From Bacillota bacterium (lineage in GTDB: Bacteria; Bacillota; Sulfobacillia; JABLXB01), in NCBI GenBank assembly GCA_013178305.1, contig JABLXB010000003.1, positions 248,001-312,000 of the forward strand: DNA of 64,000 bases, given 5' to 3'. The notes under the pieces are model-generated. The model made no database searches and had not been told where the DNA came from. It saw only the letters and a program-made list of their open reading frames with translations. The position numbers and the translations under genes are program-made. Shown here one piece after another: positions 1 through 64,000 of the stretch (the first letter of the stretch is position 1; every line of letters begins with the position of its first letter).

Positions 1-606
1 GGGGCGGGCGCCACGGAAGGGGACGCGCCGGATTCCCCGAACCGTATCGAGGACCTCGTCCGCCACAACGTGGACGTGGTGAGGCGCTCCGGCGCGTCGA
101 GGCTGGTTACGTCGTGCCCGTCGTGCTACCACACCTGGAAGCACACCTACAATGCGATATACGGCTCGACGCTGGGTTTCGAGGTTGTCCACGCGTCCGA
201 GCTCCTGGCGGAGGTCGTAGACGGCGGGAGGCTCAACCTGAACCCGCAAGAGATGGTCGTGACGTATCACGACCCTTGTGACCTGGGCAGGAAGTCGGGA
301 ATATTCGACGCCCCGCGGGCCCTGCTCAGGGCGGTGCCGGGGCTGGAACTGAAGGAGATGAGGTTTCACGGCCCCGACTCGAAGTGCTGCGGGGGCGGCG
401 GGAACCTTGAGATGAACGACCCCGCTCTGAGCGGGGAGATCGCAAGATCGAGGCTGGCGCAGGCGGCTTCGACCGGGGCCGCCGTACTTGCCTCGTCCTG
501 CCAGCAATGCAAGCGCACGCTGCAGGGCGCGGCGCGGAGGGACAAAGTCAAGATCAGGGTCATGGACGTGAGCGAGGTCTTGTTGAAGTCTGTGACCGGC
601 GAGTGA
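1..606 (+). CDS. hdrB: HdrB/HdrD-like CCG-domain iron-sulfur subunit (5' truncated by window)
   Basis: The reading frame is open from base 1 and ends in TGA at 604-606, so only the last 201 residues are present. It carries the cysteine-rich CCG signature of heterodisulfide reductase B/D and glycolate-oxidase Fe-S subunits: a first cysteine pair near SCPSCYHTW, then HDPCDLGRKSG, KCCGGGGNLEMND and SSCQQCKRTL. In this family the motif holds a non-cubane [4Fe-4S] centre that reduces a disulfide or passes electrons on. The hdrA gene follows after 55 bp, so it is probably the catalytic disulfide-reducing partner of the complex encoded downstream. Whether it is a two-domain HdrB or an HdrD-like protein cannot be decided without the missing N-terminus. 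Confidence 0.85.
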   Translation, partial: GAGATEGDAPDSPNRIEDLVRHNVDVVRRSGASRLVTSCPSCYHTWKHTYNAIYGSTLGFEVVHASELLAEVVDGGRLNLNPQEMVVTYHDPCDLGRKSGIFDAPRALLRAVPGLELKEMRFHGPDSKCCGGGGNLEMNDPALSGEIARSRLAQAASTGAAVLASSCQQCKRTLQGAARRDKVKIRVMDVSEVLLKSVTGE

Positions 607-661
607 GTCGTGGGACGCGGGGGCATGGCAGCCGCGTGACCGGCGGGCCGAGTTTCCGGGG

Positions 662-2656
662 GTGTATGGGTTGCGGAGAATAGGCGTTTACGTGTGCCAC
701 TGTGGCAGCAACATCGCGGGCACGGTGGACGTCAAGGACGTCGCGGCGGCGGCTGCCGCGCTCCCGGGGGTCGTGGTATCGAGAGACTACACCTACACCT
801 GTTCCGACCCGGGGCAGGAGATGATCAGGGAAGACATCAGAAACCTCAAACTCGACAGGGTGGTTGTCGCGGCGTGCTCCCCCAGGATGCACGAGCCCAC
901 GTTCAGGGAGACCGTCAGGTCGGCCGGGCTGAACCCTTACTACCTGCAGGTAGCGAACATCCGCGAGCAGGTCTCGTGGGTCACGAAGGACACCGCCGAG
1001 GCGACCGGAAAGGCGAAGGACCTGGTACGTGCCGCCGTCGCTCGCGTGGCCCTGCACAGGCCGCTCGACACCCCGTCGGTGCCGGTCAACCACACCGCCG
1101 TCGTCGTGGGCGGCGGGATCGCCGGGATACAGGCTGCGCTCGACATTGCTAACGCGGGGCACAAGGTGTACCTCGTTGAGCGGGCGCCCAGCATAGGCGG
1201 GCACATGGCGCAGCTCGACAAGACGTTTCCGACGCTCGATTGCTCGGCGTGTATCCTCACCCCAAGGATGGTCGACGTGGCGCGCCACCCCAACATCGAG
1301 ATGCTCGCGTACTCCGAAGTCGTCGACGTGAGCGGCTACGTCGGCAATTTCGCGATCAAGGTGAGGCGTAGGCCGCGCTACGTTAACGAGGAATCGTGCA
1401 CCGGTTGCGGCGAGTGCGCCAAGGCGTGCGTACTGGAGGGCAGGATACCCGACGAATTCGAGAGAGGCCTTTCGAAGCGCGGCGCGGCGTACATACCGTT
1501 CCCTCAGGCCGTGCCGCTCAAGGCCGTCATAGACCCCGTTCACTGCCTGTACCTGACGCGGGGGAAGTGCACGAGGAGGTGTGAGACTGCGTGTTCGAGG
1601 GGAGCCATCGACCTCGCGCAGTCCCCGCGTGAGATCGAGATAGCCGCGGGCGCCGTGGTGCTGGCGACGGGTTACGAGCTGTTCGACGCCTCCCGCCTTA
1701 CGCCGTTCGGCTACGGGCGTTATCCCGACGTGGTCGACGGCCTTCAGTTCGAGCGACTCGTGAACGCCTCAGGTCCGACGCAGGGACACATCGTAACGAG
1801 CGAGGGGAAGACCCCGGAATCCGTCGCGTTCCTGCACTGCATCGGATCGAGGGACGACAACGCCAACAAGTACTGCTCGCGGGTGTGCTGCATGTATTCG
1901 ATGAAACAGGCCCACCTCGTGAGGGACAAGACCGGCGCTGAGGTATTCGAGTTCTACATCGACATCCGCGCCTCCGGGAAGGGCTACGAGGAATTCTACG
2001 AGAGAATCCAGGGCGAGGGCGTGAACTTCGTTCGAGGGCGCGCGGCCGAGGTCGTCGAAGAGAACGGGCGCCTTCACGTGAGGGCTGAGGACACGCTGCT
2101 CGGGCGGCTGGTGGATGTCCCGGCTGACATCGTCGTGCTGGGCTCCGGCCTGACGCCCCAACCAGACGCCGTCCCGCTCGCCAGGATGTTCCACGTCGGG
2201 ATCGGGTCCGACGGCTTCTTCATGGAGGCCCACCCGAAGCTCCGGCCGGTGGACACGAATACCGCGGGGGTGTTCCTCGCGGGCGCGTGCCAGGGTCCGA
2301 AGGACATCCCCGAGAGCGTGGCGCAGGCGAGCGCGGCCGCCGCCAAGGTGTGCGCCCTGTTCTCCAAAGACACTATCGAGGGCGAGCCCGCTGTGGCCGA
2401 GGTGGATGAAGCGCTGTGCACCGGCTGCATGTGGTGCGAGCCGGTTTGCCCCTACGGGGCGGTGAGCCCCAGGACCATAACCGAGCGACTGCACGGTATT
2501 CCAGTTGAAAGGCGCGTCGCGCAGGTCAACCCTGCCCTGTGCCAGGGCTGCGGGGCGTGCAGCGGCGCGTGCAGAGACGGGGCGATGAGCCTCAAGGGAT
2601 GCACGACTGAGCAGGTGCTGGCGGAGGTGGACGCGCTATGCCTTGGAAGCCGTTGA
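662..2656 (+). CDS. hdrA: HdrA-like FAD/iron-sulfur electron-bifurcating subunit
   Basis: A 664-residue flavoprotein starting at GTG. An N-terminal Cys segment (VCHCGSNIAG) is followed by the FAD-binding GGGIAG near residue 150 and the HdrA-typical CSACILTPRM near 195. A ferredoxin motif CTGCGECAKAC lies near 245, and two more four-cysteine clusters lie at the C-terminus (CTGCMWCEPVCPYG and CQGCGACSGACRDG). In this family the FAD splits electron pairs between a low-potential ferredoxin and a disulfide held by HdrB. It sits between an hdrB-like gene and an mvhD/flxD gene that overlaps its 3' end by 19 bp, so the genes are probably translationally coupled. The length matches HdrA from bacteria and methanogens. 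The start is not strongly supported by a ribosome site. Confidence 0.93.
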   Translation: MYGLRRIGVYVCHCGSNIAGTVDVKDVAAAAAALPGVVVSRDYTYTCSDPGQEMIREDIRNLKLDRVVVAACSPRMHEPTFRETVRSAGLNPYYLQVANIREQVSWVTKDTAEATGKAKDLVRAAVARVALHRPLDTPSVPVNHTAVVVGGGIAGIQAALDIANAGHKVYLVERAPSIGGHMAQLDKTFPTLDCSACILTPRMVDVARHPNIEMLAYSEVVDVSGYVGNFAIKVRRRPRYVNEESCTGCGECAKACVLEGRIPDEFERGLSKRGAAYIPFPQAVPLKAVIDPVHCLYLTRGKCTRRCETACSRGAIDLAQSPREIEIAAGAVVLATGYELFDASRLTPFGYGRYPDVVDGLQFERLVNASGPTQGHIVTSEGKTPESVAFLHCIGSRDDNANKYCSRVCCMYSMKQAHLVRDKTGAEVFEFYIDIRASGKGYEEFYERIQGEGVNFVRGRAAEVVEENGRLHVRAEDTLLGRLVDVPADIVVLGSGLTPQPDAVPLARMFHVGIGSDGFFMEAHPKLRPVDTNTAGVFLAGACQGPKDIPESVAQASAAAAKVCALFSKDTIEGEPAVAEVDEALCTGCMWCEPVCPYGAVSPRTITERLHGIPVERRVAQVNPALCQGCGACSGACRDGAMSLKGCTTEQVLAEVDALCLGSR

Positions 2657-3060
2657 TAGTGGCGTTTTGCTGCAACTGGTGCAGCTACGCCGGTGCCGAC
2701 CTGGCCGGCACCAGCCGGCTTGATTACCCCGCGTCCGTCAGGATCGTCAGGGTCCCCTGCTCCGGGCGGGTCAATCCGCAGTTCGTGCTCAGGGCGTTCC
2801 AGCGAGGCGCGGACGGCGTGCTGGTGGCGGGGTGCCATCCGGGGGACTGCCACTACACGACAGGCAACATGTTCGCCAGGAGGCGTTTCCTGATAGCCAC
2901 GAGGCTCCTGGAATACATGGGGATCGATTCCGCGCGATTCACGGTCAGGTGGATATCGGGCTCGGAGGGGCCGAAGTTCCAGGAAACCATACGCGAATTG
3001 ACGGAGAAGGTCCAGGCGCTGGGCCCGAACCGCAGGATGAGGGAAGAGCCATGGACGTGA
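2638..3060 (+). CDS. flxD: MvhD/FlxD-type iron-sulfur electron-transfer subunit
   Basis: A 140-residue protein matching the MvhD family, which joins HdrA to an electron-donating module. It has CCNWCSYAGAD at the N-terminus, CSGRV in the middle and GCHPGDCHYTTGN, which supply the conserved cysteines of a [2Fe-2S] centre. It starts inside the 3' end of hdrA and overlaps the next gene by 10 bp, so the three are one transcription unit. No hydrogenase large subunit is nearby. The downstream flavin/NAD subunit (flxA-like) instead points to NADH as the electron source, as in Flx-Hdr complexes. The symbol follows that context. Confidence 0.9.
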   Translation: MPWKPLIVAFCCNWCSYAGADLAGTSRLDYPASVRIVRVPCSGRVNPQFVLRAFQRGADGVLVAGCHPGDCHYTTGNMFARRRFLIATRLLEYMGIDSARFTVRWISGSEGPKFQETIRELTEKVQALGPNRRMREEPWT

Positions 3061-4034
3061 ACAGCGAACGCCGGACGGCACAGCCCGGGTCCGCGTGGAG
3101 CGGCCTGGTGAACGATCTCCGCGGGCAGGCGGCGGAGCTCCTTGCGTCGGGCTGCGTCTCGGTGGTCATCGGGTACGCGAATGGCTGGGACCCGTCGAGG
3201 CCGGTACCGTACTTCGCTCGTAGCCCCGCCCAGGCGCAGGACCTCGTATTTGACTCGAGGTGCGCGTTGTCGCTCGTCAAGTACGTACTCGACTGGATAC
3301 CCGGGGCCCGGCGAACGGCGGCCAGCCGGCGCGCCGCCGCGCCCGCGGGCAGCGCCGCCGGCGACAGAGCGGGCGCCGCCGTGACGAAGGTCGCGGTAGT
3401 GCTCAAGGGTTGCGACGCGCTCGGGCTGAGGCGCCTGATCATGGACAGGAGGGTATCCCGCGATGCCGTATACGCCATCGGGGTCCGGTGCAACGGCGTC
3501 CAGTCGCCGGACGCCCAGTGTGGCGTACTGTTGCCGAAATGTACTGGCTGCGAATCGTTCGAGCCGGCGGACTGCGATATCGTCCTCGGGATACCCGCGG
3601 ACCCCGCGACTTTCGGGAAAAGGGACCTTTCGAAGGTGGACGAATTCGAGGCGTCCACGGCGGACAGCCGGTACGCGTTCTGGGCGAGACAGATGCGGAG
3701 GTGCATCAGGTGTTACGCCTGCCGGAACGTGTGCCCCGCCTGCCACTGCAGGGAATGCTCGCTCGAGCCGTCCAAGGGGCCGTGGTTGACGAGGGAGCGG
3801 GACGTGCCGGAACAGGCGATGTTCCAGTTCGCCCGCGCATTCCACGTCGCGGGCCGCTGCGTGGACTGCGGCGAGTGCGAGAGGGTCTGCCCCGTGGGCA
3901 TCCCACTTGCGCTATTGAACCGGAAAGCAATGAGGGACATCAAGCACCTGTTCGGCGTCGAGAGGCCCGGGGTCCCCGGGGAGACCGAGCCCCTCGGCCG
4001 TTTCTCTCAGGATGACCCCGAGGAATTCATGTGA
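3051..4034 (+). CDS. flxC: FlxC-like 4Fe-4S electron-transfer subunit
   Basis: The ATG at 3051 overlaps the flxD stop; the frame is open further upstream but only as antisense-free overlap with flxD. The 327-residue product has an N-terminal domain resembling FrhB/sulfhydrogenase beta subunits (VVLKGCDALGLRRL, later PKCTGCESFEPADC). Two C-terminal ferredoxin clusters follow, CIRCYACRNVCPACHCRECSLE and CVDCGECERVCPVGIPL. It most resembles the next gene, so the two are probably paralogous subunits carrying electrons between the NADH-oxidising flavoprotein and the MvhD/HdrA core. The assignment as FlxC rather than FlxB rests on gene order only. Confidence 0.78.
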   Translation: MDVNSERRTAQPGSAWSGLVNDLRGQAAELLASGCVSVVIGYANGWDPSRPVPYFARSPAQAQDLVFDSRCALSLVKYVLDWIPGARRTAASRRAAAPAGSAAGDRAGAAVTKVAVVLKGCDALGLRRLIMDRRVSRDAVYAIGVRCNGVQSPDAQCGVLLPKCTGCESFEPADCDIVLGIPADPATFGKRDLSKVDEFEASTADSRYAFWARQMRRCIRCYACRNVCPACHCRECSLEPSKGPWLTRERDVPEQAMFQFARAFHVAGRCVDCGECERVCPVGIPLALLNRKAMRDIKHLFGVERPGVPGETEPLGRFSQDDPEEFM

Positions 4035-4049
4035 AGGGAGGGGCTCGTG

Positions 4050-5126
4050 ATGACGCACTGCATACGCATAGAAGACTTGCCTGCGCTACTTCCCCGGCTT
4101 TCGGGGCTCGGGAGCATTGTGGCGCCGGCCTACGAGGACGGCGTGGCGGTACTGGCGGAAGTGGCGGACCCCTCCCGCGTCGCGTGGGATTTCCCGAAAA
4201 CGATAGTCCCCCCCAAGGAACTACTCCTGCCGCACACGGACAGGTTCCTCAGGATTTCCGTAAAGGGGCGGGCGGTGGAAGCCGGCGAGCCGGCGTCGCC
4301 CGCGCCGGTCGTACTGTTCGGGGCGAAGCCGTGTGACGCGGCGGCTGCCGACATGCTGGGCCGGGTGATGTTGGAGGGACAGTTCAAAGACGAATCGTAC
4401 GCGCGCCGTCGGGACTCCGTCACGATAGTGACGGTCGCGTGCCGGGACGAGGGCCCGTACTGTTTCTGCAGGTCGTTCGGGCTGGCGCCCGATTCCCCCC
4501 GGGGGTCCGACCTGATGCTCTATCCCGGCGGCGACGTGCTATATGCTGAGAGCCTCACTCCCCGCGGCGACCGGGTGATTACGATGGCCGGCGGCCTGTT
4601 CAAGGACGCTCCCGGGGGAAGGGGGCCCACTCCGTGTCGCGAGCCCATGAATGGCGGGCAAGACTGGCGGTCCGGCTCGCCCGGCGACGGCCGGCGACTA
4701 CGTCCCGCGCCTGGGCAAGTGGCTGCTGCCTCGCGTAGAATGGCGGCCGACTTCGGGCTCGCATACTGGGAGGAAGCATCCCTTCGCTGCCTTGGCTGTG
4801 GCCTGTGCACTTACCTGTGCCCCACGTGCCACTGCTTCGCGGTGGTCGACAAGTTGCGCGGAGACCGGGTAACCAGGTCAAGGTGCTGGGACTCGTGCAT
4901 GTTCGAGGATTTCTCGGCAATGGCCGGGGGGCACAACCCCAGGCCGACCACGCTCGAGCGCGTGAGGCAGAGATACATGCACAAGCTGGTGTACCATGCC
5001 GAACGATTCGGTGAGATACTGTGTGTGGGCTGCGGACGCTGCGTCGAGAAATGCCCGGTGGGGCTGCACGTCGCGTGTGTCGTCGAGGAGATCGCCGCGG
5101 GAGGTGGGCCCGGCAATGACCGTTGA
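4050..5126 (+). CDS. flxB: FlxB-like (AsrA/sulfhydrogenase-beta type) 4Fe-4S subunit
   Basis: ATG at 4050 is preferred over GTG at 4047 because the Shine-Dalgarno run GGGAGGGG ends six bases before it. The 358-residue protein resembles anaerobic sulfite reductase A and sulfhydrogenase subunit B. It has the phrase VLFGAKPCDAAAADML, a mid-protein CFCRSFG, and two C-terminal [4Fe-4S] clusters, CLGCGLCTYLCPTCHCF and CVGCGRCVEKCPVGLHV. A Gly/Pro/Arg-rich stretch near residues 190-230 looks like a low-complexity insertion. It lies between flxC-like and flxA-like genes and overlaps the latter by 11 bp, so it probably relays electrons from the FAD/NAD subunit. Confidence 0.8.
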   Translation: MTHCIRIEDLPALLPRLSGLGSIVAPAYEDGVAVLAEVADPSRVAWDFPKTIVPPKELLLPHTDRFLRISVKGRAVEAGEPASPAPVVLFGAKPCDAAAADMLGRVMLEGQFKDESYARRRDSVTIVTVACRDEGPYCFCRSFGLAPDSPRGSDLMLYPGGDVLYAESLTPRGDRVITMAGGLFKDAPGGRGPTPCREPMNGGQDWRSGSPGDGRRLRPAPGQVAAASRRMAADFGLAYWEEASLRCLGCGLCTYLCPTCHCFAVVDKLRGDRVTRSRCWDSCMFEDFSAMAGGHNPRPTTLERVRQRYMHKLVYHAERFGEILCVGCGRCVEKCPVGLHVACVVEEIAAGGGPGNDR

Positions 5127-5994
5127 GATTCTACAGCCGGCGCTCGGCACTGTAATTGACGTACGCAACGAAACCACCTCAGGTGACGTCAAGAGGATTG
5201 TCGTGGAGGTGCCTCGCTCGAGGACGTCAGGCGCCGCGTGGGCGGGGCCGCACCGGCCCGGGCAGTGCGCGATGCTGTCGGTATTCGGCGTGGGCGAGTG
5301 CATGATCTCCGTTTCGTCGTCCCCGCCGCTCGTCTCCGGACCGGGCCGCCCTGGAGCGACCGTCGAGAGGCTGGAGTTCGCAATCAAGAACGCCGGGCGG
5401 GTAACGTCCGCGTTCCACGAGCTCGAACCGGGTTCCCCGGTCGGCGTGAGAGGTCCGTACGGCAACGGCTTCCCCGTGGATTCCTGGAAGGGCATGAGCC
5501 TGCTGTTCGCGGGGGGCGGCATAGGCATGGCGCCGCTCAGATCGGTCATCAACTACTGCCTGGACCGGCGCGACGACTACGGGCCGATCCGCATCGTTTA
5601 CGGGGCGCGGTCGCCGGGCGACCTGTGTTTCAAGGACGAGCTGTTCGAGAAATGGCCGGGGGTGAAAGGGGTCCAGGTCGACGTCACGGTCGACAGCGGA
5701 GATGAAACGTGGCCGGGCCCCGTCGGGTTCGTCCCCCAGTTCACGGAGTCGCTCGCCCCGTCTCCAGACGGGTGCGTGGCGGTAACGTGCGGGCCACCGG
5801 TGATGATCAGGGTAATGCTCGCCACGCTGGAGCGGATCGGGTTCAAACCGGAGAACGTGTTCACCACACTGGAACTCAAGATGCAGTGTGGTGTGGGGAA
5901 GTGCGGCAGGTGTAATACCGGCTCGAAGTACGTTTGCGTGGACGGTCCGGTGTTCACGCTCGCTGAAATGAAAACGCTGCCGTCCGAATACTGA
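5116..5994 (+). CDS. flxA: FlxA-like FAD/NAD(P)H oxidoreductase subunit (AsrB/PyrK type)
   Basis: ATG at 5116 overlaps the end of flxB and gives 292 residues. The order is typical of ferredoxin-NAD reductase-like electron-transfer subunits. An FAD-binding barrel ends in GPYGNGFP, a nucleotide-binding domain starts with LLFAGGGIGMAPLRS and contains TCGPPVM, and a C-terminal cysteine motif CGVGKCGRCN plus a later Cys binds a [2Fe-2S] cluster. In Flx-Hdr systems this subunit oxidises NADH. It is the last gene of the operon; a FadR-type regulator follows after about 100 bp. The reaction direction in the cell cannot be seen from sequence. Confidence 0.85.
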   Translation: MTVEILQPALGTVIDVRNETTSGDVKRIVVEVPRSRTSGAAWAGPHRPGQCAMLSVFGVGECMISVSSSPPLVSGPGRPGATVERLEFAIKNAGRVTSAFHELEPGSPVGVRGPYGNGFPVDSWKGMSLLFAGGGIGMAPLRSVINYCLDRRDDYGPIRIVYGARSPGDLCFKDELFEKWPGVKGVQVDVTVDSGDETWPGPVGFVPQFTESLAPSPDGCVAVTCGPPVMIRVMLATLERIGFKPENVFTTLELKMQCGVGKCGRCNTGSKYVCVDGPVFTLAEMKTLPSEY

Positions 5995-6097
5995 GTGCGT
6001 CGAAGGCAACCCCCGGTTTACATGCCCCACCACCTTAACCTATATTAAGAAGAGCGGCGGCCTCAAACGAGGGCCGTCCCGCGCTGGGGGTCGTGGG

Positions 6098-6808
6098 ATG
6101 TTCAAACCGGTGAAAACGCGGAAAGTATACGAAGAAATCGTCGGGCAAATAAGGGAACTCATCGCAAACGGCACACTCCGGCCGGGCGACCGCCTTATCT
6201 CGGAGCGCGAACTCGCCGACAAGCTCCGCGTGAGCCGCGCGTCGGTCCGCGAGGCGTTCAGCGTCCTGGAGAGCCTGGGCATCATCGAGAGCAGGCCTGG
6301 AGAAGGGACGTTCATCCGCGAGGAGACCGCTGATTCGATCGCCGAGCCGCTCGCGTTGCTGGTGGTGAGAGAGCGCGACAGCGGCTTCGCACTGCTCGAG
6401 GTGCGGAAAATCCTGGAGGTCGAGGCAGCGGGCCTGGCGGCGGCCAGGGCAACCCCGGAAGACATCCAGAAGATCGACGACTGCCTTTTGGAGATGAAAA
6501 CCGAGGTCGACCGGGGCGAACTCGGGGACGTCAGCGATTACAGGTTTCACTACGCGCTGGCGGAAGCCGCTCAGAACAGCGTCCTGGTCCGCGTGATGGC
6601 CACCATATCGGACCTTTTCGCGCAGGGACTCCGGTCGAGCCGGCTCAGGTTGTACAGCCTCGATGGCATGCCGCAGATCCTGATGCAGCAGCACTCGCGC
6701 ATATCCGACTCCGTCAGGGGGCGGGAGCCGGCGGCGGCGCGGCAGGCGATGCGCGAACACCTCGAATTCGTGGAGCAGAAGCTCAGGGAGCTCGAAGGGG
6801 AGCGATAG
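6098..6808 (+). CDS. FadR-subfamily GntR transcriptional regulator
   Basis: A 236-residue protein. The winged-helix GntR domain is at residues 5-75 (GDRLISERELADKLRVSRASVREAFSVL, then the wing GTFI), followed by an all-helical FCD ligand-binding domain with the pattern of a metal-dependent carboxylate sensor (conserved Asp near 145-150 and His in YRFHYALAEAA and MREHLEF). FadR/LldR proteins usually sense organic acids such as lactate, glycolate or pyruvate. Its position right after the Hdr/Flx operon suggests it controls those genes, but no operator was recognised. Its 3' end overlaps the convergent bioY gene by 26 bp. Confidence 0.9.
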   Translation: MFKPVKTRKVYEEIVGQIRELIANGTLRPGDRLISERELADKLRVSRASVREAFSVLESLGIIESRPGEGTFIREETADSIAEPLALLVVRERDSGFALLEVRKILEVEAAGLAAARATPEDIQKIDDCLLEMKTEVDRGELGDVSDYRFHYALAEAAQNSVLVRVMATISDLFAQGLRSSRLRLYSLDGMPQILMQQHSRISDSVRGREPAAARQAMREHLEFVEQKLRELEGER

Positions 6809-7370
6809 CGCGTAGCCTGGGCGCCAGGACTGCTGCTGCCACAGCTTTTGCCGTGTCCAGGGGGATGAATGGAACGACGGCGACACTCGCCGCCGCGCCG
6901 GCGGGCTTTCCCGTGATCCAGGCGAGCCTCAAGGTCCCTACGAAGTAAATCACCGCCAGGCCCGCTATCATCGAAACGAGGGTCCTGGCGACCCCCGCCC
7001 TCTTCGACGGACCCGCCAGGAGACCAACCACCGCCGTGGCGAGCGGGAACGCGGCGAGGTATCCGCCGGTGGGCCCCAGAAGGACGGAGAACCCTCCCCT
7101 CATCATCGAGAACACCGGGAGGCCCGCGGAGCCCAGCAGTATGTAGACGATCACCGCCATGGTCCCGGCCCTCGGTCCCGCGACCGCGCCGGCAAGGAGC
7201 GTCACGAACACCTGGAACGTGATGGGGACGGCGCTGCCGGGAAGCGGGATGGAGATTGCGGCGCTGGCGCACATCATCGCCGCGAACATCGCGGGCACGG
7301 TGATGCTCCGTGCAATTCCGCCGGCGCCTCGCGCGGCGGATGTCGTTACGCTAGGGCCTGAGACCACCAC
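6783..7370 (-). CDS. bioY: BioY biotin ECF transporter S component
   Basis: A BioY-family substrate-binding membrane protein of biotin ECF transporters with about six hydrophobic segments. Family phrases are ISIPLPGSAVPITFQVFVTLLAGAV (in two parts), GSAGLPVF and GPTGGYL. The frame is open back to 7421, but the promoter -10 box at 7411-7416 lies inside that extension, so a longer protein is impossible from this promoter. GTG at 7370 is chosen because an AGGGGGGT ribosome site sits six bases upstream; it gives 195 residues, normal for BioY. The gene follows birA on the same strand and has its own BirA-type operator. Confidence 0.9.
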   Translation of the reverse strand: MVVSGPSVTTSAARGAGGIARSITVPAMFAAMMCASAAISIPLPGSAVPITFQVFVTLLAGAVAGPRAGTMAVIVYILLGSAGLPVFSMMRGGFSVLLGPTGGYLAAFPLATAVVGLLAGPSKRAGVARTLVSMIAGLAVIYFVGTLRLAWITGKPAGAAASVAVVPFIPLDTAKAVAAAVLAPRLRAIAPLRAP

Positions 7371-7403
7371 AGGCTGACCCCCCTGATCCCCTGATGGCTT
7401 ACC

Positions 7404-7441
7404 TAAGGCAATTATAGCCACTGCGGGCGTGGAATGTCAAC
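7404..7441 (-). promoter_or_regulatory. Consensus sigma-A promoter of bioY
   Basis: On the minus strand a perfect -35 box TTGACA (bases 7440-7435) and a perfect -10 box TATAAT (7416-7411) are separated by 18 bp. Transcription would begin near 7404, leaving a leader of about 34 bases before the GTG at 7370. The -35 box overlaps one arm of the BirA operator, so repressor binding should block RNA polymerase directly. Confidence 0.85.
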
Positions 7442-7466
7442 TATGTGGTGAGCACAGGTTAACAAT
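7433..7466 (-). promoter_or_regulatory. BirA operator (biotin repressor site)
   Basis: The inverted repeat has arms AATGTCAAC (7433-7441) and GTTAACAAT (7458-7466) separated by 16 bp; the arms match at seven of nine positions. This fits the Gram-positive BirA site (a GTTAAC-type half site spaced from its mirror image). It overlaps the -35 box of bioY and lies about 70 bp downstream of birA itself, whose N-terminal helix-turn-helix shows it is the regulator form. Confidence 0.8.
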
Positions 7467-7490
7467 ACAGCCATGAGAAAACTGACCATG

Positions 7491-7516
7491 AAAAAAGGCG
7501 CTCGCAAGGGCGCCCC
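7491..7516 (-). terminator. Rho-independent terminator of the aminotransferase-birA unit
   Basis: On the minus strand GGCGC-loop-GCGCC is followed by six T residues (bases 7496-7491). It lies just after the birA stop and before the bioY promoter, so it separates the two transcription units. Confidence 0.8.
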
Positions 7517-7532
7517 TGCCTCGCGCATTTGT

Positions 7533-8507
7533 CTACGCACTCCGGAGGGAGACATCTCCCGAGAGAACCCTTCTCTCCGGACCCCCGTCAGGTTTCACGA
7601 TGAGTGCGCCGTCCTCGTCGATTCCGGTGGCGGTCCCTTCGAATGACTCCCCCTGGCCCACGACCCTCACGCGCTCGCCCAGCGTAATCGAGAGTTGCCT
7701 CCACTCCGACAGGGCCGGTACGGGGCCGTCCTGCAGGTACCTCATGTACCACGACTCGAACTCCCGCAGGATGGAGCGGAAGACGGCCGCCCTGTCGAGT
7801 CGCCTGCCGAGTTCGATGTCGAGCGACGTGGCACAATCCCTCAGGTCCTGAGGTAGCCCTTTCCTGCCGAGGTTGACGTTGAGGCCTATGCCGAGGACCA
7901 CGAATTCCACGCGGTCGATCTCGGCGACCATCTCGGTCAGTATCCCGCAGACCTTTCGACCGCCAACGATTATGTCGTTCGGCCACTTGATCCCGGCTTC
8001 AAGTCCTGTTGTATGCCTTATTGCGCGGGCCACCGCCACCGCCGCCACAAGCGTGAGCCTGGGCGCCTGGGGCGGAGTGAGAGCCGGCCGGAGGATCACC
8101 GAGAACCAGAGGCCACCCCCGGGTGGCGAGGCCCACGGCCTGCCCATCCTGCCGCGGCCGCCGGTCTGTTCCTCGGCGACGACCACGGTCCCCTCGGGGG
8201 CGCCCTGCCTCGCCATTTCCTTCGCGCAGTCGTTCGTTGACGCCGCGCTGGTAAGGTAGCGGACCTTCGTCCCGATTACCTTCGTGTCGAGCCCCGCCTT
8301 CACGGCGGCGGGGAGGAGCTTGTCCGGAGCGGCTATGAGGGCGTATCCGGACCTTGGCTGCCCGACGATCGCATAACCCTCGCGGCGGAGCGCCGATATG
8401 TGTTTCCACACCGCAGTCCGGGATATGCCCAGCCCATCGCTCAGTCGCTCACCTGACACGAACTTGCCGGAAGCCCCTTCGAGGGCTTCGAGGATCTTGT
8501 GTTTCAA
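7533..8507 (-). CDS. birA: BirA bifunctional biotin-protein ligase / biotin operon repressor
   Basis: 324 residues. The N-terminal winged-helix domain (residues 1-65, with GISRTAVWKHISALRREGY) binds DNA. The ligase domain contains GGRGRMGRPW, the biotinoyl-AMP binding loop, followed by KWPNDI and GIGLNVN; the C-terminal SH3-like domain ends at VLSGDVSLRS. It attaches biotin to carboxylases and, when loaded with biotinoyl-AMP, represses biotin genes. It overlaps the upstream aminotransferase gene by 4 bp (ATGA), so the two are translated together. The operator in front of bioY identifies one target. Confidence 0.95.
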   Translation of the reverse strand: MKHKILEALEGASGKFVSGERLSDGLGISRTAVWKHISALRREGYAIVGQPRSGYALIAAPDKLLPAAVKAGLDTKVIGTKVRYLTSAASTNDCAKEMARQGAPEGTVVVAEEQTGGRGRMGRPWASPPGGGLWFSVILRPALTPPQAPRLTLVAAVAVARAIRHTTGLEAGIKWPNDIIVGGRKVCGILTEMVAEIDRVEFVVLGIGLNVNLGRKGLPQDLRDCATSLDIELGRRLDRAAVFRSILREFESWYMRYLQDGPVPALSEWRQLSITLGERVRVVGQGESFEGTATGIDEDGALIVKPDGGPERRVLSGDVSLRSA

Positions 8508-9685
8508 CGTTTGGACTCCAGTGCTCCGGATGAGACGGCCTTCTCGATCCGCCGCAGGCCTTCCTCAATGCTCTTCTCCGAGGTCGCGAACGAAATTCTC
8601 AAGTAGCCTTCGCCGCTCGGCCCGAACGCCCTGCCGGGCACGGTGGCCACGCCGGTCTTTTCGAGGAGCGTCATCGCGAATTCCATCGACGGGATGCCGA
8701 ACGACTTGATGCTCGGAAAGGCGTAGAACGTGGCAGGCGGCTTCTGGCACGAGAATCCGGGTATCCTGTTGAAACCCTCGACGACGATGTCGCGCCGTCT
8801 CCTGTACTGCTCGCGCATTTCGGTAACGCACTGCTGCGGCCCACGGAGCGCCGCCAGCCCCGCGCGCTGAGAAACCGAGCTCGGGCAGGCGATCATCTGC
8901 TCCTGAAGGCGCATCATTCCGGCGATCACCGGCTGAGCGGCGACAGCGTACCCGACACGCCAGCCCGTCATCGAGTATGTCTTCGAGAACGAATTCACCG
9001 TGATGACCCAATCGCGCACGGCCGGGTCCGATGCGGGGCTGTAATGCCTGCCCTCGAACACGAGCTTCTCGTAGACCTCATCCGAGATGACGTAAACCCC
9101 GGCCCCCGCGCAGATCCTCGTCACCTCGGCGAGACTATCGGGAGGCGTAATCCCGCCCGTCGGGTTGGATGGGCTGTTGACGATGATCAGTTTCGTCTTC
9201 GGGGTAATCTTGGCCCTGACCGTTTCGGGGTCGAGCGCGAAGCCTTTCTCTTCCTTGAGCGGGACGTAGACGGGGTTACCACCCGCCATCAGGACGTGGC
9301 CCAGATAATTGGCCCAGCCCGGGTCCGGTAACATGACCTCGTCCCCGTCGTCCACGAGCGCCATCACGGCCGAGGCTATAGCGCTCATACCTCCGCACGT
9401 GATGATGACCTCGGTTTTCGGGTCGGCCTTGATGCCGTTCTCCCTCTCAACCTTTTCCGCCACAGCCGCCCGGAGCTCGGGGTCACCCAGGCTCGGGGCG
9501 TACTTCGTCCAGCCCTGTCTGGCTGCCACGTCGGCTGCGTCGAGTACGTGCACGGGGGTGAAGAAGTCCGGTTCTCCGATCTCGAGATGGATGACGTCTT
9601 TCATGGTCACGGCGAGGTTGAAAATACGGCGGATCTCCGATTGCGGAACTCGCCCTGCCCTGGCTGAAAGCCGGTTACCGGTCAC
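8504..9685 (-). CDS. Class I/II pyridoxal-phosphate aminotransferase (aspartate aminotransferase type)
   Basis: A 393-residue fold-type I aminotransferase. Key motifs are SNPTGG, SDEVYEKLVFEG, the PLP-lysine motif NSFSKTYSMTGWRVGY, and a C-terminal YLRISFATS that holds the substrate-carboxylate arginine. The GTG at 9685 is preferred over a TTG at 9700 because a GGAGGG ribosome site lies seven bases upstream. The usual role is transamination between aspartate or an aromatic amino acid and 2-oxoglutarate; the exact substrate cannot be told. It is the first gene of a unit with birA, which may be fortuitous rather than biotin-related. Confidence 0.88.
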   Translation of the reverse strand: MTGNRLSARAGRVPQSEIRRIFNLAVTMKDVIHLEIGEPDFFTPVHVLDAADVAARQGWTKYAPSLGDPELRAAVAEKVERENGIKADPKTEVIITCGGMSAIASAVMALVDDGDEVMLPDPGWANYLGHVLMAGGNPVYVPLKEEKGFALDPETVRAKITPKTKLIIVNSPSNPTGGITPPDSLAEVTRICAGAGVYVISDEVYEKLVFEGRHYSPASDPAVRDWVITVNSFSKTYSMTGWRVGYAVAAQPVIAGMMRLQEQMIACPSSVSQRAGLAALRGPQQCVTEMREQYRRRRDIVVEGFNRIPGFSCQKPPATFYAFPSIKSFGIPSMEFAMTLLEKTGVATVPGRAFGPSGEGYLRISFATSEKSIEEGLRRIEKAVSSGALESKR

Positions 9686-9741
9686 GCATGATCCCTCCAA
9701 ATCAGCTCGTCTGGGGATATACGGAAGCGTCGCACACGTTC

Positions 9742-9771
9742 AGTATAAGGCGGCGGGCCGCTTTGTGTCTA
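9742..9771 (-). promoter_or_regulatory. Probable promoter of the aminotransferase-birA unit
   Basis: On the minus strand TAGACA (9771-9766) and TATACT (9747-9742) are separated by 18 bp, each one mismatch from the sigma-A consensus. They sit about 57 bp upstream of the chosen GTG, in the divergent region shared with murJ. Confidence 0.6.
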
Positions 9772-9909
9772 TGATGGCTGGCGCGCGAAAATGCGGCCTG
9801 TAGTATGGGAAGGTGCTTGACTCCGGTGTGCCGAATGCACAAAGGCCGGGGGCCCGGTCCGGGCCGCGGCGTTCACGCGGTGGCGAGGATCTTACGGAGG
9901 GGATGCTGT

Positions 9910-11556
9910 GTGGCCCGCCTCGATGGTTCCGGTAACGGCCCGCTCGAGACCATAGGCGAGAATGCGGGGTATAAGACCGCCACGCGTGGTGAAGGGGCCG
10001 TCGCTGGAGCCAGCGCCGTCATCGCGGGCGTCGCGGGGCTGGCCAAACTTGCGGGATTCCTGAGGGACCGTTCCCTCGGGATCGCATTCGGGGCGGGCTC
10101 CGAGTCAGACGCGTACCTTGTAGCCACCTGGTTGCCACCCCTGCTCGTCGCCGTGATAGTCAGCGCCGTTAACACGTCGCTGCTTCCTGTGTTCACCGAG
10201 CTTCGCGTCAGGGGCGAAAACAGGGCCGCCTGGCGCCTGGTCTCCGCCGTGCTCAACCTGGCGGTGGTGGTTTCCGGCGCGCTGATGGTGGCGGGGCTCG
10301 TGTGGGCGGGCGACCTCGCGCGGCTCGTGGCGCCGGGGTTCGACGAGGCGACGACGGCAACCACAGCGCTGCTTCTCAAGATCACGATGCCATGCATGGT
10401 GTTCCTTACCCTGCACGCCGTGGGGTCGACGGTGCTCCATTCCTTCAGGTGTTTCGCTCCGCCCGCCGCAGGCGCGGTGCTCGTCAACGCCGCCACCATC
10501 GCGGCGATCGTGTTCGGCGCCGGCAGGTGGGGGATAGGCGCGGTCGCGCTCGGAACGGTCACCGGATACGCGCTCCAGGCAGTGTTGCTTGCGCCTTTCC
10601 TGCGAGGGCGCTGGGGTCATTACTCCACCTCGCTGGGGCTCAGGGACCCCAACGTCCGGCGCGTCCTGGTCCTGGCCGCCCCCGTAACCGCCGTAGCCGC
10701 ACTTTCCCAGGTGTCCGGCGTAATCGAGAAGTACCTCGCGTCCGGGCTAAGCGCCGGTAGCATTGCCGCCCTGACGTTCGCGAGCAAGCTCATCATGCTT
10801 CCCACCGGGCTGTTCGCAATCGCCGTTTCCACTGTTGTCTTCCCGGTGATGGCCGAGGCAGCCAGTCGCGGTGACCTCGAATCAGTCAACTCATCGGTCC
10901 AGCGCGGGACCAGGATCCTGGTGTACGTGACGCTCCCCGCGGTGGTCGGCCTCTCCGCGCTCAGATACCCGGTGGTGCAGGCGCTGTTCGAGAAGGGGGC
11001 GTTCGGCCCCGAGGCGACGGAGGCAACCGCCCTGGCGGTACTGTGCTACTCCGCAAGCATGCTGTTCAAGTCGGTTGAACCGGTCTTCGGCAGGGCGTTT
11101 CACGCCATGCAAGATACCCTGACGCCGTCAGCGATAACGCTCGCGGGGGTGCCCCTCTTCGGTGTGACGGCGGTGCTGCTCAGCGGTCCGCTCGGCCATG
11201 CCGGAATCGCCCTGGCGACGTCGTTGTCATCCGCCGTCGTATTCGCGGTTAACGTGGCTCTTCTCCGCCGCCGCCACCACGTCTCGCCTGGCGTGACGGC
11301 CCTCTCATCGTTTGTGCTCCGCCTCGTGATCCCGTGTGGCGTGATGGCCGGCGTATCTTTCGCTGCGCTGGCGGCCGCGCGGGCGATCGGGGTTGGCCGG
11401 GCAATCGCGATGCTCTCGGCAGTGGGCGCGGGCGCCGTGGCGTATTTCGTCGCTACCCTCGTCACGGGGGTTAAGGAGGCTCGCGATGCCGTGAGGGTTT
11501 TCCGCACCGTTGCCCGGAAGGTCGCCACGGTCGCGCCGAGAAGCGCCGCCCACTGA
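9910..11556 (+). CDS. murJ: Lipid II flippase MurJ (MviN family)
   Basis: 548 residues from a GTG that follows a GGAGGGG ribosome site; the frame is open about 105 bases further upstream but that part has no ribosome site and an Arg/Gly-rich composition. The MurJ signature is present: GLAKLAGFLRDRSLGIAFGAGSESDAYLVA near the N-terminus (given here in sense only), then about 14 hydrophobic helices of the MOP-exporter fold. It moves lipid-linked peptidoglycan precursor across the membrane. The following gene is a peptidoglycan transpeptidase, so the two may serve spore cortex or cell-wall synthesis together. Confidence 0.92.
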   Translation: MARLDGSGNGPLETIGENAGYKTATRGEGAVAGASAVIAGVAGLAKLAGFLRDRSLGIAFGAGSESDAYLVATWLPPLLVAVIVSAVNTSLLPVFTELRVRGENRAAWRLVSAVLNLAVVVSGALMVAGLVWAGDLARLVAPGFDEATTATTALLLKITMPCMVFLTLHAVGSTVLHSFRCFAPPAAGAVLVNAATIAAIVFGAGRWGIGAVALGTVTGYALQAVLLAPFLRGRWGHYSTSLGLRDPNVRRVLVLAAPVTAVAALSQVSGVIEKYLASGLSAGSIAALTFASKLIMLPTGLFAIAVSTVVFPVMAEAASRGDLESVNSSVQRGTRILVYVTLPAVVGLSALRYPVVQALFEKGAFGPEATEATALAVLCYSASMLFKSVEPVFGRAFHAMQDTLTPSAITLAGVPLFGVTAVLLSGPLGHAGIALATSLSSAVVFAVNVALLRRRHHVSPGVTALSSFVLRLVIPCGVMAGVSFAALAAARAIGVGRAIAMLSAVGAGAVAYFVATLVTGVKEARDAVRVFRTVARKVATVAPRSAAH

Positions 11557-11667
11557 TCCGGCCGGAGTCGGGCCGCTCAACGGCCCACTTCACCACCCGC
11601 TTCGCTGGCTGACTCACCGCCCGCCATCCTGCCCGCTGGCATAGGCTGGCTTCCCGCGTGGAAGACT

Positions 11668-11730
11668 ACCCCCGCCGTCAGGTCCTCCGGCGCCCCTCCA
11701 CGAACGCCGGAGCCACGAGCGGGCGGGGGT
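11668..11730 (+). promoter_or_regulatory. Nested perfect hairpin in the leader of the PBP gene
   Basis: Outer arms ACCCCCGCC (11668-11676) and GGCGGGGGT (11722-11730) are exact complements. Inside them, CTCCGGCG (11685-11692) and CGCCGGAG (11705-11712) form a second exact 8-bp stem. The outer 3' arm contains the only purine-rich ribosome-binding candidate for the GTG at 11737. The structure could therefore hide the ribosome site, or serve as a terminator for murJ (it is followed by TCTTT). Confidence 0.6.
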
Positions 11731-11736
11731 CTTTAC

Positions 11737-13389
11737 GTGAAGCGCAGGGCGCGTTCCATAGCCGCTTTGACTGCGGTACTCTTCCTGGCTCTCTTCCTCA
11801 GGTTGTTCTGCATACAGGTCGCCCAGTCGAAATGGCTCTCCCTGGCGGCCGTGAAGCAGCGGGCCGCGGGGTACCCGCTGGAGACGGCGAGGGGGCAGAT
11901 CTACGACCGGAACAGGGTGCCGCTAACGGACTTCCGTTTCACGTCTCTCGTCGCCTTTCCCTCGATCATAAGCCGGAAGGACGCAGTAGCCGCGGCCGTA
12001 TCATCCATACTCAAGACCGGTTACTCTCCTGTCCGCAGCCTCCTGGACGGTGAGGCGCCGGCGAAGGTGGCGGAGAGCCTCACCGCCGGCCAGGTCTCCG
12101 CTTTGAGGGCGCTGGGCCAGGAAGGGCTTACGCTGACAGAGGAGAGTCGCAGGTATACGCCGGTCTCCATCGCGCGCCACGTGGTGGGGTATGTTGGAGC
12201 TGGCGGAGATGGCCAGGCAGGGATCGAGAAAGCCTTCGACAGGGAATTGAGGGGGGACTACCCCGGATCGCTGGCCGTGTGCGTTGACGCAACGGGCCGC
12301 GCAATCCCGGGACTGGGTTACCGGGTGGCCGGCTCCCCTCCCGTGGACGGAAGGCTCGACGTGGTCCTGACGATCGACTGGCGCGTGCAGGCGGCTGTGG
12401 AGCGGGCGCTCGACTCCGCCTGGGCCGGGGCGGGAGGGTTCAAGGGGGCCGCCGCGGTGGTGCTGGACGCGCGCACCGGCGAGATACTCGGAATGGCCAG
12501 CAGGCCCAACTACGACCAGTCGCGGGTCGCAGCCTACATTGGCGACCCGCGTGGCCAGCTACTGAACCGGGCGGTCGCGGCGTACACCCCGGGGTCCGTA
12601 TTCAAGGTCGTGACCGCGGCCGCGGCGATCGAGGGCGGCCACGTGGGCCTGGCCGAGCGGTTTGCCTGCCGCGGAGAAGTCGAAATCGGCTCGACGACGT
12701 TCGATTGCGCCAGCCGCGAGAAGGGCGGCCACGGCCTGATCGACTTCAGAACCGCGGTGGCGCAGTCGTGTAACGTGGCGTTCATCGAGGTGGGCCAGAG
12801 GGTTGGCGCCGAATCGCTCGTGAAATACGCAGGCCTGCTCGGCTTCGGCAGGCCAACGCCCTCCGGTATCCTCGGCGAAAGCGGGGGCAATGTCCCGGAT
12901 CCGCGTTCCATTTACCCGGGGGATCTGGCAAACCTGTCGATCGGACAGTGGAAGGTGATGGCGACCCCACTTCAGGTTGCGCAGGCGATGACGGCGGTCG
13001 TCAACGGCGGCAGGCTCACCCCCGTCTCACTGGTAAAAGAGGTGTGCCGTCCCTCCGGGCTGGCCGTCAAGGTGTTCCGGAGGCCAGCGCCCGTGCAGGC
13101 GATCTCCCCCTCGACCGCGGCCTGGCTTCGCCGGGCGCTCTTCCAGGCCACGAGGTCCGGGAACGCTACGGCCGCGTGGGTTGAGGGCAACGGCTCCGCC
13201 GGGAAGACCGGTTCCGCGGAGACCGGGAGGAGTACGGGATCCAGGAACGTGCTGCATGCCTGGTTCGTTGGGTATGCGCCCGCCGCGTCGCCGCGATACG
13301 TCTGCTGTGTCCTGGTCGAGGAGGGCGGCTACGGCGGCACTGTCGCGGCTCCGGTTTTCCGCTGTATAATGGAAGAGCTGCTCGGCTAG
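11737..13389 (+). CDS. Class B penicillin-binding protein (FtsI/SpoVD-like transpeptidase)
   Basis: 550 residues: a single N-terminal membrane anchor (residues 8-28), a short dimerisation domain containing RGQIYDRN, and a transpeptidase domain. Catalytic motifs are visible: SVFK with nucleophile Ser287 and Lys290, SCN at 344-346, and KTG at 490-492 within GKTGSAETG. It cross-links peptidoglycan peptides outside the membrane. It is shorter than vegetative PBP2B and lacks the C-terminal PASTA repeats, which fits a PBP2/SpoVD-like or septal variant. A nested hairpin precedes the start, and murJ lies upstream. Confidence 0.9.
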   Translation: MKRRARSIAALTAVLFLALFLRLFCIQVAQSKWLSLAAVKQRAAGYPLETARGQIYDRNRVPLTDFRFTSLVAFPSIISRKDAVAAAVSSILKTGYSPVRSLLDGEAPAKVAESLTAGQVSALRALGQEGLTLTEESRRYTPVSIARHVVGYVGAGGDGQAGIEKAFDRELRGDYPGSLAVCVDATGRAIPGLGYRVAGSPPVDGRLDVVLTIDWRVQAAVERALDSAWAGAGGFKGAAAVVLDARTGEILGMASRPNYDQSRVAAYIGDPRGQLLNRAVAAYTPGSVFKVVTAAAAIEGGHVGLAERFACRGEVEIGSTTFDCASREKGGHGLIDFRTAVAQSCNVAFIEVGQRVGAESLVKYAGLLGFGRPTPSGILGESGGNVPDPRSIYPGDLANLSIGQWKVMATPLQVAQAMTAVVNGGRLTPVSLVKEVCRPSGLAVKVFRRPAPVQAISPSTAAWLRRALFQATRSGNATAAWVEGNGSAGKTGSAETGRSTGSRNVLHAWFVGYAPAASPRYVCCVLVEEGGYGGTVAAPVFRCIMEELLG

Positions 13390-13429
13390 ATTCTGGCAGA
13401 CTCTGGCAGCGGAACGGAGGCCGGCCACG

Positions 13430-14359
13430 GTGGGCGGGCGTACCAGCGGGGCCTTTTTCGTGGCCGCCGGCGCCACGATATGGGGGACCATAGGTGTCGC
13501 CGGGAAGAGCCTGTTTTCCCACGGGCTCGACCCGATGCTGGTAGCTTCCTGCAGGCTGTCCGTCGCGTTCCTCTCGATGCTCGCCTATGTCGCCCTGTTC
13601 CGCCGCGACCTATTCCGGGTCCGGGCCGCGGATCTGCTGCTTTTCGCCGGGTTCGGCGTCGTCAGCGTCGGTCTCTACAACTTCTTCTACCTGACCGCGA
13701 TACACCTCACCACCGCGTCTACCGCCGTCGTCCTCCTTTACACGGCGCCATTCTTCGCCGTGGTTGTTTCCGTGGTCCTGTTCAAGGAGCGGTTCGGTCC
13801 TGTGGAGGTCTCAGGGCTAATCCTGGCCGTCGCCGGGACGTTCCTCTGCGTTGGGGGCCTGAGCGTCCTGCGAGGGGCGGCGAACCCCGCTGGAATTCTT
13901 GCGGGCCTGGGCTCCGGCCTCACGTACGGCCTGTTCGGGGTGTTCGGGAAGAGGGGAATCGAGCGCTACGATTACCGGACCGTTCTGGTGTACTCCCTGG
14001 GTTTCGGCGCGGCATTCCTGGGGCTGTGGAGATCCCCCTGGAGCGTGCTCGGGGGATCACTCCCCGCTCCGGTTTGGGCCGCACTTGTGTACCTCGCGCT
14101 CGGGCCGACGGTCGCCTCGTACTGCCTTTACCACGTCGGACTCGAGTACACGGGGGCGGGCAGGGCTAGCGTCATCTCGACGGTGGAGGTGGTCGTCGCT
14201 CTGGTCCTCGGCAGGTTCGTGCTCGGCGAAATACTCTCACCAGCGCAGGTTGGAGGGGCGCTGATGGTCCTCGGTGGAGTGGCGCTCATACAGATGAGGG
14301 CCGGTGATCCGTACGGACACAGCGGTGACCACCCTGCGGAAACGGGGGTATCCTTATGA
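13430..14359 (+). CDS. EamA/DMT-superfamily transporter
   Basis: A 309-residue, very hydrophobic protein with ten predicted helices arranged as two EamA repeats. The first begins FFVAAGATIWGTIGVAGKSLF, and the second begins after residue 150 with LAGLGSGLTYGLFGVFGK. GTG at 13430 is preceded by GGAGG at suitable spacing. Members export amino acids or other metabolites; the substrate is not visible. Its stop overlaps the start of the M29 aminopeptidase (ATGA), suggesting a peptide-breakdown and amino-acid-export pair. Confidence 0.88.
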   Translation: MGGRTSGAFFVAAGATIWGTIGVAGKSLFSHGLDPMLVASCRLSVAFLSMLAYVALFRRDLFRVRAADLLLFAGFGVVSVGLYNFFYLTAIHLTTASTAVVLLYTAPFFAVVVSVVLFKERFGPVEVSGLILAVAGTFLCVGGLSVLRGAANPAGILAGLGSGLTYGLFGVFGKRGIERYDYRTVLVYSLGFGAAFLGLWRSPWSVLGGSLPAPVWAALVYLALGPTVASYCLYHVGLEYTGAGRASVISTVEVVVALVLGRFVLGEILSPAQVGGALMVLGGVALIQMRAGDPYGHSGDHPAETGVSL

Positions 14360-15408
14360 GCGTTATCGATGTGAACGTGATCAGGCCCGGTGTGGTCGGG
14401 ATGCTCCAGACTAACATGGGGTTGCGCCCGGGCGAAAAAGTGCTGGTCGTCTCCGACTATCCGGTAGCCGCGCAATGGAGCTCGAGTCCCCCCGCCGAGC
14501 TCGCGGAGATGTCGGAAAGGTGTATCCTCGGGAGGCTGGTCGCGGAGATAGCCGCCGTTGAGTTCGACGGTTGCGTATTCAGGTTCATCCCATTCCCCGC
14601 GACTGGGAGGTCCGGCACCGAGCCGCCCCACGATGTCGCCTGCGCCATGAGAGAGTCCGACGTGGTGATAGCGATCACGTCATACTCGCTGACGCACACC
14701 GGGGCGAGGGAGAATGCCTGCCTGGCGGGGGCGCGCGTGGCCAGCATGCCGCGGTTCTCGGCGGAGATGTTTTACCCTGGCGGGCCGATGGCCGTAGACT
14801 ACGGCGCCGTGGCCGCCGAAGCGAGGGACATGGCGGATAAGGCAACGCTCGCGGGCTTTGCCGAGATATCGTCACCGGCGGGCACGCGCCTGCGGCTCGA
14901 CCTCAGGGGCCGGCGCGGGCTACCCGACGACGGCATCTACACCGAAAAGGGCGCCTCGGGCAACTTGCCCGCCGGAGAGGCGTACATAGCGCCTTTGGAG
15001 GGGTCGGCGGAGGGACGGATCGTTGTGCTGCCGGACTGGTACCCCCGTCTTGAGGAGCCCATGACGATCCTGGTAACGGCCGGCATTGTGTCGGCGCTGG
15101 GTGGTGGCGGGGAGGTTGGGCGCGGCCTTGCGGAGACATGGGCTCTCGACGACCCCAACCCGCCGGCGATCGCCGTGGCGCGCAGGAACATCGCTGAACT
15201 AGGCATCGGCACCAACCCCAACGCGCGCAGGGCCGACGTGGTCCTCGAAGCCGAGAAGATCAGGGGCACGGTGCACATTGGTATAGGTGACAACTCACAC
15301 ATGGGCGGCGTGAACGTGGCGGACTTTCACCAGGATTTCGTGATACCGGAAGCGACCCTGGTGTTCGACGGCGTGGCGGTGATGGAGGGTGGGAGGCTTC
15401 TGACGTAA
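14356..15408 (+). CDS. M29-family (AmpS/AmpT-like) metallo-aminopeptidase
   Basis: 350 residues. The C-terminal half carries the M29 metal-ligand pattern: Glu and His in EAEKIRGTVHIGIGDNSH, then HQD in VADFHQDFVI, plus Glu residues earlier. The family uses two metal ions to remove N-terminal amino acids. It is slightly shorter than typical M29 enzymes (about 370-410), mainly in the N-terminal domain. The ATGA overlap with the preceding exporter suggests coupled translation. Cytosolic, with no signal peptide. Confidence 0.8.
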   Translation: MSVIDVNVIRPGVVGMLQTNMGLRPGEKVLVVSDYPVAAQWSSSPPAELAEMSERCILGRLVAEIAAVEFDGCVFRFIPFPATGRSGTEPPHDVACAMRESDVVIAITSYSLTHTGARENACLAGARVASMPRFSAEMFYPGGPMAVDYGAVAAEARDMADKATLAGFAEISSPAGTRLRLDLRGRRGLPDDGIYTEKGASGNLPAGEAYIAPLEGSAEGRIVVLPDWYPRLEEPMTILVTAGIVSALGGGGEVGRGLAETWALDDPNPPAIAVARRNIAELGIGTNPNARRADVVLEAEKIRGTVHIGIGDNSHMGGVNVADFHQDFVIPEATLVFDGVAVMEGGRLLT

Positions 15409-15488
15409 TGGCGCGCCAGGCCGGGCGCCTGACTCCCAATGACCGGCAGTTCTGCGGGCGGGGACGCGCACCAATCCGGCCCCCCATT

Positions 15489-15496
15489 CATATAAT
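15489..15496 (+). promoter_or_regulatory. Possible SigE/SigK-type -10 element for sigK
   Basis: CATATAAT lies 40 bp before the sigK start and resembles the mother-cell sigma factor -10 box (CATACAnT). No convincing -35 box was found, so this is tentative. Confidence 0.35.
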
Positions 15497-15535
15497 TGAA
15501 TCTGCATCCGTCACAGAGACCGTGGAGGTGGGGCT

Positions 15536-15964
15536 ATGCTCGGGCTCCTCGTTGCCATGGGGCCTGCTCTGCTGAACTCGCTGAAGTACCTGGTGTCCTA
15601 CGTTAACGCCTCCAACACATTCCCTCAACCCCTTTCCGAGAAGGAGGAAGCCCATTATCTCGATCTCCTCGAGGGCGGCGACCTCAACGCGCGAAACACC
15701 CTGATCGAAAGGAACCTTCGCCTCGTGGCACACATCGTGAAGAAGTTCGACAACTGCGTTGAGGACCCCGAAGACCTCATCTCGATCGGCACCGTCGGGC
15801 TGATAAAGGCTATTAACACCTTCAAGCAGGGGAAAGGAACCCGCCTGGCAACTTATGCCGCGCGGTGCATCGAGAACGAGATCGCGGGTCCAAAGGGTCG
15901 CGGTTATTCGTTCCAATCGATGCGTTCCAATCGAGGGGAACTCATCGACAACCCTTCTCTGTAG
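15536..15964 (+). pseudogene. sigK: sigK 5' half (spoIVCB-type), interrupted gene restored by excision
   Basis: Encodes the N-terminal half of sporulation sigma-K: pro-sequence, then [10 protein letters not shown], then the region-2 phrases [33 protein letters not shown] and [13 protein letters not shown]. The match to SigK stops exactly after ENEI; the next 28 codons belong to the inserted element. The ATG has a GGAGGTGG ribosome site. The other half lies at 17844-18218. Precise deletion between the two AACGA repeats (15875-15879 and 17844-17848) would join ENE to ILMHLR in frame and give a 237-residue SigK, the usual size. It is typed as pseudogene because it is split; it is a developmentally repaired gene, not a dead one. 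Confidence 0.93.
15875..15879 (+). other. Left crossover core of the sigK element
   Basis: AACGA within the codons for E-N-E of SigK. It is identical to the copy at 17844-17848 and is where the recombinase is expected to cut and join. Confidence 0.8.
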
Positions 15965-16025
15965 ACGCGCTGCGTAGAGGAGCCGGCTCGCAGGCGGTAG
16001 TAAGGACGTGACTGCGTGCGAATAT

Positions 16026-16049
16026 AAATCACCCCGAGAGGGGTGATTT
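16026..16049 (+). terminator. Perfect 10-bp hairpin inside the sigK element
   Basis: AAATCACCCC and GGGGTGATTT pair perfectly around a GAGA loop and are followed by GTCTT. It lies 62 bp after the stop of the truncated sigK half and 4 bp before the small reading frame at 16053. It may terminate sigK transcription before excision, or protect or regulate the recombinase message. The T-run is short, so terminator activity is uncertain. Confidence 0.5.
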
Positions 16050-16052
16050 GTC

Positions 16053-16256
16053 TTGTCGCCCGTGAAGAGGTCAGATCCTGGAAAGCAGCGACTCCGCCGC
16101 CCCGGGCCGGGGGATGGGGTTAAGGTGGATCTGGAGCCATCCACTTCCCCCCCCCAGGCGCTGGAGTCGCTGAGGCGTGCGAAGAAAATCGTCGCCCGCT
16201 GGATTCTCAGTAAGGCGCTGTCCAACCGGCCCGGCCCCCGCGGTGAGAACCGTTGA
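16053..16256 (+). CDS. Small basic protein coupled to the recombinase (unrecognised)
   Basis: A possible 67-residue protein from TTG at 16053, rich in Lys, Arg and Pro, with a helix-like C-terminal stretch KKIVARWILSKAL. Its TGA stop overlaps the TTG start of the recombinase (TTGA), the usual form of translational coupling. I recognise no family. Within so small an element a second protein would be a candidate accessory or directionality factor, but that is only position-based. The start codon and ribosome site are weak. Confidence 0.35.
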   Translation: MSPVKRSDPGKQRLRRPGPGDGVKVDLEPSTSPPQALESLRRAKKIVARWILSKALSNRPGPRGENR

Positions 16257-17932
16257 ACGCGGCCGTCTACGTGAGGGTATCGTCGGACGAGCAGGCGCGT
16301 CACGGGTACAGCCTCGCGGCGCAGTACGAATCGTGCGCGGCGCGCGCGCTGGCGCTGGGCGCGGCGAGCGTGGTCAGGTACGCCGACGAAGGGGTGAGCG
16401 GCGCCGTCATTTCGAGACCCGGCCTCGATTCGCTGCGGGACGCAGCCAGATCCGGCCTGGTCGACCTGGTCGTGGTCATGGACCCCGACCGGCTTTCGCG
16501 CGACCTGGCGCACCAGCTCCTCATTACCGAAGACCTCGAGAAGGCCGGGGTCCGCCTCGAATTCGTGAACTTCGAATGGAAGGACACGCCCGAGGGACAC
16601 CTGTTCTATGCCCTGAAGGGAGCGATATCACAGTACGAGAAGGCCAAGATACGGGAGAGGACCGCTATGGGGCGGCGCCAGCGCGCCCGCGCGGGCAAGA
16701 TGCCGTCGGGATTCGAGCCGTACGGTTACCGGTACGACCGCGTGACAGGGCTGCTCGAACCGGACCCCGTCGAGGCCGTCTGGGTGGCCAGGATATTCGC
16801 CTGGCTGAACGATGGACTGGGGCCCGGCGCGATCGCCGACCGCCTCAATTCACTCGGAGTGCCGAGGAAACGCGGCGGGCTCAGGTGGCACCGTTCCGTG
16901 ATAAGAAGGATACTGGCTAACCGGGCGTACACCGGGGTCTTCTACGCCAATCGCTACGACTGCTCGGGGGTGTCGCTCAACCCATACCTCGCCCCGGCAG
17001 ACAGGGCCAGGTCGAAGCTCCGCGCGAAGGCGGAATGGATCGAGGTCCCGGCGCCCCGCCTGGTGGGGGACGAGGTATTCGCTGCTGCGCAGGCCAGGCT
17101 CGAGTCGGCGAGGCGGCTGTGGGCCGGCGCCCCTCGCGCGCCATACATCCTGTCGGGACTCGTGGTGTGCGGTTCGTGCGCGCGGCCCATGACCGGCCAT
17201 ACCAGCACCGACTGGGGTGTGCAGTCGCGGTGGTACGACTGCAAGAAGAGCGGCGGCCGGGGCTGCGGGCGCAGGGTGCGCGCCGGTGAGGTTGAGGCCC
17301 TGGTCTGGACGCTGGTAGTGAACGTCCTCGGCGCTGCGGGCGGGTTATGGGACGAAATCCTGTCGAGGCCCGACATCGAGAGCCTCCGCGCAAGCATCGA
17401 GGAACTGGGACTCATGCTGAGGAGGATCGAATCGGCGAGGGAATCCCTGTTGCGTTGCGTCTCGGCGGGGCTTCTCCAGGCGGACGAGTCGGTGGCGGCG
17501 CTCCGCGCGTGCGACAGCGAGGCCGCCGGCGTAAGGGACCGGCTTCGCGACTCCACGACGAGGCTTCACTCACTCGAGGCCGAGGCGTACTCGATGGGTG
17601 AGGCTCTCCGGGGGAGCGCCGGATCGGACCCTGCCGCGTGGCCTTCAGTGCTCGAAGCGATGGACCCGGACTCCCGGAGGGCCGTGGTCAGGGAACTCGT
17701 CACCGGAGTCAGGGTCGAGTGGAGTGACGGACGGCGCGCCCCACCGCGCGACGGGGGCCGCGCAAGGACGCGCGGTTCCAGGCCGTCGCGCCTCGTCCTC
17801 AGCGGGCCGCTGGCGCAATTTGCCCGCCCCGTTTGCGCCGAACAACGAAATCCTGATGCACCTGCGGTCTACGAGGAAGACCCGGACGGAGGTGTCGCTG
17901 TACGACCCGATAGGAGTGGACAGGGAAGGTAA
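16253..17932 (+). CDS. spoIVCA: SpoIVCA-like large serine recombinase of the sigK element
   Basis: 559 residues. The resolvase domain begins MNAAVYVRVSSDEQ with catalytic Ser10 and contains the arginine-rich DPDRLSRD. The Recombinase domain spans about 160-270 (GYRYDRVTGLLEPD onward). A zinc ribbon (CGSCARPM and later CKKSGGRGCG) lies near 305-345, and a coiled-coil region follows at about 370-440. The enzyme is expected to delete the element in the mother cell and restore sigK. Its stop at 17932 lies 84 bases beyond the right crossover, so its last 28 or so codons are read from sigK DNA in another frame and are lost from its own gene after excision. Start TTG overlaps the small frame upstream. 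Confidence 0.93.
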   Translation: MNAAVYVRVSSDEQARHGYSLAAQYESCAARALALGAASVVRYADEGVSGAVISRPGLDSLRDAARSGLVDLVVVMDPDRLSRDLAHQLLITEDLEKAGVRLEFVNFEWKDTPEGHLFYALKGAISQYEKAKIRERTAMGRRQRARAGKMPSGFEPYGYRYDRVTGLLEPDPVEAVWVARIFAWLNDGLGPGAIADRLNSLGVPRKRGGLRWHRSVIRRILANRAYTGVFYANRYDCSGVSLNPYLAPADRARSKLRAKAEWIEVPAPRLVGDEVFAAAQARLESARRLWAGAPRAPYILSGLVVCGSCARPMTGHTSTDWGVQSRWYDCKKSGGRGCGRRVRAGEVEALVWTLVVNVLGAAGGLWDEILSRPDIESLRASIEELGLMLRRIESARESLLRCVSAGLLQADESVAALRACDSEAAGVRDRLRDSTTRLHSLEAEAYSMGEALRGSAGSDPAAWPSVLEAMDPDSRRAVVRELVTGVRVEWSDGRRAPPRDGGRARTRGSRPSRLVLSGPLAQFARPVCAEQRNPDAPAVYEEDPDGGVAVRPDRSGQGR

Positions 17933-18218
17933 CGAAATCACGTTGATAGATGTACTCGGCTCGGACCCGGATCACGTCCCCGAAATGGTCGACAGGGAAT
18001 TCGAGGAGGCCAGGCTGCTCGAGAAGATTGGCACGCTCGACAGCAAGGAGCGCAAGGTATTGCAGCTCAGGTACGGCCTGTACGGGGGCATGAGGAAGAC
18101 CCAGCGTGAGATAGCGCACCTTCTGGGGATTTCGAGGTCATACGTCTCGAGAATAGAGAAGAAGGCCGTCAACAAGCTGAGCCGCGAGATGTATGCCGGC
18201 CAGCGCCGCGCCCAGTAG
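17844..18218 (+). pseudogene. sigK: sigK 3' half (spoIIIC-type)
   Basis: From the right AACGA repeat the frame reads NEILMHLRSTRKTRTEVSLYDPIG, EGNEITLIDVL and later the region-4 helix-turn-helix TQREIAHLLGISRSYVSRIEKKAVNKL (in order). This is the C-terminal half of SigK, including the -35-recognition domain. It has no start of its own and depends on element excision to be expressed as part of SigK, which drives late mother-cell genes such as coat and cortex genes. The frame runs open upstream into the element, but that part has no SigK similarity. Confidence 0.93.
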
Positions 18219-18310
18219 GCCGTCGTTTGACCGGTGGGGCGCCGCGGTGTTAGGCTTCTAGTGACAGGGGAAACGGCGCCGAAAGCGGAATCGAAGACGG
18301 GACGCACGGG

Positions 18311-18913
18311 GTGAAGCGGAGGATGCCCGCTCTCGAAGGAACAGGCCGAAAGAAGGGCGTCAAAGGATCAAGCGGGGTGGGCCGGCTCGCGCGGCTGGTC
18401 TGCCCCGACCTGTGCTGCCCGTCGATTGGCGATATAGACCTCGCCGCGCTGAAGCGGTGCGGCATCGAAGGCCTGATAGTAGACGTCGACAACACCCTCG
18501 TTGAGTGGAACCGGCACGAACCCACCGAAGCCCTACATACCTGGTTTGACGCTGTTCGGGCCGCCGGGCTGCGGTGCTGTATCGTGTCCAACTCGCGACG
18601 GAGGGACGGGATAGCCGCGTTTGCAAAACCCCTGGGTGTGCCGTTCGTTGTTCCGGCCGGCAAACCCAGCCCCAGACCGTTCAGGCTCGCGATGAACCTC
18701 CTCGGCACGGACCCGTCGAATACGGCCGTCGTGGGAGACCAGGTGCTCACCGATGTCCTGGGCGGGAACGCGCTCGGCCTTTACACTGTCCTCGTGAAAC
18801 CCATCGGGACTCGCGAATTCGCCGGCACGAGGCTGGTCCGGCGATTCGAGCGAATGATCCTTCGCTATCTTCGCCGTCGCGGCCTGATCCCCGAGGACCC
18901 CCCCACGGTCTGA
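18311..18913 (+). CDS. yqeG: YqeG-family HAD-IIIA phosphatase
   Basis: A 200-residue HAD-superfamily protein with motif I DVDNTL near residue 57, motif II SNS near 95 and motif III/IV GDQVLTDVLGGN near 141-153, plus PAGKPSP. YqeG proteins are conserved in Firmicutes and act as phosphatases (phosphatidylglycerophosphatase activity has been assigned to the wider family). GTG at 18311 is used; the alternative ATG at 18323 would drop four residues. A basic N-terminal extension of about 25 residues precedes the family core. It stands alone between sigK and a receiver gene. Confidence 0.85.
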   Translation: MKRRMPALEGTGRKKGVKGSSGVGRLARLVCPDLCCPSIGDIDLAALKRCGIEGLIVDVDNTLVEWNRHEPTEALHTWFDAVRAAGLRCCIVSNSRRRDGIAAFAKPLGVPFVVPAGKPSPRPFRLAMNLLGTDPSNTAVVGDQVLTDVLGGNALGLYTVLVKPIGTREFAGTRLVRRFERMILRYLRRRGLIPEDPPTV

Positions 18914-19057
18914 TCCCTCGGCGTGCCGCACCGCGCCTTACAGATTTCATGTAATCCGGGGACGCCGACTGACAGATTGTGACAGGATTCATGTTGTATA
19001 ATCCGGGTAGACAGGACATAAATCTCGCCGTACGTCCTGCGCCGGAGGGGTTTCACG

Positions 19058-19426
19058 ATGAGGGTCGTTGTGGCCGACTCGAATCCCATGGTGAGGGAGA
19101 TGCTCGCGGCTTGCTGCGAGTTGATCGAGGGCGTACAGGCTGTCCACGTGGCCCTCGACGACGTCGACGCGATTTACCAGGTCATGTCGACGGGCGCCGG
19201 CGTCGTGGTCGTAGATGTCGACCACCCGGTCCTGGACGGCCTCTGGCTCATTCGGTCGCTGCGCAGGGCCGGTTGCACAGCCAGGATAATCAGCACGTCC
19301 AGCGCGGCAAACGATCACCTCGCCGGGCAAGCCGCACAGGCCGGATCGACCGTCCACCTCGTCAAACCTTTCCCCCTCGAGGAGTTCTTCAGGGCGGTCC
19401 TGTCCGGGCCTGTCCGCCTCCGGTAA
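19058..19426 (+). CDS. Stand-alone CheY-like receiver domain
   Basis: 122 residues forming only a response-regulator receiver domain: MRVVVADSN at strand 1, probable phospho-acceptor Asp53 in VVVDVDHPVLDG, and VKPFPLEEF with the conserved Lys near 107. The acidic pocket has one Asp at strand 1 where most receivers have two, so phosphorylation may be inefficient. ATG is preceded by GGAGGGG. It has no output domain and is followed by pilT, so a role in pilus or motility control is possible but unproven. Confidence 0.8.
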   Translation: MRVVVADSNPMVREMLAACCELIEGVQAVHVALDDVDAIYQVMSTGAGVVVVDVDHPVLDGLWLIRSLRRAGCTARIISTSSAANDHLAGQAAQAGSTVHLVKPFPLEEFFRAVLSGPVRLR

Positions 19427-19666
19427 CCGGAAGGGCTCTCCGCCGCGGCGCGCGGGCGCGCCGCCCGGCCTTTCGCCGCGTCGCCGAACTGGTCGCGGCG
19501 GCTTCCTGGAGGATCACACCACCTACTGTCGAATTCCACCTGCTGGTAGCGCTCCCTGTTAACTGGCGGCGCCGCGCCGCCGATGATCTTACTGGCGTTG
19601 CTCGCGCTGTTTTACGATGACTGAGCGCTGCCAGGCCGCCAGGCCACGAAACGGGGTGCAGGGATC
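19427..19666. other. Intergenic region with two GC-rich palindromes
   Basis: No gene seen. GCGGCGCG-CGGG-CGCGCCGC (19445-19464) and GGCGGCG-CCG-CGCCGCC (19565-19581) are perfect stem-loops. The first may end receiver-gene transcription, though it lacks a T-run. Confidence 0.5.
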
Positions 19667-20710
19667 GTGGACATCGACGCGTTGCTGAACTCCGCGGTTG
19701 CGAAACACGCTTCCGACCTTCACCTCAGTGCCGAGTCTCCGCCGGTGTACAGGGTTTTCGGCGAGGTCGTCCGCGACGAGTCACCCCCCCTGGGCTGCGC
19801 GGAGATAGACGACGCCTTCTCGAGGTTGGCGACTCCCAGGGACAGGGAGGCGCTGCTCTCGCACGGGCAGGTGGACTTCTCGTACAGTCTCCCCGGAGTC
19901 GGGAGGTTCAGGGTGAATGCCTTCAAGCAGCGAGGGTCCACGGCGCTGTCGGTGCGCATCCTGTGGCCGAAGGTGCCTTCTCTTGGCGAGTTATCGCTCC
20001 CGCTGGTCGTGGCGGAACTGGCCATGAAGCCTTCAGGCCTTGTAATCGTGGCGGGACCCGCGGGGAGCGGAAAATCCTCCACGCTTGCCGGAATGGTGAA
20101 CCTGATAAACGAGAACAAGACATGCCACGTGATCACGCTCGAAGACCCCATAGAGTACCTTCACAAACACAATCGCAGCGTCGTCAACCAGCGAGAAGTC
20201 GGCGCCGACACGCCCTCGTTCGAAGAGGGGCTGGGCGCCGCGCTGAGGCAGGACCCCGACGTCATTCTCGTCGGCGAGGTGCGCGATCTGGAGTGCGTCA
20301 GGCTTGCGCTCACCGCCGCCGAGACCGGGCACCTTGTGCTCGCTTCGCTGCACACGACGAGCGCCGCTCAGGCGGTGGAGAGGATCATAGATGTGTTCCC
20401 GCCCCACCAGCAGCAGCAGGTCAGGGTGCAACTCGCCTCGGCCCTCGCCGGGATCGTGGTGCAGCAGCTCGTCCCCAGGATGGACAAGCCCGGGCGAATC
20501 GTTGCCTCCGAGATCATGACGGGGACGCCCGCCGTCAGGAACCTGATTAGAGAGGGGCGGACGCACCAGCTGTACTCCGCGATCCAGACCGGCGCGAAGT
20601 ACGGGATGAGGACCATGGAGCAGTCGCTCAGGGATCTTTACGAGAAGCATCTCATCAGCATGGAGGAGTTCAAGGCCCGTTCTGGTATTGACCCGCAACG
20701 GGACCTCTGA
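19667..20710 (+). CDS. pilT: PilT-family twitching ATPase
   Basis: A 347-residue hexameric secretion ATPase with an N-terminal PAS-like domain (SDLHLSAESPPVYRV). Walker A is GPAGSGKSST, the Asp box is ITLEDPIEYL, Walker B is DVILVGEVRD, and the His box is TGHLVLASLHT. PilT powers retraction of type IV pili and the like. It lies one gene before the prepilin peptidase and about 5 kb before the Flp pilus genes. No PilB, PilC or type IV major pilin is in the window, so it may serve the Flp/Tad pilus or genes elsewhere. GTG start. Confidence 0.93.
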   Translation: MDIDALLNSAVAKHASDLHLSAESPPVYRVFGEVVRDESPPLGCAEIDDAFSRLATPRDREALLSHGQVDFSYSLPGVGRFRVNAFKQRGSTALSVRILWPKVPSLGELSLPLVVAELAMKPSGLVIVAGPAGSGKSSTLAGMVNLINENKTCHVITLEDPIEYLHKHNRSVVNQREVGADTPSFEEGLGAALRQDPDVILVGEVRDLECVRLALTAAETGHLVLASLHTTSAAQAVERIIDVFPPHQQQQVRVQLASALAGIVVQQLVPRMDKPGRIVASEIMTGTPAVRNLIREGRTHQLYSAIQTGAKYGMRTMEQSLRDLYEKHLISMEEFKARSGIDPQRDL

Positions 20711-20752
20711 GCCACTTTCTCGAGTCTCAACGCATCACAGCGGACGACCCGG

Positions 20753-20771
20753 ACCGGGGGTACACCCCGGT
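20753..20771 (+). other. Intergenic hairpin between pilT and tadV
   Basis: ACCGGGG and CCCCGGT form a perfect 7-bp stem with a five-base loop 42 bp after pilT. It has no T-run. Confidence 0.45.
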
Positions 20772-20799
20772 TCACCCGTCCCGAGGGGAGGGTGCACGC

Positions 20800-21282
20800 T
20801 TGAACGTGTCGCTTCCGGCCGCGGCATCGTATGCCGCATTTGTCGTGATGCTGGTGGTCGTGTCCGCCGTCGACATACGCACTCACACCATACCTAATCG
20901 TCTTGTCGCTGCCGGGATACTCCTGCTGGCGGCCTCCGTCGCCGCCCGCGCGCTGCCCCTCGGCCAATCGCTTGCGGGAATGGCGGCGGCGGGCGGCCTC
21001 ATGTTCCTCGTCGCGTTGCTGGGACGGGGGGCGATGGGCATGGGAGACGTCAAGGTATCCCTGGTAATCGGGGGTTTCCTCGGGTGGCCGCGCGTGCTCA
21101 CAGCCATGTTCTTCTCATTCATACTTGTGGCCGTGGCCGGGCTCTTGTTGCTCGCGCTGCGGGTCAAGGGCAGGAAAGACTTCATCCCGTTTGGGCCATT
21201 CCTTGCCGCTGGCGCTCTCCTGGGGCTCATCCTCGGGAACAGAGTGCTCGCGTGGTACCTTGCGCGGTGGATTCGCGGCTGA
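20800..21282 (+). CDS. tadV: A24 prepilin peptidase (TadV/CpaA type)
   Basis: 160 residues with about six membrane helices. The two catalytic aspartates of aspartic prepilin peptidases are visible: Asp in VSAVDIRTHTIPN and Asp in the GxGD motif GMGDVK. It lacks the N-terminal methylase domain of PilD, as is usual for TadV/CpaA. It should process the Flp pilin and TadE-like pseudopilin encoded downstream, cutting before their hydrophobic segments. The start is TTG with a GAGGGGAGGG ribosome site. Separated from the rest of the Tad cluster by the M20/DegS/DegU genes. Confidence 0.88.
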   Translation: MNVSLPAAASYAAFVVMLVVVSAVDIRTHTIPNRLVAAGILLLAASVAARALPLGQSLAGMAAAGGLMFLVALLGRGAMGMGDVKVSLVIGGFLGWPRVLTAMFFSFILVAVAGLLLLALRVKGRKDFIPFGPFLAAGALLGLILGNRVLAWYLARWIRG

Positions 21283-21455
21283 CGTCCGGGACGGCTGGGG
21301 CGACGCGGCGCGGTATTCGCGCCGGTCGAATGGCCCATAACCTGCAGCGCCGGCGGCGACGATACAAGGGGTGATGGGTTTTTTCTTGTCTCCGCAGCCG
21401 TCTACTCACATCTTCGTGACTTGCTGCGAACCAATATACGGGGGGTGGCCGGAGG

Positions 21456-22655
21456 ATGTCTGTAACGACAGACGCCGGGAAGGCAAGCTACAGGATCGAA
21501 ACCCTCAAGCAACGGGCGATCAAGAAAGCAGACGCGCTGGCTCCGGCGCTGTTCGATCTCAGCGACAGGATATACCACAATCCCGAGCTCGGCTATGCCG
21601 AGCACAAAGCGAGCAGGTGGCTGACCGAGTTCCTCTCGGCGCACGGATTCACGGTCGACCACAGAATTGCCGGCCTCGAGACCTCATTCCGCGCGGTCGC
21701 GACGGGCCGCGCGCAGGGGCCGGTGGTAGCGCTACTCGCGGAGTATGACGCCCTCCCCGAGATCGGCCACGGTTGTGGGCACAACGCGATCGGCGTCGCT
21801 GCCTGCGGCGCGGCGGCCGCCCTATCCGCGGTCCTACCCGAGCTCAAGGGTTCCGTCCTCGTTCTCGGGTGCCCCGCTGAGGAAGGCGCGGTGGACGGCG
21901 CCGGTGGAAAGGTCGTGCTGGTCCGCAACGGTGAATTCGACGCGGTGGACGCCGCCATGATGGTCCATCCCGCGTCCAGGTTCGTGGTTGTCAGCAGTTC
22001 TGCCGCCCGGGTAGCTCTGAAGGTGATATTCAGCGGTTCCGACCCGCAGTCCGCGGCGCTGCTTGCGTTCAACGGGATGAACGCGCTCAGGCAGCAGTTC
22101 CAAAGAGACGTCATGATCCATGGCATCCTGAAACGAGCGAGCGCCGTGGCTGTGCACGGCGAGGACGCTCCCGGCGCGTGCGAAATAAGGGTCTACGTCC
22201 GCGCGAGCGATTCACTCCGCCTTTCGGAGTGGGAACGCAAAGTGCGCGAGTGCATACGCGGGGCCGCGTTTTCAGCGGATTGCGAGGCGGAGATAGGTTA
22301 CACATCACCGACCTACGAGGAACTCGTAACCAATCAGACGCTCGCAGGGGCTTTCATAAGAAACCTCAGGTACCTGGGCGCAACGGTCGACGAACCTGAC
22401 GACTCCGGGATAGGCTCGACCGATATGGGGAACGTCAGTCACGTCGCGCCCGCGCTTCACGCCTACGTGGCGACCTGCCCGCGCGGGGTCGCGGGCCACA
22501 CCCGCGAATTCGGGAGGGCCACACTGACACGCGAGGGTCACCAGGGTCTCCTGCTCGGGGCCAAGGCCCTGGCGATGACCGTCATCGACCTGGTGGAAGA
22601 CGAGGAACTCCTCAAAAGGGTTAAGGGCGAGTTCGAGGCGCTGGTGAGAAGATGA
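21456..22655 (+). CDS. M20-family amidohydrolase (AbgB/hippurate-hydrolase type)
   Basis: 399 residues. Metal-binding motifs are visible: LAEYDALPEIGHGCGHN, PAEEG and a C-terminal His in HVAPALHAYVATCP. The dimerisation insert spans about residues 190-310. The family hydrolyses N-acyl amino acids such as p-aminobenzoyl-glutamate or indole conjugates; the substrate is not apparent. It overlaps degS by 4 bp (ATGA), which couples it to the DegS/DegU signalling pair, an unusual partner for this enzyme. Confidence 0.88.
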   Translation: MSVTTDAGKASYRIETLKQRAIKKADALAPALFDLSDRIYHNPELGYAEHKASRWLTEFLSAHGFTVDHRIAGLETSFRAVATGRAQGPVVALLAEYDALPEIGHGCGHNAIGVAACGAAAALSAVLPELKGSVLVLGCPAEEGAVDGAGGKVVLVRNGEFDAVDAAMMVHPASRFVVVSSSAARVALKVIFSGSDPQSAALLAFNGMNALRQQFQRDVMIHGILKRASAVAVHGEDAPGACEIRVYVRASDSLRLSEWERKVRECIRGAAFSADCEAEIGYTSPTYEELVTNQTLAGAFIRNLRYLGATVDEPDDSGIGSTDMGNVSHVAPALHAYVATCPRGVAGHTREFGRATLTREGHQGLLLGAKALAMTVIDLVEDEELLKRVKGEFEALVRR

Positions 22656-23806
22656 CAAACGAAACCGACCTGCGTGTTCTCGATTCGATACTGAACAAGA
22701 CGGTCGAAGTGATCCAGAAGTCGCGCGACCAGATGTTTCACATTTCCGAGATGGCAAGGGCCGAGTTTAACCATGTCAAGAAGGAACTCGGGAATACCGA
22801 GGCGGAGGCCGCTCGGCAGATTCAGACGGTGGACCGTCTCGAGAAAGAAGACAGGGCGGCCCGCTATTGGCTCATGGTGGTCAGCCGCGACTTTCACGAG
22901 CACACGGAGGACGAGATACGGGACGCTTATGATAAGGCGGCGCGCATCCAGGTAGATCTCGCACTCTCTCGCGAAAAGGAGGTACAGCTCCGCGAGAAAA
23001 GGGATGACCTGCAGCGGAGGATGCGGACGCTCAAGTCGATGGTCACCCACGCCGAAGACCTGGTGTCCAGGGTCGGCGTCGTGATGGACTACCTCACCGG
23101 GGACCTGAAGGCCCTGTCGTCGCACGTGCAGGGGTGGCGAAAGCGCCAGGAACTCGCGGTAAGCGTGATCCGCGCACAGGAGGAAGAGCGGCGTCGCGTC
23201 GCGCGGGAGATCCACGACGGCCCCGCACAGGTGCTGGCCAGCCTGGCGATGCGGCTCGAGCTGTGCGAGAAGGCGCTGGACAGCGAGCCGAGCAAGGCCA
23301 GGGCGGAGGTGGGGGACCTCAAGACCATAGTGAGGGCGAGCCTCCAGGACGTCCGGAAGATCATATTCGACCTGCGGCCCATGGCGCTCGACGATCTCGG
23401 GTTGTTCCCGGCGATCAGGACATATGTGCAAGCCTTCGAGGAGCGTACAGGTGTGAGAGTAACGCTCACCGTCCTGGGAGACGAGCGGCGGCTACCCTCG
23501 ACTATTGAGGTAGCCATATACCGCCTGATCCAGGAATCGCTGGTCAATGTCGCAAAGCACGCCCGCACCAGCGAGGTGTGGGTGAAGGTCGAGATCGCCA
23601 GCGGGAGTCTCAGGATGGTCATCCGCGACGAGGGCGTCGGATTTGACCCCGCCGCGGTCGACCTCGCGAAGGGAGAGAGGTTCGGGCTGATAGGTATGAA
23701 GGAACGAGTGGAGATGTTCGGCGGAAAGCTGACGGTAAGGTCACGGCCCGGGGGCGGCACGAAGATTACGGTTAACCTGCCGCTGGAGGAGGCGGCCGCA
23801 TCGTGA
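22652..23806 (+). CDS. degS: DegS-like sensor histidine kinase
   Basis: 384 residues with no membrane segments. A long coiled-coil sensor region (residues 20-160) precedes a HisKA_3 domain with phospho-acceptor His188 in REIHDGPAQ. The HATPase domain follows (ESLVNVAKHA, DEGVGFD, GLIGMKERV, GGTKI). The architecture equals Bacillus DegS, a cytosolic kinase controlling motility, exoenzymes and competence. It is followed after 46 bp by the cognate response regulator, then by the riboswitch-controlled pilus genes, so pilus or surface behaviour is a likely target. Confidence 0.9.
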   Translation: MTNETDLRVLDSILNKTVEVIQKSRDQMFHISEMARAEFNHVKKELGNTEAEAARQIQTVDRLEKEDRAARYWLMVVSRDFHEHTEDEIRDAYDKAARIQVDLALSREKEVQLREKRDDLQRRMRTLKSMVTHAEDLVSRVGVVMDYLTGDLKALSSHVQGWRKRQELAVSVIRAQEEERRRVAREIHDGPAQVLASLAMRLELCEKALDSEPSKARAEVGDLKTIVRASLQDVRKIIFDLRPMALDDLGLFPAIRTYVQAFEERTGVRVTLTVLGDERRLPSTIEVAIYRLIQESLVNVAKHARTSEVWVKVEIASGSLRMVIRDEGVGFDPAAVDLAKGERFGLIGMKERVEMFGGKLTVRSRPGGGTKITVNLPLEEAAAS

Positions 23807-23852
23807 GCCGCCGGTTTACGGGACCATATGCAGTCGCGGGGAGGTGAGGATA

Positions 23853-24521
23853 GTGGCCTTAAAGGTGCTTGTCGCAGATGACCACGCGCTCATGAGGCGT
23901 GGGCTGGTCCAGGTGCTGGAGAAGGAGACGGGGATTTGCATCGTAGGCGAGGCTTCCAACGGGACCGAGGCTGTAGAGAAGACCAGGTCGCTGTCCCCGG
24001 ACGTAGTCATTCTTGATATAAGCATGCCCGACATGAACGGGCTTGCCGCGGCCTCCACTATAAGGCAGGAGTTCCCCGAGGCCGCCGTCGTCATACTGAC
24101 CGTCTTCGACGACGACGAGTACGTCCTCGAGGCGGCCAAGGTCGGAGTGTCCGCGTACGTCATGAAGGACGTCGACCCGTCGGAACTGGTGAAGGCCGTG
24201 CGGGCCGCGGCCGAGGGCAAGACGTACGTCCACCCGGCGGTCGCCCCAAAACTCCTGAAAGGGTTCTCGCGGTACTACGGCGACAAGTGCGCCGCACTGG
24301 ATGCGTTGACCAAGCGCGAGGTTGAGGTACTCGACCTCGTCTCGCAAGGCTTCTCAAACCGCGAGATCTCGGACAGGCTGTTCATATCCGAGAAGACGGT
24401 AAAGAACCACCTGAGCAATATCTTCGGGAAGATCGGCGTAGACGACAGGACGCAGGCCGCCCTTTACGGGCTGAAGCACGGGCTCGGGGCTAGGGTGGTG
24501 GGTCGAAGGACGGCGGTTTGA
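23853..24521 (+). CDS. degU: DegU-like NarL/FixJ response regulator
   Basis: 222 residues. The receiver has DDH at residues 9-11, phospho-acceptor Asp55 in VVILDISMPDM, and Lys in YVMKDVDP. The LuxR-type helix-turn-helix spans about residues 150-210 (LTKREVEVLDLVSQGFSNREIS, SEKTVKNHLSNIF). GTG at 23853 is chosen because GGGGAGG lies eight bases upstream; GTG at 23844 is also possible. It is the partner of degS. A run of about 100 bp separates it from the c-di-GMP riboswitch of the pilin gene. Confidence 0.9.
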   Translation: MALKVLVADDHALMRRGLVQVLEKETGICIVGEASNGTEAVEKTRSLSPDVVILDISMPDMNGLAAASTIRQEFPEAAVVILTVFDDDEYVLEAAKVGVSAYVMKDVDPSELVKAVRAAAEGKTYVHPAVAPKLLKGFSRYYGDKCAALDALTKREVEVLDLVSQGFSNREISDRLFISEKTVKNHLSNIFGKIGVDDRTQAALYGLKHGLGARVVGRRTAV

Positions 24522-24619
24522 TTGAACTGACGCCTACTCCTGGGACTTTAGTCCTAGATAATTGAGACTCGCGCTCCATGTAACAGGGTTTCGCCTCTGC
24601 TAGACTGGAATCACAAGAC

Positions 24620-24733
24620 CTAGACAACCAACGCCGCGAAAGGGCAAACCCGCCGAAAGGCGGGGGCGCAAAACCAACGGACCTAACGCCCGCAAGGGCC
24701 AGGGTGGCCGGGCTGCCGAACGACGAAGGTTAG
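24620..24733 (+). ncRNA. Cyclic-di-GMP-I (GEMM) riboswitch aptamer
   Basis: The conserved GEMM-I blocks appear in order: AGGGCAAACC, a CGCC-GAAA-GGCG hairpin (GNRA tetraloop), GGGCGCAAAACC, ACCTAA (tetraloop receptor side), a GCCC-GCAA-GGGC hairpin, and GGCCGGGCTGCCGA. The ends close by AACC (24626-24629) with GGTT (24728-24731). The G at the third position of AGGGC corresponds to the base that pairs with c-di-GMP in the classic aptamers, favouring c-di-GMP over cGAMP. It lies in the leader of the Flp pilin gene at 24839. Confidence 0.9.
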
Positions 24734-24748
24734 ATGACTCACCCTCGA

Positions 24749-24770
24749 CGGCTTCCCGACCGGGAAGCCG
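24749..24770 (+). terminator. Expression-platform hairpin after the riboswitch
   Basis: CGGCTTCCC and GGGAAGCCG form a perfect 9-bp stem with a GACC loop, followed by ATTTAAGTT. It starts 16 bases after the aptamer and 79 bases before the pilin GTG. It is likely the off-switch structure, although the T-run is weak. Confidence 0.6.
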
Positions 24771-24838
24771 ATTTAAGTTCCACCACGGTGTACGGCGCAG
24801 GTTGCCAGGGTGAAATCTCCAGTAAAGGAGGCGGAACC

Positions 24839-25027
24839 GTGACATCGCTGTATCTGGCGCTCAAGAGGCTGGTCAGGGACGAGAAGGGTCAGGGCATGGT
24901 CGAGTACGGTTTAATCATCGCGTTGGTGTCGATCGTAGTCATCGGTGTGCTCGGAACGATGGGCACCGACATCGGCCAGTTGTTCACCCGCATATCCACC
25001 ACTATCCAAGGCACCTTGACCCCGTAA
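24839..25027 (+). CDS. flp: Flp-family major pilin
   Basis: 62 residues: a short basic leader, the Flp motif GQGMVEYGLIIALVSIVVIG (processing Gly, Glu and Tyr at the expected spacing) and a short hydrophilic tail. GTG at 24839 is chosen because AAAGGAGG lies eight bases upstream and the length matches Flp pilins; the frame is open farther upstream but overlaps the riboswitch hairpin. The peptide is the main subunit of the Tad pilus used for adhesion, processed by the TadV peptidase at 20800. A c-di-GMP riboswitch controls it. Hairpins follow the stop and may limit read-through to tadE. Confidence 0.92.
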   Translation: MTSLYLALKRLVRDEKGQGMVEYGLIIALVSIVVIGVLGTMGTDIGQLFTRISTTIQGTLTP

Positions 25028-25045
25028 CTCAGTGTAAGCGGAAAT

Positions 25046-25089
25046 CCGGGCTTTGCCCCAGCACCCCCCCAATGTGCGGCTAAGCCCGG
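25046..25089 (+). other. Hairpin after flp (first)
   Basis: CCGGGCTT (25046-25053) pairs with AAGCCCGG (25082-25089) around a 28-base loop, 19 bp after the pilin stop. Confidence 0.45.
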
Positions 25090-25106
25090 GTGTTCCTCCA
25101 CCAAAA

Positions 25107-25150
25107 GCCTGGAGGGGAATATCCGGCGGGCTGCCCCTCCAGGCTTATTC
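25107..25150 (+). terminator. Strong hairpin between flp and tadE
   Basis: GCCTGGAGGGG (25107-25117) and CCCCTCCAGGC (25134-25144) are exact 11-bp complements followed by TTATTC. A partial terminator here would give more pilin than assembly protein, a usual arrangement in pilus operons. Confidence 0.65.
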
Positions 25151-25209
25151 ATCCCAGTTTCGGGATGTGGACCAACACCCGCCGGCCTTGCAAAAGGGGG
25201 CGAGTCATC

Positions 25210-25671
25210 GTGAGGCATGCCGACATTCACCGTTCAATGCTGTACCGCCTCGAGCTCAGGCTCGCCCGGGGCACGCATACGTGGCGTCCTGTACGGGACG
25301 AGCGAGGGACCGCGATGGTTGAAATGGGCCTGGTCCTGCCGGTGTTCCTGCTCGTGCTGGTCGGGGTGATGGAGTTTGGCTTACTGATTAACGCGTTTGT
25401 CACCGTTCAGCACGCAGCGCGCGAGGGGGTCAGGCTCGGGATCACCGGCGCCACGGACTCCGAGATCACCGACAGGGTGCGGGCGGCCGCTGTGCCGCTT
25501 TCGCCTGCCCTGGTTAACGTGAGTGTCGCGCCGGCGCCCTGGTCCCGCGAACGCGGGCAGCCTCTGACGGTGACAGTGCAGTACACGCACACATTTCTGA
25601 CGCCGCTGATATCGGCGATAGTGGGAAACAGCGTTACGTTGCAGAGTGCTCTCGACATGAGAATGGAGTAG
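25210..25671 (+). CDS. tadE: TadE-like pseudopilin
   Basis: 153 residues from GTG at 25210 (frame open farther upstream through the hairpin). The TadE/TadG motif is clear: RGTAMVEMGLVLPVFLLVLVGVMEFGLLINA (residues 32 on, quoted in part), with the processing Gly-Thr and Glu at +5, then VQHAAREGVRLG. The rest is a beta-rich extracellular domain. It should be cleaved by TadV and form a minor component or priming part of the Flp pilus. It is directly followed by tadG with a 2-bp gap. Confidence 0.85.
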   Translation: MRHADIHRSMLYRLELRLARGTHTWRPVRDERGTAMVEMGLVLPVFLLVLVGVMEFGLLINAFVTVQHAAREGVRLGITGATDSEITDRVRAAAVPLSPALVNVSVAPAPWSRERGQPLTVTVQYTHTFLTPLISAIVGNSVTLQSALDMRME

Positions 25672-25673
25672 GG

Positions 25674-26639
25674 GTGAAACGCGTGAAGGGATTCACCTGG
25701 TTCACCACCGTTCTTCACGGGCGGCTTGGCGGTGACGGTCTCGAGAATGAAAGGGGATCGGTCCTCGTACTGGCCGCTCTGGCAACCACCGCGGTGATGG
25801 GTTTCGCAGCCATTTCGATCGACGCGGGCCGCATGTTCACAGTCCGCCAGAAACTCGTCGACATTTCCGATGCCGCGGCGTTGGCAGCTTCTCAGGATCT
25901 TCCGTATGACCCCGTCGCGGCTGAGGCGGCCGCGAGGCTTTACCTGCAGAGGAACGGCGTCGACCCCGCGACGGCCACGATCTCGATCACACACAGCAAC
26001 AGCAGGGTCAGTGTCAGCCTGTCGAACCCGGTAGACATGACGTTCGCGCGGGTGCTCAACGTTAACAATGTGGATGTTGGGGCGCGGAGCGCTATTCAAG
26101 TTGGCAACACGAGTTCGGCGACCGGCTGTCAGCCGTTCGGGGTCGAGACGCAGGCGTTCGCCTACGGCCAGACGTATGACATCAAACTCGACGGCGGGGC
26201 GTCCGGCGCCAACTGCGGCAATTTCCACGCGATCGCCCTGGGCGGGACAGGCGCTTGCAACTACAGGCACAATATCATCGACGGATATGATGGGATCATC
26301 CGGGTCGGTGATGAGATAGACACCGAGCCAGGCAACATGTCGGGCCCTACGAAGCAGGGAATTCGCGAGAGGTACGACGCCGACCCGTGCGCGACATTCG
26401 AAACAGTGGATTCCGATTCGCCGAGGATGCTCATCGTCCCGATAGTGACGCCGTTCACCGGCTGCAATGGGCGGGACAAGGTCCGCGTGATCGGGTTTGG
26501 GGCGTTCTTCCTTGAGGAAAGGTGTGTGACGTCCAAAATCCGCGGAAGGTTCATGAAGCTCCTGATGCCGGGGGAGTTTTCGGAGCAGGCGATGGACACC
26601 GGCCTCAGGTCCGTCCGGTTCCTGCCGCCAGGTAGCTAA
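25674..26639 (+). CDS. tadG: TadG-like Flp-pilus assembly protein
   Basis: 321 residues. The TadG N-terminal membrane motif is present: NERGSVLVLAALATTAVMGFAAISIDAGRMF (quoted in part) with VRQKLVDISDAAALAASQDL, typical of the putative Flp-pilus TadE/G-like family. An extracellular domain follows with cysteines (TGCQPFG, GANCGNFH, GACNYRH, GCNGRD, ERCVTS) that may form disulfides. The C-terminal part resembles no domain I can name. It lies in the Tad operon between tadE and cpaB. Confidence 0.82.
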   Translation: MKRVKGFTWFTTVLHGRLGGDGLENERGSVLVLAALATTAVMGFAAISIDAGRMFTVRQKLVDISDAAALAASQDLPYDPVAAEAAARLYLQRNGVDPATATISITHSNSRVSVSLSNPVDMTFARVLNVNNVDVGARSAIQVGNTSSATGCQPFGVETQAFAYGQTYDIKLDGGASGANCGNFHAIALGGTGACNYRHNIIDGYDGIIRVGDEIDTEPGNMSGPTKQGIRERYDADPCATFETVDSDSPRMLIVPIVTPFTGCNGRDKVRVIGFGAFFLEERCVTSKIRGRFMKLLMPGEFSEQAMDTGLRSVRFLPPGS

Positions 26640-26651
26640 GGAGGGGCTGAG

Positions 26652-27359
26652 ATGAGGGTGCGTTTCCTGCGGCTGGTTGTCCTGCCTTTGCTGATCGCGC
26701 TGGGTGCCAGTTTCGCCGCCTATTCGTACCTGTCGTCGATGGAAGCCAACAAGAAGCTGGCAAAGGTGGTCACGGTCGTCGCCGCGAGTCAGGCTGTTCC
26801 ACCGAAGACCGCGCTGACACGGGAAATGCTGACCACGAAGTCGTTGCCGCAGGAATTCGCCGACCCGGCATTCGTGGCGTCGGTCGAGGAAGCGATCGGC
26901 AGGATGACGACGGTCCCGCTGGCGCAGGGCGAGATCCTGTACCGCAGCAAGCTCGCGTCCAAGGATCAGAAGTCGGGACTCGCCTACCACGTGCCGGCGG
27001 GCAAGAGAGCCATCGCGATTCCCGTGAACGAGGTCTCGGGGGTCGCGGGGCTCGTGGAACCGGGCGACAGGGTGGACATAATTTGCACCTTCCAGAAGGA
27101 GGTTGCCGCGAAGGACAGGACGCGGCTGATCGCCGAGGACGTGCCTGTCCTGGCCGTTGTGCAGTCGATGCAGGTACGGGAATCGCCGGTGCGCGATCTG
27201 AAGGGTTACACATCGGTGACTCTGTGTGTTTCACCCGAGCAAGCCGTCCTGATCGGGTTCGGCGAGAAGAATGGCGCGCTGAAGCTGGCGCTGCGGGCGC
27301 CTAACGACGGCTCGCAGAAGGGTGAATACGAAGTCAACGCCGACAGGTTTAGCAGGTGA
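26652..27359 (+). CDS. cpaB: CpaB/RcpC Flp-pilus assembly protein (cluster 1)
   Basis: 235 residues. One N-terminal membrane anchor (residues 6-26) is followed by an SAF domain (VVAASQAVPPKTALTREMLTTKSLP) and the RcpC/CpaB domain (RAIAIPVNEVSGVAGLVEPGDRVDIICTF, partly quoted). CpaB lies across the membrane periphery and supports the secretion machine. ATG follows AAGGAGG. A paralog with low similarity is at 34258. Confidence 0.9.
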   Translation: MRVRFLRLVVLPLLIALGASFAAYSYLSSMEANKKLAKVVTVVAASQAVPPKTALTREMLTTKSLPQEFADPAFVASVEEAIGRMTTVPLAQGEILYRSKLASKDQKSGLAYHVPAGKRAIAIPVNEVSGVAGLVEPGDRVDIICTFQKEVAAKDRTRLIAEDVPVLAVVQSMQVRESPVRDLKGYTSVTLCVSPEQAVLIGFGEKNGALKLALRAPNDGSQKGEYEVNADRFSR

Positions 27360-27405
27360 GAGTTTCCCAGGAGATTTAGAACGTGAGCAGCAGGGGGTGC
27401 GCGCG

Positions 27406-28674
27406 TTGCGGACGCAGATCAGGGTCGTGGTTGTCGACGATGCCGAGCAGACCAGGCAGAGTATCAAGGCAATGCTCGAGACCGAACCCTGGATATCCGT
27501 TGTCGGGGAGGCGGGCGATGGCCTTGAAGCCCTCCGGGTCGCAAATGACGTGAAGCCCGACCTGGTTCTGATGGACATAAACCTTCCGAGGATGGACGGG
27601 ATCCGCGCGACGTCGGAGATGCTGAAGTCGTGCTCCACGAGCGTGGTCGTCATCTCGGTCGAAGGGGATAAGGAGTACTTCAGGAAGGCGATGCAGGCCG
27701 GCGCCAGGGATTACCTCATGAAACCGTTCACGACCGGCGAGCTGGTGCAGGCAGTCCGGAACGCATCCGCCGGAGCAGAGCCAGCCGGCCACTTCTCGGC
27801 GGGGACGGGGCCGGCCCTACTGACGGTTTTCAGTACCAAGGGCGGGGTAGGTAAGACCACGGTCGCCACGAACCTGGCCGTCGCGTTGGCACGGTCCTCG
27901 CAAGCCGAGGTCGCGGTCGTCGATCTCGACCTCGAATTCGGCTGCCAGGCCGTAATGTTCGGGATCCGCCCGCACGCGAGCATCGTGAACCTGTGCCAGA
28001 CGACCGGGGAGATACGCCGCGAGACGGTGGACAGGGTTCTCGCGCGTGTCCCGAACGTGCCGAACCTGTTCGTGCTGTCAGCCCCGCCGTTGCCTGAGCA
28101 GGCTGCGCTCGTTGACGGCGATTCCAGGAAAGTCCCCGAGAGGAACTACGTTGGGGAGATTCTCGACCTGGTAAGGTCGCGATTCGCTTACGTGGTCGTC
28201 GACACCCCGTCGTCGTTCAGGGAAGCCACGCTTGTGGCGCTCGAGAAATCCGACTGCGTGCTCCTTGTCACGACGCCGGACATCCCGTCTCTCCAGAACA
28301 CCGCGAAGTGCCTCGATACCCTCGTCGAGAAGCTCGAATTCCCGAGAGAAAAGATCCAGCTCGTCCTGAACAGGTCGGGGGGATCGGCGGCCATACCTGC
28401 GGAGGACGTATCGAGGAGCCTCGACTTCCCGGTCGCTTTCCACATTCCAAGTGATGGGCAGACGGCCGTTTGGGCTGCGAATTGCGGCCAGCCGTTCACG
28501 GCGAGGCGGACCAAGGCGCCCATCGCGGCGTGCTTCACGACGATGGCCGGCGCCCTCATGAAGGCGGGCGATGCTTCGCCGGCTTCAACCGATGCTCCTC
28601 CCATCCCAGTTGTGGCGCCCGTGCGCGAGGGTCGAAGGGGCTTTTTCGGGATGGGGTCCGGTTCTTTCAGGTAA
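27406..28674 (+). CDS. tadZ: TadZ/CpaE receiver-ATPase fusion (cluster 1)
   Basis: About 422 residues. An N-terminal receiver domain (VVVDDAEQTRQSI, phospho-acceptor Asp in LVLMDINLPRMDG, Lys in YLMKPF) is fused to a MinD/ParA-type ATPase with deviant Walker A FSTKGGVGKTTVA, then VAVVDLDLEFG and VVVDTPS. TadZ proteins position the Tad machine at the pole. TTG at 27406 is chosen for the AGGGGG site eight bases upstream; GTG at 27397 is the alternative. A DegS-type kinase or another histidine kinase could phosphorylate the receiver. Confidence 0.88.
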   Translation: MRTQIRVVVVDDAEQTRQSIKAMLETEPWISVVGEAGDGLEALRVANDVKPDLVLMDINLPRMDGIRATSEMLKSCSTSVVVISVEGDKEYFRKAMQAGARDYLMKPFTTGELVQAVRNASAGAEPAGHFSAGTGPALLTVFSTKGGVGKTTVATNLAVALARSSQAEVAVVDLDLEFGCQAVMFGIRPHASIVNLCQTTGEIRRETVDRVLARVPNVPNLFVLSAPPLPEQAALVDGDSRKVPERNYVGEILDLVRSRFAYVVVDTPSSFREATLVALEKSDCVLLVTTPDIPSLQNTAKCLDTLVEKLEFPREKIQLVLNRSGGSAAIPAEDVSRSLDFPVAFHIPSDGQTAVWAANCGQPFTARRTKAPIAACFTTMAGALMKAGDASPASTDAPPIPVVAPVREGRRGFFGMGSGSFR

Positions 28675-28692
28675 CGCGGGGGAGACGGAGCC

Positions 28693-30120
28693 ATGTCGCT
28701 ATACAGCAGGATCAAGGTCAGAGATGAAACAGCGGGGCTCGCAGGTGACGGCCTGACCGTCGAGAGGGTCCCGGAGCAGTACGCCGGCCTGAAGACGAAG
28801 ATCCAGAGTAAGCTCATCAATGTAATCGACGCCAGAGCCCTCGTGTCCTCGGCCGAGATACCAGAGAAAGAGAAGGCCGAGATCAAACAGAAGATACTCG
28901 AGTTGCTCGAGGACGAGCAGTCTGTGCAGCCACTGGATCGCGAGACCGTCGCCGAGGGGTTGTTTGCCGAAATAGTGGGGTACGGCCCGATCCAGGTGCT
29001 GCTCGAGGACGCCGAGGTGGACGAGATAATGGTTAACGCGGCCCGCGAGGTCTACGTCGAAAGGCGCGGGAAAATCGAATCCACGACTGTTGAGTTCGCC
29101 GACGACAGGGACGTGATGCTGCTCATCGAGAAGATAGTCGCGCCCCTGGGCCGCCGCATAGACGAGTCCTGCCCGATGGTGGACGCCAGGCTTCCCGACG
29201 GGTCTCGCGTCAACGCGATAATCCCGCCGCTCGCCGTACACGGCCCTTGCCTTACGATTCGTAAGTTCGCCGCTAAACCCCTGATGATCGAGGACCTGAT
29301 GCGCCTCGGGACCCTTACAAAGAAGATGGCGGAGTTCCTCGATGCCTGCGTCAAGGCTAGATTGAACGTCGTGGTCTCAGGCGGCACCGGCAGCGGCAAA
29401 ACGACCACACTGAACGTGCTGTCGTCGCTCATCCCCGACGACGAGCGGATCATAACAATTGAGGATGCTGCGGAACTCCAGCTCCGGCAGGATCACGTGG
29501 TCTCGCTCGAAACGCGCCCGCCGAACATAGAGGGAAAAGGCGAGATCACCATACGTCACCTTGTAAGGAACGCGCTCAGGATGAGGCCGGACAGGATCGT
29601 CGTGGGCGAGGTGCGTGGCGGCGAGGCGCTGGACATGCTCCAGGCGATGAACACCGGCCACGACGGCAGCCTCACTACGGGCCACGCGAACAGCCCAAGG
29701 GACATGCTGTCCAGACTTGAAACCATGGTGTTGATGGCGGGGGTGGACCTCCCCGTGAAGGCGATTCGCGAGCAGATCGCGTCGGCAATCGACCTGATAG
29801 TGCACCAATCGAGGATGAAGGACGGGAGCAGGAAGATTACTGATATCGTCGAGGTCCAGGGCATGGAGGGAGACGTCATCGTCCTCCAGAGCATCTTCGA
29901 GTTCAAGCAGACGGGATACAGCCGCGAGGCCGGTGTGGCTGGAAAGTTCGTTCCCACGGGCATCAGGCCGAGGTTTGTGGACCGGATAGAAACGGCCGGC
30001 ATCAAGCTGAGCCCGGACCTTTTCCATCCGGACGTCGAGGAGGAGGCCGTCAGGCCCGAGGACATCCTGTCGAAGGGGGCTACGGCGCTGAAATGGGTCC
30101 CGCCCAAATACAGGATTTAG
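28693..30120 (+). CDS. tadA: TadA/CpaF secretion ATPase (cluster 1)
   Basis: 475 residues of the VirB11/CpaF type. N-terminal all-alpha part, then GYGPIQVLLEDAEVDEIMVN, Walker A SGGTGSGKTTTLN, Asp box ITIEDAAELQL, Walker B DRIVVGEVRGGEALD and the His box TGHDGSLTTGHAN. It powers assembly of the Flp pilus together with TadB and TadC. It overlaps tadB by 28 bp. The second cluster has its own copy at 36206. Confidence 0.93.
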   Translation: MSLYSRIKVRDETAGLAGDGLTVERVPEQYAGLKTKIQSKLINVIDARALVSSAEIPEKEKAEIKQKILELLEDEQSVQPLDRETVAEGLFAEIVGYGPIQVLLEDAEVDEIMVNAAREVYVERRGKIESTTVEFADDRDVMLLIEKIVAPLGRRIDESCPMVDARLPDGSRVNAIIPPLAVHGPCLTIRKFAAKPLMIEDLMRLGTLTKKMAEFLDACVKARLNVVVSGGTGSGKTTTLNVLSSLIPDDERIITIEDAAELQLRQDHVVSLETRPPNIEGKGEITIRHLVRNALRMRPDRIVVGEVRGGEALDMLQAMNTGHDGSLTTGHANSPRDMLSRLETMVLMAGVDLPVKAIREQIASAIDLIVHQSRMKDGSRKITDIVEVQGMEGDVIVLQSIFEFKQTGYSREAGVAGKFVPTGIRPRFVDRIETAGIKLSPDLFHPDVEEEAVRPEDILSKGATALKWVPPKYRI

Positions 30121-31163
30121 CAAACATCTTTGCCCGCTATCTTGGCGACAGTCAGGCCAGGCCCGTCTCAACCCTGGTGTCGGCTGCGGTATTCGTGTTG
30201 CTGGCGATAGGCTTCAGAAACCTCATCGCCCTTGCCGGCTGGGACAACGCGGCGGTCAAGGCGCGCGTGGAGGAGATCGCACGCCGAAAGGAGGCGTCCC
30301 GACCCGCGGAGGAAGAGGATGAGGAAGGTGGCGTCGCCGGCACTCGGCGCGGCGTCGTCCGTCTGGCGCTTGCTGGTAGGAAAGGGCTCCGAGTAGTCAA
30401 CAGGTTCCTCGAGCGGAACTCACTGGACAGGAGCCTCACCCTTGCCCTGGAGCGGGCGGATGTGAACCTCAAGGCGGGGGAGTTCCTCGTAGCCTGCGCC
30501 GCTTCCGCGATAGCCTCCGGTCTGATGGGGCTTGTGTGGTTGGGCGCGTTCGGCGCGGTCGTGTTCGGGGTGCCGGGCCTCTGGTTTCCGGTGTTCTGGC
30601 TCGGGCGGCGGCAGTCGCGCAGGGTGAAACAGTTCAACGGCCAGTTGCCGGATGGGTTGACGATGGTGGCGAACTCGCTGAGGTCCGGCTACTCGCTGCT
30701 GCAGTCGCTGGATGTTGTGGCGAAGGAAATGCCGAAGCCGATATCGGCCGAGTTCGGCAGGGTGGTGCAAGAGGCAGGCCTCAACGTGCCACTCGAGGAG
30801 TCACTAGGCAGCCTGATGAATCGCGTCCAGAGCGACGACCTCGATCTGATGGTGACGGCGGTGCTCATCCAGAGGGAAGTCGGCGGCAACCTCGCTGAGG
30901 TGCTGGACAAGATAGCGTACACGATACGCGATCGAATCAGGATCCTGGGCGAGGTGCGGGCGCTGACCGCGCAAGGGCGGATGTCGGGGATCGTGATAGC
31001 GCTGCTGCCGTTCGCCCTGTGCGTTATCCTCACGCTGATGAACAGGGAATACATGGAGCCTTTCTTCCGCCACCCCCTGGGGAGAGCCATGCTGATCGTG
31101 GCTGTCATCATGCAGGCTACCGGCATCATGATAGTGCGGAGGATAGTCAACATAAGGGTATGA
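30093..31163 (+). CDS. tadB: TadB inner-membrane platform protein (cluster 1)
   Basis: 356 residues of the T2SSF (GspF-like) family: two N-terminal-region helices, a cytoplasmic helical domain with PDGLTMVANSLRSGYSLLQSLD and EVGGNLAEVLDKI, and two C-terminal helices. It forms the membrane platform with TadC. The start lies within the end of tadA, indicating coupling. Confidence 0.9.
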   Translation: MGPAQIQDLANIFARYLGDSQARPVSTLVSAAVFVLLAIGFRNLIALAGWDNAAVKARVEEIARRKEASRPAEEEDEEGGVAGTRRGVVRLALAGRKGLRVVNRFLERNSLDRSLTLALERADVNLKAGEFLVACAASAIASGLMGLVWLGAFGAVVFGVPGLWFPVFWLGRRQSRRVKQFNGQLPDGLTMVANSLRSGYSLLQSLDVVAKEMPKPISAEFGRVVQEAGLNVPLEESLGSLMNRVQSDDLDLMVTAVLIQREVGGNLAEVLDKIAYTIRDRIRILGEVRALTAQGRMSGIVIALLPFALCVILTLMNREYMEPFFRHPLGRAMLIVAVIMQATGIMIVRRIVNIRV

Positions 31164-31240
31164 CCTGGCGTGGGGCTGCGTAGCGCCGTATGTGGCGGGC
31201 GGCTCACGCAGGTGTGTGTGAATCGGGGTGCGATAGCGAA

Positions 31241-32176
31241 ATGGTCGTCGCGATTACGGTACTGTCCTTCGCTTCAGCGTTCTCCCTCGTATACTGGGCG
31301 CTGTGCCCCTCGGACGAGGCTGAGTCGGTGAGACAACGACTCGAGAGCCTGAGGGCGGGTGACAGGGAGCAGATGCTCGACCCGCGCGAGCGCGCAGAGA
31401 CAGCGCTGCCTTTCCGGCAGCGCGTGGTCGCGCCGGTCCTCGACTTAATGTACGCCGCGGTACTGCGTTGGGCGCCGGGCGGAATCAGGCGGCGCATGGC
31501 CGAGAGGCTGGAGAAGGCCGGCAAGCCATTCGAGGCCGGCAGGCTGTTCGCGCTGAAGGTGCTGTTCGCAGCCACCATGCCGCTGGGATACATGGCGATA
31601 ATCGCCGCGGCGCGGCCTGCCTCCATGGTGTACCGCGGGGTTACCGCGGCAGCCTGCCTCGGCGTTCTCGGCTACATCCTCCCGGACTTCTACTTGAGCA
31701 GGCTGATTTCGTCGCGCAAGTCCACCATCCGCGCCGCGCTCCCGGACGTTTTGGACCTGCTCACTGTATCGGTCGAGGCGGGCCTCGGGTTCGACGGCGC
31801 GATGCAGAAGGTCTCGGAGAGGTTCAAAGGCCCCGTCTCCAACGAGTTCCGCGAGTTCCTGAAGGAAGTCCGCCTCGGCAAATCCAGGGTAGACGCGCTC
31901 AGGTCGATGTCCGACAGGATCGACATTGACGACCTCAAGACCTTTGTGGCCTCAATCGTGCAGGCGGAGCAGCTCGGCGTGAGCCTCGCCCGCGTCCTGC
32001 GCGTTCAGTCGGATCAGATGCGCATCCGCCGGAAGCAGCGCGCGGAGGAACAGGCGATGCAGACCCCGATAAAGATGCTGTTCCCCCTCGTGTTGTTCGT
32101 TTTCCCCACCATATTCGTCGTGTTGCTCGGGCCTATCGTTATCCACGTCCTGCCGCTCCTCGGCAAGTTCAGGTGA
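31241..32176 (+). CDS. tadC: TadC inner-membrane platform protein (cluster 1)
   Basis: 311 residues from ATG at 31241; a longer frame to 31190 is possible but its first 17 residues are unlike the family, which begins with the membrane helix VVAITVLSFASAFSLVYWAL. The T2SSF domain has PDVLDLLTVSVEAGLGFDGAMQKV and EQLGVSLARVLRVQSDQMRIRRKQRAEEQAMQTPIK (partly quoted), with C-terminal helices. It is the last gene of the cluster and lies 4 bp from the convergent SLH gene, leaving no room for a terminator. Confidence 0.9.
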   Translation: MVVAITVLSFASAFSLVYWALCPSDEAESVRQRLESLRAGDREQMLDPRERAETALPFRQRVVAPVLDLMYAAVLRWAPGGIRRRMAERLEKAGKPFEAGRLFALKVLFAATMPLGYMAIIAAARPASMVYRGVTAAACLGVLGYILPDFYLSRLISSRKSTIRAALPDVLDLLTVSVEAGLGFDGAMQKVSERFKGPVSNEFREFLKEVRLGKSRVDALRSMSDRIDIDDLKTFVASIVQAEQLGVSLARVLRVQSDQMRIRRKQRAEEQAMQTPIKMLFPLVLFVFPTIFVVLLGPIVIHVLPLLGKFR

Positions 32177-32180
32177 CGTC

Positions 32181-33782
32181 TCAGTCCACCAGCACGAAGC
32201 CCACCGTTTGCAGCGGCGGCTCGTCCACCGTCAGGTAGAGCGTTGTTTCCGCCGACTTTGTAAGTGATCTGCCGGTCAGCGCAACCCCATATCGACCGCT
32301 CGGGGAATCACCCGGGACGTGAAACTCCCCCGTCCACTCGCCGTCCTTTCCAGGAACCCTTCTCAGGCTCAACCCGGCTGCTCCCAGGCCGTCGCATGAA
32401 GCCGTTACCGCAATCACGCAGGGCGGGGCGTATGCCGTCACGGTGACGGTTGAGCCGGCCCTGCACGGGTTCGGGCTCAGGAATCCCGACACGCTTACAT
32501 ACTGGCGCACCATCACGCTGGTTGTCGTATCCCGCCTCGTATCGTCGTACACTGCCCGGAGATGCAGTCCGTATTCGCCGTCCGGCGTATTGGCCGGGAT
32601 CCTGAACGGGCGGCGCCAGAAATCGCCGTCGCGCCCGAGGCCCTGGTACTGGGACCATGGGGAGGCGTATAACACGGCACTGGGATCGCCTTGCGCGTAT
32701 GCCGTGACAACTGCCTCGTCACCGGGCTCCACGACGGGAGGCGACACGTGCCCCCATAGCCCCCTTGACTGCAGCGTCACCGGCTTTAATACCGACCAGA
32801 ACACGGTTCGGTTACGGTCCTCTACCCTGGCGCGGTAGTAATACGTTCCATCGGGTAACACGCGGCGGTCGTCGGCGCGTCCGTCCCAGGATAGGGACGC
32901 GGGAGGCGGACCGGGGTCGAGAAGGTGATTCATTGTCCGCAGTAGTTGCCCGCTGTAGTCGGTCACGAACAGGTTCCAGGCGATTGCGTTCCGGTTTCGG
33001 AGAGTGGCCAGGTGGAACTCCGTTGTGTCGTTTACCCCGTCGCCGTCTGGAGAGAATTTGATTGGATTGACCGAGGCGGTCACCATGCAGGAGCGGTACA
33101 CCACAGTCGCCGCTTCGGCGCGGGTTACATTCTGCCTCGGCCTGAGTGTGCCGTCGGGATAGCCCTCCACGATCTTCAGCTTCACGGCCACGGCCAGTTC
33201 CTTGACGAATCCTCCGGATACCGAGTTCCTGTCGCGGAAGCGCCGGAGCAAGCGCCAGACCTCGTCGTCCGAGAGCTGTCTTGCGTAGGACTCGAGCCCG
33301 AGTGCGCGCACGAGTATTACAAACGCCTGTTCGCGGGTTATCGTTACCTCGGGAACGAAGCAACCGTCCGGATAGCCCACGATTATGCCGGCGCGGGCGG
33401 CCGCCTGCACGTAGCAGAATGCCGGCTTGTCAAAGATCGAATAGCCCTCGGGGACATCGGCAAAGGCGGGGGGACCCTGGGTGTCGGGGCTTAGCCGGAA
33501 TGCCTTCGCGAGCATCATCGAGTACTGTCCCCTCGTGCATCCCAGCGAGGGATAATACCGCGACTCCCGCCGGCGGCGCCCGTCTCGCCTCACGACCTCT
33601 ATCTTGCCGTCGGTAACGTCCTCCTCCCAGAGGGTCCGGACGTACTCCTGCGCCCAGTGGCCCGCCACGTCGGTGTACCAGGGGTCACCTTCAGCAAGGA
33701 CCGTGGAGGGGATCAAGGAAAGGCACAACAGGGTTACGGCCACAGTGGCAACCCGTACGTTCAGCCGCTTCTTCCTGCCCAT
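32181..33782 (-). CDS. Secreted S-layer-homology (SLH) protein with Ig-like repeats
   Basis: 533 residues. ATG at 33782 is chosen because it gives a clean signal peptide (MGRKKRLNVRVATVAVTLLCLSL and cleavage after VLAEG); an open extension upstream has no signal character. Three SLH modules (WYTDVAGHWAQEYVRTLWEE; FADVPEGYSIFDKPAFCYVQAA; FRDRNSVSGGFVKELAVAV) with the cell-wall-binding pattern are followed by a FlgD-like/CHU C-terminal style domain (FSPDGDGVNDTTEFH) and two Ig-like domains. It is probably anchored to wall polymers, lying between the two Tad clusters as a possible surface partner or coat protein. Confidence 0.85.
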   Translation of the reverse strand: MGRKKRLNVRVATVAVTLLCLSLIPSTVLAEGDPWYTDVAGHWAQEYVRTLWEEDVTDGKIEVVRRDGRRRRESRYYPSLGCTRGQYSMMLAKAFRLSPDTQGPPAFADVPEGYSIFDKPAFCYVQAAARAGIIVGYPDGCFVPEVTITREQAFVILVRALGLESYARQLSDDEVWRLLRRFRDRNSVSGGFVKELAVAVKLKIVEGYPDGTLRPRQNVTRAEAATVVYRSCMVTASVNPIKFSPDGDGVNDTTEFHLATLRNRNAIAWNLFVTDYSGQLLRTMNHLLDPGPPPASLSWDGRADDRRVLPDGTYYYRARVEDRNRTVFWSVLKPVTLQSRGLWGHVSPPVVEPGDEAVVTAYAQGDPSAVLYASPWSQYQGLGRDGDFWRRPFRIPANTPDGEYGLHLRAVYDDTRRDTTTSVMVRQYVSVSGFLSPNPCRAGSTVTVTAYAPPCVIAVTASCDGLGAAGLSLRRVPGKDGEWTGEFHVPGDSPSGRYGVALTGRSLTKSAETTLYLTVDEPPLQTVGFVLVD

Positions 33783-34257
33783 ACTGCGGGGCGGGCCTCC
33801 TCCCGCCGCCGCGCCCGACGTGCACCCGTGTGCCCTGTCAATTCCACGCGGACTGCGCCAGTCCTTCCCATGCGCAAAAGGAAGCGCTGGCAGTATTCGA
33901 CAACACAAATGCATTGTAGGCAGTCAGGAGATACGTCGGTGACACTCGGAGTGTTGGAAGCTGTCGATCAAAACCGTTTGACTCCCCACGAGGCGACAGC
34001 TAGAATGGCAAGTGCCAAAAGATGGCAACCGGCGTGGAAACCTGGCGAAGGAAAGGGTCCACCGCGGCCGGGCAAACACCGCGGGAAAGGAGGTAGACCC
34101 ATAATGCGAACATCGCCCGGATCCGGGTCGGACTCGTGCCCGTTTCAAAATAAAACAGCCACCGGCGCCCTTCGACACCCTCCTTCGCCAGGCTCTTCCC
34201 GTCGCCCTGGGTTGAGCCATCAACCCAGGGTAATGCAGGTGCTAGGAGGTTCAATCC
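33783..34257 (+). promoter_or_regulatory. Long structured leader of the second Tad cluster (divergent intergenic region)
   Basis: 475 bp shared with the SLH gene. It holds several stem-loops in order: GCTGTCG with CGACAGC, TGGCA with TGCCA, CCGCGG with CCGCGG plus GGGTC with GACCC around it, and an 11-bp perfect hairpin CCCTGGGTTGA-GCCA-TCAACCCAGGG at 34205-34230, just before the AGGAGG site of cpaB-2. I do not match it to a riboswitch class I know. A protein-like short frame (VLEAVDQNRLTPHEATARMAS) crosses it without a firm start or stop, and a good AAAGGAGGT-spaced ATG lies at 34104. Confidence 0.5.
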
Positions 34258-34983
34258 GTGGCGAGGAGACAGATGCTTGTTGCCCTCGCGGTGGCATTGG
34301 TTGCCAGCGCGCTCACGTATGGGTATATCTCGAGCATAAGCGAATCGGAAGAGGTGGTCGTCGCCTCCGGTGACATCCCCGCCGGGGCGCGGGTGCTGTC
34401 CCAGATGGTTAAACTTTTTCCAGTGGCCAAGCGGTCGGTGCACCCGTCCGCATTTCGTAAGAAGGAGGACGTCGTTGGGAAGTTCACCACGCAGACTATA
34501 GTCGCCGGCGAACAGGTGCTGAAGAACCGCATTGCGGCGGGGGAGTATGCCGGAACGACTGCCGGTCTGCCCGGCGAATCCCGGGCGATGTTCGTGCCCG
34601 TCCAGGACGTCAAAGCCGTCGGCGGAGCGATAAGGGCCGGTGAACGCGTGGATGTGATCTTCGTGTCTCAGGAACAGAAGGCCGGCGCGTCCGCGTCGAG
34701 GTGCGTGCTCCGCTCGGTGCCCGTCATCGGCACGGGCCGGGGCGAGCACGTGGGTGGCAAGCAGTCGCGGGCGTTCTCAACCGGCATTGACAGCCGACCC
34801 GAGGGGGTCCTGCTGGCCGTGACACCGCGCGATGCGGAGCGCCTCGCGTTCTGCCTCGAGAACGGACACGTATACCTGGTGGCGGTGCCTTTTGGCGCTC
34901 CCGCGGTGCAGACCCAGGGGGTTACCTGGAAGGACCTCTTTGACCCACCCGTGCAGGGGATTTCTCCGTCAAGCGCCCAGTAA
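34258..34983 (+). CDS. cpaB: CpaB/RcpC Flp-pilus assembly protein (cluster 2)
   Basis: 241 residues. GTG follows AGGAGG. A single membrane anchor (residues 6-24), an SAF domain (EEVVVASGDIPAGARVLSQMVKL) and an RcpC domain (RAMFVPVQDVKAVGGAIRAGERVDVIFV, partly quoted) are visible, ending in a variable tail. It starts a second Tad cluster that has no pilin, pseudopilin or peptidase. It differs widely from the cluster 1 copy, which suggests an old duplication or separate acquisition. Confidence 0.88.
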   Translation: MARRQMLVALAVALVASALTYGYISSISESEEVVVASGDIPAGARVLSQMVKLFPVAKRSVHPSAFRKKEDVVGKFTTQTIVAGEQVLKNRIAAGEYAGTTAGLPGESRAMFVPVQDVKAVGGAIRAGERVDVIFVSQEQKAGASASRCVLRSVPVIGTGRGEHVGGKQSRAFSTGIDSRPEGVLLAVTPRDAERLAFCLENGHVYLVAVPFGAPAVQTQGVTWKDLFDPPVQGISPSSAQ

Positions 34984-35001
34984 TCGAGGAGAGGATTTGA
35001 C

Positions 35002-36222
35002 TTGCTGGACTCAAATGCAACCACGCCGTGCGCGCGGCATATCCCGGTGATGGTCGTGGCCCGTGACGCATCCCTGGATGGTGTCCGGCTACCTGCCGGA
35101 TATTCCGTGGCCGGCATCGTCCGGAATCTCGAGGCCGCGGCCGCCCTCATGCCATCCGTATCCGCGGAGGTCGTCCTCGTTGAGGACGGTCTCAGGCAGC
35201 AAGCCGGTTTTACCGACATGCTGAACCTGCTCAGGGCTGTATTCCCATCGCTGCGGATCGAATACTTCGCCAGGGCGGGTGACGTCAGGATCGTAGATGC
35301 GCCGGCGCCACCTCCGCCGGACCCCGGCGACCGGGCGTCCGCCGTCCCCGAGCGAGGCGCAAGCGTACTGGAAGGCAGGATGGTCGAGGGGATTCGCGGC
35401 GCGCTCGTTCTCGTGTGGGCGCCCAAGGGAGGCGTCGGGCGAACGTTCCTATGTTGTAACCTCTCTGCCGCCTCGGTCAGACGGGGAATCCATCCGGTTT
35501 GCGTCGTGGACCTGGACATGGGGTCGGGTGACGTCGCGGTACATCTGGACCTGGGGGATGGCCCCACGATACTGGATGCTCTGCCTTACACAGCGGACGG
35601 CTCACCTGCGATTCTCGAGAGGTCGGTTGCGAGGCACAGGAAATCCGGGGTGAACGTCGTCGCCGCACCCGGCAGGCCGGAACTGTCCGAGCTCGTTAAG
35701 CCCGAGGACGTCAGGCTCGTGGTCGAAGCACTGAGGCAGCGGCACTCCGCGGTATTCATCGACACGCCCGCTGATTCCATGGCGGAACCGGTTTACGACT
35801 ACCTGGAACAGGCGTGGCGCATCGTTCTGGTCGTTACACAGGACGTGGCGTGCCTGAGGAGGACGAAAGCCGTTCTCGAACTGGCCGAGAAGCTGCGGCT
35901 GCCGCTTCTCGACAGGATAGTGGTGGTAGTGAACCGGTTCAGCGAAGCCAGCCCGGTGGACTCGTCGCGCATCGAGTCCTTCCTGGGAGTCAAGGTTGGA
36001 GCGGTTATTCCCGAGGACAGGCGGACGGTCGAAGAGTCGGTATATCGCGGTGTACCCGCTGTGCTGCTTGCCCCGAACGAGAACGTGGCCAGGGCGATCG
36101 AGGACGTTGCCTCACGGCTTTTCGGCCTTCCCGCAGCCCCGTCCAGGAGACTCGGAACCGTAAGGAATGCGATTTGGGGTGTTTTCGCCAGGGGGCGCCT
36201 GACCGGTGGTAAGCCTGCTTGA
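35002..36222 (+). CDS. tadZ: TadZ/CpaE-like ATPase with altered Walker A (cluster 2)
   Basis: 406 residues. The N-terminal 90 residues look like a degenerate receiver without a clear phospho-acceptor or KP motif, followed by a Pro-rich linker (PAPPPPDPGD). The MinD/ParA domain has APKGGVGRTFLCCNLS: the second lysine of the deviant Walker A is Arg. Further motifs are VVDLDMGSGDVA and VFIDTPAD. Loss of that lysine usually impairs ATP hydrolysis, so it may act as a non-cycling polarity or scaffolding protein. TTG start at 35002 with AGGAGAGG upstream. It overlaps tadA-2 by 17 bp. Confidence 0.82.
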   Translation: MLDSNATTPCARHIPVMVVARDASLDGVRLPAGYSVAGIVRNLEAAAALMPSVSAEVVLVEDGLRQQAGFTDMLNLLRAVFPSLRIEYFARAGDVRIVDAPAPPPPDPGDRASAVPERGASVLEGRMVEGIRGALVLVWAPKGGVGRTFLCCNLSAASVRRGIHPVCVVDLDMGSGDVAVHLDLGDGPTILDALPYTADGSPAILERSVARHRKSGVNVVAAPGRPELSELVKPEDVRLVVEALRQRHSAVFIDTPADSMAEPVYDYLEQAWRIVLVVTQDVACLRRTKAVLELAEKLRLPLLDRIVVVVNRFSEASPVDSSRIESFLGVKVGAVIPEDRRTVEESVYRGVPAVLLAPNENVARAIEDVASRLFGLPAAPSRRLGTVRNAIWGVFARGRLTGGKPA

Positions 36223-37549
36223 GCGTCTCGAGAGGATAGCCGAGCGCGACGATTCGGTGCCCGACGCCCGCCGACTGGATCCGGTGGGGCCCGTCCTCAA
36301 GAGGGTTCAGGAGAGCATCCTATCGACGTGTCCCGACCTCGTGCTTGTGGCGAGGGGCGATCAGCAGACGCGCTCCAGGCTCGAATCGGTCATCCTCCAG
36401 GTAATCGTGCGCGAGGGACTGTCCGTTCCGGGAATCGCGCGGGGCGCGCTCGCCGAAGCGCTTGTACAGGAGATCGCCGGCTTCGGCCCGATCGACCCCC
36501 TCATAGCCGACGCCACCGTCTCAGAGGTCATGGTGAACGGCCCCAGACAGATCTACATAGAGCGATCAGGTGTGCTGGAACTGACGGACGTGGTGTTCAA
36601 GAGCGATGAACACCTTGTCGAGGTCATAAGCCGGATTGTTGCCCCCCTGGGAAGGAGGATAGACACAGCATGCCCCTACGTCGACGCAAGGCTCCCGGAT
36701 GGTTCGCGGGTCAACGCCATAGTGCCGCCACTTGCGCTGAACGGCCCAATCCTTACGGTCAGGAAGTTCCCGGACAAGGCGATGGCCCTGGAGGAGCTGG
36801 TGAGGCTCGAAACCCTCTCGGCCGGCATGGCTGAGTTCCTCCACGCCTGCGTGCGCGCGAGGTTAAACATTATCATTTCGGGGGGAGCCGGGTCCGGGAA
36901 AACGACGACCCTGAACGCGCTCTGCTCTCTTGCATCCCCCGGCGACAGGGTAATCACGCTCGAGGACGCCGCGGAATTGCGGATCCGGCTCCCGCACGTG
37001 GTCTCGCTCGAGAGCAGACCCGCCAACATTGAAGGTAAGGGTTGTGTGACGATACGCGACCTCCTCCGGAATGCGCTGAGGATGAGGCCGGACAGGCTTA
37101 TCATCGGAGAAGTGAGAGGGGCAGAGGCGTACGACCTGCTTCAGGCCCTGAACACGGGGCATCAGGGATGTATGTCGACCGTTCACGCAAACGGCGTTGG
37201 TGACGCGCTCAGGCGCCTCGAGAATATGGTCTTGCTATCGGGAGAGACGGTTCCGCACGAGGTGGTGTCCGAGGAGCTCCGGTCCGCCGTGGACCTGCTC
37301 ATTCACCAGCAACGAATGACAGACGGTTCGCGGAGGATCACCGATGTCTCCATTGTGGACAAGGCGTTTTCCGCCGGTGAAAGGCGCGGTCCGGTCCTGC
37401 GCCAGGTGTTCAGATGGGTTTCCTCGAGCGGCGCTGGCGCCGGCAGGTTCGAGGGGTGTGCGCTGACGGGAGTCGCGCCCGAGACAGTCTTCAAGTTCAG
37501 GCAGGCGGGCATCGCCGTGCCGGCCTGGTTAGGGGGTGAACGCGAATGA
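36206..37549 (+). CDS. tadA: TadA/CpaF secretion ATPase (cluster 2)
   Basis: 447 residues, VirB11/CpaF type: GFGPIDPLIADATVSEVMVN, Walker A SGGAGSGKTTTLN, Asp box ITLEDAAELRI, Walker B DRLIIGEVRGAEAYD, and His box TGHQGCMSTVHAN. It is complete, so this cluster has its own motor. GTG start. It overlaps tadB-2 by 4 bp. Confidence 0.92.
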   Translation: MVSLLERLERIAERDDSVPDARRLDPVGPVLKRVQESILSTCPDLVLVARGDQQTRSRLESVILQVIVREGLSVPGIARGALAEALVQEIAGFGPIDPLIADATVSEVMVNGPRQIYIERSGVLELTDVVFKSDEHLVEVISRIVAPLGRRIDTACPYVDARLPDGSRVNAIVPPLALNGPILTVRKFPDKAMALEELVRLETLSAGMAEFLHACVRARLNIIISGGAGSGKTTTLNALCSLASPGDRVITLEDAAELRIRLPHVVSLESRPANIEGKGCVTIRDLLRNALRMRPDRLIIGEVRGAEAYDLLQALNTGHQGCMSTVHANGVGDALRRLENMVLLSGETVPHEVVSEELRSAVDLLIHQQRMTDGSRRITDVSIVDKAFSAGERRGPVLRQVFRWVSSSGAGAGRFEGCALTGVAPETVFKFRQAGIAVPAWLGGERE

Positions 37550-38274
37550 ACACGTGGCGACTCGATACCGTCCTCGCGCTCGGAGGCTCATTCCTCTCCG
37601 CTTACCTCCTGGCCAGGCTGGTCCCGGAAGCCCTCGGCGGCAACCGCCTGTCGAGGCTGGATCAACGGCGTGACCGGCGCGCGAGTGTCCCTCTCGCCAG
37701 GACGCTCCCCTGGCCTGGAGCGGTCCGGCGTGACAGGCTGGAGGATCAGATGGAGTTCCTCGTCGTACTCATTTCCGGCGGCATGAAGGCAGGCCTCAGC
37801 CTCGTGCAGGCACTTGAGTCGGCCCAGGAAGAGGTTCAGGACCCGCCGCTAGGGCCCGGGTTGCGCGACAGCCTGAACCGTTACCGGATGGGCGCGAGGT
37901 TGATCCCGTGCCTTCTGGATCTGGCGCGGTGTATGGACCACCCGGATTTTGAGTACCTGGTGCGTGTGCTGGAGATATACACCTCGAGCGGCGGTGACCT
38001 GAGCGCGGCCCTCGAAGGAGTCTCCCGTACAGTTCGAGAGAGGCGGGCCATGCGCGACCAGATCAGGGCCGGCTGCGCCGACGCGAGGCTGTCGGCACTC
38101 ATCATGGCCGTACTCCCCATGGGGTTTGCGCTGTATATGCTTGTGGCGAGGCGTGACATGCTTTCGCTCCTGGGAATTCACCCCCTGGGCCGTGCAGGAC
38201 TGGCATACGCTGTGGTGTCCTGGATTCTCGGAGTCGTCGTCACACGCCGGATCGCCGGAGTCGACGATGTTTGA
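37546..38274 (+). CDS. tadB: TadB-like platform protein, short form (cluster 2)
   Basis: 242 residues, about 110 shorter than the cluster 1 TadB. It keeps a first hydrophobic segment, the T2SSF core (GGMKAGLSLVQALESAQEEV, GGDLSAALEGVSRTVRERRAMRDQIRAG in part) and two C-terminal helices. The start is coupled to tadA-2. It may be a reduced but working platform protein. Confidence 0.82.
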   Translation: MNTWRLDTVLALGGSFLSAYLLARLVPEALGGNRLSRLDQRRDRRASVPLARTLPWPGAVRRDRLEDQMEFLVVLISGGMKAGLSLVQALESAQEEVQDPPLGPGLRDSLNRYRMGARLIPCLLDLARCMDHPDFEYLVRVLEIYTSSGGDLSAALEGVSRTVRERRAMRDQIRAGCADARLSALIMAVLPMGFALYMLVARRDMLSLLGIHPLGRAGLAYAVVSWILGVVVTRRIAGVDDV

Positions 38275-38914
38275 ACACGCGGGGCTAATCGTAACGCTTC
38301 ACCCGCTGCTGGCCGGGGTTGCCGCGGTTGCCTGGTTCACCGTGTTGTCGTTGGCGATAAGAGATATGACTCTTGGGAGGCTCCGGAGAAAGGCCGCGGC
38401 CGCCAGGGCGGCAACCTCCTGGTGCGCGCCCGCGCTCGCAGAGCGCCTCTCAAGGCGTGCGCGAAATCGCATGATGGTCAAGTCGCTGCCCGAGGCCATC
38501 GATCTGTTACTGGTGTGTGCGAACGCTGGAATGAACCTCTCTAACGCGCTCAAGTACGTTGGGGGGGTCGTGCGCGGCCCGCTGGGTGAGGCGATCAGGC
38601 GCGTGAGCGCTCTGGAGGCGTCGGGGGTGAGTCTCGTTGGGGCGCTACGAGAGGTGTTCGGTGAAGGAACCCCCGCTCCCGTAAGGATGTTCTCCAGCAT
38701 AGTGGGTCATGCCCACGCGCGCGGGAGCCCGGTTTCGGAGGTCTTGAAAGCTCAGGCCTGGGCCACCAGGGTACATCGCAAGAACGAACTGGAGGGCGTC
38801 ATAAGGACTCTGCCCACCAGGGTCAGCGTGTGCGCGATAGTCTTTCTCCTGCCTTCCATGCTGGTGCTTACTTTGCTTCCGGCGGTACTCATGTTCATTA
38901 CTTCGAGGTGGTAA
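38267..38914 (+). CDS. tadC: TadC-like platform protein, short form (cluster 2)
   Basis: 215 residues from ATG at 38267, which overlaps the tadB-2 stop. T2SSF phrases PEAIDLLLVCANAGMNLSNALKYV and RGSPVSEVLKAQAWATRVHRKNELE (partly quoted) are present, with a C-terminal helix. It is about 100 residues shorter than the cluster 1 TadC. The frame is open farther upstream but that part lies inside tadB-2. It closes the cluster. Confidence 0.8.
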   Translation: MFEHAGLIVTLHPLLAGVAAVAWFTVLSLAIRDMTLGRLRRKAAAARAATSWCAPALAERLSRRARNRMMVKSLPEAIDLLLVCANAGMNLSNALKYVGGVVRGPLGEAIRRVSALEASGVSLVGALREVFGEGTPAPVRMFSSIVGHAHARGSPVSEVLKAQAWATRVHRKNELEGVIRTLPTRVSVCAIVFLLPSMLVLTLLPAVLMFITSRW

Positions 38915-39079
38915 CGATGCGGACGATAAGCGGGCGGGAGCGTGCCCCCGCCTGCGAGACCCGCGGTGAAATGTCAATGGCAGGAAATAGATGAGTATTA
39001 GAATGTCGCCTCCAGCAGGAGAGCACGCGAAGGAGAGTCGCATAGAGACGGTCGTCGCGCCGGGAGCAATGGAGGGTGA

Positions 39080-39247
39080 GTGCGATACAGGATGCGGAGT
39101 GAATCGCCGAGAGGAGCGGATGCGCCCTTTCGGGATGACGGACTGGGCCGGCGCAGCGTCGAGGACATCCTGGCGGAAACCGGCGTCGATATGAGCCGGT
39201 TTCCCAGCCAGGCGTACATAGCCTCGTGGGCCAGTTGTTGTGGTTAA
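39080..39247 (+). pseudogene. IS110-family transposase remnant
   Basis: The frame ending at TAA 39245-39247 reads [33 protein letters not shown]. This matches the C-terminal Transposase_20 region of IS110 transposases (ILAEIGxDMSRFPSxxHLASWA). An upstream phrase ERMRPF in another frame and a stop at 39077 show decay by deletion and frameshift. It faces the trpA 3' end and overlaps its last codon. The rest of 38915-39243 holds no gene I can support. Confidence 0.75.
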
Positions 39248-40089
39248 AAGAGAATGGCGTTTCTCCTGCTCCGCTCACCCCGCGATTCGTCGTCCATGTC
39301 TAGAGCCTGCCTTAATTCGCCAGCTAACTGCCCCACAACTGGAACACACTCGGCAGGCCGGGGGCATTCCTCGATCCGTTGCATGATGGCGCTGCCCACG
39401 ATAACGCCGTCCGAATAAGATGCGGCGCGACGGGCTTGATCGGGGGTCGAGATGCCGAACCCGATCGCCACTGGTACCCTGGCCGTTCGACGCACTTCCT
39501 CGAGAAACCCCCTCAGCCCTTCCCAGAGGTCCGCGCGAAGACCGGTCACTCCTGTGACGGAGATGCAATAGAGGAACCCTTTCGTCACAGCGCATAACTT
39601 GGCCACCCGATCCGGGGTAGATGTAGGAGCCACCAGCCCTATCAGCCAGATTCGCCTGGCCTCCGCGAGCTCCCTCAACGGGCTGCTTTCCTCCAGCGGG
39701 AGGTCCGGAACGATGAGGCCATCCACGCCACAGGATGCGCAATCGTCCACGAAATTCGCAAGGCCGTACTGGTGGATGGGGTTGTAGTAGGTCAGCAGCG
39801 TTATCGGAGCATCAGTGCACTTCCGGAGCTCTGTTACCAGCTTGAGGACGGCCCTTGGGGTGGTCCCCAGGTCCAGGGCTCTTTGAGAAGCCTTCTGGAT
39901 AATCGGACCATCGGCAAGCGGATCGGAAAACGGCACGCCGAGCTCGATGATGTCGGCTCCCTGCCGGCAGAGCTCGAGCACAAGCTCGCCCGTGGAATCC
40001 AGATCCGGAAAGCCGGCAGTCAGGTAACAGATGAGGGCCTTGCGCCCCTCGGACCGAAGCTGCACGAACCTGGAATCTATCCTGTTCAA
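39244..40089 (-). CDS. trpA: Tryptophan synthase alpha chain
   Basis: 281 residues, TIM barrel with [16 protein letters not shown], catalytic Glu in [16 protein letters not shown] and Asp in [11 protein letters not shown], and [13 protein letters not shown]. It cleaves indole-3-glycerol phosphate and passes indole to TrpB. Last gene of the operon; its start overlaps the trpB stop by 4 bp (ATGA). Confidence 0.97.
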
Positions 40090-41282
40090 CGCGGTGCCAC
40101 CTCCAGGAACCTGCTGACTGATTCCACGTCCTTATCCCCCCGCCCGGATAGACACACTACGATGGCCTGGTCCGGGCTGGTTTGCGGAGCGAGCTTCCTC
40201 AGGTAGGCCAGCGCGTGCGCGGGTTCCAGTGCGGGGATTATGCCTTCCATCTCGGCAAGGAGGCGGAAAGCCTCAAGGGCTTCGCCGTCGGTCACCGAGA
40301 CGTACTCGGCTCGATTCGTTTCTTTCAGATATGAGTGTTCTGGCCCCACGCCGGGGTAGTCGAGGCCGGCAGAAATGGAGTGTGCCGGCGTAACCTGCCC
40401 GTTTTCATCCTGCAGGAGGTAGCTCATGGCCCCGTGGAGGACCCCTGGCCTGCCCGCGTTCAGGGAGGCGGCGTGTTTCCCGGTATCCAGCCCTTTGCCC
40501 CCCGCTTCAACCCCGATCATCTTAACCTCTCCATCGCCCAGGAACGGGTAGAAGAGCCCCATCGCATTGCTTCCGCCTCCTACGCAGGCCACAAGGTAGC
40601 CGGGAAGTCTTCCCTCCTTCCGAAGCAACTCTTCCCTGACCTCCCGGCCTATGACAGACTGGAAGTCCCGCACCATCATGGGATACGGATGGGGTCCCAC
40701 CACAGACCCGATAATATAGTAAGTGTCGCGCACGTTGGTAACCCAATCCCGGAGCGCCTCGTTGGTGGCGTCTTTCAGGGTACGGCTCCCCGCATTCACC
40801 CCGGTGACCTTGGCCCCGAGCAACCTCATGCGGAAAACGTTGAGAGATTGCCTTTCCATATCCTCTACTCCCATGTACACCTCACACCGGAGCCCGAACA
40901 AAGCCGCGGCGGTAGCCACCGCGACTCCGTGCTGGCCGGCCCCCGTCTCGGCTATCACCCGCTTCTTGCCCATCCTCTTTGCCAGCAGCGCCTGTCCCAG
41001 ACTGTTATTGATCTTGTGGGCGCCGGTGTGCATTAAATCCTCCCGCTTGAGGTAGATCCTGGCACCTCCCAGGCTTTCTGTGAGGTGCCTGGCATAATAG
41101 AGTGGAGTCGGCCTGCCCGCGTATTCTGCCAGGTAGTAGTGCAGTTCCTCCGCGAAGCTGGCATCGTTCCTGGCCTGGAGGTAAGCCTCCTCAAGCTCGA
41201 GAAGAGCCGGCATGACGGTCTCTGGAACGTATCGGCCTCCGAACGGCCCGAAATGCCCGTTTTTATCTGGCAGCCCCTGCAT
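40086..41282 (-). CDS. trpB: Tryptophan synthase beta chain
   Basis: 398 residues, PLP enzyme with [16 protein letters not shown]-lysine motif [23 protein letters not shown] and GGGSNA. It joins indole with serine. GGAGG lies seven bases before the ATG. It overlaps trpF by 20 bp. Confidence 0.98.
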
Positions 41283-41889
41283 TCTCCCACCTCCGAACCT
41301 CTTCTATGAAGAGGCGTATCTTCTCACAGTCCTTTTCTCCGTCGGTCTCAACGCCGCTCGATACATCCACCCCGTACGGATTGGCTTCTTCCAGGGCCCT
41401 CGCCACGTTTTCCGGCGACAATCCTCCCGCAATGATAACCCTTCTGCCAGAATCCACGCGACGGGCCAGTCCCCACTTGAAACTCCTGCCTGTGCCTCCG
41501 GCCATCCCTTCGACATAGGTGTCCAAGACGTAGGCGAACGTGGAATATCGATCGGGGTCGGGGAAGAACCTGTCCCCCCTGACGCGAAGGGCCTTGAGTA
41601 CCCTGAGCGAAAAGCGCCTGCAGTATTCCGGGCTCTCGCTACCGTGAAACTGAAGGGTGTCCAGCCCACAGTAGCTCGCAGTCTCGGAAACCACCTCGGG
41701 GTCTTCGTCCACGAAGACCCCAACCTTCCATATCGACCTAGGAAGACGGCGCACTATTTCCCTGGCCTCATCGGGGGTTACCCGGCGACGGCTGGGAGCA
41801 AAAACGAACCCCAACGCGTCGGCTCCGCACTCTGCGGCATAGAGTGCAGTCTCGATGTTCTTTATCCCGCACACCTTGACCATCACCAT
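41263..41889 (-). CDS. trpF: Phosphoribosylanthranilate isomerase
   Basis: 208 residues: KVCGIKN with catalytic Cys, [33 protein letters not shown], and [12 protein letters not shown] with [10 protein letters not shown]. It performs the Amadori rearrangement of PRA to CdRP. It overlaps trpC by 7 bp and trpB by 20 bp. Confidence 0.96.
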
Positions 41890-42701
41890 GCAGGTCGCTC
41901 ACTCTCACGGCCTGCCAACTCCATCACTTTGGCCCGGATATCCCGGCTTCTCATGAGGCTTTCCCCCACAAGAACAGCGTGTACCCCGGCATCAGCCAGC
42001 CTGACCACGTCGGCCCGTGAGTTTATGCCGCTCTCGCTGACAACCACGGTACCGGGGGGAATGTGACGGATGAGGATCTCCGTGGTCTTGAGGTCGGTCT
42101 CAAAGCTCCTGAGATCGCGGTTATTGATGCCGACGAGGTTGGAGCCAGCAGCCAGCGCGACTTCGAGCTCCTCCCCCGTGTGAACCTCCACGAGGCACTC
42201 GAGTCCTATCTCCGAGCCAACCTCCGCGAACCGGCGGAGATCGCGCTCATTGAGGACGGAAGCTATGAGCAATATGGCATCGGCCCCCATCAGCCGCGAC
42301 TCGTAAAGCTGATACTCCTCAAGAATGAAATCCTTGCGTAAGACCGGAAGGCCCGCACACCCCTTAACCTCCATCAGGTGCGAGGGAGAACCTCGGAAGA
42401 AATCCTCCTCCGTCAGTACGGAGATGGCGGCCGCCCCTCCCTCCCTGTAGGCGCACGCTATGGCGGCCGGGTCGAAGTCTTCCCGTATAAGGCCCCTGGA
42501 AGGGGAGGCCCTCTTGACCTCGGCTATAAGAGCAGGCCTGAACGCCGAAAGAAGCGCTTTCCTGAAAGCCGGCTCCCTTCGACCCGTCCCCGGCAAAGCC
42601 TCCACCTTCGTCATCAGTTCCTCCAACGGGGCTCTGCGCTTGGCCTGGTCCAATCTCTCCCGTTTACGCGCTACGATCTCATCTATGATCATTCGGTACA
42701 C
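41883..42701 (-). CDS. trpC: Indole-3-glycerol phosphate synthase
   Basis: 272 residues: LIAEVKRASPSRGLI with catalytic Glu and Lys, ISVLTEEDFFRGS, VLRKDFILEEYQLYESR, VGINNRDLRSFETDL and SESGINS. It forms the indole ring from CdRP. It overlaps trpD by 23 bp, which is long for neighbouring genes but consistent with the tight packing. Confidence 0.97.
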   Translation of the reverse strand: MYRMIIDEIVARKRERLDQAKRRAPLEELMTKVEALPGTGRREPAFRKALLSAFRPALIAEVKRASPSRGLIREDFDPAAIACAYREGGAAAISVLTEEDFFRGSPSHLMEVKGCAGLPVLRKDFILEEYQLYESRLMGADAILLIASVLNERDLRRFAEVGSEIGLECLVEVHTGEELEVALAAGSNLVGINNRDLRSFETDLKTTEILIRHIPPGTVVVSESGINSRADVVRLADAGVHAVLVGESLMRSRDIRAKVMELAGRESERPAW

Positions 42702-43734
42702 CTCGCGTCCTGTAGCGAAGTAGCTCGAGTTTCTCGAGGGCCTTTCTGGAATCGATGGACTCCGTGGCGATCCCCAGGCCCTCTCGAAGGTCCGCTGCTA
42801 ACCCACCCGCCACCAGGGCCGCAGCGGCATTGAGGAGGACCACGTCCCGCCTGGGACCTCGCGCCCCCGAGAGTATCTCCATGGCGATGGAGGCGTTCTC
42901 CTGAGCGGAACCGCCACGCATGTCTTCAAGCGACGCTCTGTTGAGACCGAGCTCCTCGGGTGTCACGAAGTACGTACGCACCCGATCTTCGTATACCTCG
43001 GTTACCTTCGTGGGAGCGCTCACCGAAAACTCATCCAATCCGTCTCCGCTATGCACCACGAATGCGCGTCTAGTGCCCAGTTTTTTCAACACCTCTCCCA
43101 GCAGCTCCGTCAGCTGCGGGTCGAATACCCCCAATACCTGGGCCTGAGCCCCTGCAGGGTTGGTAAGAGGACCGAGGAGGTTGAAAACTGTCCTGATACC
43201 CATCTCTCGTCGAGGTGCTGCCGCGTGTTTCATGGCCTCGTGAAACAGCGGGGCAAACAGGAAACCCATCCCAACAGTATTGAGGCAATCCTGGACCACC
43301 TGCGGGGTCGCTGCGATGTTGACTCCCAAGGCCTCCAGCACGTCAGCACTGCCGCTCCTGCTGGAAACCGAGCGATTGCCGTGCTTGGCTACGACTGCTC
43401 CCGCCCCGGCGACCACAAACGCGGCGGTGGTCGAGATGTTGAAGGTATTCATGCCGTCGCCACCCGTGCCGCAGGTATCGACAACCACATCTTTTTCAGG
43501 ATAGATCCTCGCGGCCTTTTTTCTCATCGCCCTGGCGCTTCCCGTTATTTCCTCCACCGTTTCACCCTTCATGCGGAGGGCCGTCAGGAAGGCAGCCACC
43601 TGGCTAGGTGTTGCCACACCGTCCATGATGTCCATCATGGCCGTCTCCGCTTCTTCTTCTGTAAGATTGACTCCCTGTACCACTCTCGCTATCGCTTCCT
43701 TAATCACGTGTTCTACTCCCTTTCCCACATGCAT
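42679..43734 (-). CDS. trpD: Anthranilate phosphoribosyltransferase
   Basis: 351 residues from ATG at 43734; the frame is open 213 bases farther but that part is Arg/Ser-rich and unlike the family, and overlaps trpG. Motifs: DTCGTGGDGMNTFNIST, KHGNRSVSSRSGSADVLEALG, HPAAA-type segment AMKHAAAPRREMGIRTVFNLLGPLTNPA (in parts), and VHSGDGLDEFS. It transfers the ribose-phosphate group from PRPP to anthranilate. A 61-bp gap separates it from trpG. Confidence 0.96.
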   Translation of the reverse strand: MHVGKGVEHVIKEAIARVVQGVNLTEEEAETAMMDIMDGVATPSQVAAFLTALRMKGETVEEITGSARAMRKKAARIYPEKDVVVDTCGTGGDGMNTFNISTTAAFVVAGAGAVVAKHGNRSVSSRSGSADVLEALGVNIAATPQVVQDCLNTVGMGFLFAPLFHEAMKHAAAPRREMGIRTVFNLLGPLTNPAGAQAQVLGVFDPQLTELLGEVLKKLGTRRAFVVHSGDGLDEFSVSAPTKVTEVYEDRVRTYFVTPEELGLNRASLEDMRGGSAQENASIAMEILSGARGPRRDVVLLNAAAALVAGGLAADLREGLGIATESIDSRKALEKLELLRYRTRGVPNDHR

Positions 43735-43795
43735 GTAGCCTCTCGGAGACTTCACCCGAATATCTCCTCGTCTCCGGCGGCGCATCTTGCGCCTG

Positions 43796-44407
43796 TCAGA
43801 GACCTGCGGTCCTCGCAGTCCCATCCCCGCCAGGCGTTTTTGCGTGTAGCACCAGGAAGTTCGCCAGTATCTTCTTCCCCTCCCTGGTAAGGATGGACTC
43901 CGGATGGAATTGGACCCCTTCCACGGGATAGAAGCGATGGCGAACACCCATCACCGTACCGTCGTCAACCTCGGCCACTACCTCCATCTCATCAGGAAGA
44001 GACACCCTGTCGATCACCAGTGAATGGTACCTGGTCGCAACCAGCGGGTTTTCTGCGCCTCGGTAAATGCCGCGGCCGTCATGTCGTATCACGGATGTTT
44101 TTCCGTGCATCAACCTGGGTGCCCTCACAACCCGCCCGCCGAAGGCGACTCCTATGGCCTGATGCCCGAGGCAGACGCCGAGGATGGGCACTCGCGGCCC
44201 GAAGGTCTTGATGATCTCGATGCAGATCCCTGCGCGTTCTGGCGTACCCGGCCCCGGGGATATGACTATCCTTTCGGGTTTCATCCGAGATATCTCGGCC
44301 GTAGAGATCCGGTCGTTACGGTAGACTACCGGCTTAGCCCCCAATTCCCCCAGGTACTGGACGAGATTGAAGGTGAACGAGTCGTAGTTGTCAATAACCA
44401 GGATCAT
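43796..44407 (-). CDS. trpG: Anthranilate synthase component II (glutamine amidotransferase)
   Basis: 203 residues from ATG at 44407, beginning MILVIDNYDSFTFNLVQYL. Amidotransferase motifs: PGPGTP, GVCLGHQAIG with nucleophile Cys, HGKTS, and the catalytic dyad in VQFHPES. It supplies ammonia to TrpE. An upstream open extension of 20 codons is ignored because it lies in trpE. Overlap with trpE is 4 bp. Confidence 0.97.
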   Translation of the reverse strand: MILVIDNYDSFTFNLVQYLGELGAKPVVYRNDRISTAEISRMKPERIVISPGPGTPERAGICIEIIKTFGPRVPILGVCLGHQAIGVAFGGRVVRAPRLMHGKTSVIRHDGRGIYRGAENPLVATRYHSLVIDRVSLPDEMEVVAEVDDGTVMGVRHRFYPVEGVQFHPESILTREGKKILANFLVLHAKTPGGDGTARTAGL

Positions 44408-45903
44408 ATCAACCCTTCCCCAGTCACTTCGAGGGCTCGCAGCAGGGCTTTGGCCTTGTTGACACACTCCTGATACTCCCGCTCAGGGTCGGAATCCGCG
44501 ACAATTCCCGCCCCTGCCTGGAAGTAAGCCTTGCCTCCGCTGAACACGATGGTCCGGATGGTAATGCACGTGTCCATGTTCCCCAGGAAGCCAAAGTAAC
44601 CGACAGCCCCGGCATACGGCCCGCGCTTCGTGGGCTCCAGCTTATCAATGATCTCCATCGCTCGAACCTTCGGGGCCCCCGAAACGGTACCGGCGGGGAA
44701 GCACGCAGCAAAGGCGTCGAATGCGTCTCTGCCTGTCGCAAGCCTTCCTCTCACTCCGGAAAGGATGTGCATCACGTGCGAGTACCTCTCTACCGTCATG
44801 AATTCCGGCACTTCCACCGACCCGTATTCGCAAACCCGTCCCAAATCGTTTCTCCCGAGATCGACAAGCATCACGTGCTCCGCTCTCTCCTTCTCGTCAG
44901 CAAGCAATTCCCTCTCAAGAGCCCTGTCCGCCTCAGGCGTATCCCCCCTGGGCCGGGTCCCGGCGATGGGCCGAGTCTCGAGGACCCCGTGCTCGAGACG
45001 CACGAGCATCTCAGGCGAAGAACCCACAAGAGATATCCCGTCGAAGTCCATGAAGAACATGTAGGGCGATGGGTTGATGCTTCGCAGCGCCCTGTAAACC
45101 TCAAAGGGTGGTACGGATGCCTCCGCGTGGAAACGCTGGGATAAAACCACCTGAAATATCTCCCCGGCGGCAATGTAATCCTTCGCACGCCTGACCATTT
45201 CCATGAAAGAGCCAGGCTCCATGTTGGCATGGATCGACAACGCCCTGTTCCCAGGCGCGGGAGGACCGGCAGGAGATGCATGACGCGCGTTGTCTTCCGC
45301 TTCGCAGGAATTACGGATCCGGTCTGTGAACTCGCTGATTCTGGCCACGGCGGCCCTATAGGCCAGCGCCGGCGGGCGGTCATTCACGACAGCGTTTACG
45401 ATGACCTTTATCTTATGGGTCACATGGTCAAATACCACAACCACCTCGGGGAAAACGAGAAAACAATCCGGTATTCCCATATCGTCCTCTACTTCCCCGG
45501 GCAAGGCCTCGTAGAAGCGTACCAGGTCGTAAGACATGTACCCTACCGCGCCACCGAAAAACCGCGGGAGGCCCTCAACGTCGCCCACTCGAAACTGCCT
45601 CATTATCCCCCGGACAACTTCCAGAGGATTTCCCTCGGCGGTTCTCTTACCCCCTCTTTTGTCGATCTCTACTTTGCTTCCCCAGCCACGTACGGTGATG
45701 AACGGGTCGAACCCGAGGAAAGAGTATCTCCCTAACCTTTCCCCGCCCTCCACGCTTTCCAGCAAGAAGCCGCACGTCTTGTCGCGAAGCTTCTGGTAGA
45801 CGGAGATAGGCGTCTCCATATCGCAGACCAGCTCGCTGTACACCGGAATGAGGTCACTTTCGCGGCATTGCTCGACGAATGCTTTTTCATCAGGCCGATA
45901 CAT
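44404..45903 (-). CDS. trpE: Anthranilate synthase component I
   Basis: 499 residues. N-terminal feedback region with LLESVEGGERLGRYSFLGFDP, then the chorismate-binding domain with GSSPEMLVR, RPIAGTRPRG, DLGRNDLGRV, GTVSGAPKVRAMEII and YAGAVGYFGF. It makes anthranilate with TrpG. The LLES motif near residue 48 is the usual tryptophan-binding element, so feedback inhibition is likely. GGAGGG lies before the ATG. First gene of trpEGDCFBA. Confidence 0.98.
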   Translation of the reverse strand: MYRPDEKAFVEQCRESDLIPVYSELVCDMETPISVYQKLRDKTCGFLLESVEGGERLGRYSFLGFDPFITVRGWGSKVEIDKRGGKRTAEGNPLEVVRGIMRQFRVGDVEGLPRFFGGAVGYMSYDLVRFYEALPGEVEDDMGIPDCFLVFPEVVVVFDHVTHKIKVIVNAVVNDRPPALAYRAAVARISEFTDRIRNSCEAEDNARHASPAGPPAPGNRALSIHANMEPGSFMEMVRRAKDYIAAGEIFQVVLSQRFHAEASVPPFEVYRALRSINPSPYMFFMDFDGISLVGSSPEMLVRLEHGVLETRPIAGTRPRGDTPEADRALERELLADEKERAEHVMLVDLGRNDLGRVCEYGSVEVPEFMTVERYSHVMHILSGVRGRLATGRDAFDAFAACFPAGTVSGAPKVRAMEIIDKLEPTKRGPYAGAVGYFGFLGNMDTCITIRTIVFSGGKAYFQAGAGIVADSDPEREYQECVNKAKALLRALEVTGEGLI

Positions 45904-45938
45904 AAATTTTCCCTCCTTTCATCGCATGTCCCGGGTAG

Positions 45939-45978
45939 AAAAAGGCCTCCCATCCCGACCAGGGACGGAAGGCCTTTC
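45939..45978 (-). terminator. Second terminator of the trp leader
   Basis: On the minus strand AAAGGCCTTCC pairs with GGGAGGCCTTT with a 15-base loop, followed by TTTTTC. It lies immediately after T-box motif 2 and 36 bp before trpE, so antitermination must pass it as well as the first terminator. Confidence 0.85.
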
Positions 45979-45993
45979 CGCGGTGCCACCCCA
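45979..45993 (-). promoter_or_regulatory. T-box motif 2 (antiterminator core)
   Basis: GGGGTGGCACCGCGG on the minus strand, the canonical T-box sequence whose bulge pairs with the NCCA end of uncharged tRNA. It is preceded by a short stem-loop (GTCACGG-GCAA-CCGTGAC) and by AAGGAGTACC, but not by a Stem I. Confidence 0.88.
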
Positions 45994-46051
45994 ATTACGT
46001 CACGGTTGCCCGTGACATCGCTCAAAGGTACTCCTTGAGGCCGCCTGAAAA

Positions 46052-46083
46052 CGAAAAGCCTTTCGTCACGGGACGAAAGGCTT
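46052..46083 (-). terminator. First terminator of the trp leader
   Basis: On the minus strand AGCCTTTCGTC pairs with GACGAAAGGCT with a CCGT loop, followed by TTTTCGTTTTC. It competes with antiterminator 1. Confidence 0.88.
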
Positions 46084-46084
46084 C

Positions 46085-46098
46085 GTGGTGCCACCCAT
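46085..46098 (-). promoter_or_regulatory. T-box motif 1 (antiterminator core)
   Basis: TGGGTGGCACCACG on the minus strand, downstream of the full Stem I and of GAGGAGTACC. It forms the first antiterminator. Confidence 0.85.
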
Positions 46099-46392
46099 GT
46101 GAGATCGCACGAGATGATCTCCCTCGACGGGTACTCCTCAAGAGGCGACTCTCAGTTTCATACCCTCCCTCTTTTCACGGCGAGGGATCCGGCAGAGCCT
46201 ACCACCTCTCGCTCCACACGGGAGCACCGCCTGTCTTGCGACTGTTTTGTGCAGAGGCTTCGGTTTGCAGCTTGTGGGCCCATTCAACACGACCGTGCGG
46301 GCTGACCTTCCACCGCCATCAGCTCGCTGAGCCGCCGGCTTCGTGCCTACTCTTCCCACGCATCGCCTTTACTTGTTATTTGATTAGGTCGC

Positions 46393-46421
46393 ACTATATC
46401 ACTCCACAGACCGGATGTCAA
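46393..46421 (-). promoter_or_regulatory. trp operon promoter
   Basis: On the minus strand TTGACA (46421-46416) and TATAGT (46398-46393) are separated by exactly 17 bp. Transcription would start near 46386. The promoter overlaps the last bases of the upstream lipoprotein gene on the same strand. Confidence 0.85.
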
Positions 46422-46881
46422 TATGTCGAGTTGCCTCATCAGAGGTTCCGCAAAACTGCCCCCCAAAATAGGCGACGCTTTCAATCTCGAAGGGGGAGCT
46501 GATAATCTTGTTTATATCGTCCACGTTGGGCTCGGCCATGTAGGCTCTTGTCTCCTGTCGAAGTCTTCCCTCGCGGGGAACAGTTTCCTTGCTGGTCACC
46601 AGGTACCTGCTGGGGACCCACCCCTCGCTATGGCCGACTCTAACCAGCACCCACGGCGGACATCTCTCTTTCACAACTACTTCCTGGCCGGCCTGAACGG
46701 TTCCAGGGGTAGATAGTTCGGTTGGCGAATTGCTGGGATAAAGATTCATGGTCATCCGACTGACCGGCATAGATGGCTTTGTGGGACCCTGGCGAGCTGT
46801 TGAGTCACAACCAGATCCAACAATGAGGAGAGCGACGAGGAAGATGCATCTCATTGACTGACATATACGCCTAATCAACAT
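46399..46881 (-). CDS. Lipoprotein with SH3-like domain
   Basis: 160 residues from ATG at 46881, which has GAGGAG seven bases upstream. The signal peptide ends in lipobox IVGSGC, so it is lipid-anchored outside the membrane. A bacterial SH3 domain follows (NLYPSNSPTELSTPGTVQAGQEVVVKERC, WVLVRVGHSEGWVPSRYL, in parts). The C-terminal 60 residues are unrecognised. SH3b domains often bind cell-wall peptides. Lower GC than the trp genes. It is preceded by another lipoprotein gene with a 32-bp gap, likely one unit. Confidence 0.75.
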   Translation of the reverse strand: MLIRRICQSMRCIFLVALLIVGSGCDSTARQGPTKPSMPVSRMTMNLYPSNSPTELSTPGTVQAGQEVVVKERCPPWVLVRVGHSEGWVPSRYLVTSKETVPREGRLRQETRAYMAEPNVDDINKIISSPFEIESVAYFGGQFCGTSDEATRHIDIRSVE

Positions 46882-46913
46882 GCGTGTACTCCTCGCTTCC
46901 CATCCAGGCTCTA

Positions 46914-47546
46914 TTACAGGCCCGTTGCTAATCGGAGGAGGATATCGATTTCTTTTTTCAGCCAGGGCCCGTAGCCAGGCAACGAGAACAAACTCCACTT
47001 GGTCTGATCATCCGTGTTTTGAATCCCGAGAAAAGCATCGTTAGGGTTTCGGGGGGCTGCGTAAACGATTATGTCTTTGTGTCCGAAATCATTCATCCCT
47101 TGTTCGGGCTTGTACGTCTCATAATAAAGGCGAATCCACAACCCCTTACTCTTTACCTCGTTCTTTTCACTTTGCCGGATTATCTCAAGATGGTCATGGC
47201 CTTCGGCAATATTCTCTATACCAAGGCCGCCACGAAGGGCTATCCATCGTAAATTTTGAATATCCGATACCAATCCGTATGGTTTTTGCCCGGGGGTTAC
47301 CTTAAGAGTAAAACGGTCGTTGTCTCGTTGTACCACGATCTGGTGAAGCGTTTTCTTATCTTGCTGAGGTTGAGTCTCGCCCGGATTCTGTTCGGTTTCC
47401 GCACTCAGTGGAGTCACGCTCTGCCGGGCATCGGGATTTCCTGCGTTCTTGCCTGCTCTGTTGCTTGTTGAACAAGCACTGACTGTGAGTGTGGTAACAA
47501 CGATGAAGAGGGAAAGCAAAAAAGCTGACAGCCACTCTTTCTTCAC
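46914..47546 (-). CDS. Lipoprotein of unknown function
   Basis: 210 residues from GTG at 47546 (AAGGGGG eight bases upstream); an open extension to 47600 is less likely because it places polar sequence before the signal peptide. The signal peptide KKEWLSAFLLSLFIVVTTLTVSAC ends in a lipobox. A Gln/Pro/Thr-rich linker (residues 25-60) precedes a compact domain of about 150 residues, rich in beta-like segments, which I do not recognise. It is probably co-transcribed with the SH3 lipoprotein. Confidence 0.7.
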   Translation of the reverse strand: MKKEWLSAFLLSLFIVVTTLTVSACSTSNRAGKNAGNPDARQSVTPLSAETEQNPGETQPQQDKKTLHQIVVQRDNDRFTLKVTPGQKPYGLVSDIQNLRWIALRGGLGIENIAEGHDHLEIIRQSEKNEVKSKGLWIRLYYETYKPEQGMNDFGHKDIIVYAAPRNPNDAFLGIQNTDDQTKWSLFSLPGYGPWLKKEIDILLRLATGL

Positions 47547-47635
47547 CCGCGCAACCCCCTTATGATACTGTGCCCCAAGTAATAGAGACCCGCGGGGCAC
47601 CTACTTTGTTCCTGCCGTGAGGGTGGATAGTCAGG

Positions 47636-47918
47636 AGACTGGCATTCAGTCGCCACCCTGCCCCCCGCCATTACCTGCATTGTTTTCGATGCGGTGGATC
47701 CTAAGAGAGTCTGGGTGGGAGCTGGGAAGCAAGACTGGGAACTTAGCAATGGAGCCACCCTGGAGCCGAGTAGGATGGGTGTATACGGCGGTTTCTGCGT
47801 TACGCAGGACGGCGGTAAAACGTGGATTGCAGCGATCCCGGGCTCCCCTGGGCGAGAGGGGTACCGTGGTACGAAGACCTCGTCGAGGTGGTGCACGGGT
47901 CCTATCGTCTCGAAGTGA
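47636..47918 (+). pseudogene. BNR/sortilin-like protein fragment
   Basis: The frame from just after a TAG at 47627-47629 reads SGDWHSVATLPPAITCIVF, DAVDPKRVWVGAG and GGFCVTQDGGKTW, typical of BNR/Ycf48/sortilin beta-propeller repeats (ITxIxxDPxxPxxVWVGTG and STDGGKTW). It has no start, no signal and only one repeat, and reads into unrelated sequence, so it is a decayed fragment. It is on the opposite strand to both neighbours. The rest of 47547-47992 shows no other gene. Confidence 0.55.
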
Positions 47919-47992
47919 TCTTGGTCTTACCAACGAAAAACCGACCTTCGGCTGTCGGTGAGACAGGCCGCGGCCATCTCTGCGGTGGGCGT

Positions 47993-48181
47993 TCATCGCA
48001 CAGAAGTAGATCCTGGGATGATCTTCCAGAGGGCAAGTCCGGCCATGATGACCAGGAACAGAATGATCATGCCGGGAATCGCCGCCGCGAGGGCGATCTT
48101 GTATCCTACAAAGTTGCCGAACAGCATGACCACGCCGGAAATCACCAGCACGAGCATGGTCTCAAGGAAGTTGAGGTTCAT
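47993..48181 (-). pseudogene. Truncated small membrane protein following DUF3100
   Basis: 62 residues with two hydrophobic helices (LETMLVLVISGVVMLFGNFVGY, IALAAAIPGMIILFLVIMAGLALW). It begins with ATG overlapping the DUF3100 stop. DUF3100 genes are usually followed by a longer membrane partner that starts like this, and the frame here ends abruptly after KIIPG in unrelated sequence, so it is probably the N-terminus of a broken gene. It could alternatively be a short intact protein. Confidence 0.55.
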
Positions 48182-49098
48182 CAGGCGTTACCTCCCTCTC
48201 TGGCCCCAGGAGATTTCAAGGCGTAACGGCCGAGTATGGGCTCGAGTTTCCAGTACATCCAGTGGGTCATGGGTAGGGCAAGGAAAATCGTCGCGTAGAC
48301 CCCGTCCGCCATGGTAGCGAGGTTCGACGCGCCGGCGAACGCCGTAATCTGGTCCTTCAAGTGTGGATAGAGAGCGATGAGGCTACCTGAAGATGCCGCC
48401 ATCATGCTCCCGCTCCCAACACCGCAGGCCATGGCGAGCGCGTATGGGTGGAGCGGAGTGACACTCGCCAGGAATCCCGCAAACAGGCCCATAAACACGG
48501 CCCCAAACAGGGTCCCCACCACATACACACCGAGAACGCCGCGCCCCTCGGGACTGTCGAGGCCGTACTTCTCGCTGATAATCGCGACGTTCGGCTCACG
48601 GCCGATGGAGTGGGTAGCCCCTATGGTTTCCCTTTTCAACCCCAGGAGAATCGCTATCGGCACCCCGATCAATGCGGTCCCGAGGTTGCCGAGTTCCTGA
48701 AGGATGAGCGCCGGGCCTGCGCTGAGAATCGTCTTGATGTTTGGGCCAATGGTCACCGCTATCTTTGCTACCAGAAAGAGTATGGATACCGTTATGATGG
48801 GGGATGCGACCTTGCTTTCGTCCGCATTGAACAGCTTAAGGTGCGCGATCCCCCGCCCGGCGTTACCGACACCCAACCAGAAGAAACACCCGGGTGCCTT
48901 TTCCTGGAATATGGCGAAGTCCTCTCCTCCCATCGACGGCAACGGCCTGACTATCGCACGACTGTGACCGAGCACGCAATGGACGCAGTCCTGGCGGCGG
49001 CGTGCGCGATGGCCTGCGCGGGCCTCGATCCGGTATTGGACGAAGACTGCGTTGCGGAAGTACTGCAGGAGTCCCGTTCCGGCAGCGTACGGTAACAA
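48181..49098 (-). pseudogene. Chimera of M20 peptidase C-terminus and DUF3100 membrane protein
   Basis: The frame (305 codons) begins with unrelated residues, then reads PSMGGEDFAIFQEKAPGCFFWLGVGNAG, the C-terminal metal-ligand region of M20 amidohydrolases. From about residue 100 (ASPIITVSILFLVAKIAVTIGPNIKTILSAGPALILQELGN, in part) it becomes a DUF3100 integral membrane protein with six or more helices (GATHSIGREPNVAIISEKYGLDSPEGRGVLGVYVVG, in part). The two are normally separate neighbouring genes, a peptidase and its transporter-like partner. A deletion has apparently fused their remnants; the M20 catalytic domain and the DUF3100 N-terminus are missing. Confidence 0.7.
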
Positions 49099-49281
49099 CC
49101 ACGAGCGAAGGAAGGTGCAGCAATGACGAGTGGGGACGAATACGAGACCCTATACTGTTGTTTTGTACAGTAGATGTCCCGTGGTTTTTCAGACCGGGTG
49201 GGTGACGGGCGCAGCCCCGAACATTTTTGCCGGTAGCAGCGTCTAAACACCTGTGGATCTGCAAGGTTGGAGGACTATTAG

Positions 49282-51417
49282 ATGGTGAAGAGGCTCAGGA
49301 TGGTCGTACTGGTTCTGGCTCTGTTGATCGCAGGTTGTGCCCCGGGAGCGACGAAGCCGCCTGCCTTGCCTGGCGCTGGAGGGGCCGGTGGCCTGTCCGC
49401 GGTCCCGCCGGAGGCTGCGGCGAAGTTCGAGGACGCGAAGCGCGCATTCCTGGCGACCTTCAAGGAGGAAGCGATATACGGACGCGCGCAGGGCAGTGCC
49501 GGGTTCCAGTATCCTGAAAAGGAAGCGCTAGGAAAGCTACCCGCCGGCTCGTTGTTGGCCGGAATCAAGGAAGGCCTGGCGGGCGCGAAATCCCGGCCCG
49601 AGATGGTTTTCTGGCTGGACTTGTTTTCGGTTGTGCCTGACCACGAACCGGGCGCCGCCCAGGTTCTCCTCGATTATCTGATTTCGCTTCCGCCGGAGGG
49701 TGACCGCTACCTGGCTTATCAGAGCGGCCGGGTTCACCTGGCGCGCCTGATGAGGGAAGAGGATGCTGCGTTACTTATGTCAATGCTGGGTCGTTACGAT
49801 GAAGGATTGCAGTACCTCCTACTGTCCGTGTTGCACGGGCAGGGGATTCTGACAGTGGAGAAAGCCATAGAGCTGCTCAAGCAACCGGACGTGTACGCGC
49901 AGGCGGTGGTGGCCCACCTGGATCCGATCACGGCGGGGGTCCTTTCGCTTCTGGGCAAAGACTTCACCAAGTTCACAACAAAGACGCAGGTAGTGGTGGC
50001 CGAGAGAGTAGGACACCTCTCAAAGTGGGGGCCCGGTGAAGGGCTCAAGAGGGATGCACTGTCCTGGTTGAATACAATGCTCGAGAAGTCCAGGGAACCT
50101 GCGGTGAGGCAGGAGATACTCTATCAGGTATACCAGGTAAGTGACTCGAAGGAATCGCTCGACCATCTCGTGGTGGAGGTAGAGAAGGACGGCACGACCC
50201 CGGGCCTTAACATCTGGGGAAACCACTATCTGCTACGTGAAATAAGGTCAAGTTACCCGGACAGCTACCTGGCGCGTGGGTTTGTAGCGTATGAAAAGGT
50301 GCGCGGGCGGCCGTACTTCGTCCTCGACTTCTGGGACTCCATGCGCAACGACCCCTGGCCGTTCAAATACGGATCGGGACAGTATGAACCGGCGAAGGAG
50401 ATCCCGGGCTGGCTTGAGTTCCTGGAGGATTTCTCAAAACACCCGGGAGCGGACGACGCCGCCTACCGGCTGGGCCGCTGCTACGAGCTTCAAGGGAAGT
50501 GGAAAGAAGCGCTGACCTGGCTGGCAAAGGCCGCCGTGCTGCCTGACGGGGACCTTCACTTCGATTCGCGCGGGCGCCTCCTGTTCGTCCTCGACGGGAG
50601 GGTTCCGCCGGCGGAGCTGGAGAAACTGGCCGGTGACCCGGAAGTTGTTCCCGAACTCAAGCCACTTATCGAATACACCCTCGCCGTCCGCGACATTCGC
50701 GATGAGAACTATCAGCGGGCGTCGGAGCGCCTGGCGGCATTCATCGAACGCTACGGTGACAAAGGCGCAGACGCTACGGGGGAGCTCCTGCTGGGTGGAG
50801 CCGTGGGAGTACGATACCCGTTCTGGGCGAGGATCAGGGAACAACAGGGATGGGTTTCGAGCCTCGCGGAACAAACGGCGCGGCTAAAGTCGGATTCGAG
50901 CAATCCCGAAGCGCTGTACCAGCTAGGGGCTGAAATCTATCGCAACCAGTTCATCTACTACAACTTCCTGTGGGCCGGGGCCAGGCAGGGGTTCAACTGG
51001 GTCGGCCACATCAATGAACTATGGGCGGAGATCCCCGAAAAGCAGGCCTATCTCCAGGGGCTCATCAATTACCAACACGCCTTGAAGTGCTTTGAGGCTG
51101 TAGAAAAGTCCCCGCAGGCGACGGGCGACCTGAAGGCCAAAGCACTGTACTCTCAGGGACTCGCGCACATCGGGATCCTGCAGTGGGGGTTGGACTCGGA
51201 GACGGTGCTCGGCGCAGAGTCCATACGGGGGAAGATCGTAGACACATACAAGCGTTTCATTGAAACGTATTCCAGGAGCTCCATGGCCGACGACGCCCTG
51301 TTGACCCTGTATGCCTACACGAAGGATAAGGCGTACCTCGAGAGGTTGCTGACGGATTACGCGAACGGCGACCGCGCCTGCGAGGCCCGGGAGTTGTTAC
51401 AACAGGTAAACCCCTGA
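49282..51417 (+). CDS. Large lipoprotein with TPR-like repeats
   Basis: 711 residues. ATG has GGAGG eight bases upstream. The signal peptide ends in lipobox LLIAGC, then a Gly/Pro/Ala linker. The rest is helical with tetratricopeptide-like repeats (AAYRLGRCYELQGKWKEALTWLAKAAVL; LYSQGLAHIGIL; SMADDALLTLYAYTKDKAYLERLL, in parts), resembling YbgF/BamD-type repeat scaffolds. It is probably an outward-facing anchored scaffold for protein interactions. No family was recognised. It stands alone between the DUF3100 fragment and a small antisense frame. Confidence 0.75.
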   Translation: MVKRLRMVVLVLALLIAGCAPGATKPPALPGAGGAGGLSAVPPEAAAKFEDAKRAFLATFKEEAIYGRAQGSAGFQYPEKEALGKLPAGSLLAGIKEGLAGAKSRPEMVFWLDLFSVVPDHEPGAAQVLLDYLISLPPEGDRYLAYQSGRVHLARLMREEDAALLMSMLGRYDEGLQYLLLSVLHGQGILTVEKAIELLKQPDVYAQAVVAHLDPITAGVLSLLGKDFTKFTTKTQVVVAERVGHLSKWGPGEGLKRDALSWLNTMLEKSREPAVRQEILYQVYQVSDSKESLDHLVVEVEKDGTTPGLNIWGNHYLLREIRSSYPDSYLARGFVAYEKVRGRPYFVLDFWDSMRNDPWPFKYGSGQYEPAKEIPGWLEFLEDFSKHPGADDAAYRLGRCYELQGKWKEALTWLAKAAVLPDGDLHFDSRGRLLFVLDGRVPPAELEKLAGDPEVVPELKPLIEYTLAVRDIRDENYQRASERLAAFIERYGDKGADATGELLLGGAVGVRYPFWARIREQQGWVSSLAEQTARLKSDSSNPEALYQLGAEIYRNQFIYYNFLWAGARQGFNWVGHINELWAEIPEKQAYLQGLINYQHALKCFEAVEKSPQATGDLKAKALYSQGLAHIGILQWGLDSETVLGAESIRGKIVDTYKRFIETYSRSSMADDALLTLYAYTKDKAYLERLLTDYANGDRACEARELLQQVNP

Positions 51418-51459
51418 GAGAACATCGGGTACAAGGAGAGAGGGCGGTCATTCCGCCCC

Positions 51460-51702
51460 TTAAGTTCGGAAACCCGGAACGGCGCTCAAGAGGGCCGCAG
51501 CCCGCTCCCGCGATGATGTTCCATCGTACTGTACAATCTCTGCCTGCACCGCGTCGAGGTCCTTCCGGAGAGCTTGGGGTCCGGCACCGATCTCGCGCAG
51601 TCGCTCCAGCAGCACCTGGCACTGGCAGACACCCCGCAATCCCCTCCTCGAAAAAAACCGAGAAGTTTCGCGGAAAGGGGTTAAGAAGTAGGCATCTATC
51701 AT
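51460..51702 (-). CDS. Possible small protein (unrecognised)
   Basis: An 80-residue frame with GC-rich third positions and a helix-rich core (QVLLERLREIGAGPQALRKDLDAVQAEIVQYDG, in part), convergent with the TPR lipoprotein. It resembles no family known to me. The first third (SRFFSRRGLRG) is atypical, so it may be a fragment. The remaining interval 51703-51921 contains an AT-rich imperfect palindrome (CGATTATATATATCG, 51702-51716) that could be a promoter region. Confidence 0.35.
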   Translation of the reverse strand: MIDAYFLTPFRETSRFFSRRGLRGVCQCQVLLERLREIGAGPQALRKDLDAVQAEIVQYDGTSSRERAAALLSAVPGFRT

Positions 51703-51921
51703 CGATTATATATATCGGTGTGTAGACTTCCGCTTACCGATCTATCAAGCCTCCAGACCGCAAGCCCCAGGCTCAAAGCCCGGTATTCGGTACCGCCGAG
51801 GCCGCCGGAGAAAGACAACGGTAGTTCTGCCTGCGTCAACCCATCTTCGGAAAAGCGTGGAGGAACACTAATAGGACTTCTATACCCGGCGTCAGGATGC
51901 AGCCAACCGCGGGAGGAAGAG

Positions 51922-53088
51922 ATGCTGCGCCTGCGTTCTTACCGGGCGCGGGGGGTATGTATGGACCTCGAATCAGGAATTCCTGCACTAGTACAGGATC
52001 CTTGTGTCAATATGATCCACAAGTATTTTCGAGCCGTCGAAAGACTCTCCGATTTGACTTGCAGGCCCACTTCCGTGCAGGGAGCGCTAGAGGGCTCTAT
52101 TGATGTATTGATGGACCTGCTGCAGGTCAAACAAGCCTCGATCATGCTCCTGGATCCTCTGACGAATGAATTGAGCATCAGGGTATGCAGAGGGTTTCCA
52201 GCCTTCAGGGCGACAAACCGCTTTTTGAGGGCCGGAGAGGGGATCGCCGGACAGGTACTCTTACGAAGAGAACCCTATTTGGCCACCAGTAAGGAACGGT
52301 CGTCATCGCAATGCAATCAGTCACTCCCTGAATTCGATGCCGCCCTTTATATCCCTCTGGTGGTCGGGCACGAGGCCCGTGGCTTGATTACTCTCGGCAG
52401 CGTTTGGGAGAAACGGTTCTTTAGCGCTGCTGAGATTAAAATATCTTCAGCCCTGGCCGGCTACATTGCTCTGGCCCTGGAGAATACCAGGTTAGGCAGT
52501 GAGGTTTCTGGCCTCAGTCTGAACTTCCTGAAGAGCCTCGCTATGGCTATTGATGCAAGAGATAGCCATACCCGGATGCATTCAATGCGGGTGACCAGGT
52601 ATGCGATAATGACCGGAATGCGAATGGGATTATCGCAAGATAGCATCGAGCTGCTCCGGAGAGGAGCTCTGCTGCACGATATTGGAAAGATCGGGCTCCC
52701 GGACAACATCCTCCTGAAGCCCGGGAAGCTGACAACCAGCGAATCCGAAGCGCTCCGAAGGCACCCCGAAATCGGGGCCAAGATCCTGGGGCCTGAGCCT
52801 TTTCAGCCTATTGTGCCACTGGTACTCTACCACCACGAACGATACGACGGTAATGGCTACCCCCATGGGTTAAAGGGAACTGAAATACCTCAGGGGGCAC
52901 GGATCATCGCAGCTGCGGATGCTTTCGAGGCGATAACCGGCGACCGGCCCTACCGGCCGGCTCTTTCATATGAAGCAGCGGCAAGAGAATTGCAGCAAAA
53001 CGCGGGAAGCCAATTCGATTTAGAGGTAGTGAACGCATTCATGGGGGTGTTGAACGAGGAAATTCGTAAACCAGCGCCTGATCGGTAA
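51922..53088 (+). CDS. GAF-HD-GYP cyclic-di-GMP phosphodiesterase
   Basis: 388 residues from ATG at 51922 with GGGAGGAAGAG upstream; the open extension to 51718 has no domain character. A GAF domain (about 50-195) is followed by an HD-GYP domain: HD pair His252-Asp253 in LLHDIGKIGLPD, and the GYP region HHERYDGNGYPHGLKG at 304-319. HD-GYP enzymes break c-di-GMP to pGpG or GMP using metals. The metal-binding residues are all in place, so it should be active. It links to the c-di-GMP riboswitch of the pilus genes by signal, and to the KaiC module by position. Confidence 0.92.
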   Translation: MLRLRSYRARGVCMDLESGIPALVQDPCVNMIHKYFRAVERLSDLTCRPTSVQGALEGSIDVLMDLLQVKQASIMLLDPLTNELSIRVCRGFPAFRATNRFLRAGEGIAGQVLLRREPYLATSKERSSSQCNQSLPEFDAALYIPLVVGHEARGLITLGSVWEKRFFSAAEIKISSALAGYIALALENTRLGSEVSGLSLNFLKSLAMAIDARDSHTRMHSMRVTRYAIMTGMRMGLSQDSIELLRRGALLHDIGKIGLPDNILLKPGKLTTSESEALRRHPEIGAKILGPEPFQPIVPLVLYHHERYDGNGYPHGLKGTEIPQGARIIAAADAFEAITGDRPYRPALSYEAAARELQQNAGSQFDLEVVNAFMGVLNEEIRKPAPDR

Positions 53089-53241
53089 ACCGGCAACCAG
53101 GAACCCAATTATCAAACAGATGTGATCTGTTGTTCAGGTGAGGGAGTCCGCAGGGGCTACCTGGAGTGGAATCCCAGGGAGTTGTTGGAGGCGGACTACT
53201 TTCACCAGGCAGTTAGATAGTGTGAGTTGGAGGTGCTGCCT

Positions 53242-53541
53242 GTGTCCCAACAGGCGCGACGAATTCCCGATGACATAGAAGCATCGGTAACGAAAATGCA
53301 GCTATTGCTGTTTTTTTATAATAATCCATTCACCCTGGACGACCTGGAGGGAGTCTCAATGTGGGTGGGCATGAACAAGGAAGACATTGCCGGTGAGGTA
53401 GAGCAACTCTGCCAAATGGGTTTATTAATCAAGCACGGGCGCGCTACTAACCCTTACTACAGCCTCACGGACGATCCTGAACTGGTTGAAGTGGTACGCT
53501 GCCTGGTCGAGAGGTTTACCAGAAGAAGTCGGAGGCTTTGA
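53242..53541 (+). CDS. Small winged-helix-like protein upstream of KaiC
   Basis: 99 residues from GTG at 53242, with GGAGGTG six bases upstream. The sequence resembles a DNA-binding winged helix (FTLDDLEGVSMWVGMNKEDIAGEVEQLCQMGLLIKHGRATNPYYSLT, in parts: helix, recognition helix, wing). It ends one base before the KaiC-like start region, so the two are probably an operon. It may act as a regulator or as an adapter of the ATPase. Confidence 0.65.
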   Translation: MSQQARRIPDDIEASVTKMQLLLFFYNNPFTLDDLEGVSMWVGMNKEDIAGEVEQLCQMGLLIKHGRATNPYYSLTDDPELVEVVRCLVERFTRRSRRL

Positions 53542-53542
53542 A

Positions 53543-55075
53543 ATGGGGCCAATGAACCAAGAGGCGAAAATCCGAAGTAATAATACCAAGGGGGGGATTT
53601 CTGTGTCGACCATTCAAACAGGGATCGCTGGATTGGATGAAATCCTGTGCGGGGGGATACCCCGGGAGAACAGCGTGTTAATCAAAGGCCCCCCTGGGAG
53701 TGGCAAGACGATCCTGGCCATGCAGGTCATCTACAACGGGATTGTAGAATCCAACGAGCCCGGGTTGATCATCAGTTTCGAAGAATTCCCCCAGATGATC
53801 TACCGGGATGCCAAGAGCATGGGTTGGGACTTTCGGGAACTCGAACGACAAAAGAAACTGCGGGTAATGTCCACCTCTCCGCAAGTGATCCTGGAGCAAC
53901 TGGGCGCCGGGCAGGGTGTTCTCGTCGACATGATAAAGGAAATCGGGGCCAGGCGGGTAGCGGTAGACAACATCACCCACTTGCAGCGGCTGGAGCAGGA
54001 TCCCGTTAAGCTTCGGGAGCTACTTAATAGACTCATCAACGGGCTTAAGCGACAGGGGTTGACCCCGCTATTGATCGCGGAGACGGCCGCCGAGCAAGGA
54101 AGAGTGGCTTTCGAGGAATATGTGGTGGATTCGGCAATCATCCTCAGCGAAGAGCTGAAGGGACGCATATCCACCAGGTACTTGCGGGTCGTCAAGAGCC
54201 GCGGGCGAAACGTCGTCCCCGGGTTACACACCTTCAAGATCACCACCCACGGCCTCGAAGTCTTCCCCCGGGTCACCGCCCCGGTAACGATTCCGGATCA
54301 TCAACCCGTTTCCGAGACGAGAAACAGTTTCGGAATCACGGAACTGGACAATATTCTGGGCGGCGGCCTGCTGAAGGGGGATTCCCTGCTGCTGGCAGGC
54401 GATTCGGGCTCGGGGAAATCGCTCCTCGGACTGCAGTTCCTGATGCAAGGAGCGCAGCAGGGCGAGTCGGGGTTACTGGTGGCGCTGGAAGAGCACCCTC
54501 GCCAAATTGTCAAGAACGCGGCCACCCTTGGTTTTGACCTGGCAGAACTGATCCGGGAGGGAAAAGTGACGATTCTCTGCACCTCTCCAGGGGAGTTGGA
54601 CCTGAACGAACACTTACACGCGCTAAAGCAAATGGTGCAAACAAATGGAATCAAGCGGATAGTAATCGACACCATTAGCAACTACGAAAGCAGCGTCGAC
54701 GACCCGATTATGTATAAGGAGTACATCCACGCTATTGTCAACTGGTTCAAGAACTGCGAGGTCACCTCCATCCTCATTACCGAGGTAGACGAGCTACTGG
54801 GACTTAACACCATCACCTTCCATAAAGTCCCTTTTCTTGTGGATACCATTATCCTCTTGCGCTACGTTCAACTGGGAACGGAACTCAGAAAAGCCCTGCT
54901 GGTGGTGAAGATGCGGGGTGGTGCGCACGCCCGGGACATCCGCGAGTACGTTATAGAAGAGCAAGGAATCAAAGTCCGCAAAATCAACCCGAAAGAAGTA
55001 AGGGAAAGACTTTCTTTCCAGCATTGCACCGGCCTTCTTTCCCAGTCTCCCCGGCAGCGTAGCGACCGTGGGTGA
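53543..55075 (+). CDS. Double-domain KaiC-like ATPase
   Basis: 510 residues from ATG at 53543 (GGAGG seven bases upstream); GTG at 53603 is also good. Two RecA-like KaiC domains are complete. Domain 1 has Walker A GPPGSGKT, the catalytic pair EE in IISFEEFP and a following VDNI Walker B. Domain 2 has GDSGSGKS, LVALEEHPRQ and VIDTISNYESS. The segment aligned to the autophosphorylation loop of cyanobacterial KaiC reads KVPFLVDTIILL, so the Ser-Thr pair is Pro-Phe. It is likely an ATP-driven signalling or switch protein, not a clock. Confidence 0.92.
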   Translation: MGPMNQEAKIRSNNTKGGISVSTIQTGIAGLDEILCGGIPRENSVLIKGPPGSGKTILAMQVIYNGIVESNEPGLIISFEEFPQMIYRDAKSMGWDFRELERQKKLRVMSTSPQVILEQLGAGQGVLVDMIKEIGARRVAVDNITHLQRLEQDPVKLRELLNRLINGLKRQGLTPLLIAETAAEQGRVAFEEYVVDSAIILSEELKGRISTRYLRVVKSRGRNVVPGLHTFKITTHGLEVFPRVTAPVTIPDHQPVSETRNSFGITELDNILGGGLLKGDSLLLAGDSGSGKSLLGLQFLMQGAQQGESGLLVALEEHPRQIVKNAATLGFDLAELIREGKVTILCTSPGELDLNEHLHALKQMVQTNGIKRIVIDTISNYESSVDDPIMYKEYIHAIVNWFKNCEVTSILITEVDELLGLNTITFHKVPFLVDTIILLRYVQLGTELRKALLVVKMRGGAHARDIREYVIEEQGIKVRKINPKEVRERLSFQHCTGLLSQSPRQRSDRG

Positions 55076-55122
55076 TTTTGGCCCCGGTAACCATTTACTC
55101 ATCGGCCCGGGAGGTTGGATTC

Positions 55123-57162
55123 GTGGGAAACAAGGAAGTGGTAATCCAGGGCAAAACGGTCAAGGATGCTTGCCTCACGGCCAGGAAGATTCTCCAGGCA
55201 GAAGAGAAGCACCTACAAATAGAAGTGCTGGACGAAGGCAGCAGGGGATTACTGGGCCTTTGGTGGCGGCCGGCCACCATCCGGGCGATTCTCCGGCCGG
55301 AACACACTTCAGGGCGACGGGATCGCGATGCCGAGGCGGACCGCGAGGGGATGGCCGAAGTAATCGGTGGTGTCCTGCGGGTACACGGGCCACATGGCAC
55401 GGGACAGGCAGCAATGGTCATTCCAACTCCCGGAGCCGTCCTGCGCGTGAACGGGATAGTAGTGCACGGTCCACGACAAATACGCGAGGATGAAGAAGTT
55501 GATGTCGAGCCCGTGGAAGAAGTGCGCCCGGCCGGAGTGGAGGTGGAGGTCTCCGCCGATGGCTTTACAGCTAGGGCAAAAGTAACCCCGCAGGTTACCG
55601 TTCGCCACGAGTTGGTAGACCAGAACCCACAGAGTGTACTCCAGTTGTTCACCCAACACCACGAGGAAAGGATCAAAGTAATCGCCGCGGCTGACGTGGA
55701 AGCGGCCTTGTGGACCAAGGGGGTGACATTTGGCCTTAATCGCGAGGAAATCCTCTTAGCGGTGGAGACCGCGGACGGCGTGCCCCGGGTAGTAGCCAGG
55801 GGTGATCCGGTCAGAGAAGGACAGGACGGTTTCATCGAATATCTGTTCGACCGCGAGCCGGTGGAGATCGTCTATGGGGATGAAGAGAAGGTCAATTACT
55901 GGGAACGGTACGTTTTCCCCTCCGTGAAGGAAGGAGAACTGCTGGCTGTACTGCACGAACCGGTGCCAGGAGTACCCGGGAGGAAAGTAACAGGGGAAAT
56001 TGTCTTGCCGCGCCCCACTCGGGAAGTCTCGCTGCGAGTCAAGGACGGAGTCGTGATCGACGATGGCGGAAGAAAAGCCGTAGCGGCCATTGCTGGTAGG
56101 CCCGTTGTGGAAGGTTACCGCGAGCGGTATTTGAAGGTCGTCCAGATGATGGTACACCCCACTGATGTGGACATGAAAAGCGGCAACTTGAGTTTTCGGG
56201 GGGACTTGTTGATTCTCGGCAACGTCAATGAGGGAATGCGGGTGGTGGCTCACGGGGACATTACCGTGATGGGGAACAGCTCGGGCGCGGTGATCCAGGC
56301 CGGGGGCATGGTAATATGCCGGGGAAGCCTTATCGGCTGCCAGGTGCGAGCGGGAGGATTGAAGTTACTCTACAACCGGCTGGCTCCTTTGCTGAATAGC
56401 CTCGACCAGATCCTGGAGCAGATTGCCCGGGAAACCAACAGAATACGGCAGCATCCTGTTTACTCCGACAAATTGAAAAAGACCGATGTCAGCAGGATTG
56501 TCAGGTTCCTCTTGGAGAAAAAGCGCCAGGAGATTAACGCGATTGTAACTGAATACGCCACGGCCCTGGAAAAGATCGACCTACCATTTCCGGCTGTCTT
56601 CCGTGAATTGCCACTGAGTATTAAGAACTTGGTTCTCGGTCCGGCTGGCCGGGAAGAGTCCAGCACCGATGAACTGCAGAGAATGCTCGAGAAGAAAGTG
56701 GAGATCGACCACCTCCTTGACTCCCTGCCCGATCAACCGGGTGACATCCTTTGCTCTTACGCACAAAACAGCGTTCTGGACGCCACCGGCAGCATCGTTG
56801 TAGCAGATCAGGGATGCTACCATTCGGTTCTCACGGCAGGGAAACGGGTTAAGATAAACGGCGTTTTCCGGGGCGGTGAGATATCTGCGCTGGGGGATGT
56901 CTATATAGACGAAGCCGGATCACCGGGCTTTTCCACCCGTAAAACGGCGAGAATTAAGGTGGCCGAGGAAGCAGTGGTTGGTATACGCAAAGTCTTCCCT
57001 GAGACGACGGTTCAGGTGGGCAATCGTTCCTTCGTCTTTTACGAGGAAAGGAATCGCGTAAGGCTATACGTGGGACCAAACGGGACTCTTAAAATAGGAA
57101 CTCTTGGGAATGATGAGAAACATCCCGGTGGAGACCATCGGGTAGTAGCCGGCGATAATTAG
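55123..57162 (+). CDS. Jag-N/FapA (DUF342) family protein
   Basis: 679 residues from GTG at 55123, which has GGGAGG eight bases upstream; a longer frame from 55072 overlaps the KaiC stop and is the alternative. The N-terminal 60 residues form a Jag-N-like domain (EVVIQGKTVKDACLTARKIL, EVLDEGSRGLLGLW). The rest is the FapA/DUF342 beta-helix region (GRKVTGEIVLPRP, DVDMKSGNLSFRGDLLILGNVNEGMRVVAHGDITVMGN in parts) and a coiled-coil insert at about 430-540. FapA proteins are linked to flagellar or polar assembly and surface signalling, but no flagellar gene lies here. Confidence 0.88.
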   Translation: MGNKEVVIQGKTVKDACLTARKILQAEEKHLQIEVLDEGSRGLLGLWWRPATIRAILRPEHTSGRRDRDAEADREGMAEVIGGVLRVHGPHGTGQAAMVIPTPGAVLRVNGIVVHGPRQIREDEEVDVEPVEEVRPAGVEVEVSADGFTARAKVTPQVTVRHELVDQNPQSVLQLFTQHHEERIKVIAAADVEAALWTKGVTFGLNREEILLAVETADGVPRVVARGDPVREGQDGFIEYLFDREPVEIVYGDEEKVNYWERYVFPSVKEGELLAVLHEPVPGVPGRKVTGEIVLPRPTREVSLRVKDGVVIDDGGRKAVAAIAGRPVVEGYRERYLKVVQMMVHPTDVDMKSGNLSFRGDLLILGNVNEGMRVVAHGDITVMGNSSGAVIQAGGMVICRGSLIGCQVRAGGLKLLYNRLAPLLNSLDQILEQIARETNRIRQHPVYSDKLKKTDVSRIVRFLLEKKRQEINAIVTEYATALEKIDLPFPAVFRELPLSIKNLVLGPAGREESSTDELQRMLEKKVEIDHLLDSLPDQPGDILCSYAQNSVLDATGSIVVADQGCYHSVLTAGKRVKINGVFRGGEISALGDVYIDEAGSPGFSTRKTARIKVAEEAVVGIRKVFPETTVQVGNRSFVFYEERNRVRLYVGPNGTLKIGTLGNDEKHPGGDHRVVAGDN

Positions 57163-57471
57163 GCAGACCTGCGGCGATGGGGCCCTCCGCCGTATCAGCC
57201 CCTCGCGCAAAGGGTCATTGTCCACTACAAGATGGAACCCATGGACAAGGAAGAGGTGTTTCCGTACGTCGCTCACCAGCTCAGACTGGCCGGCGCGGCC
57301 ACAGAGGTGTTTATGGAGCAGGCGCTGGAGGCTATCGCTTCCCACTCGGGAGGCTGGCCAAGGTTAGTGAACAACCTGGCCAGGACGGCGCTGCTCTTGG
57401 GATCCCAACTGAAGCAGAACCCCATAGACGCCGAGACCGTGAGGCTCGCGTCCGCCGAAGCCAGCCTCTAG
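57163..57471 (+). pseudogene. ExeA-type AAA ATPase 3' fragment
   Basis: The frame reads LRRWGPPPYQPLAQRVIVHYKMEPMDKEEVFPYVAHQLRLAGA (quoted in part), then EVFMEQALEAIASHSGGWPRLVNNLARTALL. This is the C-terminal lid of ExeA/TniB-like AAA+ ATPases that accompany transposases. Walker motifs are absent, and it starts right after the FapA stop, so it is a remnant of a mobile element or secretion gene joined here by a deletion. Confidence 0.7.
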
Positions 57472-57497
57472 CCCCGTACGCCGAATAAATCCAACAC

Positions 57498-57523
57498 GGT
57501 GGCGCCTCCCCGGCGCCACCTTT
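57498..57523 (+). terminator. Terminator after the ExeA fragment
   Basis: GGTGGCGCC (57498-57506) and GGCGCCACC (57512-57520) form a perfect 9-bp stem with a TCCCC loop, followed by TTT. It may end the KaiC-FapA transcript. Confidence 0.65.
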
Positions 57524-58141
57524 CCCTATGCAGTGGAACGCTCGCCAACCCAGCGTGCAAAATGCAAATCGAGGGTCAGGACAAAGTGAAAGAAGACGGG
57601 AGGGACATCCAAAGGAATCTGACAACTTGCAGATTGGCACGCGATTTCAGGCTTGAAGACTGTGCAAAACACGGGGTGTGCTAATGTGCAAAGTCACACT
57701 GATTGTTTGGCGTCACGACACGCAAGTCCTACTGAGTACCTGATCCAATTCTAAAGTGTTAGGGGTTGACGGCCTCGTTCATATCAGTTCGGCAACAGGC
57801 CCGTTAGCAGACACATTCCGCCCGTCTGTATGAAGACATCGAAGGCTGCCGATCTGAGTCGGCTGGAAAGATAGTTTGCCTAGGCTAGTAGAAGCCATGC
57901 GATGGGAAAGCCGATCAAATCCCGATGCATTGGTGCCGGTTGCGGGTTGAACACCTACATAGCGGAATCACGCTTTCAGTTGGTCTGCTATCACCACCTC
58001 GCGCGGAGGTAAACCATCTGGCGCGATCCTTCTTGACCGGTGGCTGTCTTCACGGACATTGAGCACGTTACGGCGGTGTGTCGAGTCTGCCCAGAATGGC
58101 TGCAGCGCCTGTAGCACTATCGACCGGACCTTCTAAGAAAC
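57524..58141. other. Gene-poor stretch
   Basis: About 620 bp without a supportable gene; a frame at 57499-57684 has no recognisable content. The composition is less GC-rich than the main genome, in line with the accessory island. Confidence 0.5.
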
Positions 58142-58966
58142 CTACCGCTCCGGTGTCATAGGTGGCTGAATGGGTAGAGACTCGCTCCTCTTTGTGAGAT
58201 TAAACCTCGCGATAGAGACGATTCGGATTTCATCCGGGTCATCCTCATCGTTGAACTCGACAACCGCTATAGTCCCGTCCGGTAGGTCCTTAATGGCCAA
58301 AACCCGACGCCGCATTGAGCTGAAGTCTTGACGCGCGAGCTTAGCCATGTGAGAGACTTGGACCCGGCCAATCATCTCACTATCTTGCTGGCTCTTGGCC
58401 TCAATTGGAAGGATGTGAAGAGTACCCTTTCTATCGATGCCTACGTAGATAGCGTCGACCTCTACCTCGCCGGAGTCCTTGACAAAGCTCCTGTAATGAT
58501 TTTCGATATGGTAGCAGGTCAGACCTGTGAAGATGTCGACGAGTCGATTGTACAATACCCGCGTAAGCAAGGACTGCTCGTCGCGGCGAAGTAGGCCCTC
58601 CACTACCTCAGGAATGGCATTCAGTATTGCGACAGGTTCGTAGTCACCGAATCGGATCTCGAAACGGGGAGGGTTCCTCAAGAGGCGGAAGGCATACTGT
58701 CCTCTTCCACACGGTTCAATAGCCCAGTGCCCGAGAGCAACGATTTTCTCTGGAAGCAGCCGTCTCACCCGATATGTGTAGATGATGTCAGGCACATTCC
58801 TGATGGTGTATCCACGTTTCTCACTAGCTTCGGCAAGTTCGTCCTTCGTGAATCTTAGGTAACTCAAACCGGGACGGTAATGCTTGAAGAACACGTCGAC
58901 CATGATTTCGTCATAGCGCGTGAGCTCCAGCTCGCTACTGGAGATCTCGTTTTGTCCTGACAACAC
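58142..58966 (-). CDS. PD-(D/E)XK restriction endonuclease (partner of the methyltransferase)
   Basis: 274 residues from GTG. The nuclease motif is visible in the second half: VEVDAIYVGIDRKGTLHILPIEAK, with Asp171 and the E-A-K triad at 189-191. The N-terminal 150 residues are probably for DNA recognition. It lies 3 bp after the methyltransferase gene, on the same strand, so it should form a type II-like restriction pair. The recognition site cannot be read from the sequence. GC is lower than in the core genes. Confidence 0.75.
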   Translation of the reverse strand: MLSGQNEISSSELELTRYDEIMVDVFFKHYRPGLSYLRFTKDELAEASEKRGYTIRNVPDIIYTYRVRRLLPEKIVALGHWAIEPCGRGQYAFRLLRNPPRFEIRFGDYEPVAILNAIPEVVEGLLRRDEQSLLTRVLYNRLVDIFTGLTCYHIENHYRSFVKDSGEVEVDAIYVGIDRKGTLHILPIEAKSQQDSEMIGRVQVSHMAKLARQDFSSMRRRVLAIKDLPDGTIAVVEFNDEDDPDEIRIVSIARFNLTKRSESLPIQPPMTPER

Positions 58967-58969
58967 AAT

Positions 58970-60349
58970 TCACTCCCTTGGACGGCGGATAATCAAGACG
59001 TTCTCGTCAATATCTCGCCTAGTCGCAGTCGCCCGGCGGGTTCTCCAAAGGTCGATGCCTTCAACCTCGTAACCGGCCTTTAGGGCCACTTCGGCCAGCA
59101 GCTTGGCTGTCTGAATATGCACCCGGAAGTAGGACATCTGGTCGCCGACAACATAGGCGCATCGAGCTCCATGTTTGAGATGTGGCAATAACGAAGCCAA
59201 GTGGCGATACATCCCTCCGAAGTACAGCAGAGTCACTTTATGGTACAGTCGTTCAAAGCCAGACGTCTTGTGTAGTTCGACCCTCCGCCTTTCAATCTCC
59301 TCCGATACCTGTACTATCGGCTTTATATCGCGAATGAACCGGTCGTCGTCGTCACGGGCAAATACCGTTCGAGTATTGCTCCGCAGAAGATGGTCTTTGA
59401 CGTGGCGCAAATCACTCTTACTGCGGATCAAGCCGAGTAAGACGCTCTCCAGCCTAGTACTCCGGGTATAGTCCTTCTCGTTTGGGTACGGTGGAGATGT
59501 CACTACACAGCCTATAGGGGGTAAGTCATCTACAAGATTCAATTCACGTGCATCGCTATCGAACATGTAGCACTTGGGCTCGGGATTGCCCACAGGCAAG
59601 CCTTGCACGTATCTAAGGTCTTCTATCATCTGGCTCACCACGGTCCAATAAGCACCTACTATGTCGGAATCGGGTCTCTGAGGCAAACGATAGACCTCGG
59701 GGCCAAAACCCACATTACCTGCGTACGCCACTATTGTCTTTGCGAGGCCAACCTGCAAGAACTTCATCTCGGGTCCATCGGGAACAATCCGCTCAAGCGC
59801 CTGTCGCAATGATAGCACACGTGTGAGCTGGTTCCGTCCAATAAAGCCCTCCGGGATTAGGGAATAGGCCTCAGATGGCAGGATAAAGTCAGGGTCGAAG
59901 CTATTCGGATCTCTTACTCTGGATATGGCGGCCCAACCTGGCAGTGACAGTTGGGTCCGTCTCGAGCCAACTGTCGGTAGACCACTCAATGTTACGCAAC
60001 CATCCGCGTAGTCTATGATGTGGTCAAGCAGGGCCCGAATTCTCACGGTGTCTAGGCTCCAATGAGTCTTGACACTGGACGCTAGAAAGAGCATCGGATT
60101 CGCCTCAACACCGGCGCTTCTAAAACCACGGAGTTTGGCTTCGACTGGTGTGGTACCCGTCCCGCAGAATGGGTCGAGAACAAGGTCGGACTGCGGGTCG
60201 ACCCTAAACGCCTTGAGATACTCACGCACGAGGTGCGGGGGGTAACTCAAGACGAATCTGTACCAGTCGTGAATGGGCTTGTCATCTGCTTGGAGGCGAT
60301 TGCCGTTTGATGTATTGCACGGAGATTCCCTGACGTCCCAGGTAGCCAA
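58970..60349 (-). CDS. Site-specific DNA methyltransferase, circularly permuted order
   Basis: 459 residues from TTG with AAGGAGG about ten bases upstream. The AdoMet-binding motif DPFCGTGTTPVEA (residues 59-71, with GVEANP) comes first, and the catalytic TSPPYPNE (284-291) comes later, opposite to the common beta order. The target base is probably the exocyclic amino group of adenine or cytosine (TSPPY is typical of m4C). A palindrome CTCCTTAAGGAG overlaps the ribosome site. Confidence 0.85.
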   Translation of the reverse strand: MATWDVRESPCNTSNGNRLQADDKPIHDWYRFVLSYPPHLVREYLKAFRVDPQSDLVLDPFCGTGTTPVEAKLRGFRSAGVEANPMLFLASSVKTHWSLDTVRIRALLDHIIDYADGCVTLSGLPTVGSRRTQLSLPGWAAISRVRDPNSFDPDFILPSEAYSLIPEGFIGRNQLTRVLSLRQALERIVPDGPEMKFLQVGLAKTIVAYAGNVGFGPEVYRLPQRPDSDIVGAYWTVVSQMIEDLRYVQGLPVGNPEPKCYMFDSDARELNLVDDLPPIGCVVTSPPYPNEKDYTRSTRLESVLLGLIRSKSDLRHVKDHLLRSNTRTVFARDDDDRFIRDIKPIVQVSEEIERRRVELHKTSGFERLYHKVTLLYFGGMYRHLASLLPHLKHGARCAYVVGDQMSYFRVHIQTAKLLAEVALKAGYEVEGIDLWRTRRATATRRDIDENVLIIRRPRE

Positions 60350-60360
60350 TCGAACTTGTC

Positions 60361-60372
60361 CTCCTTAAGGAG
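60361..60372 (-). promoter_or_regulatory. 12-bp palindrome over the ribosome site of the methyltransferase
   Basis: CTCCTTAAGGAG is a perfect palindrome; its right half is the ribosome site. It could be an operator for a regulator of the restriction pair or coincidence from two SD-like runs. Confidence 0.4.
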
Positions 60373-60868
60373 TCATCTGCCCGATACACTGGCTTGGTCT
60401 AGGTTCATATTCACGCTTTGCCTTTGTCTTCCCTGTCGTGCGAACCGAGTAGAATCTCAATTGGTGATGTGAATATAACGGGGCATTGACATAGATGTCA
60501 CCTCGTGGTTGCCTATGAATGTAAGCGCCAACAAACATCTATACGAGAGACCACGAAGTGGCCAACGACAGCTTCCCACTTTTGGAGTAGCTTAGCAAGA
60601 CCGGTATGGAGCAAAACGCTCCCACCGATCCAGAAATGTTCTCAAGGTGCTCTCGTAGGATCTTACCTTGCGCAGCCATTAGCTCCGACCTCCATCCCCA
60701 GGGGTTCCGCAGATTTGCTTAAGGCGAAAAGGGTAGGGCCTGGTTAGAGTGGGGAATTGGGCAGATGGATTAGTTTGGGCATTTTCGAATATTCTGGTTG
60801 ACAATTGGATCTGTTAGCTCGATTGGATCTAGCAGCTCTAGTCTGGGAAGTAGGGTTATTAGCAGGGG
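60373..60868. other. Gene-poor stretch
   Basis: No supportable gene. A 19-bp near-tandem repeat (ATTGGATCT followed by a TTAGCTC/AGCAGCTC tail) occurs near 60806-60842, and TCGTGGT/ACCACGA is an inverted repeat near 60505-60560. Confidence 0.5.
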
Positions 60869-61497
60869 AAAGCGGACGCGCTGTATGCGACGTCTTCATT
60901 CATAAACGAGGTAGAGAGTCAGGGGAAATGGGTTGTAATCAGGGTTAAGCAGGAGAACCGGCATATTATCAGAGATGCTGAGGGGCTGTTTCGAAGAGGG
61001 GGCTTGATTACGAAGGTAAGGGGCTGGATGATTTCAAGGGTTCGAGGTATGACGTGAGGATATGGGACGAAGAGGGGTTCACGATCTGGGACGGGGTGCG
61101 GGTGCCATTAAGGTGTTTGAGGGTTGAAGAGTTACGGCACAGTCTGAGGGACGGGGAGCCGGTGAGCGAGAGAAACACGAGTTACATAGTGACGACGTGC
61201 CCTAAAGGGCTGGTGAAGGCCATTACAGTGTGGAAGATCATGCACGCGAGGTGGGACATAGAGAACGAGGTATTTCACGAAGCGAAAACCTACTGCTCAC
61301 TGGGACACTGTTTCATTCACGATGAGGTAGCGACGGAGGTTTTGTGGAATCTGCAGGTTATTGCGCTGAATCTGTTTTTGTTGTTCAGGTATAGGGCGCT
61401 AAGGAAGGCAGATGGGACGACGCATATAGGCATGGCGAGGGCGATCCTGATGGGGTTAGCGAGTCTGCCCGAGCCGGTATTTGTTGGGACTGGATGA
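60869..61497 (+). pseudogene. DDE transposase remnant with frameshift
   Basis: Two frames joined by a frameshift near 60990-61050. The first reads ADALYATSSFINEVESQGKW and VVIRVKQENRHIIRDAEGLF; the second YDVRIWDEEGFTIWDGVRVPL, then HARWDIENEVFHEAKTYCSLGHCF with the catalytic Glu, and VLWNLQVIALNLFLLF. This is the C-terminal half of an IS4-like or related DDE transposase. The N-terminal catalytic Asp residues are missing. Confidence 0.75.
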
Positions 61498-61708
61498 AAG
61501 CGTGGGCCTCAGGCGGAGGGTGTCCAGTGAGCGGGCAATAGCAGAGAATACAGTGGGAACAGCCCAACGGGCATCTTCACCCCCAAAACGAGCCTCGGTG
61601 CGAAGGCCCTTTTCTCCGGACTCTGACATGACCAGGCTTGGTTTCAGAGCAGTTTTGCGGAACCTCTGGGGTTCACCTACTAACTGTTGACATGGACAAT
61701 ACTTTTAC

Positions 61709-61720
61709 AATATTAATATT
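61709..61720 (+). promoter_or_regulatory. AT-rich palindrome, probable MarR operator in promoter
   Basis: AATATTAATATT is a perfect 12-bp palindrome 26 bp upstream of the MarR start. A TTGACA box at 61687-61692 lies 17-18 bp before it, so the palindrome covers the -10 region. Confidence 0.7.
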
Positions 61721-61746
61721 ATGAGACCAAACTGGGGGCCATTCGA

Positions 61747-62187
61747 ATGTCATCGAGAAGCCAGCGGCTCAACGACCTAATCACTCGCATCGCCAACAAG
61801 CTCGTATTCCTCGAGGGCAAGGTTCTCAAGGACACGGATTTCTCGGATCTCACACTTGGGGAACTGCACGTAATCGAGGCGATCGGGACGGAATGTCCGC
61901 GCTCGATGTCGGAGATTGCGGGGACTCTGGAGATCACGCTGGGCGCTCTAACCCCCACGGTTGATCGCTTGGTCAACAAGGGCTACGTCAGCCGCAGGCA
62001 CTGCGAGGACGACCGGCGACTTGTACTCGCGGAGTTGACCCCGCGTGGCAAGGCCGTGTGCGAGGAGTATGCCGTGAAGGAGGCTCAGGCCATTGACCAG
62101 ATCATCGGCTCTCTCACAGCGGAGGAGCTGAACATACTGGAAGCACTCCTGGAAAAGTTGTTTAACCAGGTCACCAGATTGATGTGA
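61747..62187 (+). CDS. MarR-family transcriptional regulator
   Basis: 146 residues with the winged-helix core: MSEIAGTLEITLGALTPTVDRLVNKGYVSRRHCEDDRRLVLAELTPRG (quoted in part) and dimerisation helices at both ends. MarR proteins respond to toxic phenolics, fatty acids or drugs. It lies 43 bp before the RND pump gene, so it probably represses both genes through the AATATTAATATT palindrome. Confidence 0.9.
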   Translation: MSSRSQRLNDLITRIANKLVFLEGKVLKDTDFSDLTLGELHVIEAIGTECPRSMSEIAGTLEITLGALTPTVDRLVNKGYVSRRHCEDDRRLVLAELTPRGKAVCEEYAVKEAQAIDQIIGSLTAEELNILEALLEKLFNQVTRLM

Positions 62188-62230
62188 AGAGCAGTACCTT
62201 GAGGCGAAGGCGAGGGGGCAGCTCAAGACG

Positions 62231-64000
62231 ATGAGGTGGCTGGCCGAGAACTCCACCGGGCGGCCCGTGGCCATGACGATGATCATACTGGTAGTTGTGG
62301 TCTTCGGATTGTTTTCTTTTAAACGGTTGCCCGTCAACCTTTTCCCCGACGTTGAAACCCTGGTGGTGACCGTTCTCACAACCTACCCGGGCGCCGGCCC
62401 GGAAGAGATCGAGAATCTCGTGACCACACCCATTGAAGAAGCCGTCTCCGGTATCACTGGCGTGGCAAAGGTGAGGTCGGTGAGCAGGGAGGGGGTCTCA
62501 GTAGTTGCGGTTGAGTTCGAGTTTGGTGCGGACATGGAATATGCAGCGCTCCAGGTCAGGGAAAAAGCAGAGCGCGCGAGGTCCAGGCTCCCTGATGACG
62601 CCGACAATCCGATCATTCACAGGTATGATCTGGGATCAAGGCCTACCCTCCTGCTTGGCGTGAGCGGGAACGCGGACGCTGTCAGCATGAGGAAACTTGC
62701 GGATGACACGATCAAGCCTGTACTGGGGAGGATATCGGGCGTAGCTGCGGTCGAGGTGACAGGCGGTGCCAGGGAAGAGATCCGCGTTATCCTTGACCAG
62801 GAGAGGCTCAGCCATTTCGGCCTCACTTTCGGCGACGTGGAGCGAGCCCTGGCTGCGCGAAACGTGAATGTCCCCGGCGGGCACGCCGAATCCGGGAAAT
62901 CGGTCTATGTTGTCAGGACGCTCGGGGAATTTCGGTCAGTCGCGCAGATGGGCGACGTCGTGGTGGCTGTGTCGGGGGGTTCGGTAGTCCGCCTGAGGGA
63001 GGTCGCCGAGCTGGAGCGTACGGTGGAGGAACCCGAGTATTACACGAGAATGGACCGTAAGGCAAGCGTCGGCGTTGAAATAAGGAAACAGAGCAGCGCG
63101 AGCGCTGTCGGCATATCGAGGCTCGTCTCAAAAGCGATCGATGGGCTGCAGAGGAAGCTTCCTGAAGGGACACAGGTGAGGGTCGTCTTCGATCAGGGGA
63201 AGTTCGCCCAGCACTCGATCAGCACTGTCTACAACCAGGCATGGCAGGGGGCCCTTCTTGCCGCGGTGGTGCTTTATTGCTTTCTGCGAAGCCTGAGGCA
63301 TACATTGGCCATCGCCGTGTCCATACCTGTGTCTATCATTGCCACGTTCTTTATGATGTACCTTGGAAAGCTGACCCTCAACATAATGTCGCTTGGCGGG
63401 CTGGCCATAGGGGTCGGCATGATGGTGGACAACTCGATCGTTGTCATGGAAAACATCTACAGATGGGCGGAAGAGGGCCACGAGCCATGGGAATCTGCCG
63501 TGAGGGGGACTGTCGAGGTAGGCGGCGCGATCTGGGGGTCGACCATTACGAACGTGGCTGTTTTCCTCCCCATCGTATTCATGAAGGGCATAGTCGCCCA
63601 GTTCTTCAGGGAGCTTGCGCTGACCGTGACGTTCTCCATGACGGCGTCGCTTGTCTCCGCTGTGACTGTTGTGCCAATGACATGCTACCGCATGCTCCTC
63701 ATTTCACGTGGCAAGGCGCGTGGTGTGTATCCCAGTCGCGCAGCAAGAGTATTGGAATGGGTCAGGTGGGGAACGGATCAGGGGGTGCCCGGCGTTTACC
63801 GCAGGGCTCTTGCCTGGTCTCTCGATCATAGAGGGCTCGTCGCCCTCATCGCGGCGTCGTGCGTCTTTTTCACTATTGCCATCATCCCCTTCGTTGGGGG
63901 CCAGTTCATGCCGGAGTGGGATGAGGGGCGATTCACAGTTGAGCTCGAGATGCCGGCGGGGACCCCCCTTGAAAGGACTGACCAGGTCGTGGCTCAGGTG
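62231..64000 (+). CDS. RND efflux transporter (HAE/AcrB type), 3' truncated by window
   Basis: 590 codons from ATG at 62231, open to the last base, so the C-terminal half is outside the window. It starts with a membrane helix (STGRPVAMTMIILVVVVFG, quoted in part) after a short polar leader and reads FPDVETLVVTVLTTYPGAGPEEIE and GVAKVRSVSREG, as in AcrB-family pumps. A run of helices from about 340 to 480 contains the proton-relay motif GVGMMVDNSIVVMENI with its Asp. A membrane fusion protein is not upstream and may follow. The ribosome site GAGGGGG is 12 bases away, a little far. Confidence 0.9.
   Translation, partial: MRWLAENSTGRPVAMTMIILVVVVFGLFSFKRLPVNLFPDVETLVVTVLTTYPGAGPEEIENLVTTPIEEAVSGITGVAKVRSVSREGVSVVAVEFEFGADMEYAALQVREKAERARSRLPDDADNPIIHRYDLGSRPTLLLGVSGNADAVSMRKLADDTIKPVLGRISGVAAVEVTGGAREEIRVILDQERLSHFGLTFGDVERALAARNVNVPGGHAESGKSVYVVRTLGEFRSVAQMGDVVVAVSGGSVVRLREVAELERTVEEPEYYTRMDRKASVGVEIRKQSSASAVGISRLVSKAIDGLQRKLPEGTQVRVVFDQGKFAQHSISTVYNQAWQGALLAAVVLYCFLRSLRHTLAIAVSIPVSIIATFFMMYLGKLTLNIMSLGGLAIGVGMMVDNSIVVMENIYRWAEEGHEPWESAVRGTVEVGGAIWGSTITNVAVFLPIVFMKGIVAQFFRELALTVTFSMTASLVSAVTVVPMTCYRMLLISRGKARGVYPSRAARVLEWVRWGTDQGVPGVYRRALAWSLDHRGLVALIAASCVFFTIAIIPFVGGQFMPEWDEGRFTVELEMPAGTPLERTDQVVAQV

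Follow-up and report, generated by a model that had tools for sequence, protein, structure and literature searches.

One Stem I sensor and two antiterminator/terminator pairs in the trp operon T-box leader of a Bacillota bacterium

The leader of the trp operon examined here carries one T-box Stem I sensor followed by two complete antiterminator/terminator pairs before trpE. It lies on the minus strand of the window, i.e., the whole 64,000-nt stretch of contig JABLXB010000003.1 that was analysed, between a sigma-70-type promoter and the trpE ATG at 45903 (Table 1). As far as sequence can establish it, the leader combines one sensor with two intact switching units of equal tRNA-end specificity. 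From this anatomy we infer that both terminators are functional, that each answers to tRNA-Trp via the single Stem I, and that module 1 hands over to module 2 during transcription. We put the probability that the leader makes two termination decisions in series, both requiring uncharged tRNA-Trp on the single Stem I, at roughly 0.6.

Architecture of the trp leader

The covariance search with RF00230 that the earlier note had called for returned a whole-model match (positions 1-219) at 46372-46066 (-), with 77.4 bits and an E-value of 6.3e-17, and a partial match to the 3' part of the model (156-216) at 46026-45961 (-), with 32.2 bits and an E-value of 2.7e-5. Both fall below the Rfam gathering score of 93, which is reached by none of the 17 full T-boxes of this genome (0/17); related trp leaders that exceed it exist, e.g., L191 and L141 (cmscan). 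Since a gathering threshold is a matter of curation and no structural feature, membership in RF00230 was retained. Among the 17 T-boxes, the partial second unit occurs at the trp T-box only.

Table 1. Features of the trp leader and its surroundings (positions in the window)
Feature	Position	Strand	Evidence or remark
Sigma-70-type promoter, TTGACA-17-TATAGT, extended -10 TG	46393..46421	-	11/12 matches; found 1 vs 0.5 expected in shuffles
T-box Stem I, the leader's sole one	46270..46366	-	RF00230 alignment
Specifier UGG (Trp)	46280..46282	-	inside GAA-UGG motif at 46285-46280
Stem IIA/B (F-box) element	46175..46192	-	RF00230 alignment
Stem III, module 1	46101..46121	-	RF00230 alignment
T-box 1 / antiterminator 1	46069..46097	-	UGGC pairs with tRNA-Trp GCCA; -5.2 kcal/mol
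Terminator 1	46048..46083	-	overlaps antiterminator 1; hairpin -17.7 kcal/mol, then UUUUCGUUUU
Spacer hairpin carrying GGAGUACC	46021..46039	-	same motif precedes module 1 Stem III; from module-to-module sequence comparison
Stem III-like hairpin, module 2	45999..46016	-	RF00230 alignment
T-box 2 / antiterminator 2 (UGGC)	45961..45992	-	RF00230 model 156-216; -9.4 kcal/mol
Terminator 2	45938..45977	-	overlaps antiterminator 2; hairpin -29.1 kcal/mol, then UUUUUC
Ribosome-binding site AAAGGAGGG	45911..45919	-	leader sequence
trpE	44404..45903	-	TIGR00564 592.9 bits, above cut-off; then trpG, trpD, trpC

The GAA-UGG specifier of Stem I fits the regulated pathway, as it stands upstream of trpEGDC, and the T-box bulge reads UGGC in both modules, complementary to the GCCA 3' end of the tRNA-Trp encoded by the same genome (anticodon CCA; G000:C8, L111). 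In each module, the antiterminator and a terminator followed by a U-run are mutually exclusive. The earlier note had described a single Stem I with a TGG specifier and two T-box/terminator modules in close series with a Stem III-like hairpin between them, and this description was borne out: the modules are separated by a spacer of 56 nt that folds as a pair of short hairpins, of which one resembles Stem III. No hidden second Stem I, which the same note had regarded as counter-evidence, was detected, and neither the RF00230 alignment, the fold, nor inspection of the spacer revealed what defines a full tandem, a further Stem I that bears a specifier. A Stem I would not fit into the 56-nt spacer, and no Stem I signature was seen in it or in any of 14 trp-locus spacers. 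An ultrashort Stem I with the specifier in its loop was also considered and rejected, since these same spacers lack a consistent loop UGG. The leader thus has a second antiterminator/terminator pair without a Stem I of its own, as in partially tandem T-boxes.

The motif GGAGUACC and a GAG stand ahead of the hairpin in module 1 and module 2 alike, so the duplicated piece seems to extend back to this motif. By eye, there seems to be a further stem between Stem IIA/B and Stem III (46175-46135, -), of the form GGGUA...UACCC or GGUAUC...GUACC, which can also be seen in the trp leaders L180, L189, L191, L192, and L206; only its 3' half (GGAGUACC) recurs in module 2 of the leader studied. Elsewhere in the window, a c-di-GMP-I riboswitch was recognized at 24633-24720 (+) (RF01051, 68.7 bits).

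Relatives and conservation of the second module

In 11 of 30 trpE leaders of the same class (the one studied included), 73-140 nt separate two T-box cores, and the sole Stem I has UGG; most of the others have a single T-box, and one, L181, is a full tandem with two Stem I's. A full-length RF00230 match was obtained by cmscan at all 10 relatives among these eleven double leaders, and a partial second match at E < 0.01 was obtained only for L048 and L141 among the 15 loci searched. In the trp leaders L188, L191, L192, and L207, the cores are spaced by 73-84 nt and the spacer shrinks to ~22-31 nt with short hairpins, which leaves the antiterminator/terminator pair as the minimal unit.

To extend the comparison, 398 sampled genomes of the phylum were searched for pairs of T-box cores separated by 75-105 or 106-136 nt, i.e., too close for an intervening Stem I. 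Matches were found in 38/398 genomes for the shorter gap, which is that of the leader studied, and in 34/398 for the longer one, 63 genomes in total (9 with both); since the search pattern tolerates zero mismatches, these are minimum counts. Reversed, the pattern gave a single match in either search. Considering these counts, and that partially tandem T-boxes have already been named as a kind in a review (PMC7583486), the earlier note's description of the form as "less usual" was too strong. At the 70 close-double loci, the specifiers were Phe (UUC) at 45, Trp (UGG) at 14, and Tyr (UAC) at 3; 7 loci precede serC-like genes, with a specifier UCC read by eye, and 1 was left unassigned. The Trp count includes L125, L144, and L207, which were classed as 'other' by the script and have GAA-UGG by eye, and inspection of the Phe leaders showed the specifier in the context GAAG-UUC. 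Loci L119-L178 are mostly Phe-specifier doubles, many of them upstream of DAHP-synthase-like ORFs (MVVVMK...), and some precede serC-like genes and transporters, with the genes named by eye.

The base N of the T-box, which reads the tRNA, is identical in modules 1 and 2 at 66/70 loci, compared to 41.3 expected from composition. Agreement between the modules at M, R, and the next two bases is about that of chance (37 vs. 34, 48 vs. 43, 47 vs. 43, and 31 vs. 29.5 expected; 70 loci). The four mismatches at N are all C/T at trp loci, and both C and T can pair with G73. The modules' common ancestry is therefore eroded beside N yet not at N itself, which fits both modules needing the same tRNA end. 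Since many of the loci are homologous leaders of the DAHP-synthase type and not independent, the count is descriptive and no strict test.

Compensated pairing is likewise retained in the antiterminator and terminator of both modules among the relatives. In antiterminator 2, pair 4, which adjoins the invariant CG/CG pairs, is G-U, G-C, or A-U in 60/67 loci, and pair 5 is A-U, G-C, G-U, or U-A in 57/66 loci, with changes on both sides. Observed pairing was 42/47 at pair 4, vs. 38.0 upon shuffling of the 5' letters (p ~0.013), and 40/47 at pair 5, vs. 30.7 upon shuffling, with 0/5000 shuffles as high; since the loci are related, these figures are indicative only. Pairs 4-6 of the module 2 terminator also exceeded shuffles, and the drop upon shuffling of the terminator partner was larger than for the antiterminator. 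Under imposed pairing, the antiterminator of module 2 is weak at a few loci (L144, L206), which weighs against the serial reading given below. A stronger antiterminator 2, as might offset the absent Stem I, holds for the leader studied (-9.4 vs. -5.2 kcal/mol) but was rejected as a general rule (33 stronger, 32 weaker, n = 67). Taken together, these sequence comparisons make it most likely that module 2 works and recognizes the tRNA 3' end that module 1 reads.

Proposed mechanism and alternatives

In T-boxes generally, the terminator prevails unless tRNA stabilizes the antiterminator. We propose that the leader acts as a transcriptional T-box riboswitch of the trp operon in which a Stem III-antiterminator-terminator unit, present in duplicate, is served by one Stem I/II sensor. 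Uncharged tRNA-Trp would dock on the UGG specifier of Stem I, and its free GCCA end would stabilize antiterminator 1, so that RNA polymerase passes terminator 1, which would be powerless once the polymerase has moved beyond it. The tRNA still tethered to Stem I, or a replacement uncharged tRNA-Trp on Stem I, would then base-pair with T-box 2 through its GCCA end, thereby opening terminator 2. Charged tRNA-Trp would fail at both modules, and the serial decisions could lower the leak and steepen the response to tryptophan starvation. The narrower version, in which one and the same Stem I-bound tRNA is passed from antiterminator 1 to antiterminator 2 during transcription and its charge state is checked twice, can be advanced tentatively, with the odds somewhat against it. 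A point against the serial reading is that, should antiterminator 1 keep hold of the tRNA for long, that tRNA could not get to T-box 2 within the few seconds that pass until terminator 2 forms. The earlier note had left two options, that one decoding element controls both terminators or that module 2 comes into play once module 1 has switched; its interpretation is supported in part, as either option would fit the data.

Other readings of module 2 have to be weighed against the serial one. Module 2 has every part of a discriminator unit, Stem III included, and the first tRNA may remain on antiterminator 1; a second, free uncharged tRNA might then be bound by the UGGC-GCCA pairing alone, with help from the module's own Stem III and without Stem I, leaving Trp specificity mainly to module 1. 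Binding of tRNA by its NCCA end alone is weak, however, and would be poorly specific, as GCCA ends also occur on this genome's tRNAs for Ser, Asp, Asn, Gln, and several Arg; we regard such binding as unlikely. It is similarly doubtful that module 2 serves as a back-up terminator or represents the decaying remnant of a full tandem, with a tRNA-deaf antiterminator past which a fixed fraction of polymerases reads. The full tandem trp leader L181 in the same class makes loss of a Stem I a possible route, and terminator 2 is on average the stronger (mean -26.0 vs. -23.2 kcal/mol for terminator 1, n = 67). However, a remnant or plain terminator would have shed its T-box, and in many genera antiterminator 2 retains compensated pairing as well as an N base that matches.

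The anatomy implies that a single tRNA end can pair with only one T-box at a time, and a tRNA on antiterminator 1 might block antiterminator 2, with terminator 2 always taking its share and expression graded and low. Since this would yield poor expression under starvation, contrary to the need of a trp operon, and leaves the conservation of T-box 2 unexplained, we consider it improbable. That T-box 2 is a chance resemblance and no T-box at all, as its 32.2 bits against a gathering score of 93 might suggest, can practically be dismissed: the full T-boxes of the same genome also score below 93, and the reversed-pattern control, together with conservation in relatives, rules out chance doubles. 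The serial reading is therefore the one we prefer.

Relation to known T-boxes

T-boxes containing duplicated terminator-antiterminator elements were reportedly described by Vitreschak and colleagues in 2008 (RNA 14:717). The leader studied is the same in kind as the partially tandem T-boxes, sharing with them one Stem I sensor, a duplicated antiterminator/terminator, and a place ahead of amino acid biosynthesis genes in Bacillota; it also duplicates the Stem III-like hairpin and the upstream GGAGUACC. Compared to the canonical single T-box (RF00230), its module 1 has Stem I, II, IIA/B, III, antiterminator, and terminator, to which a further switching unit is added. With full tandem trp T-boxes it shares two tRNA-Trp-linked terminators in series ahead of trpE, whereas its second unit lacks a Stem I and a specifier. 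Among contiguous riboswitches, tryptophan biosynthesis is the most significantly regulated pathway, via tandem T-boxes (PMC12452182), and for full tandems it has been put forward that double T-boxes may sharpen the response (PMC9413887). Given these precedents, the kind is already known; what is added here is one more trp example, a census across the phylum, and the comparison of the N base between modules.

Another T-box leader of this genome, outside the window, looks more unusual than the double trp T-box. At L115:1735-2045 (G000:C9, ~48234-48544), the leuS leader contains an entire tRNA-Ala(GGC) gene between Stem I (Leu specifier CUC) and the T-box, at the expected place of Stem III; no other gene of that anticodon was found in the genome. 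A search pattern for the 3' end of a tRNA immediately upstream of a T-box matched in 23/154 genomes of the class and 17/88 genera. Among 20 fetched loci, 16 contain tRNA-Ala(GGC) and L223-L226 have no tRNA; L209 and L210, from an earlier search, likewise carry it (carriers overall, L209-L222 and L227-L230). GAA-CUC is visible upstream in most of the carrying leaders. A literature search found no report of a tRNA gene inside a T-box leader.

The trp leader is a compact natural case of one sensor with two outputs. Together with some 70 relatives, whose specifiers are those for Phe, Trp, Tyr, and Ser, it opens the mechanism to direct testing: whether one bound tRNA is read twice, and whether the response to amino acid starvation is sharper. 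If true, the double charge check of one tRNA would amount to kinetic proofreading by an RNA switch.
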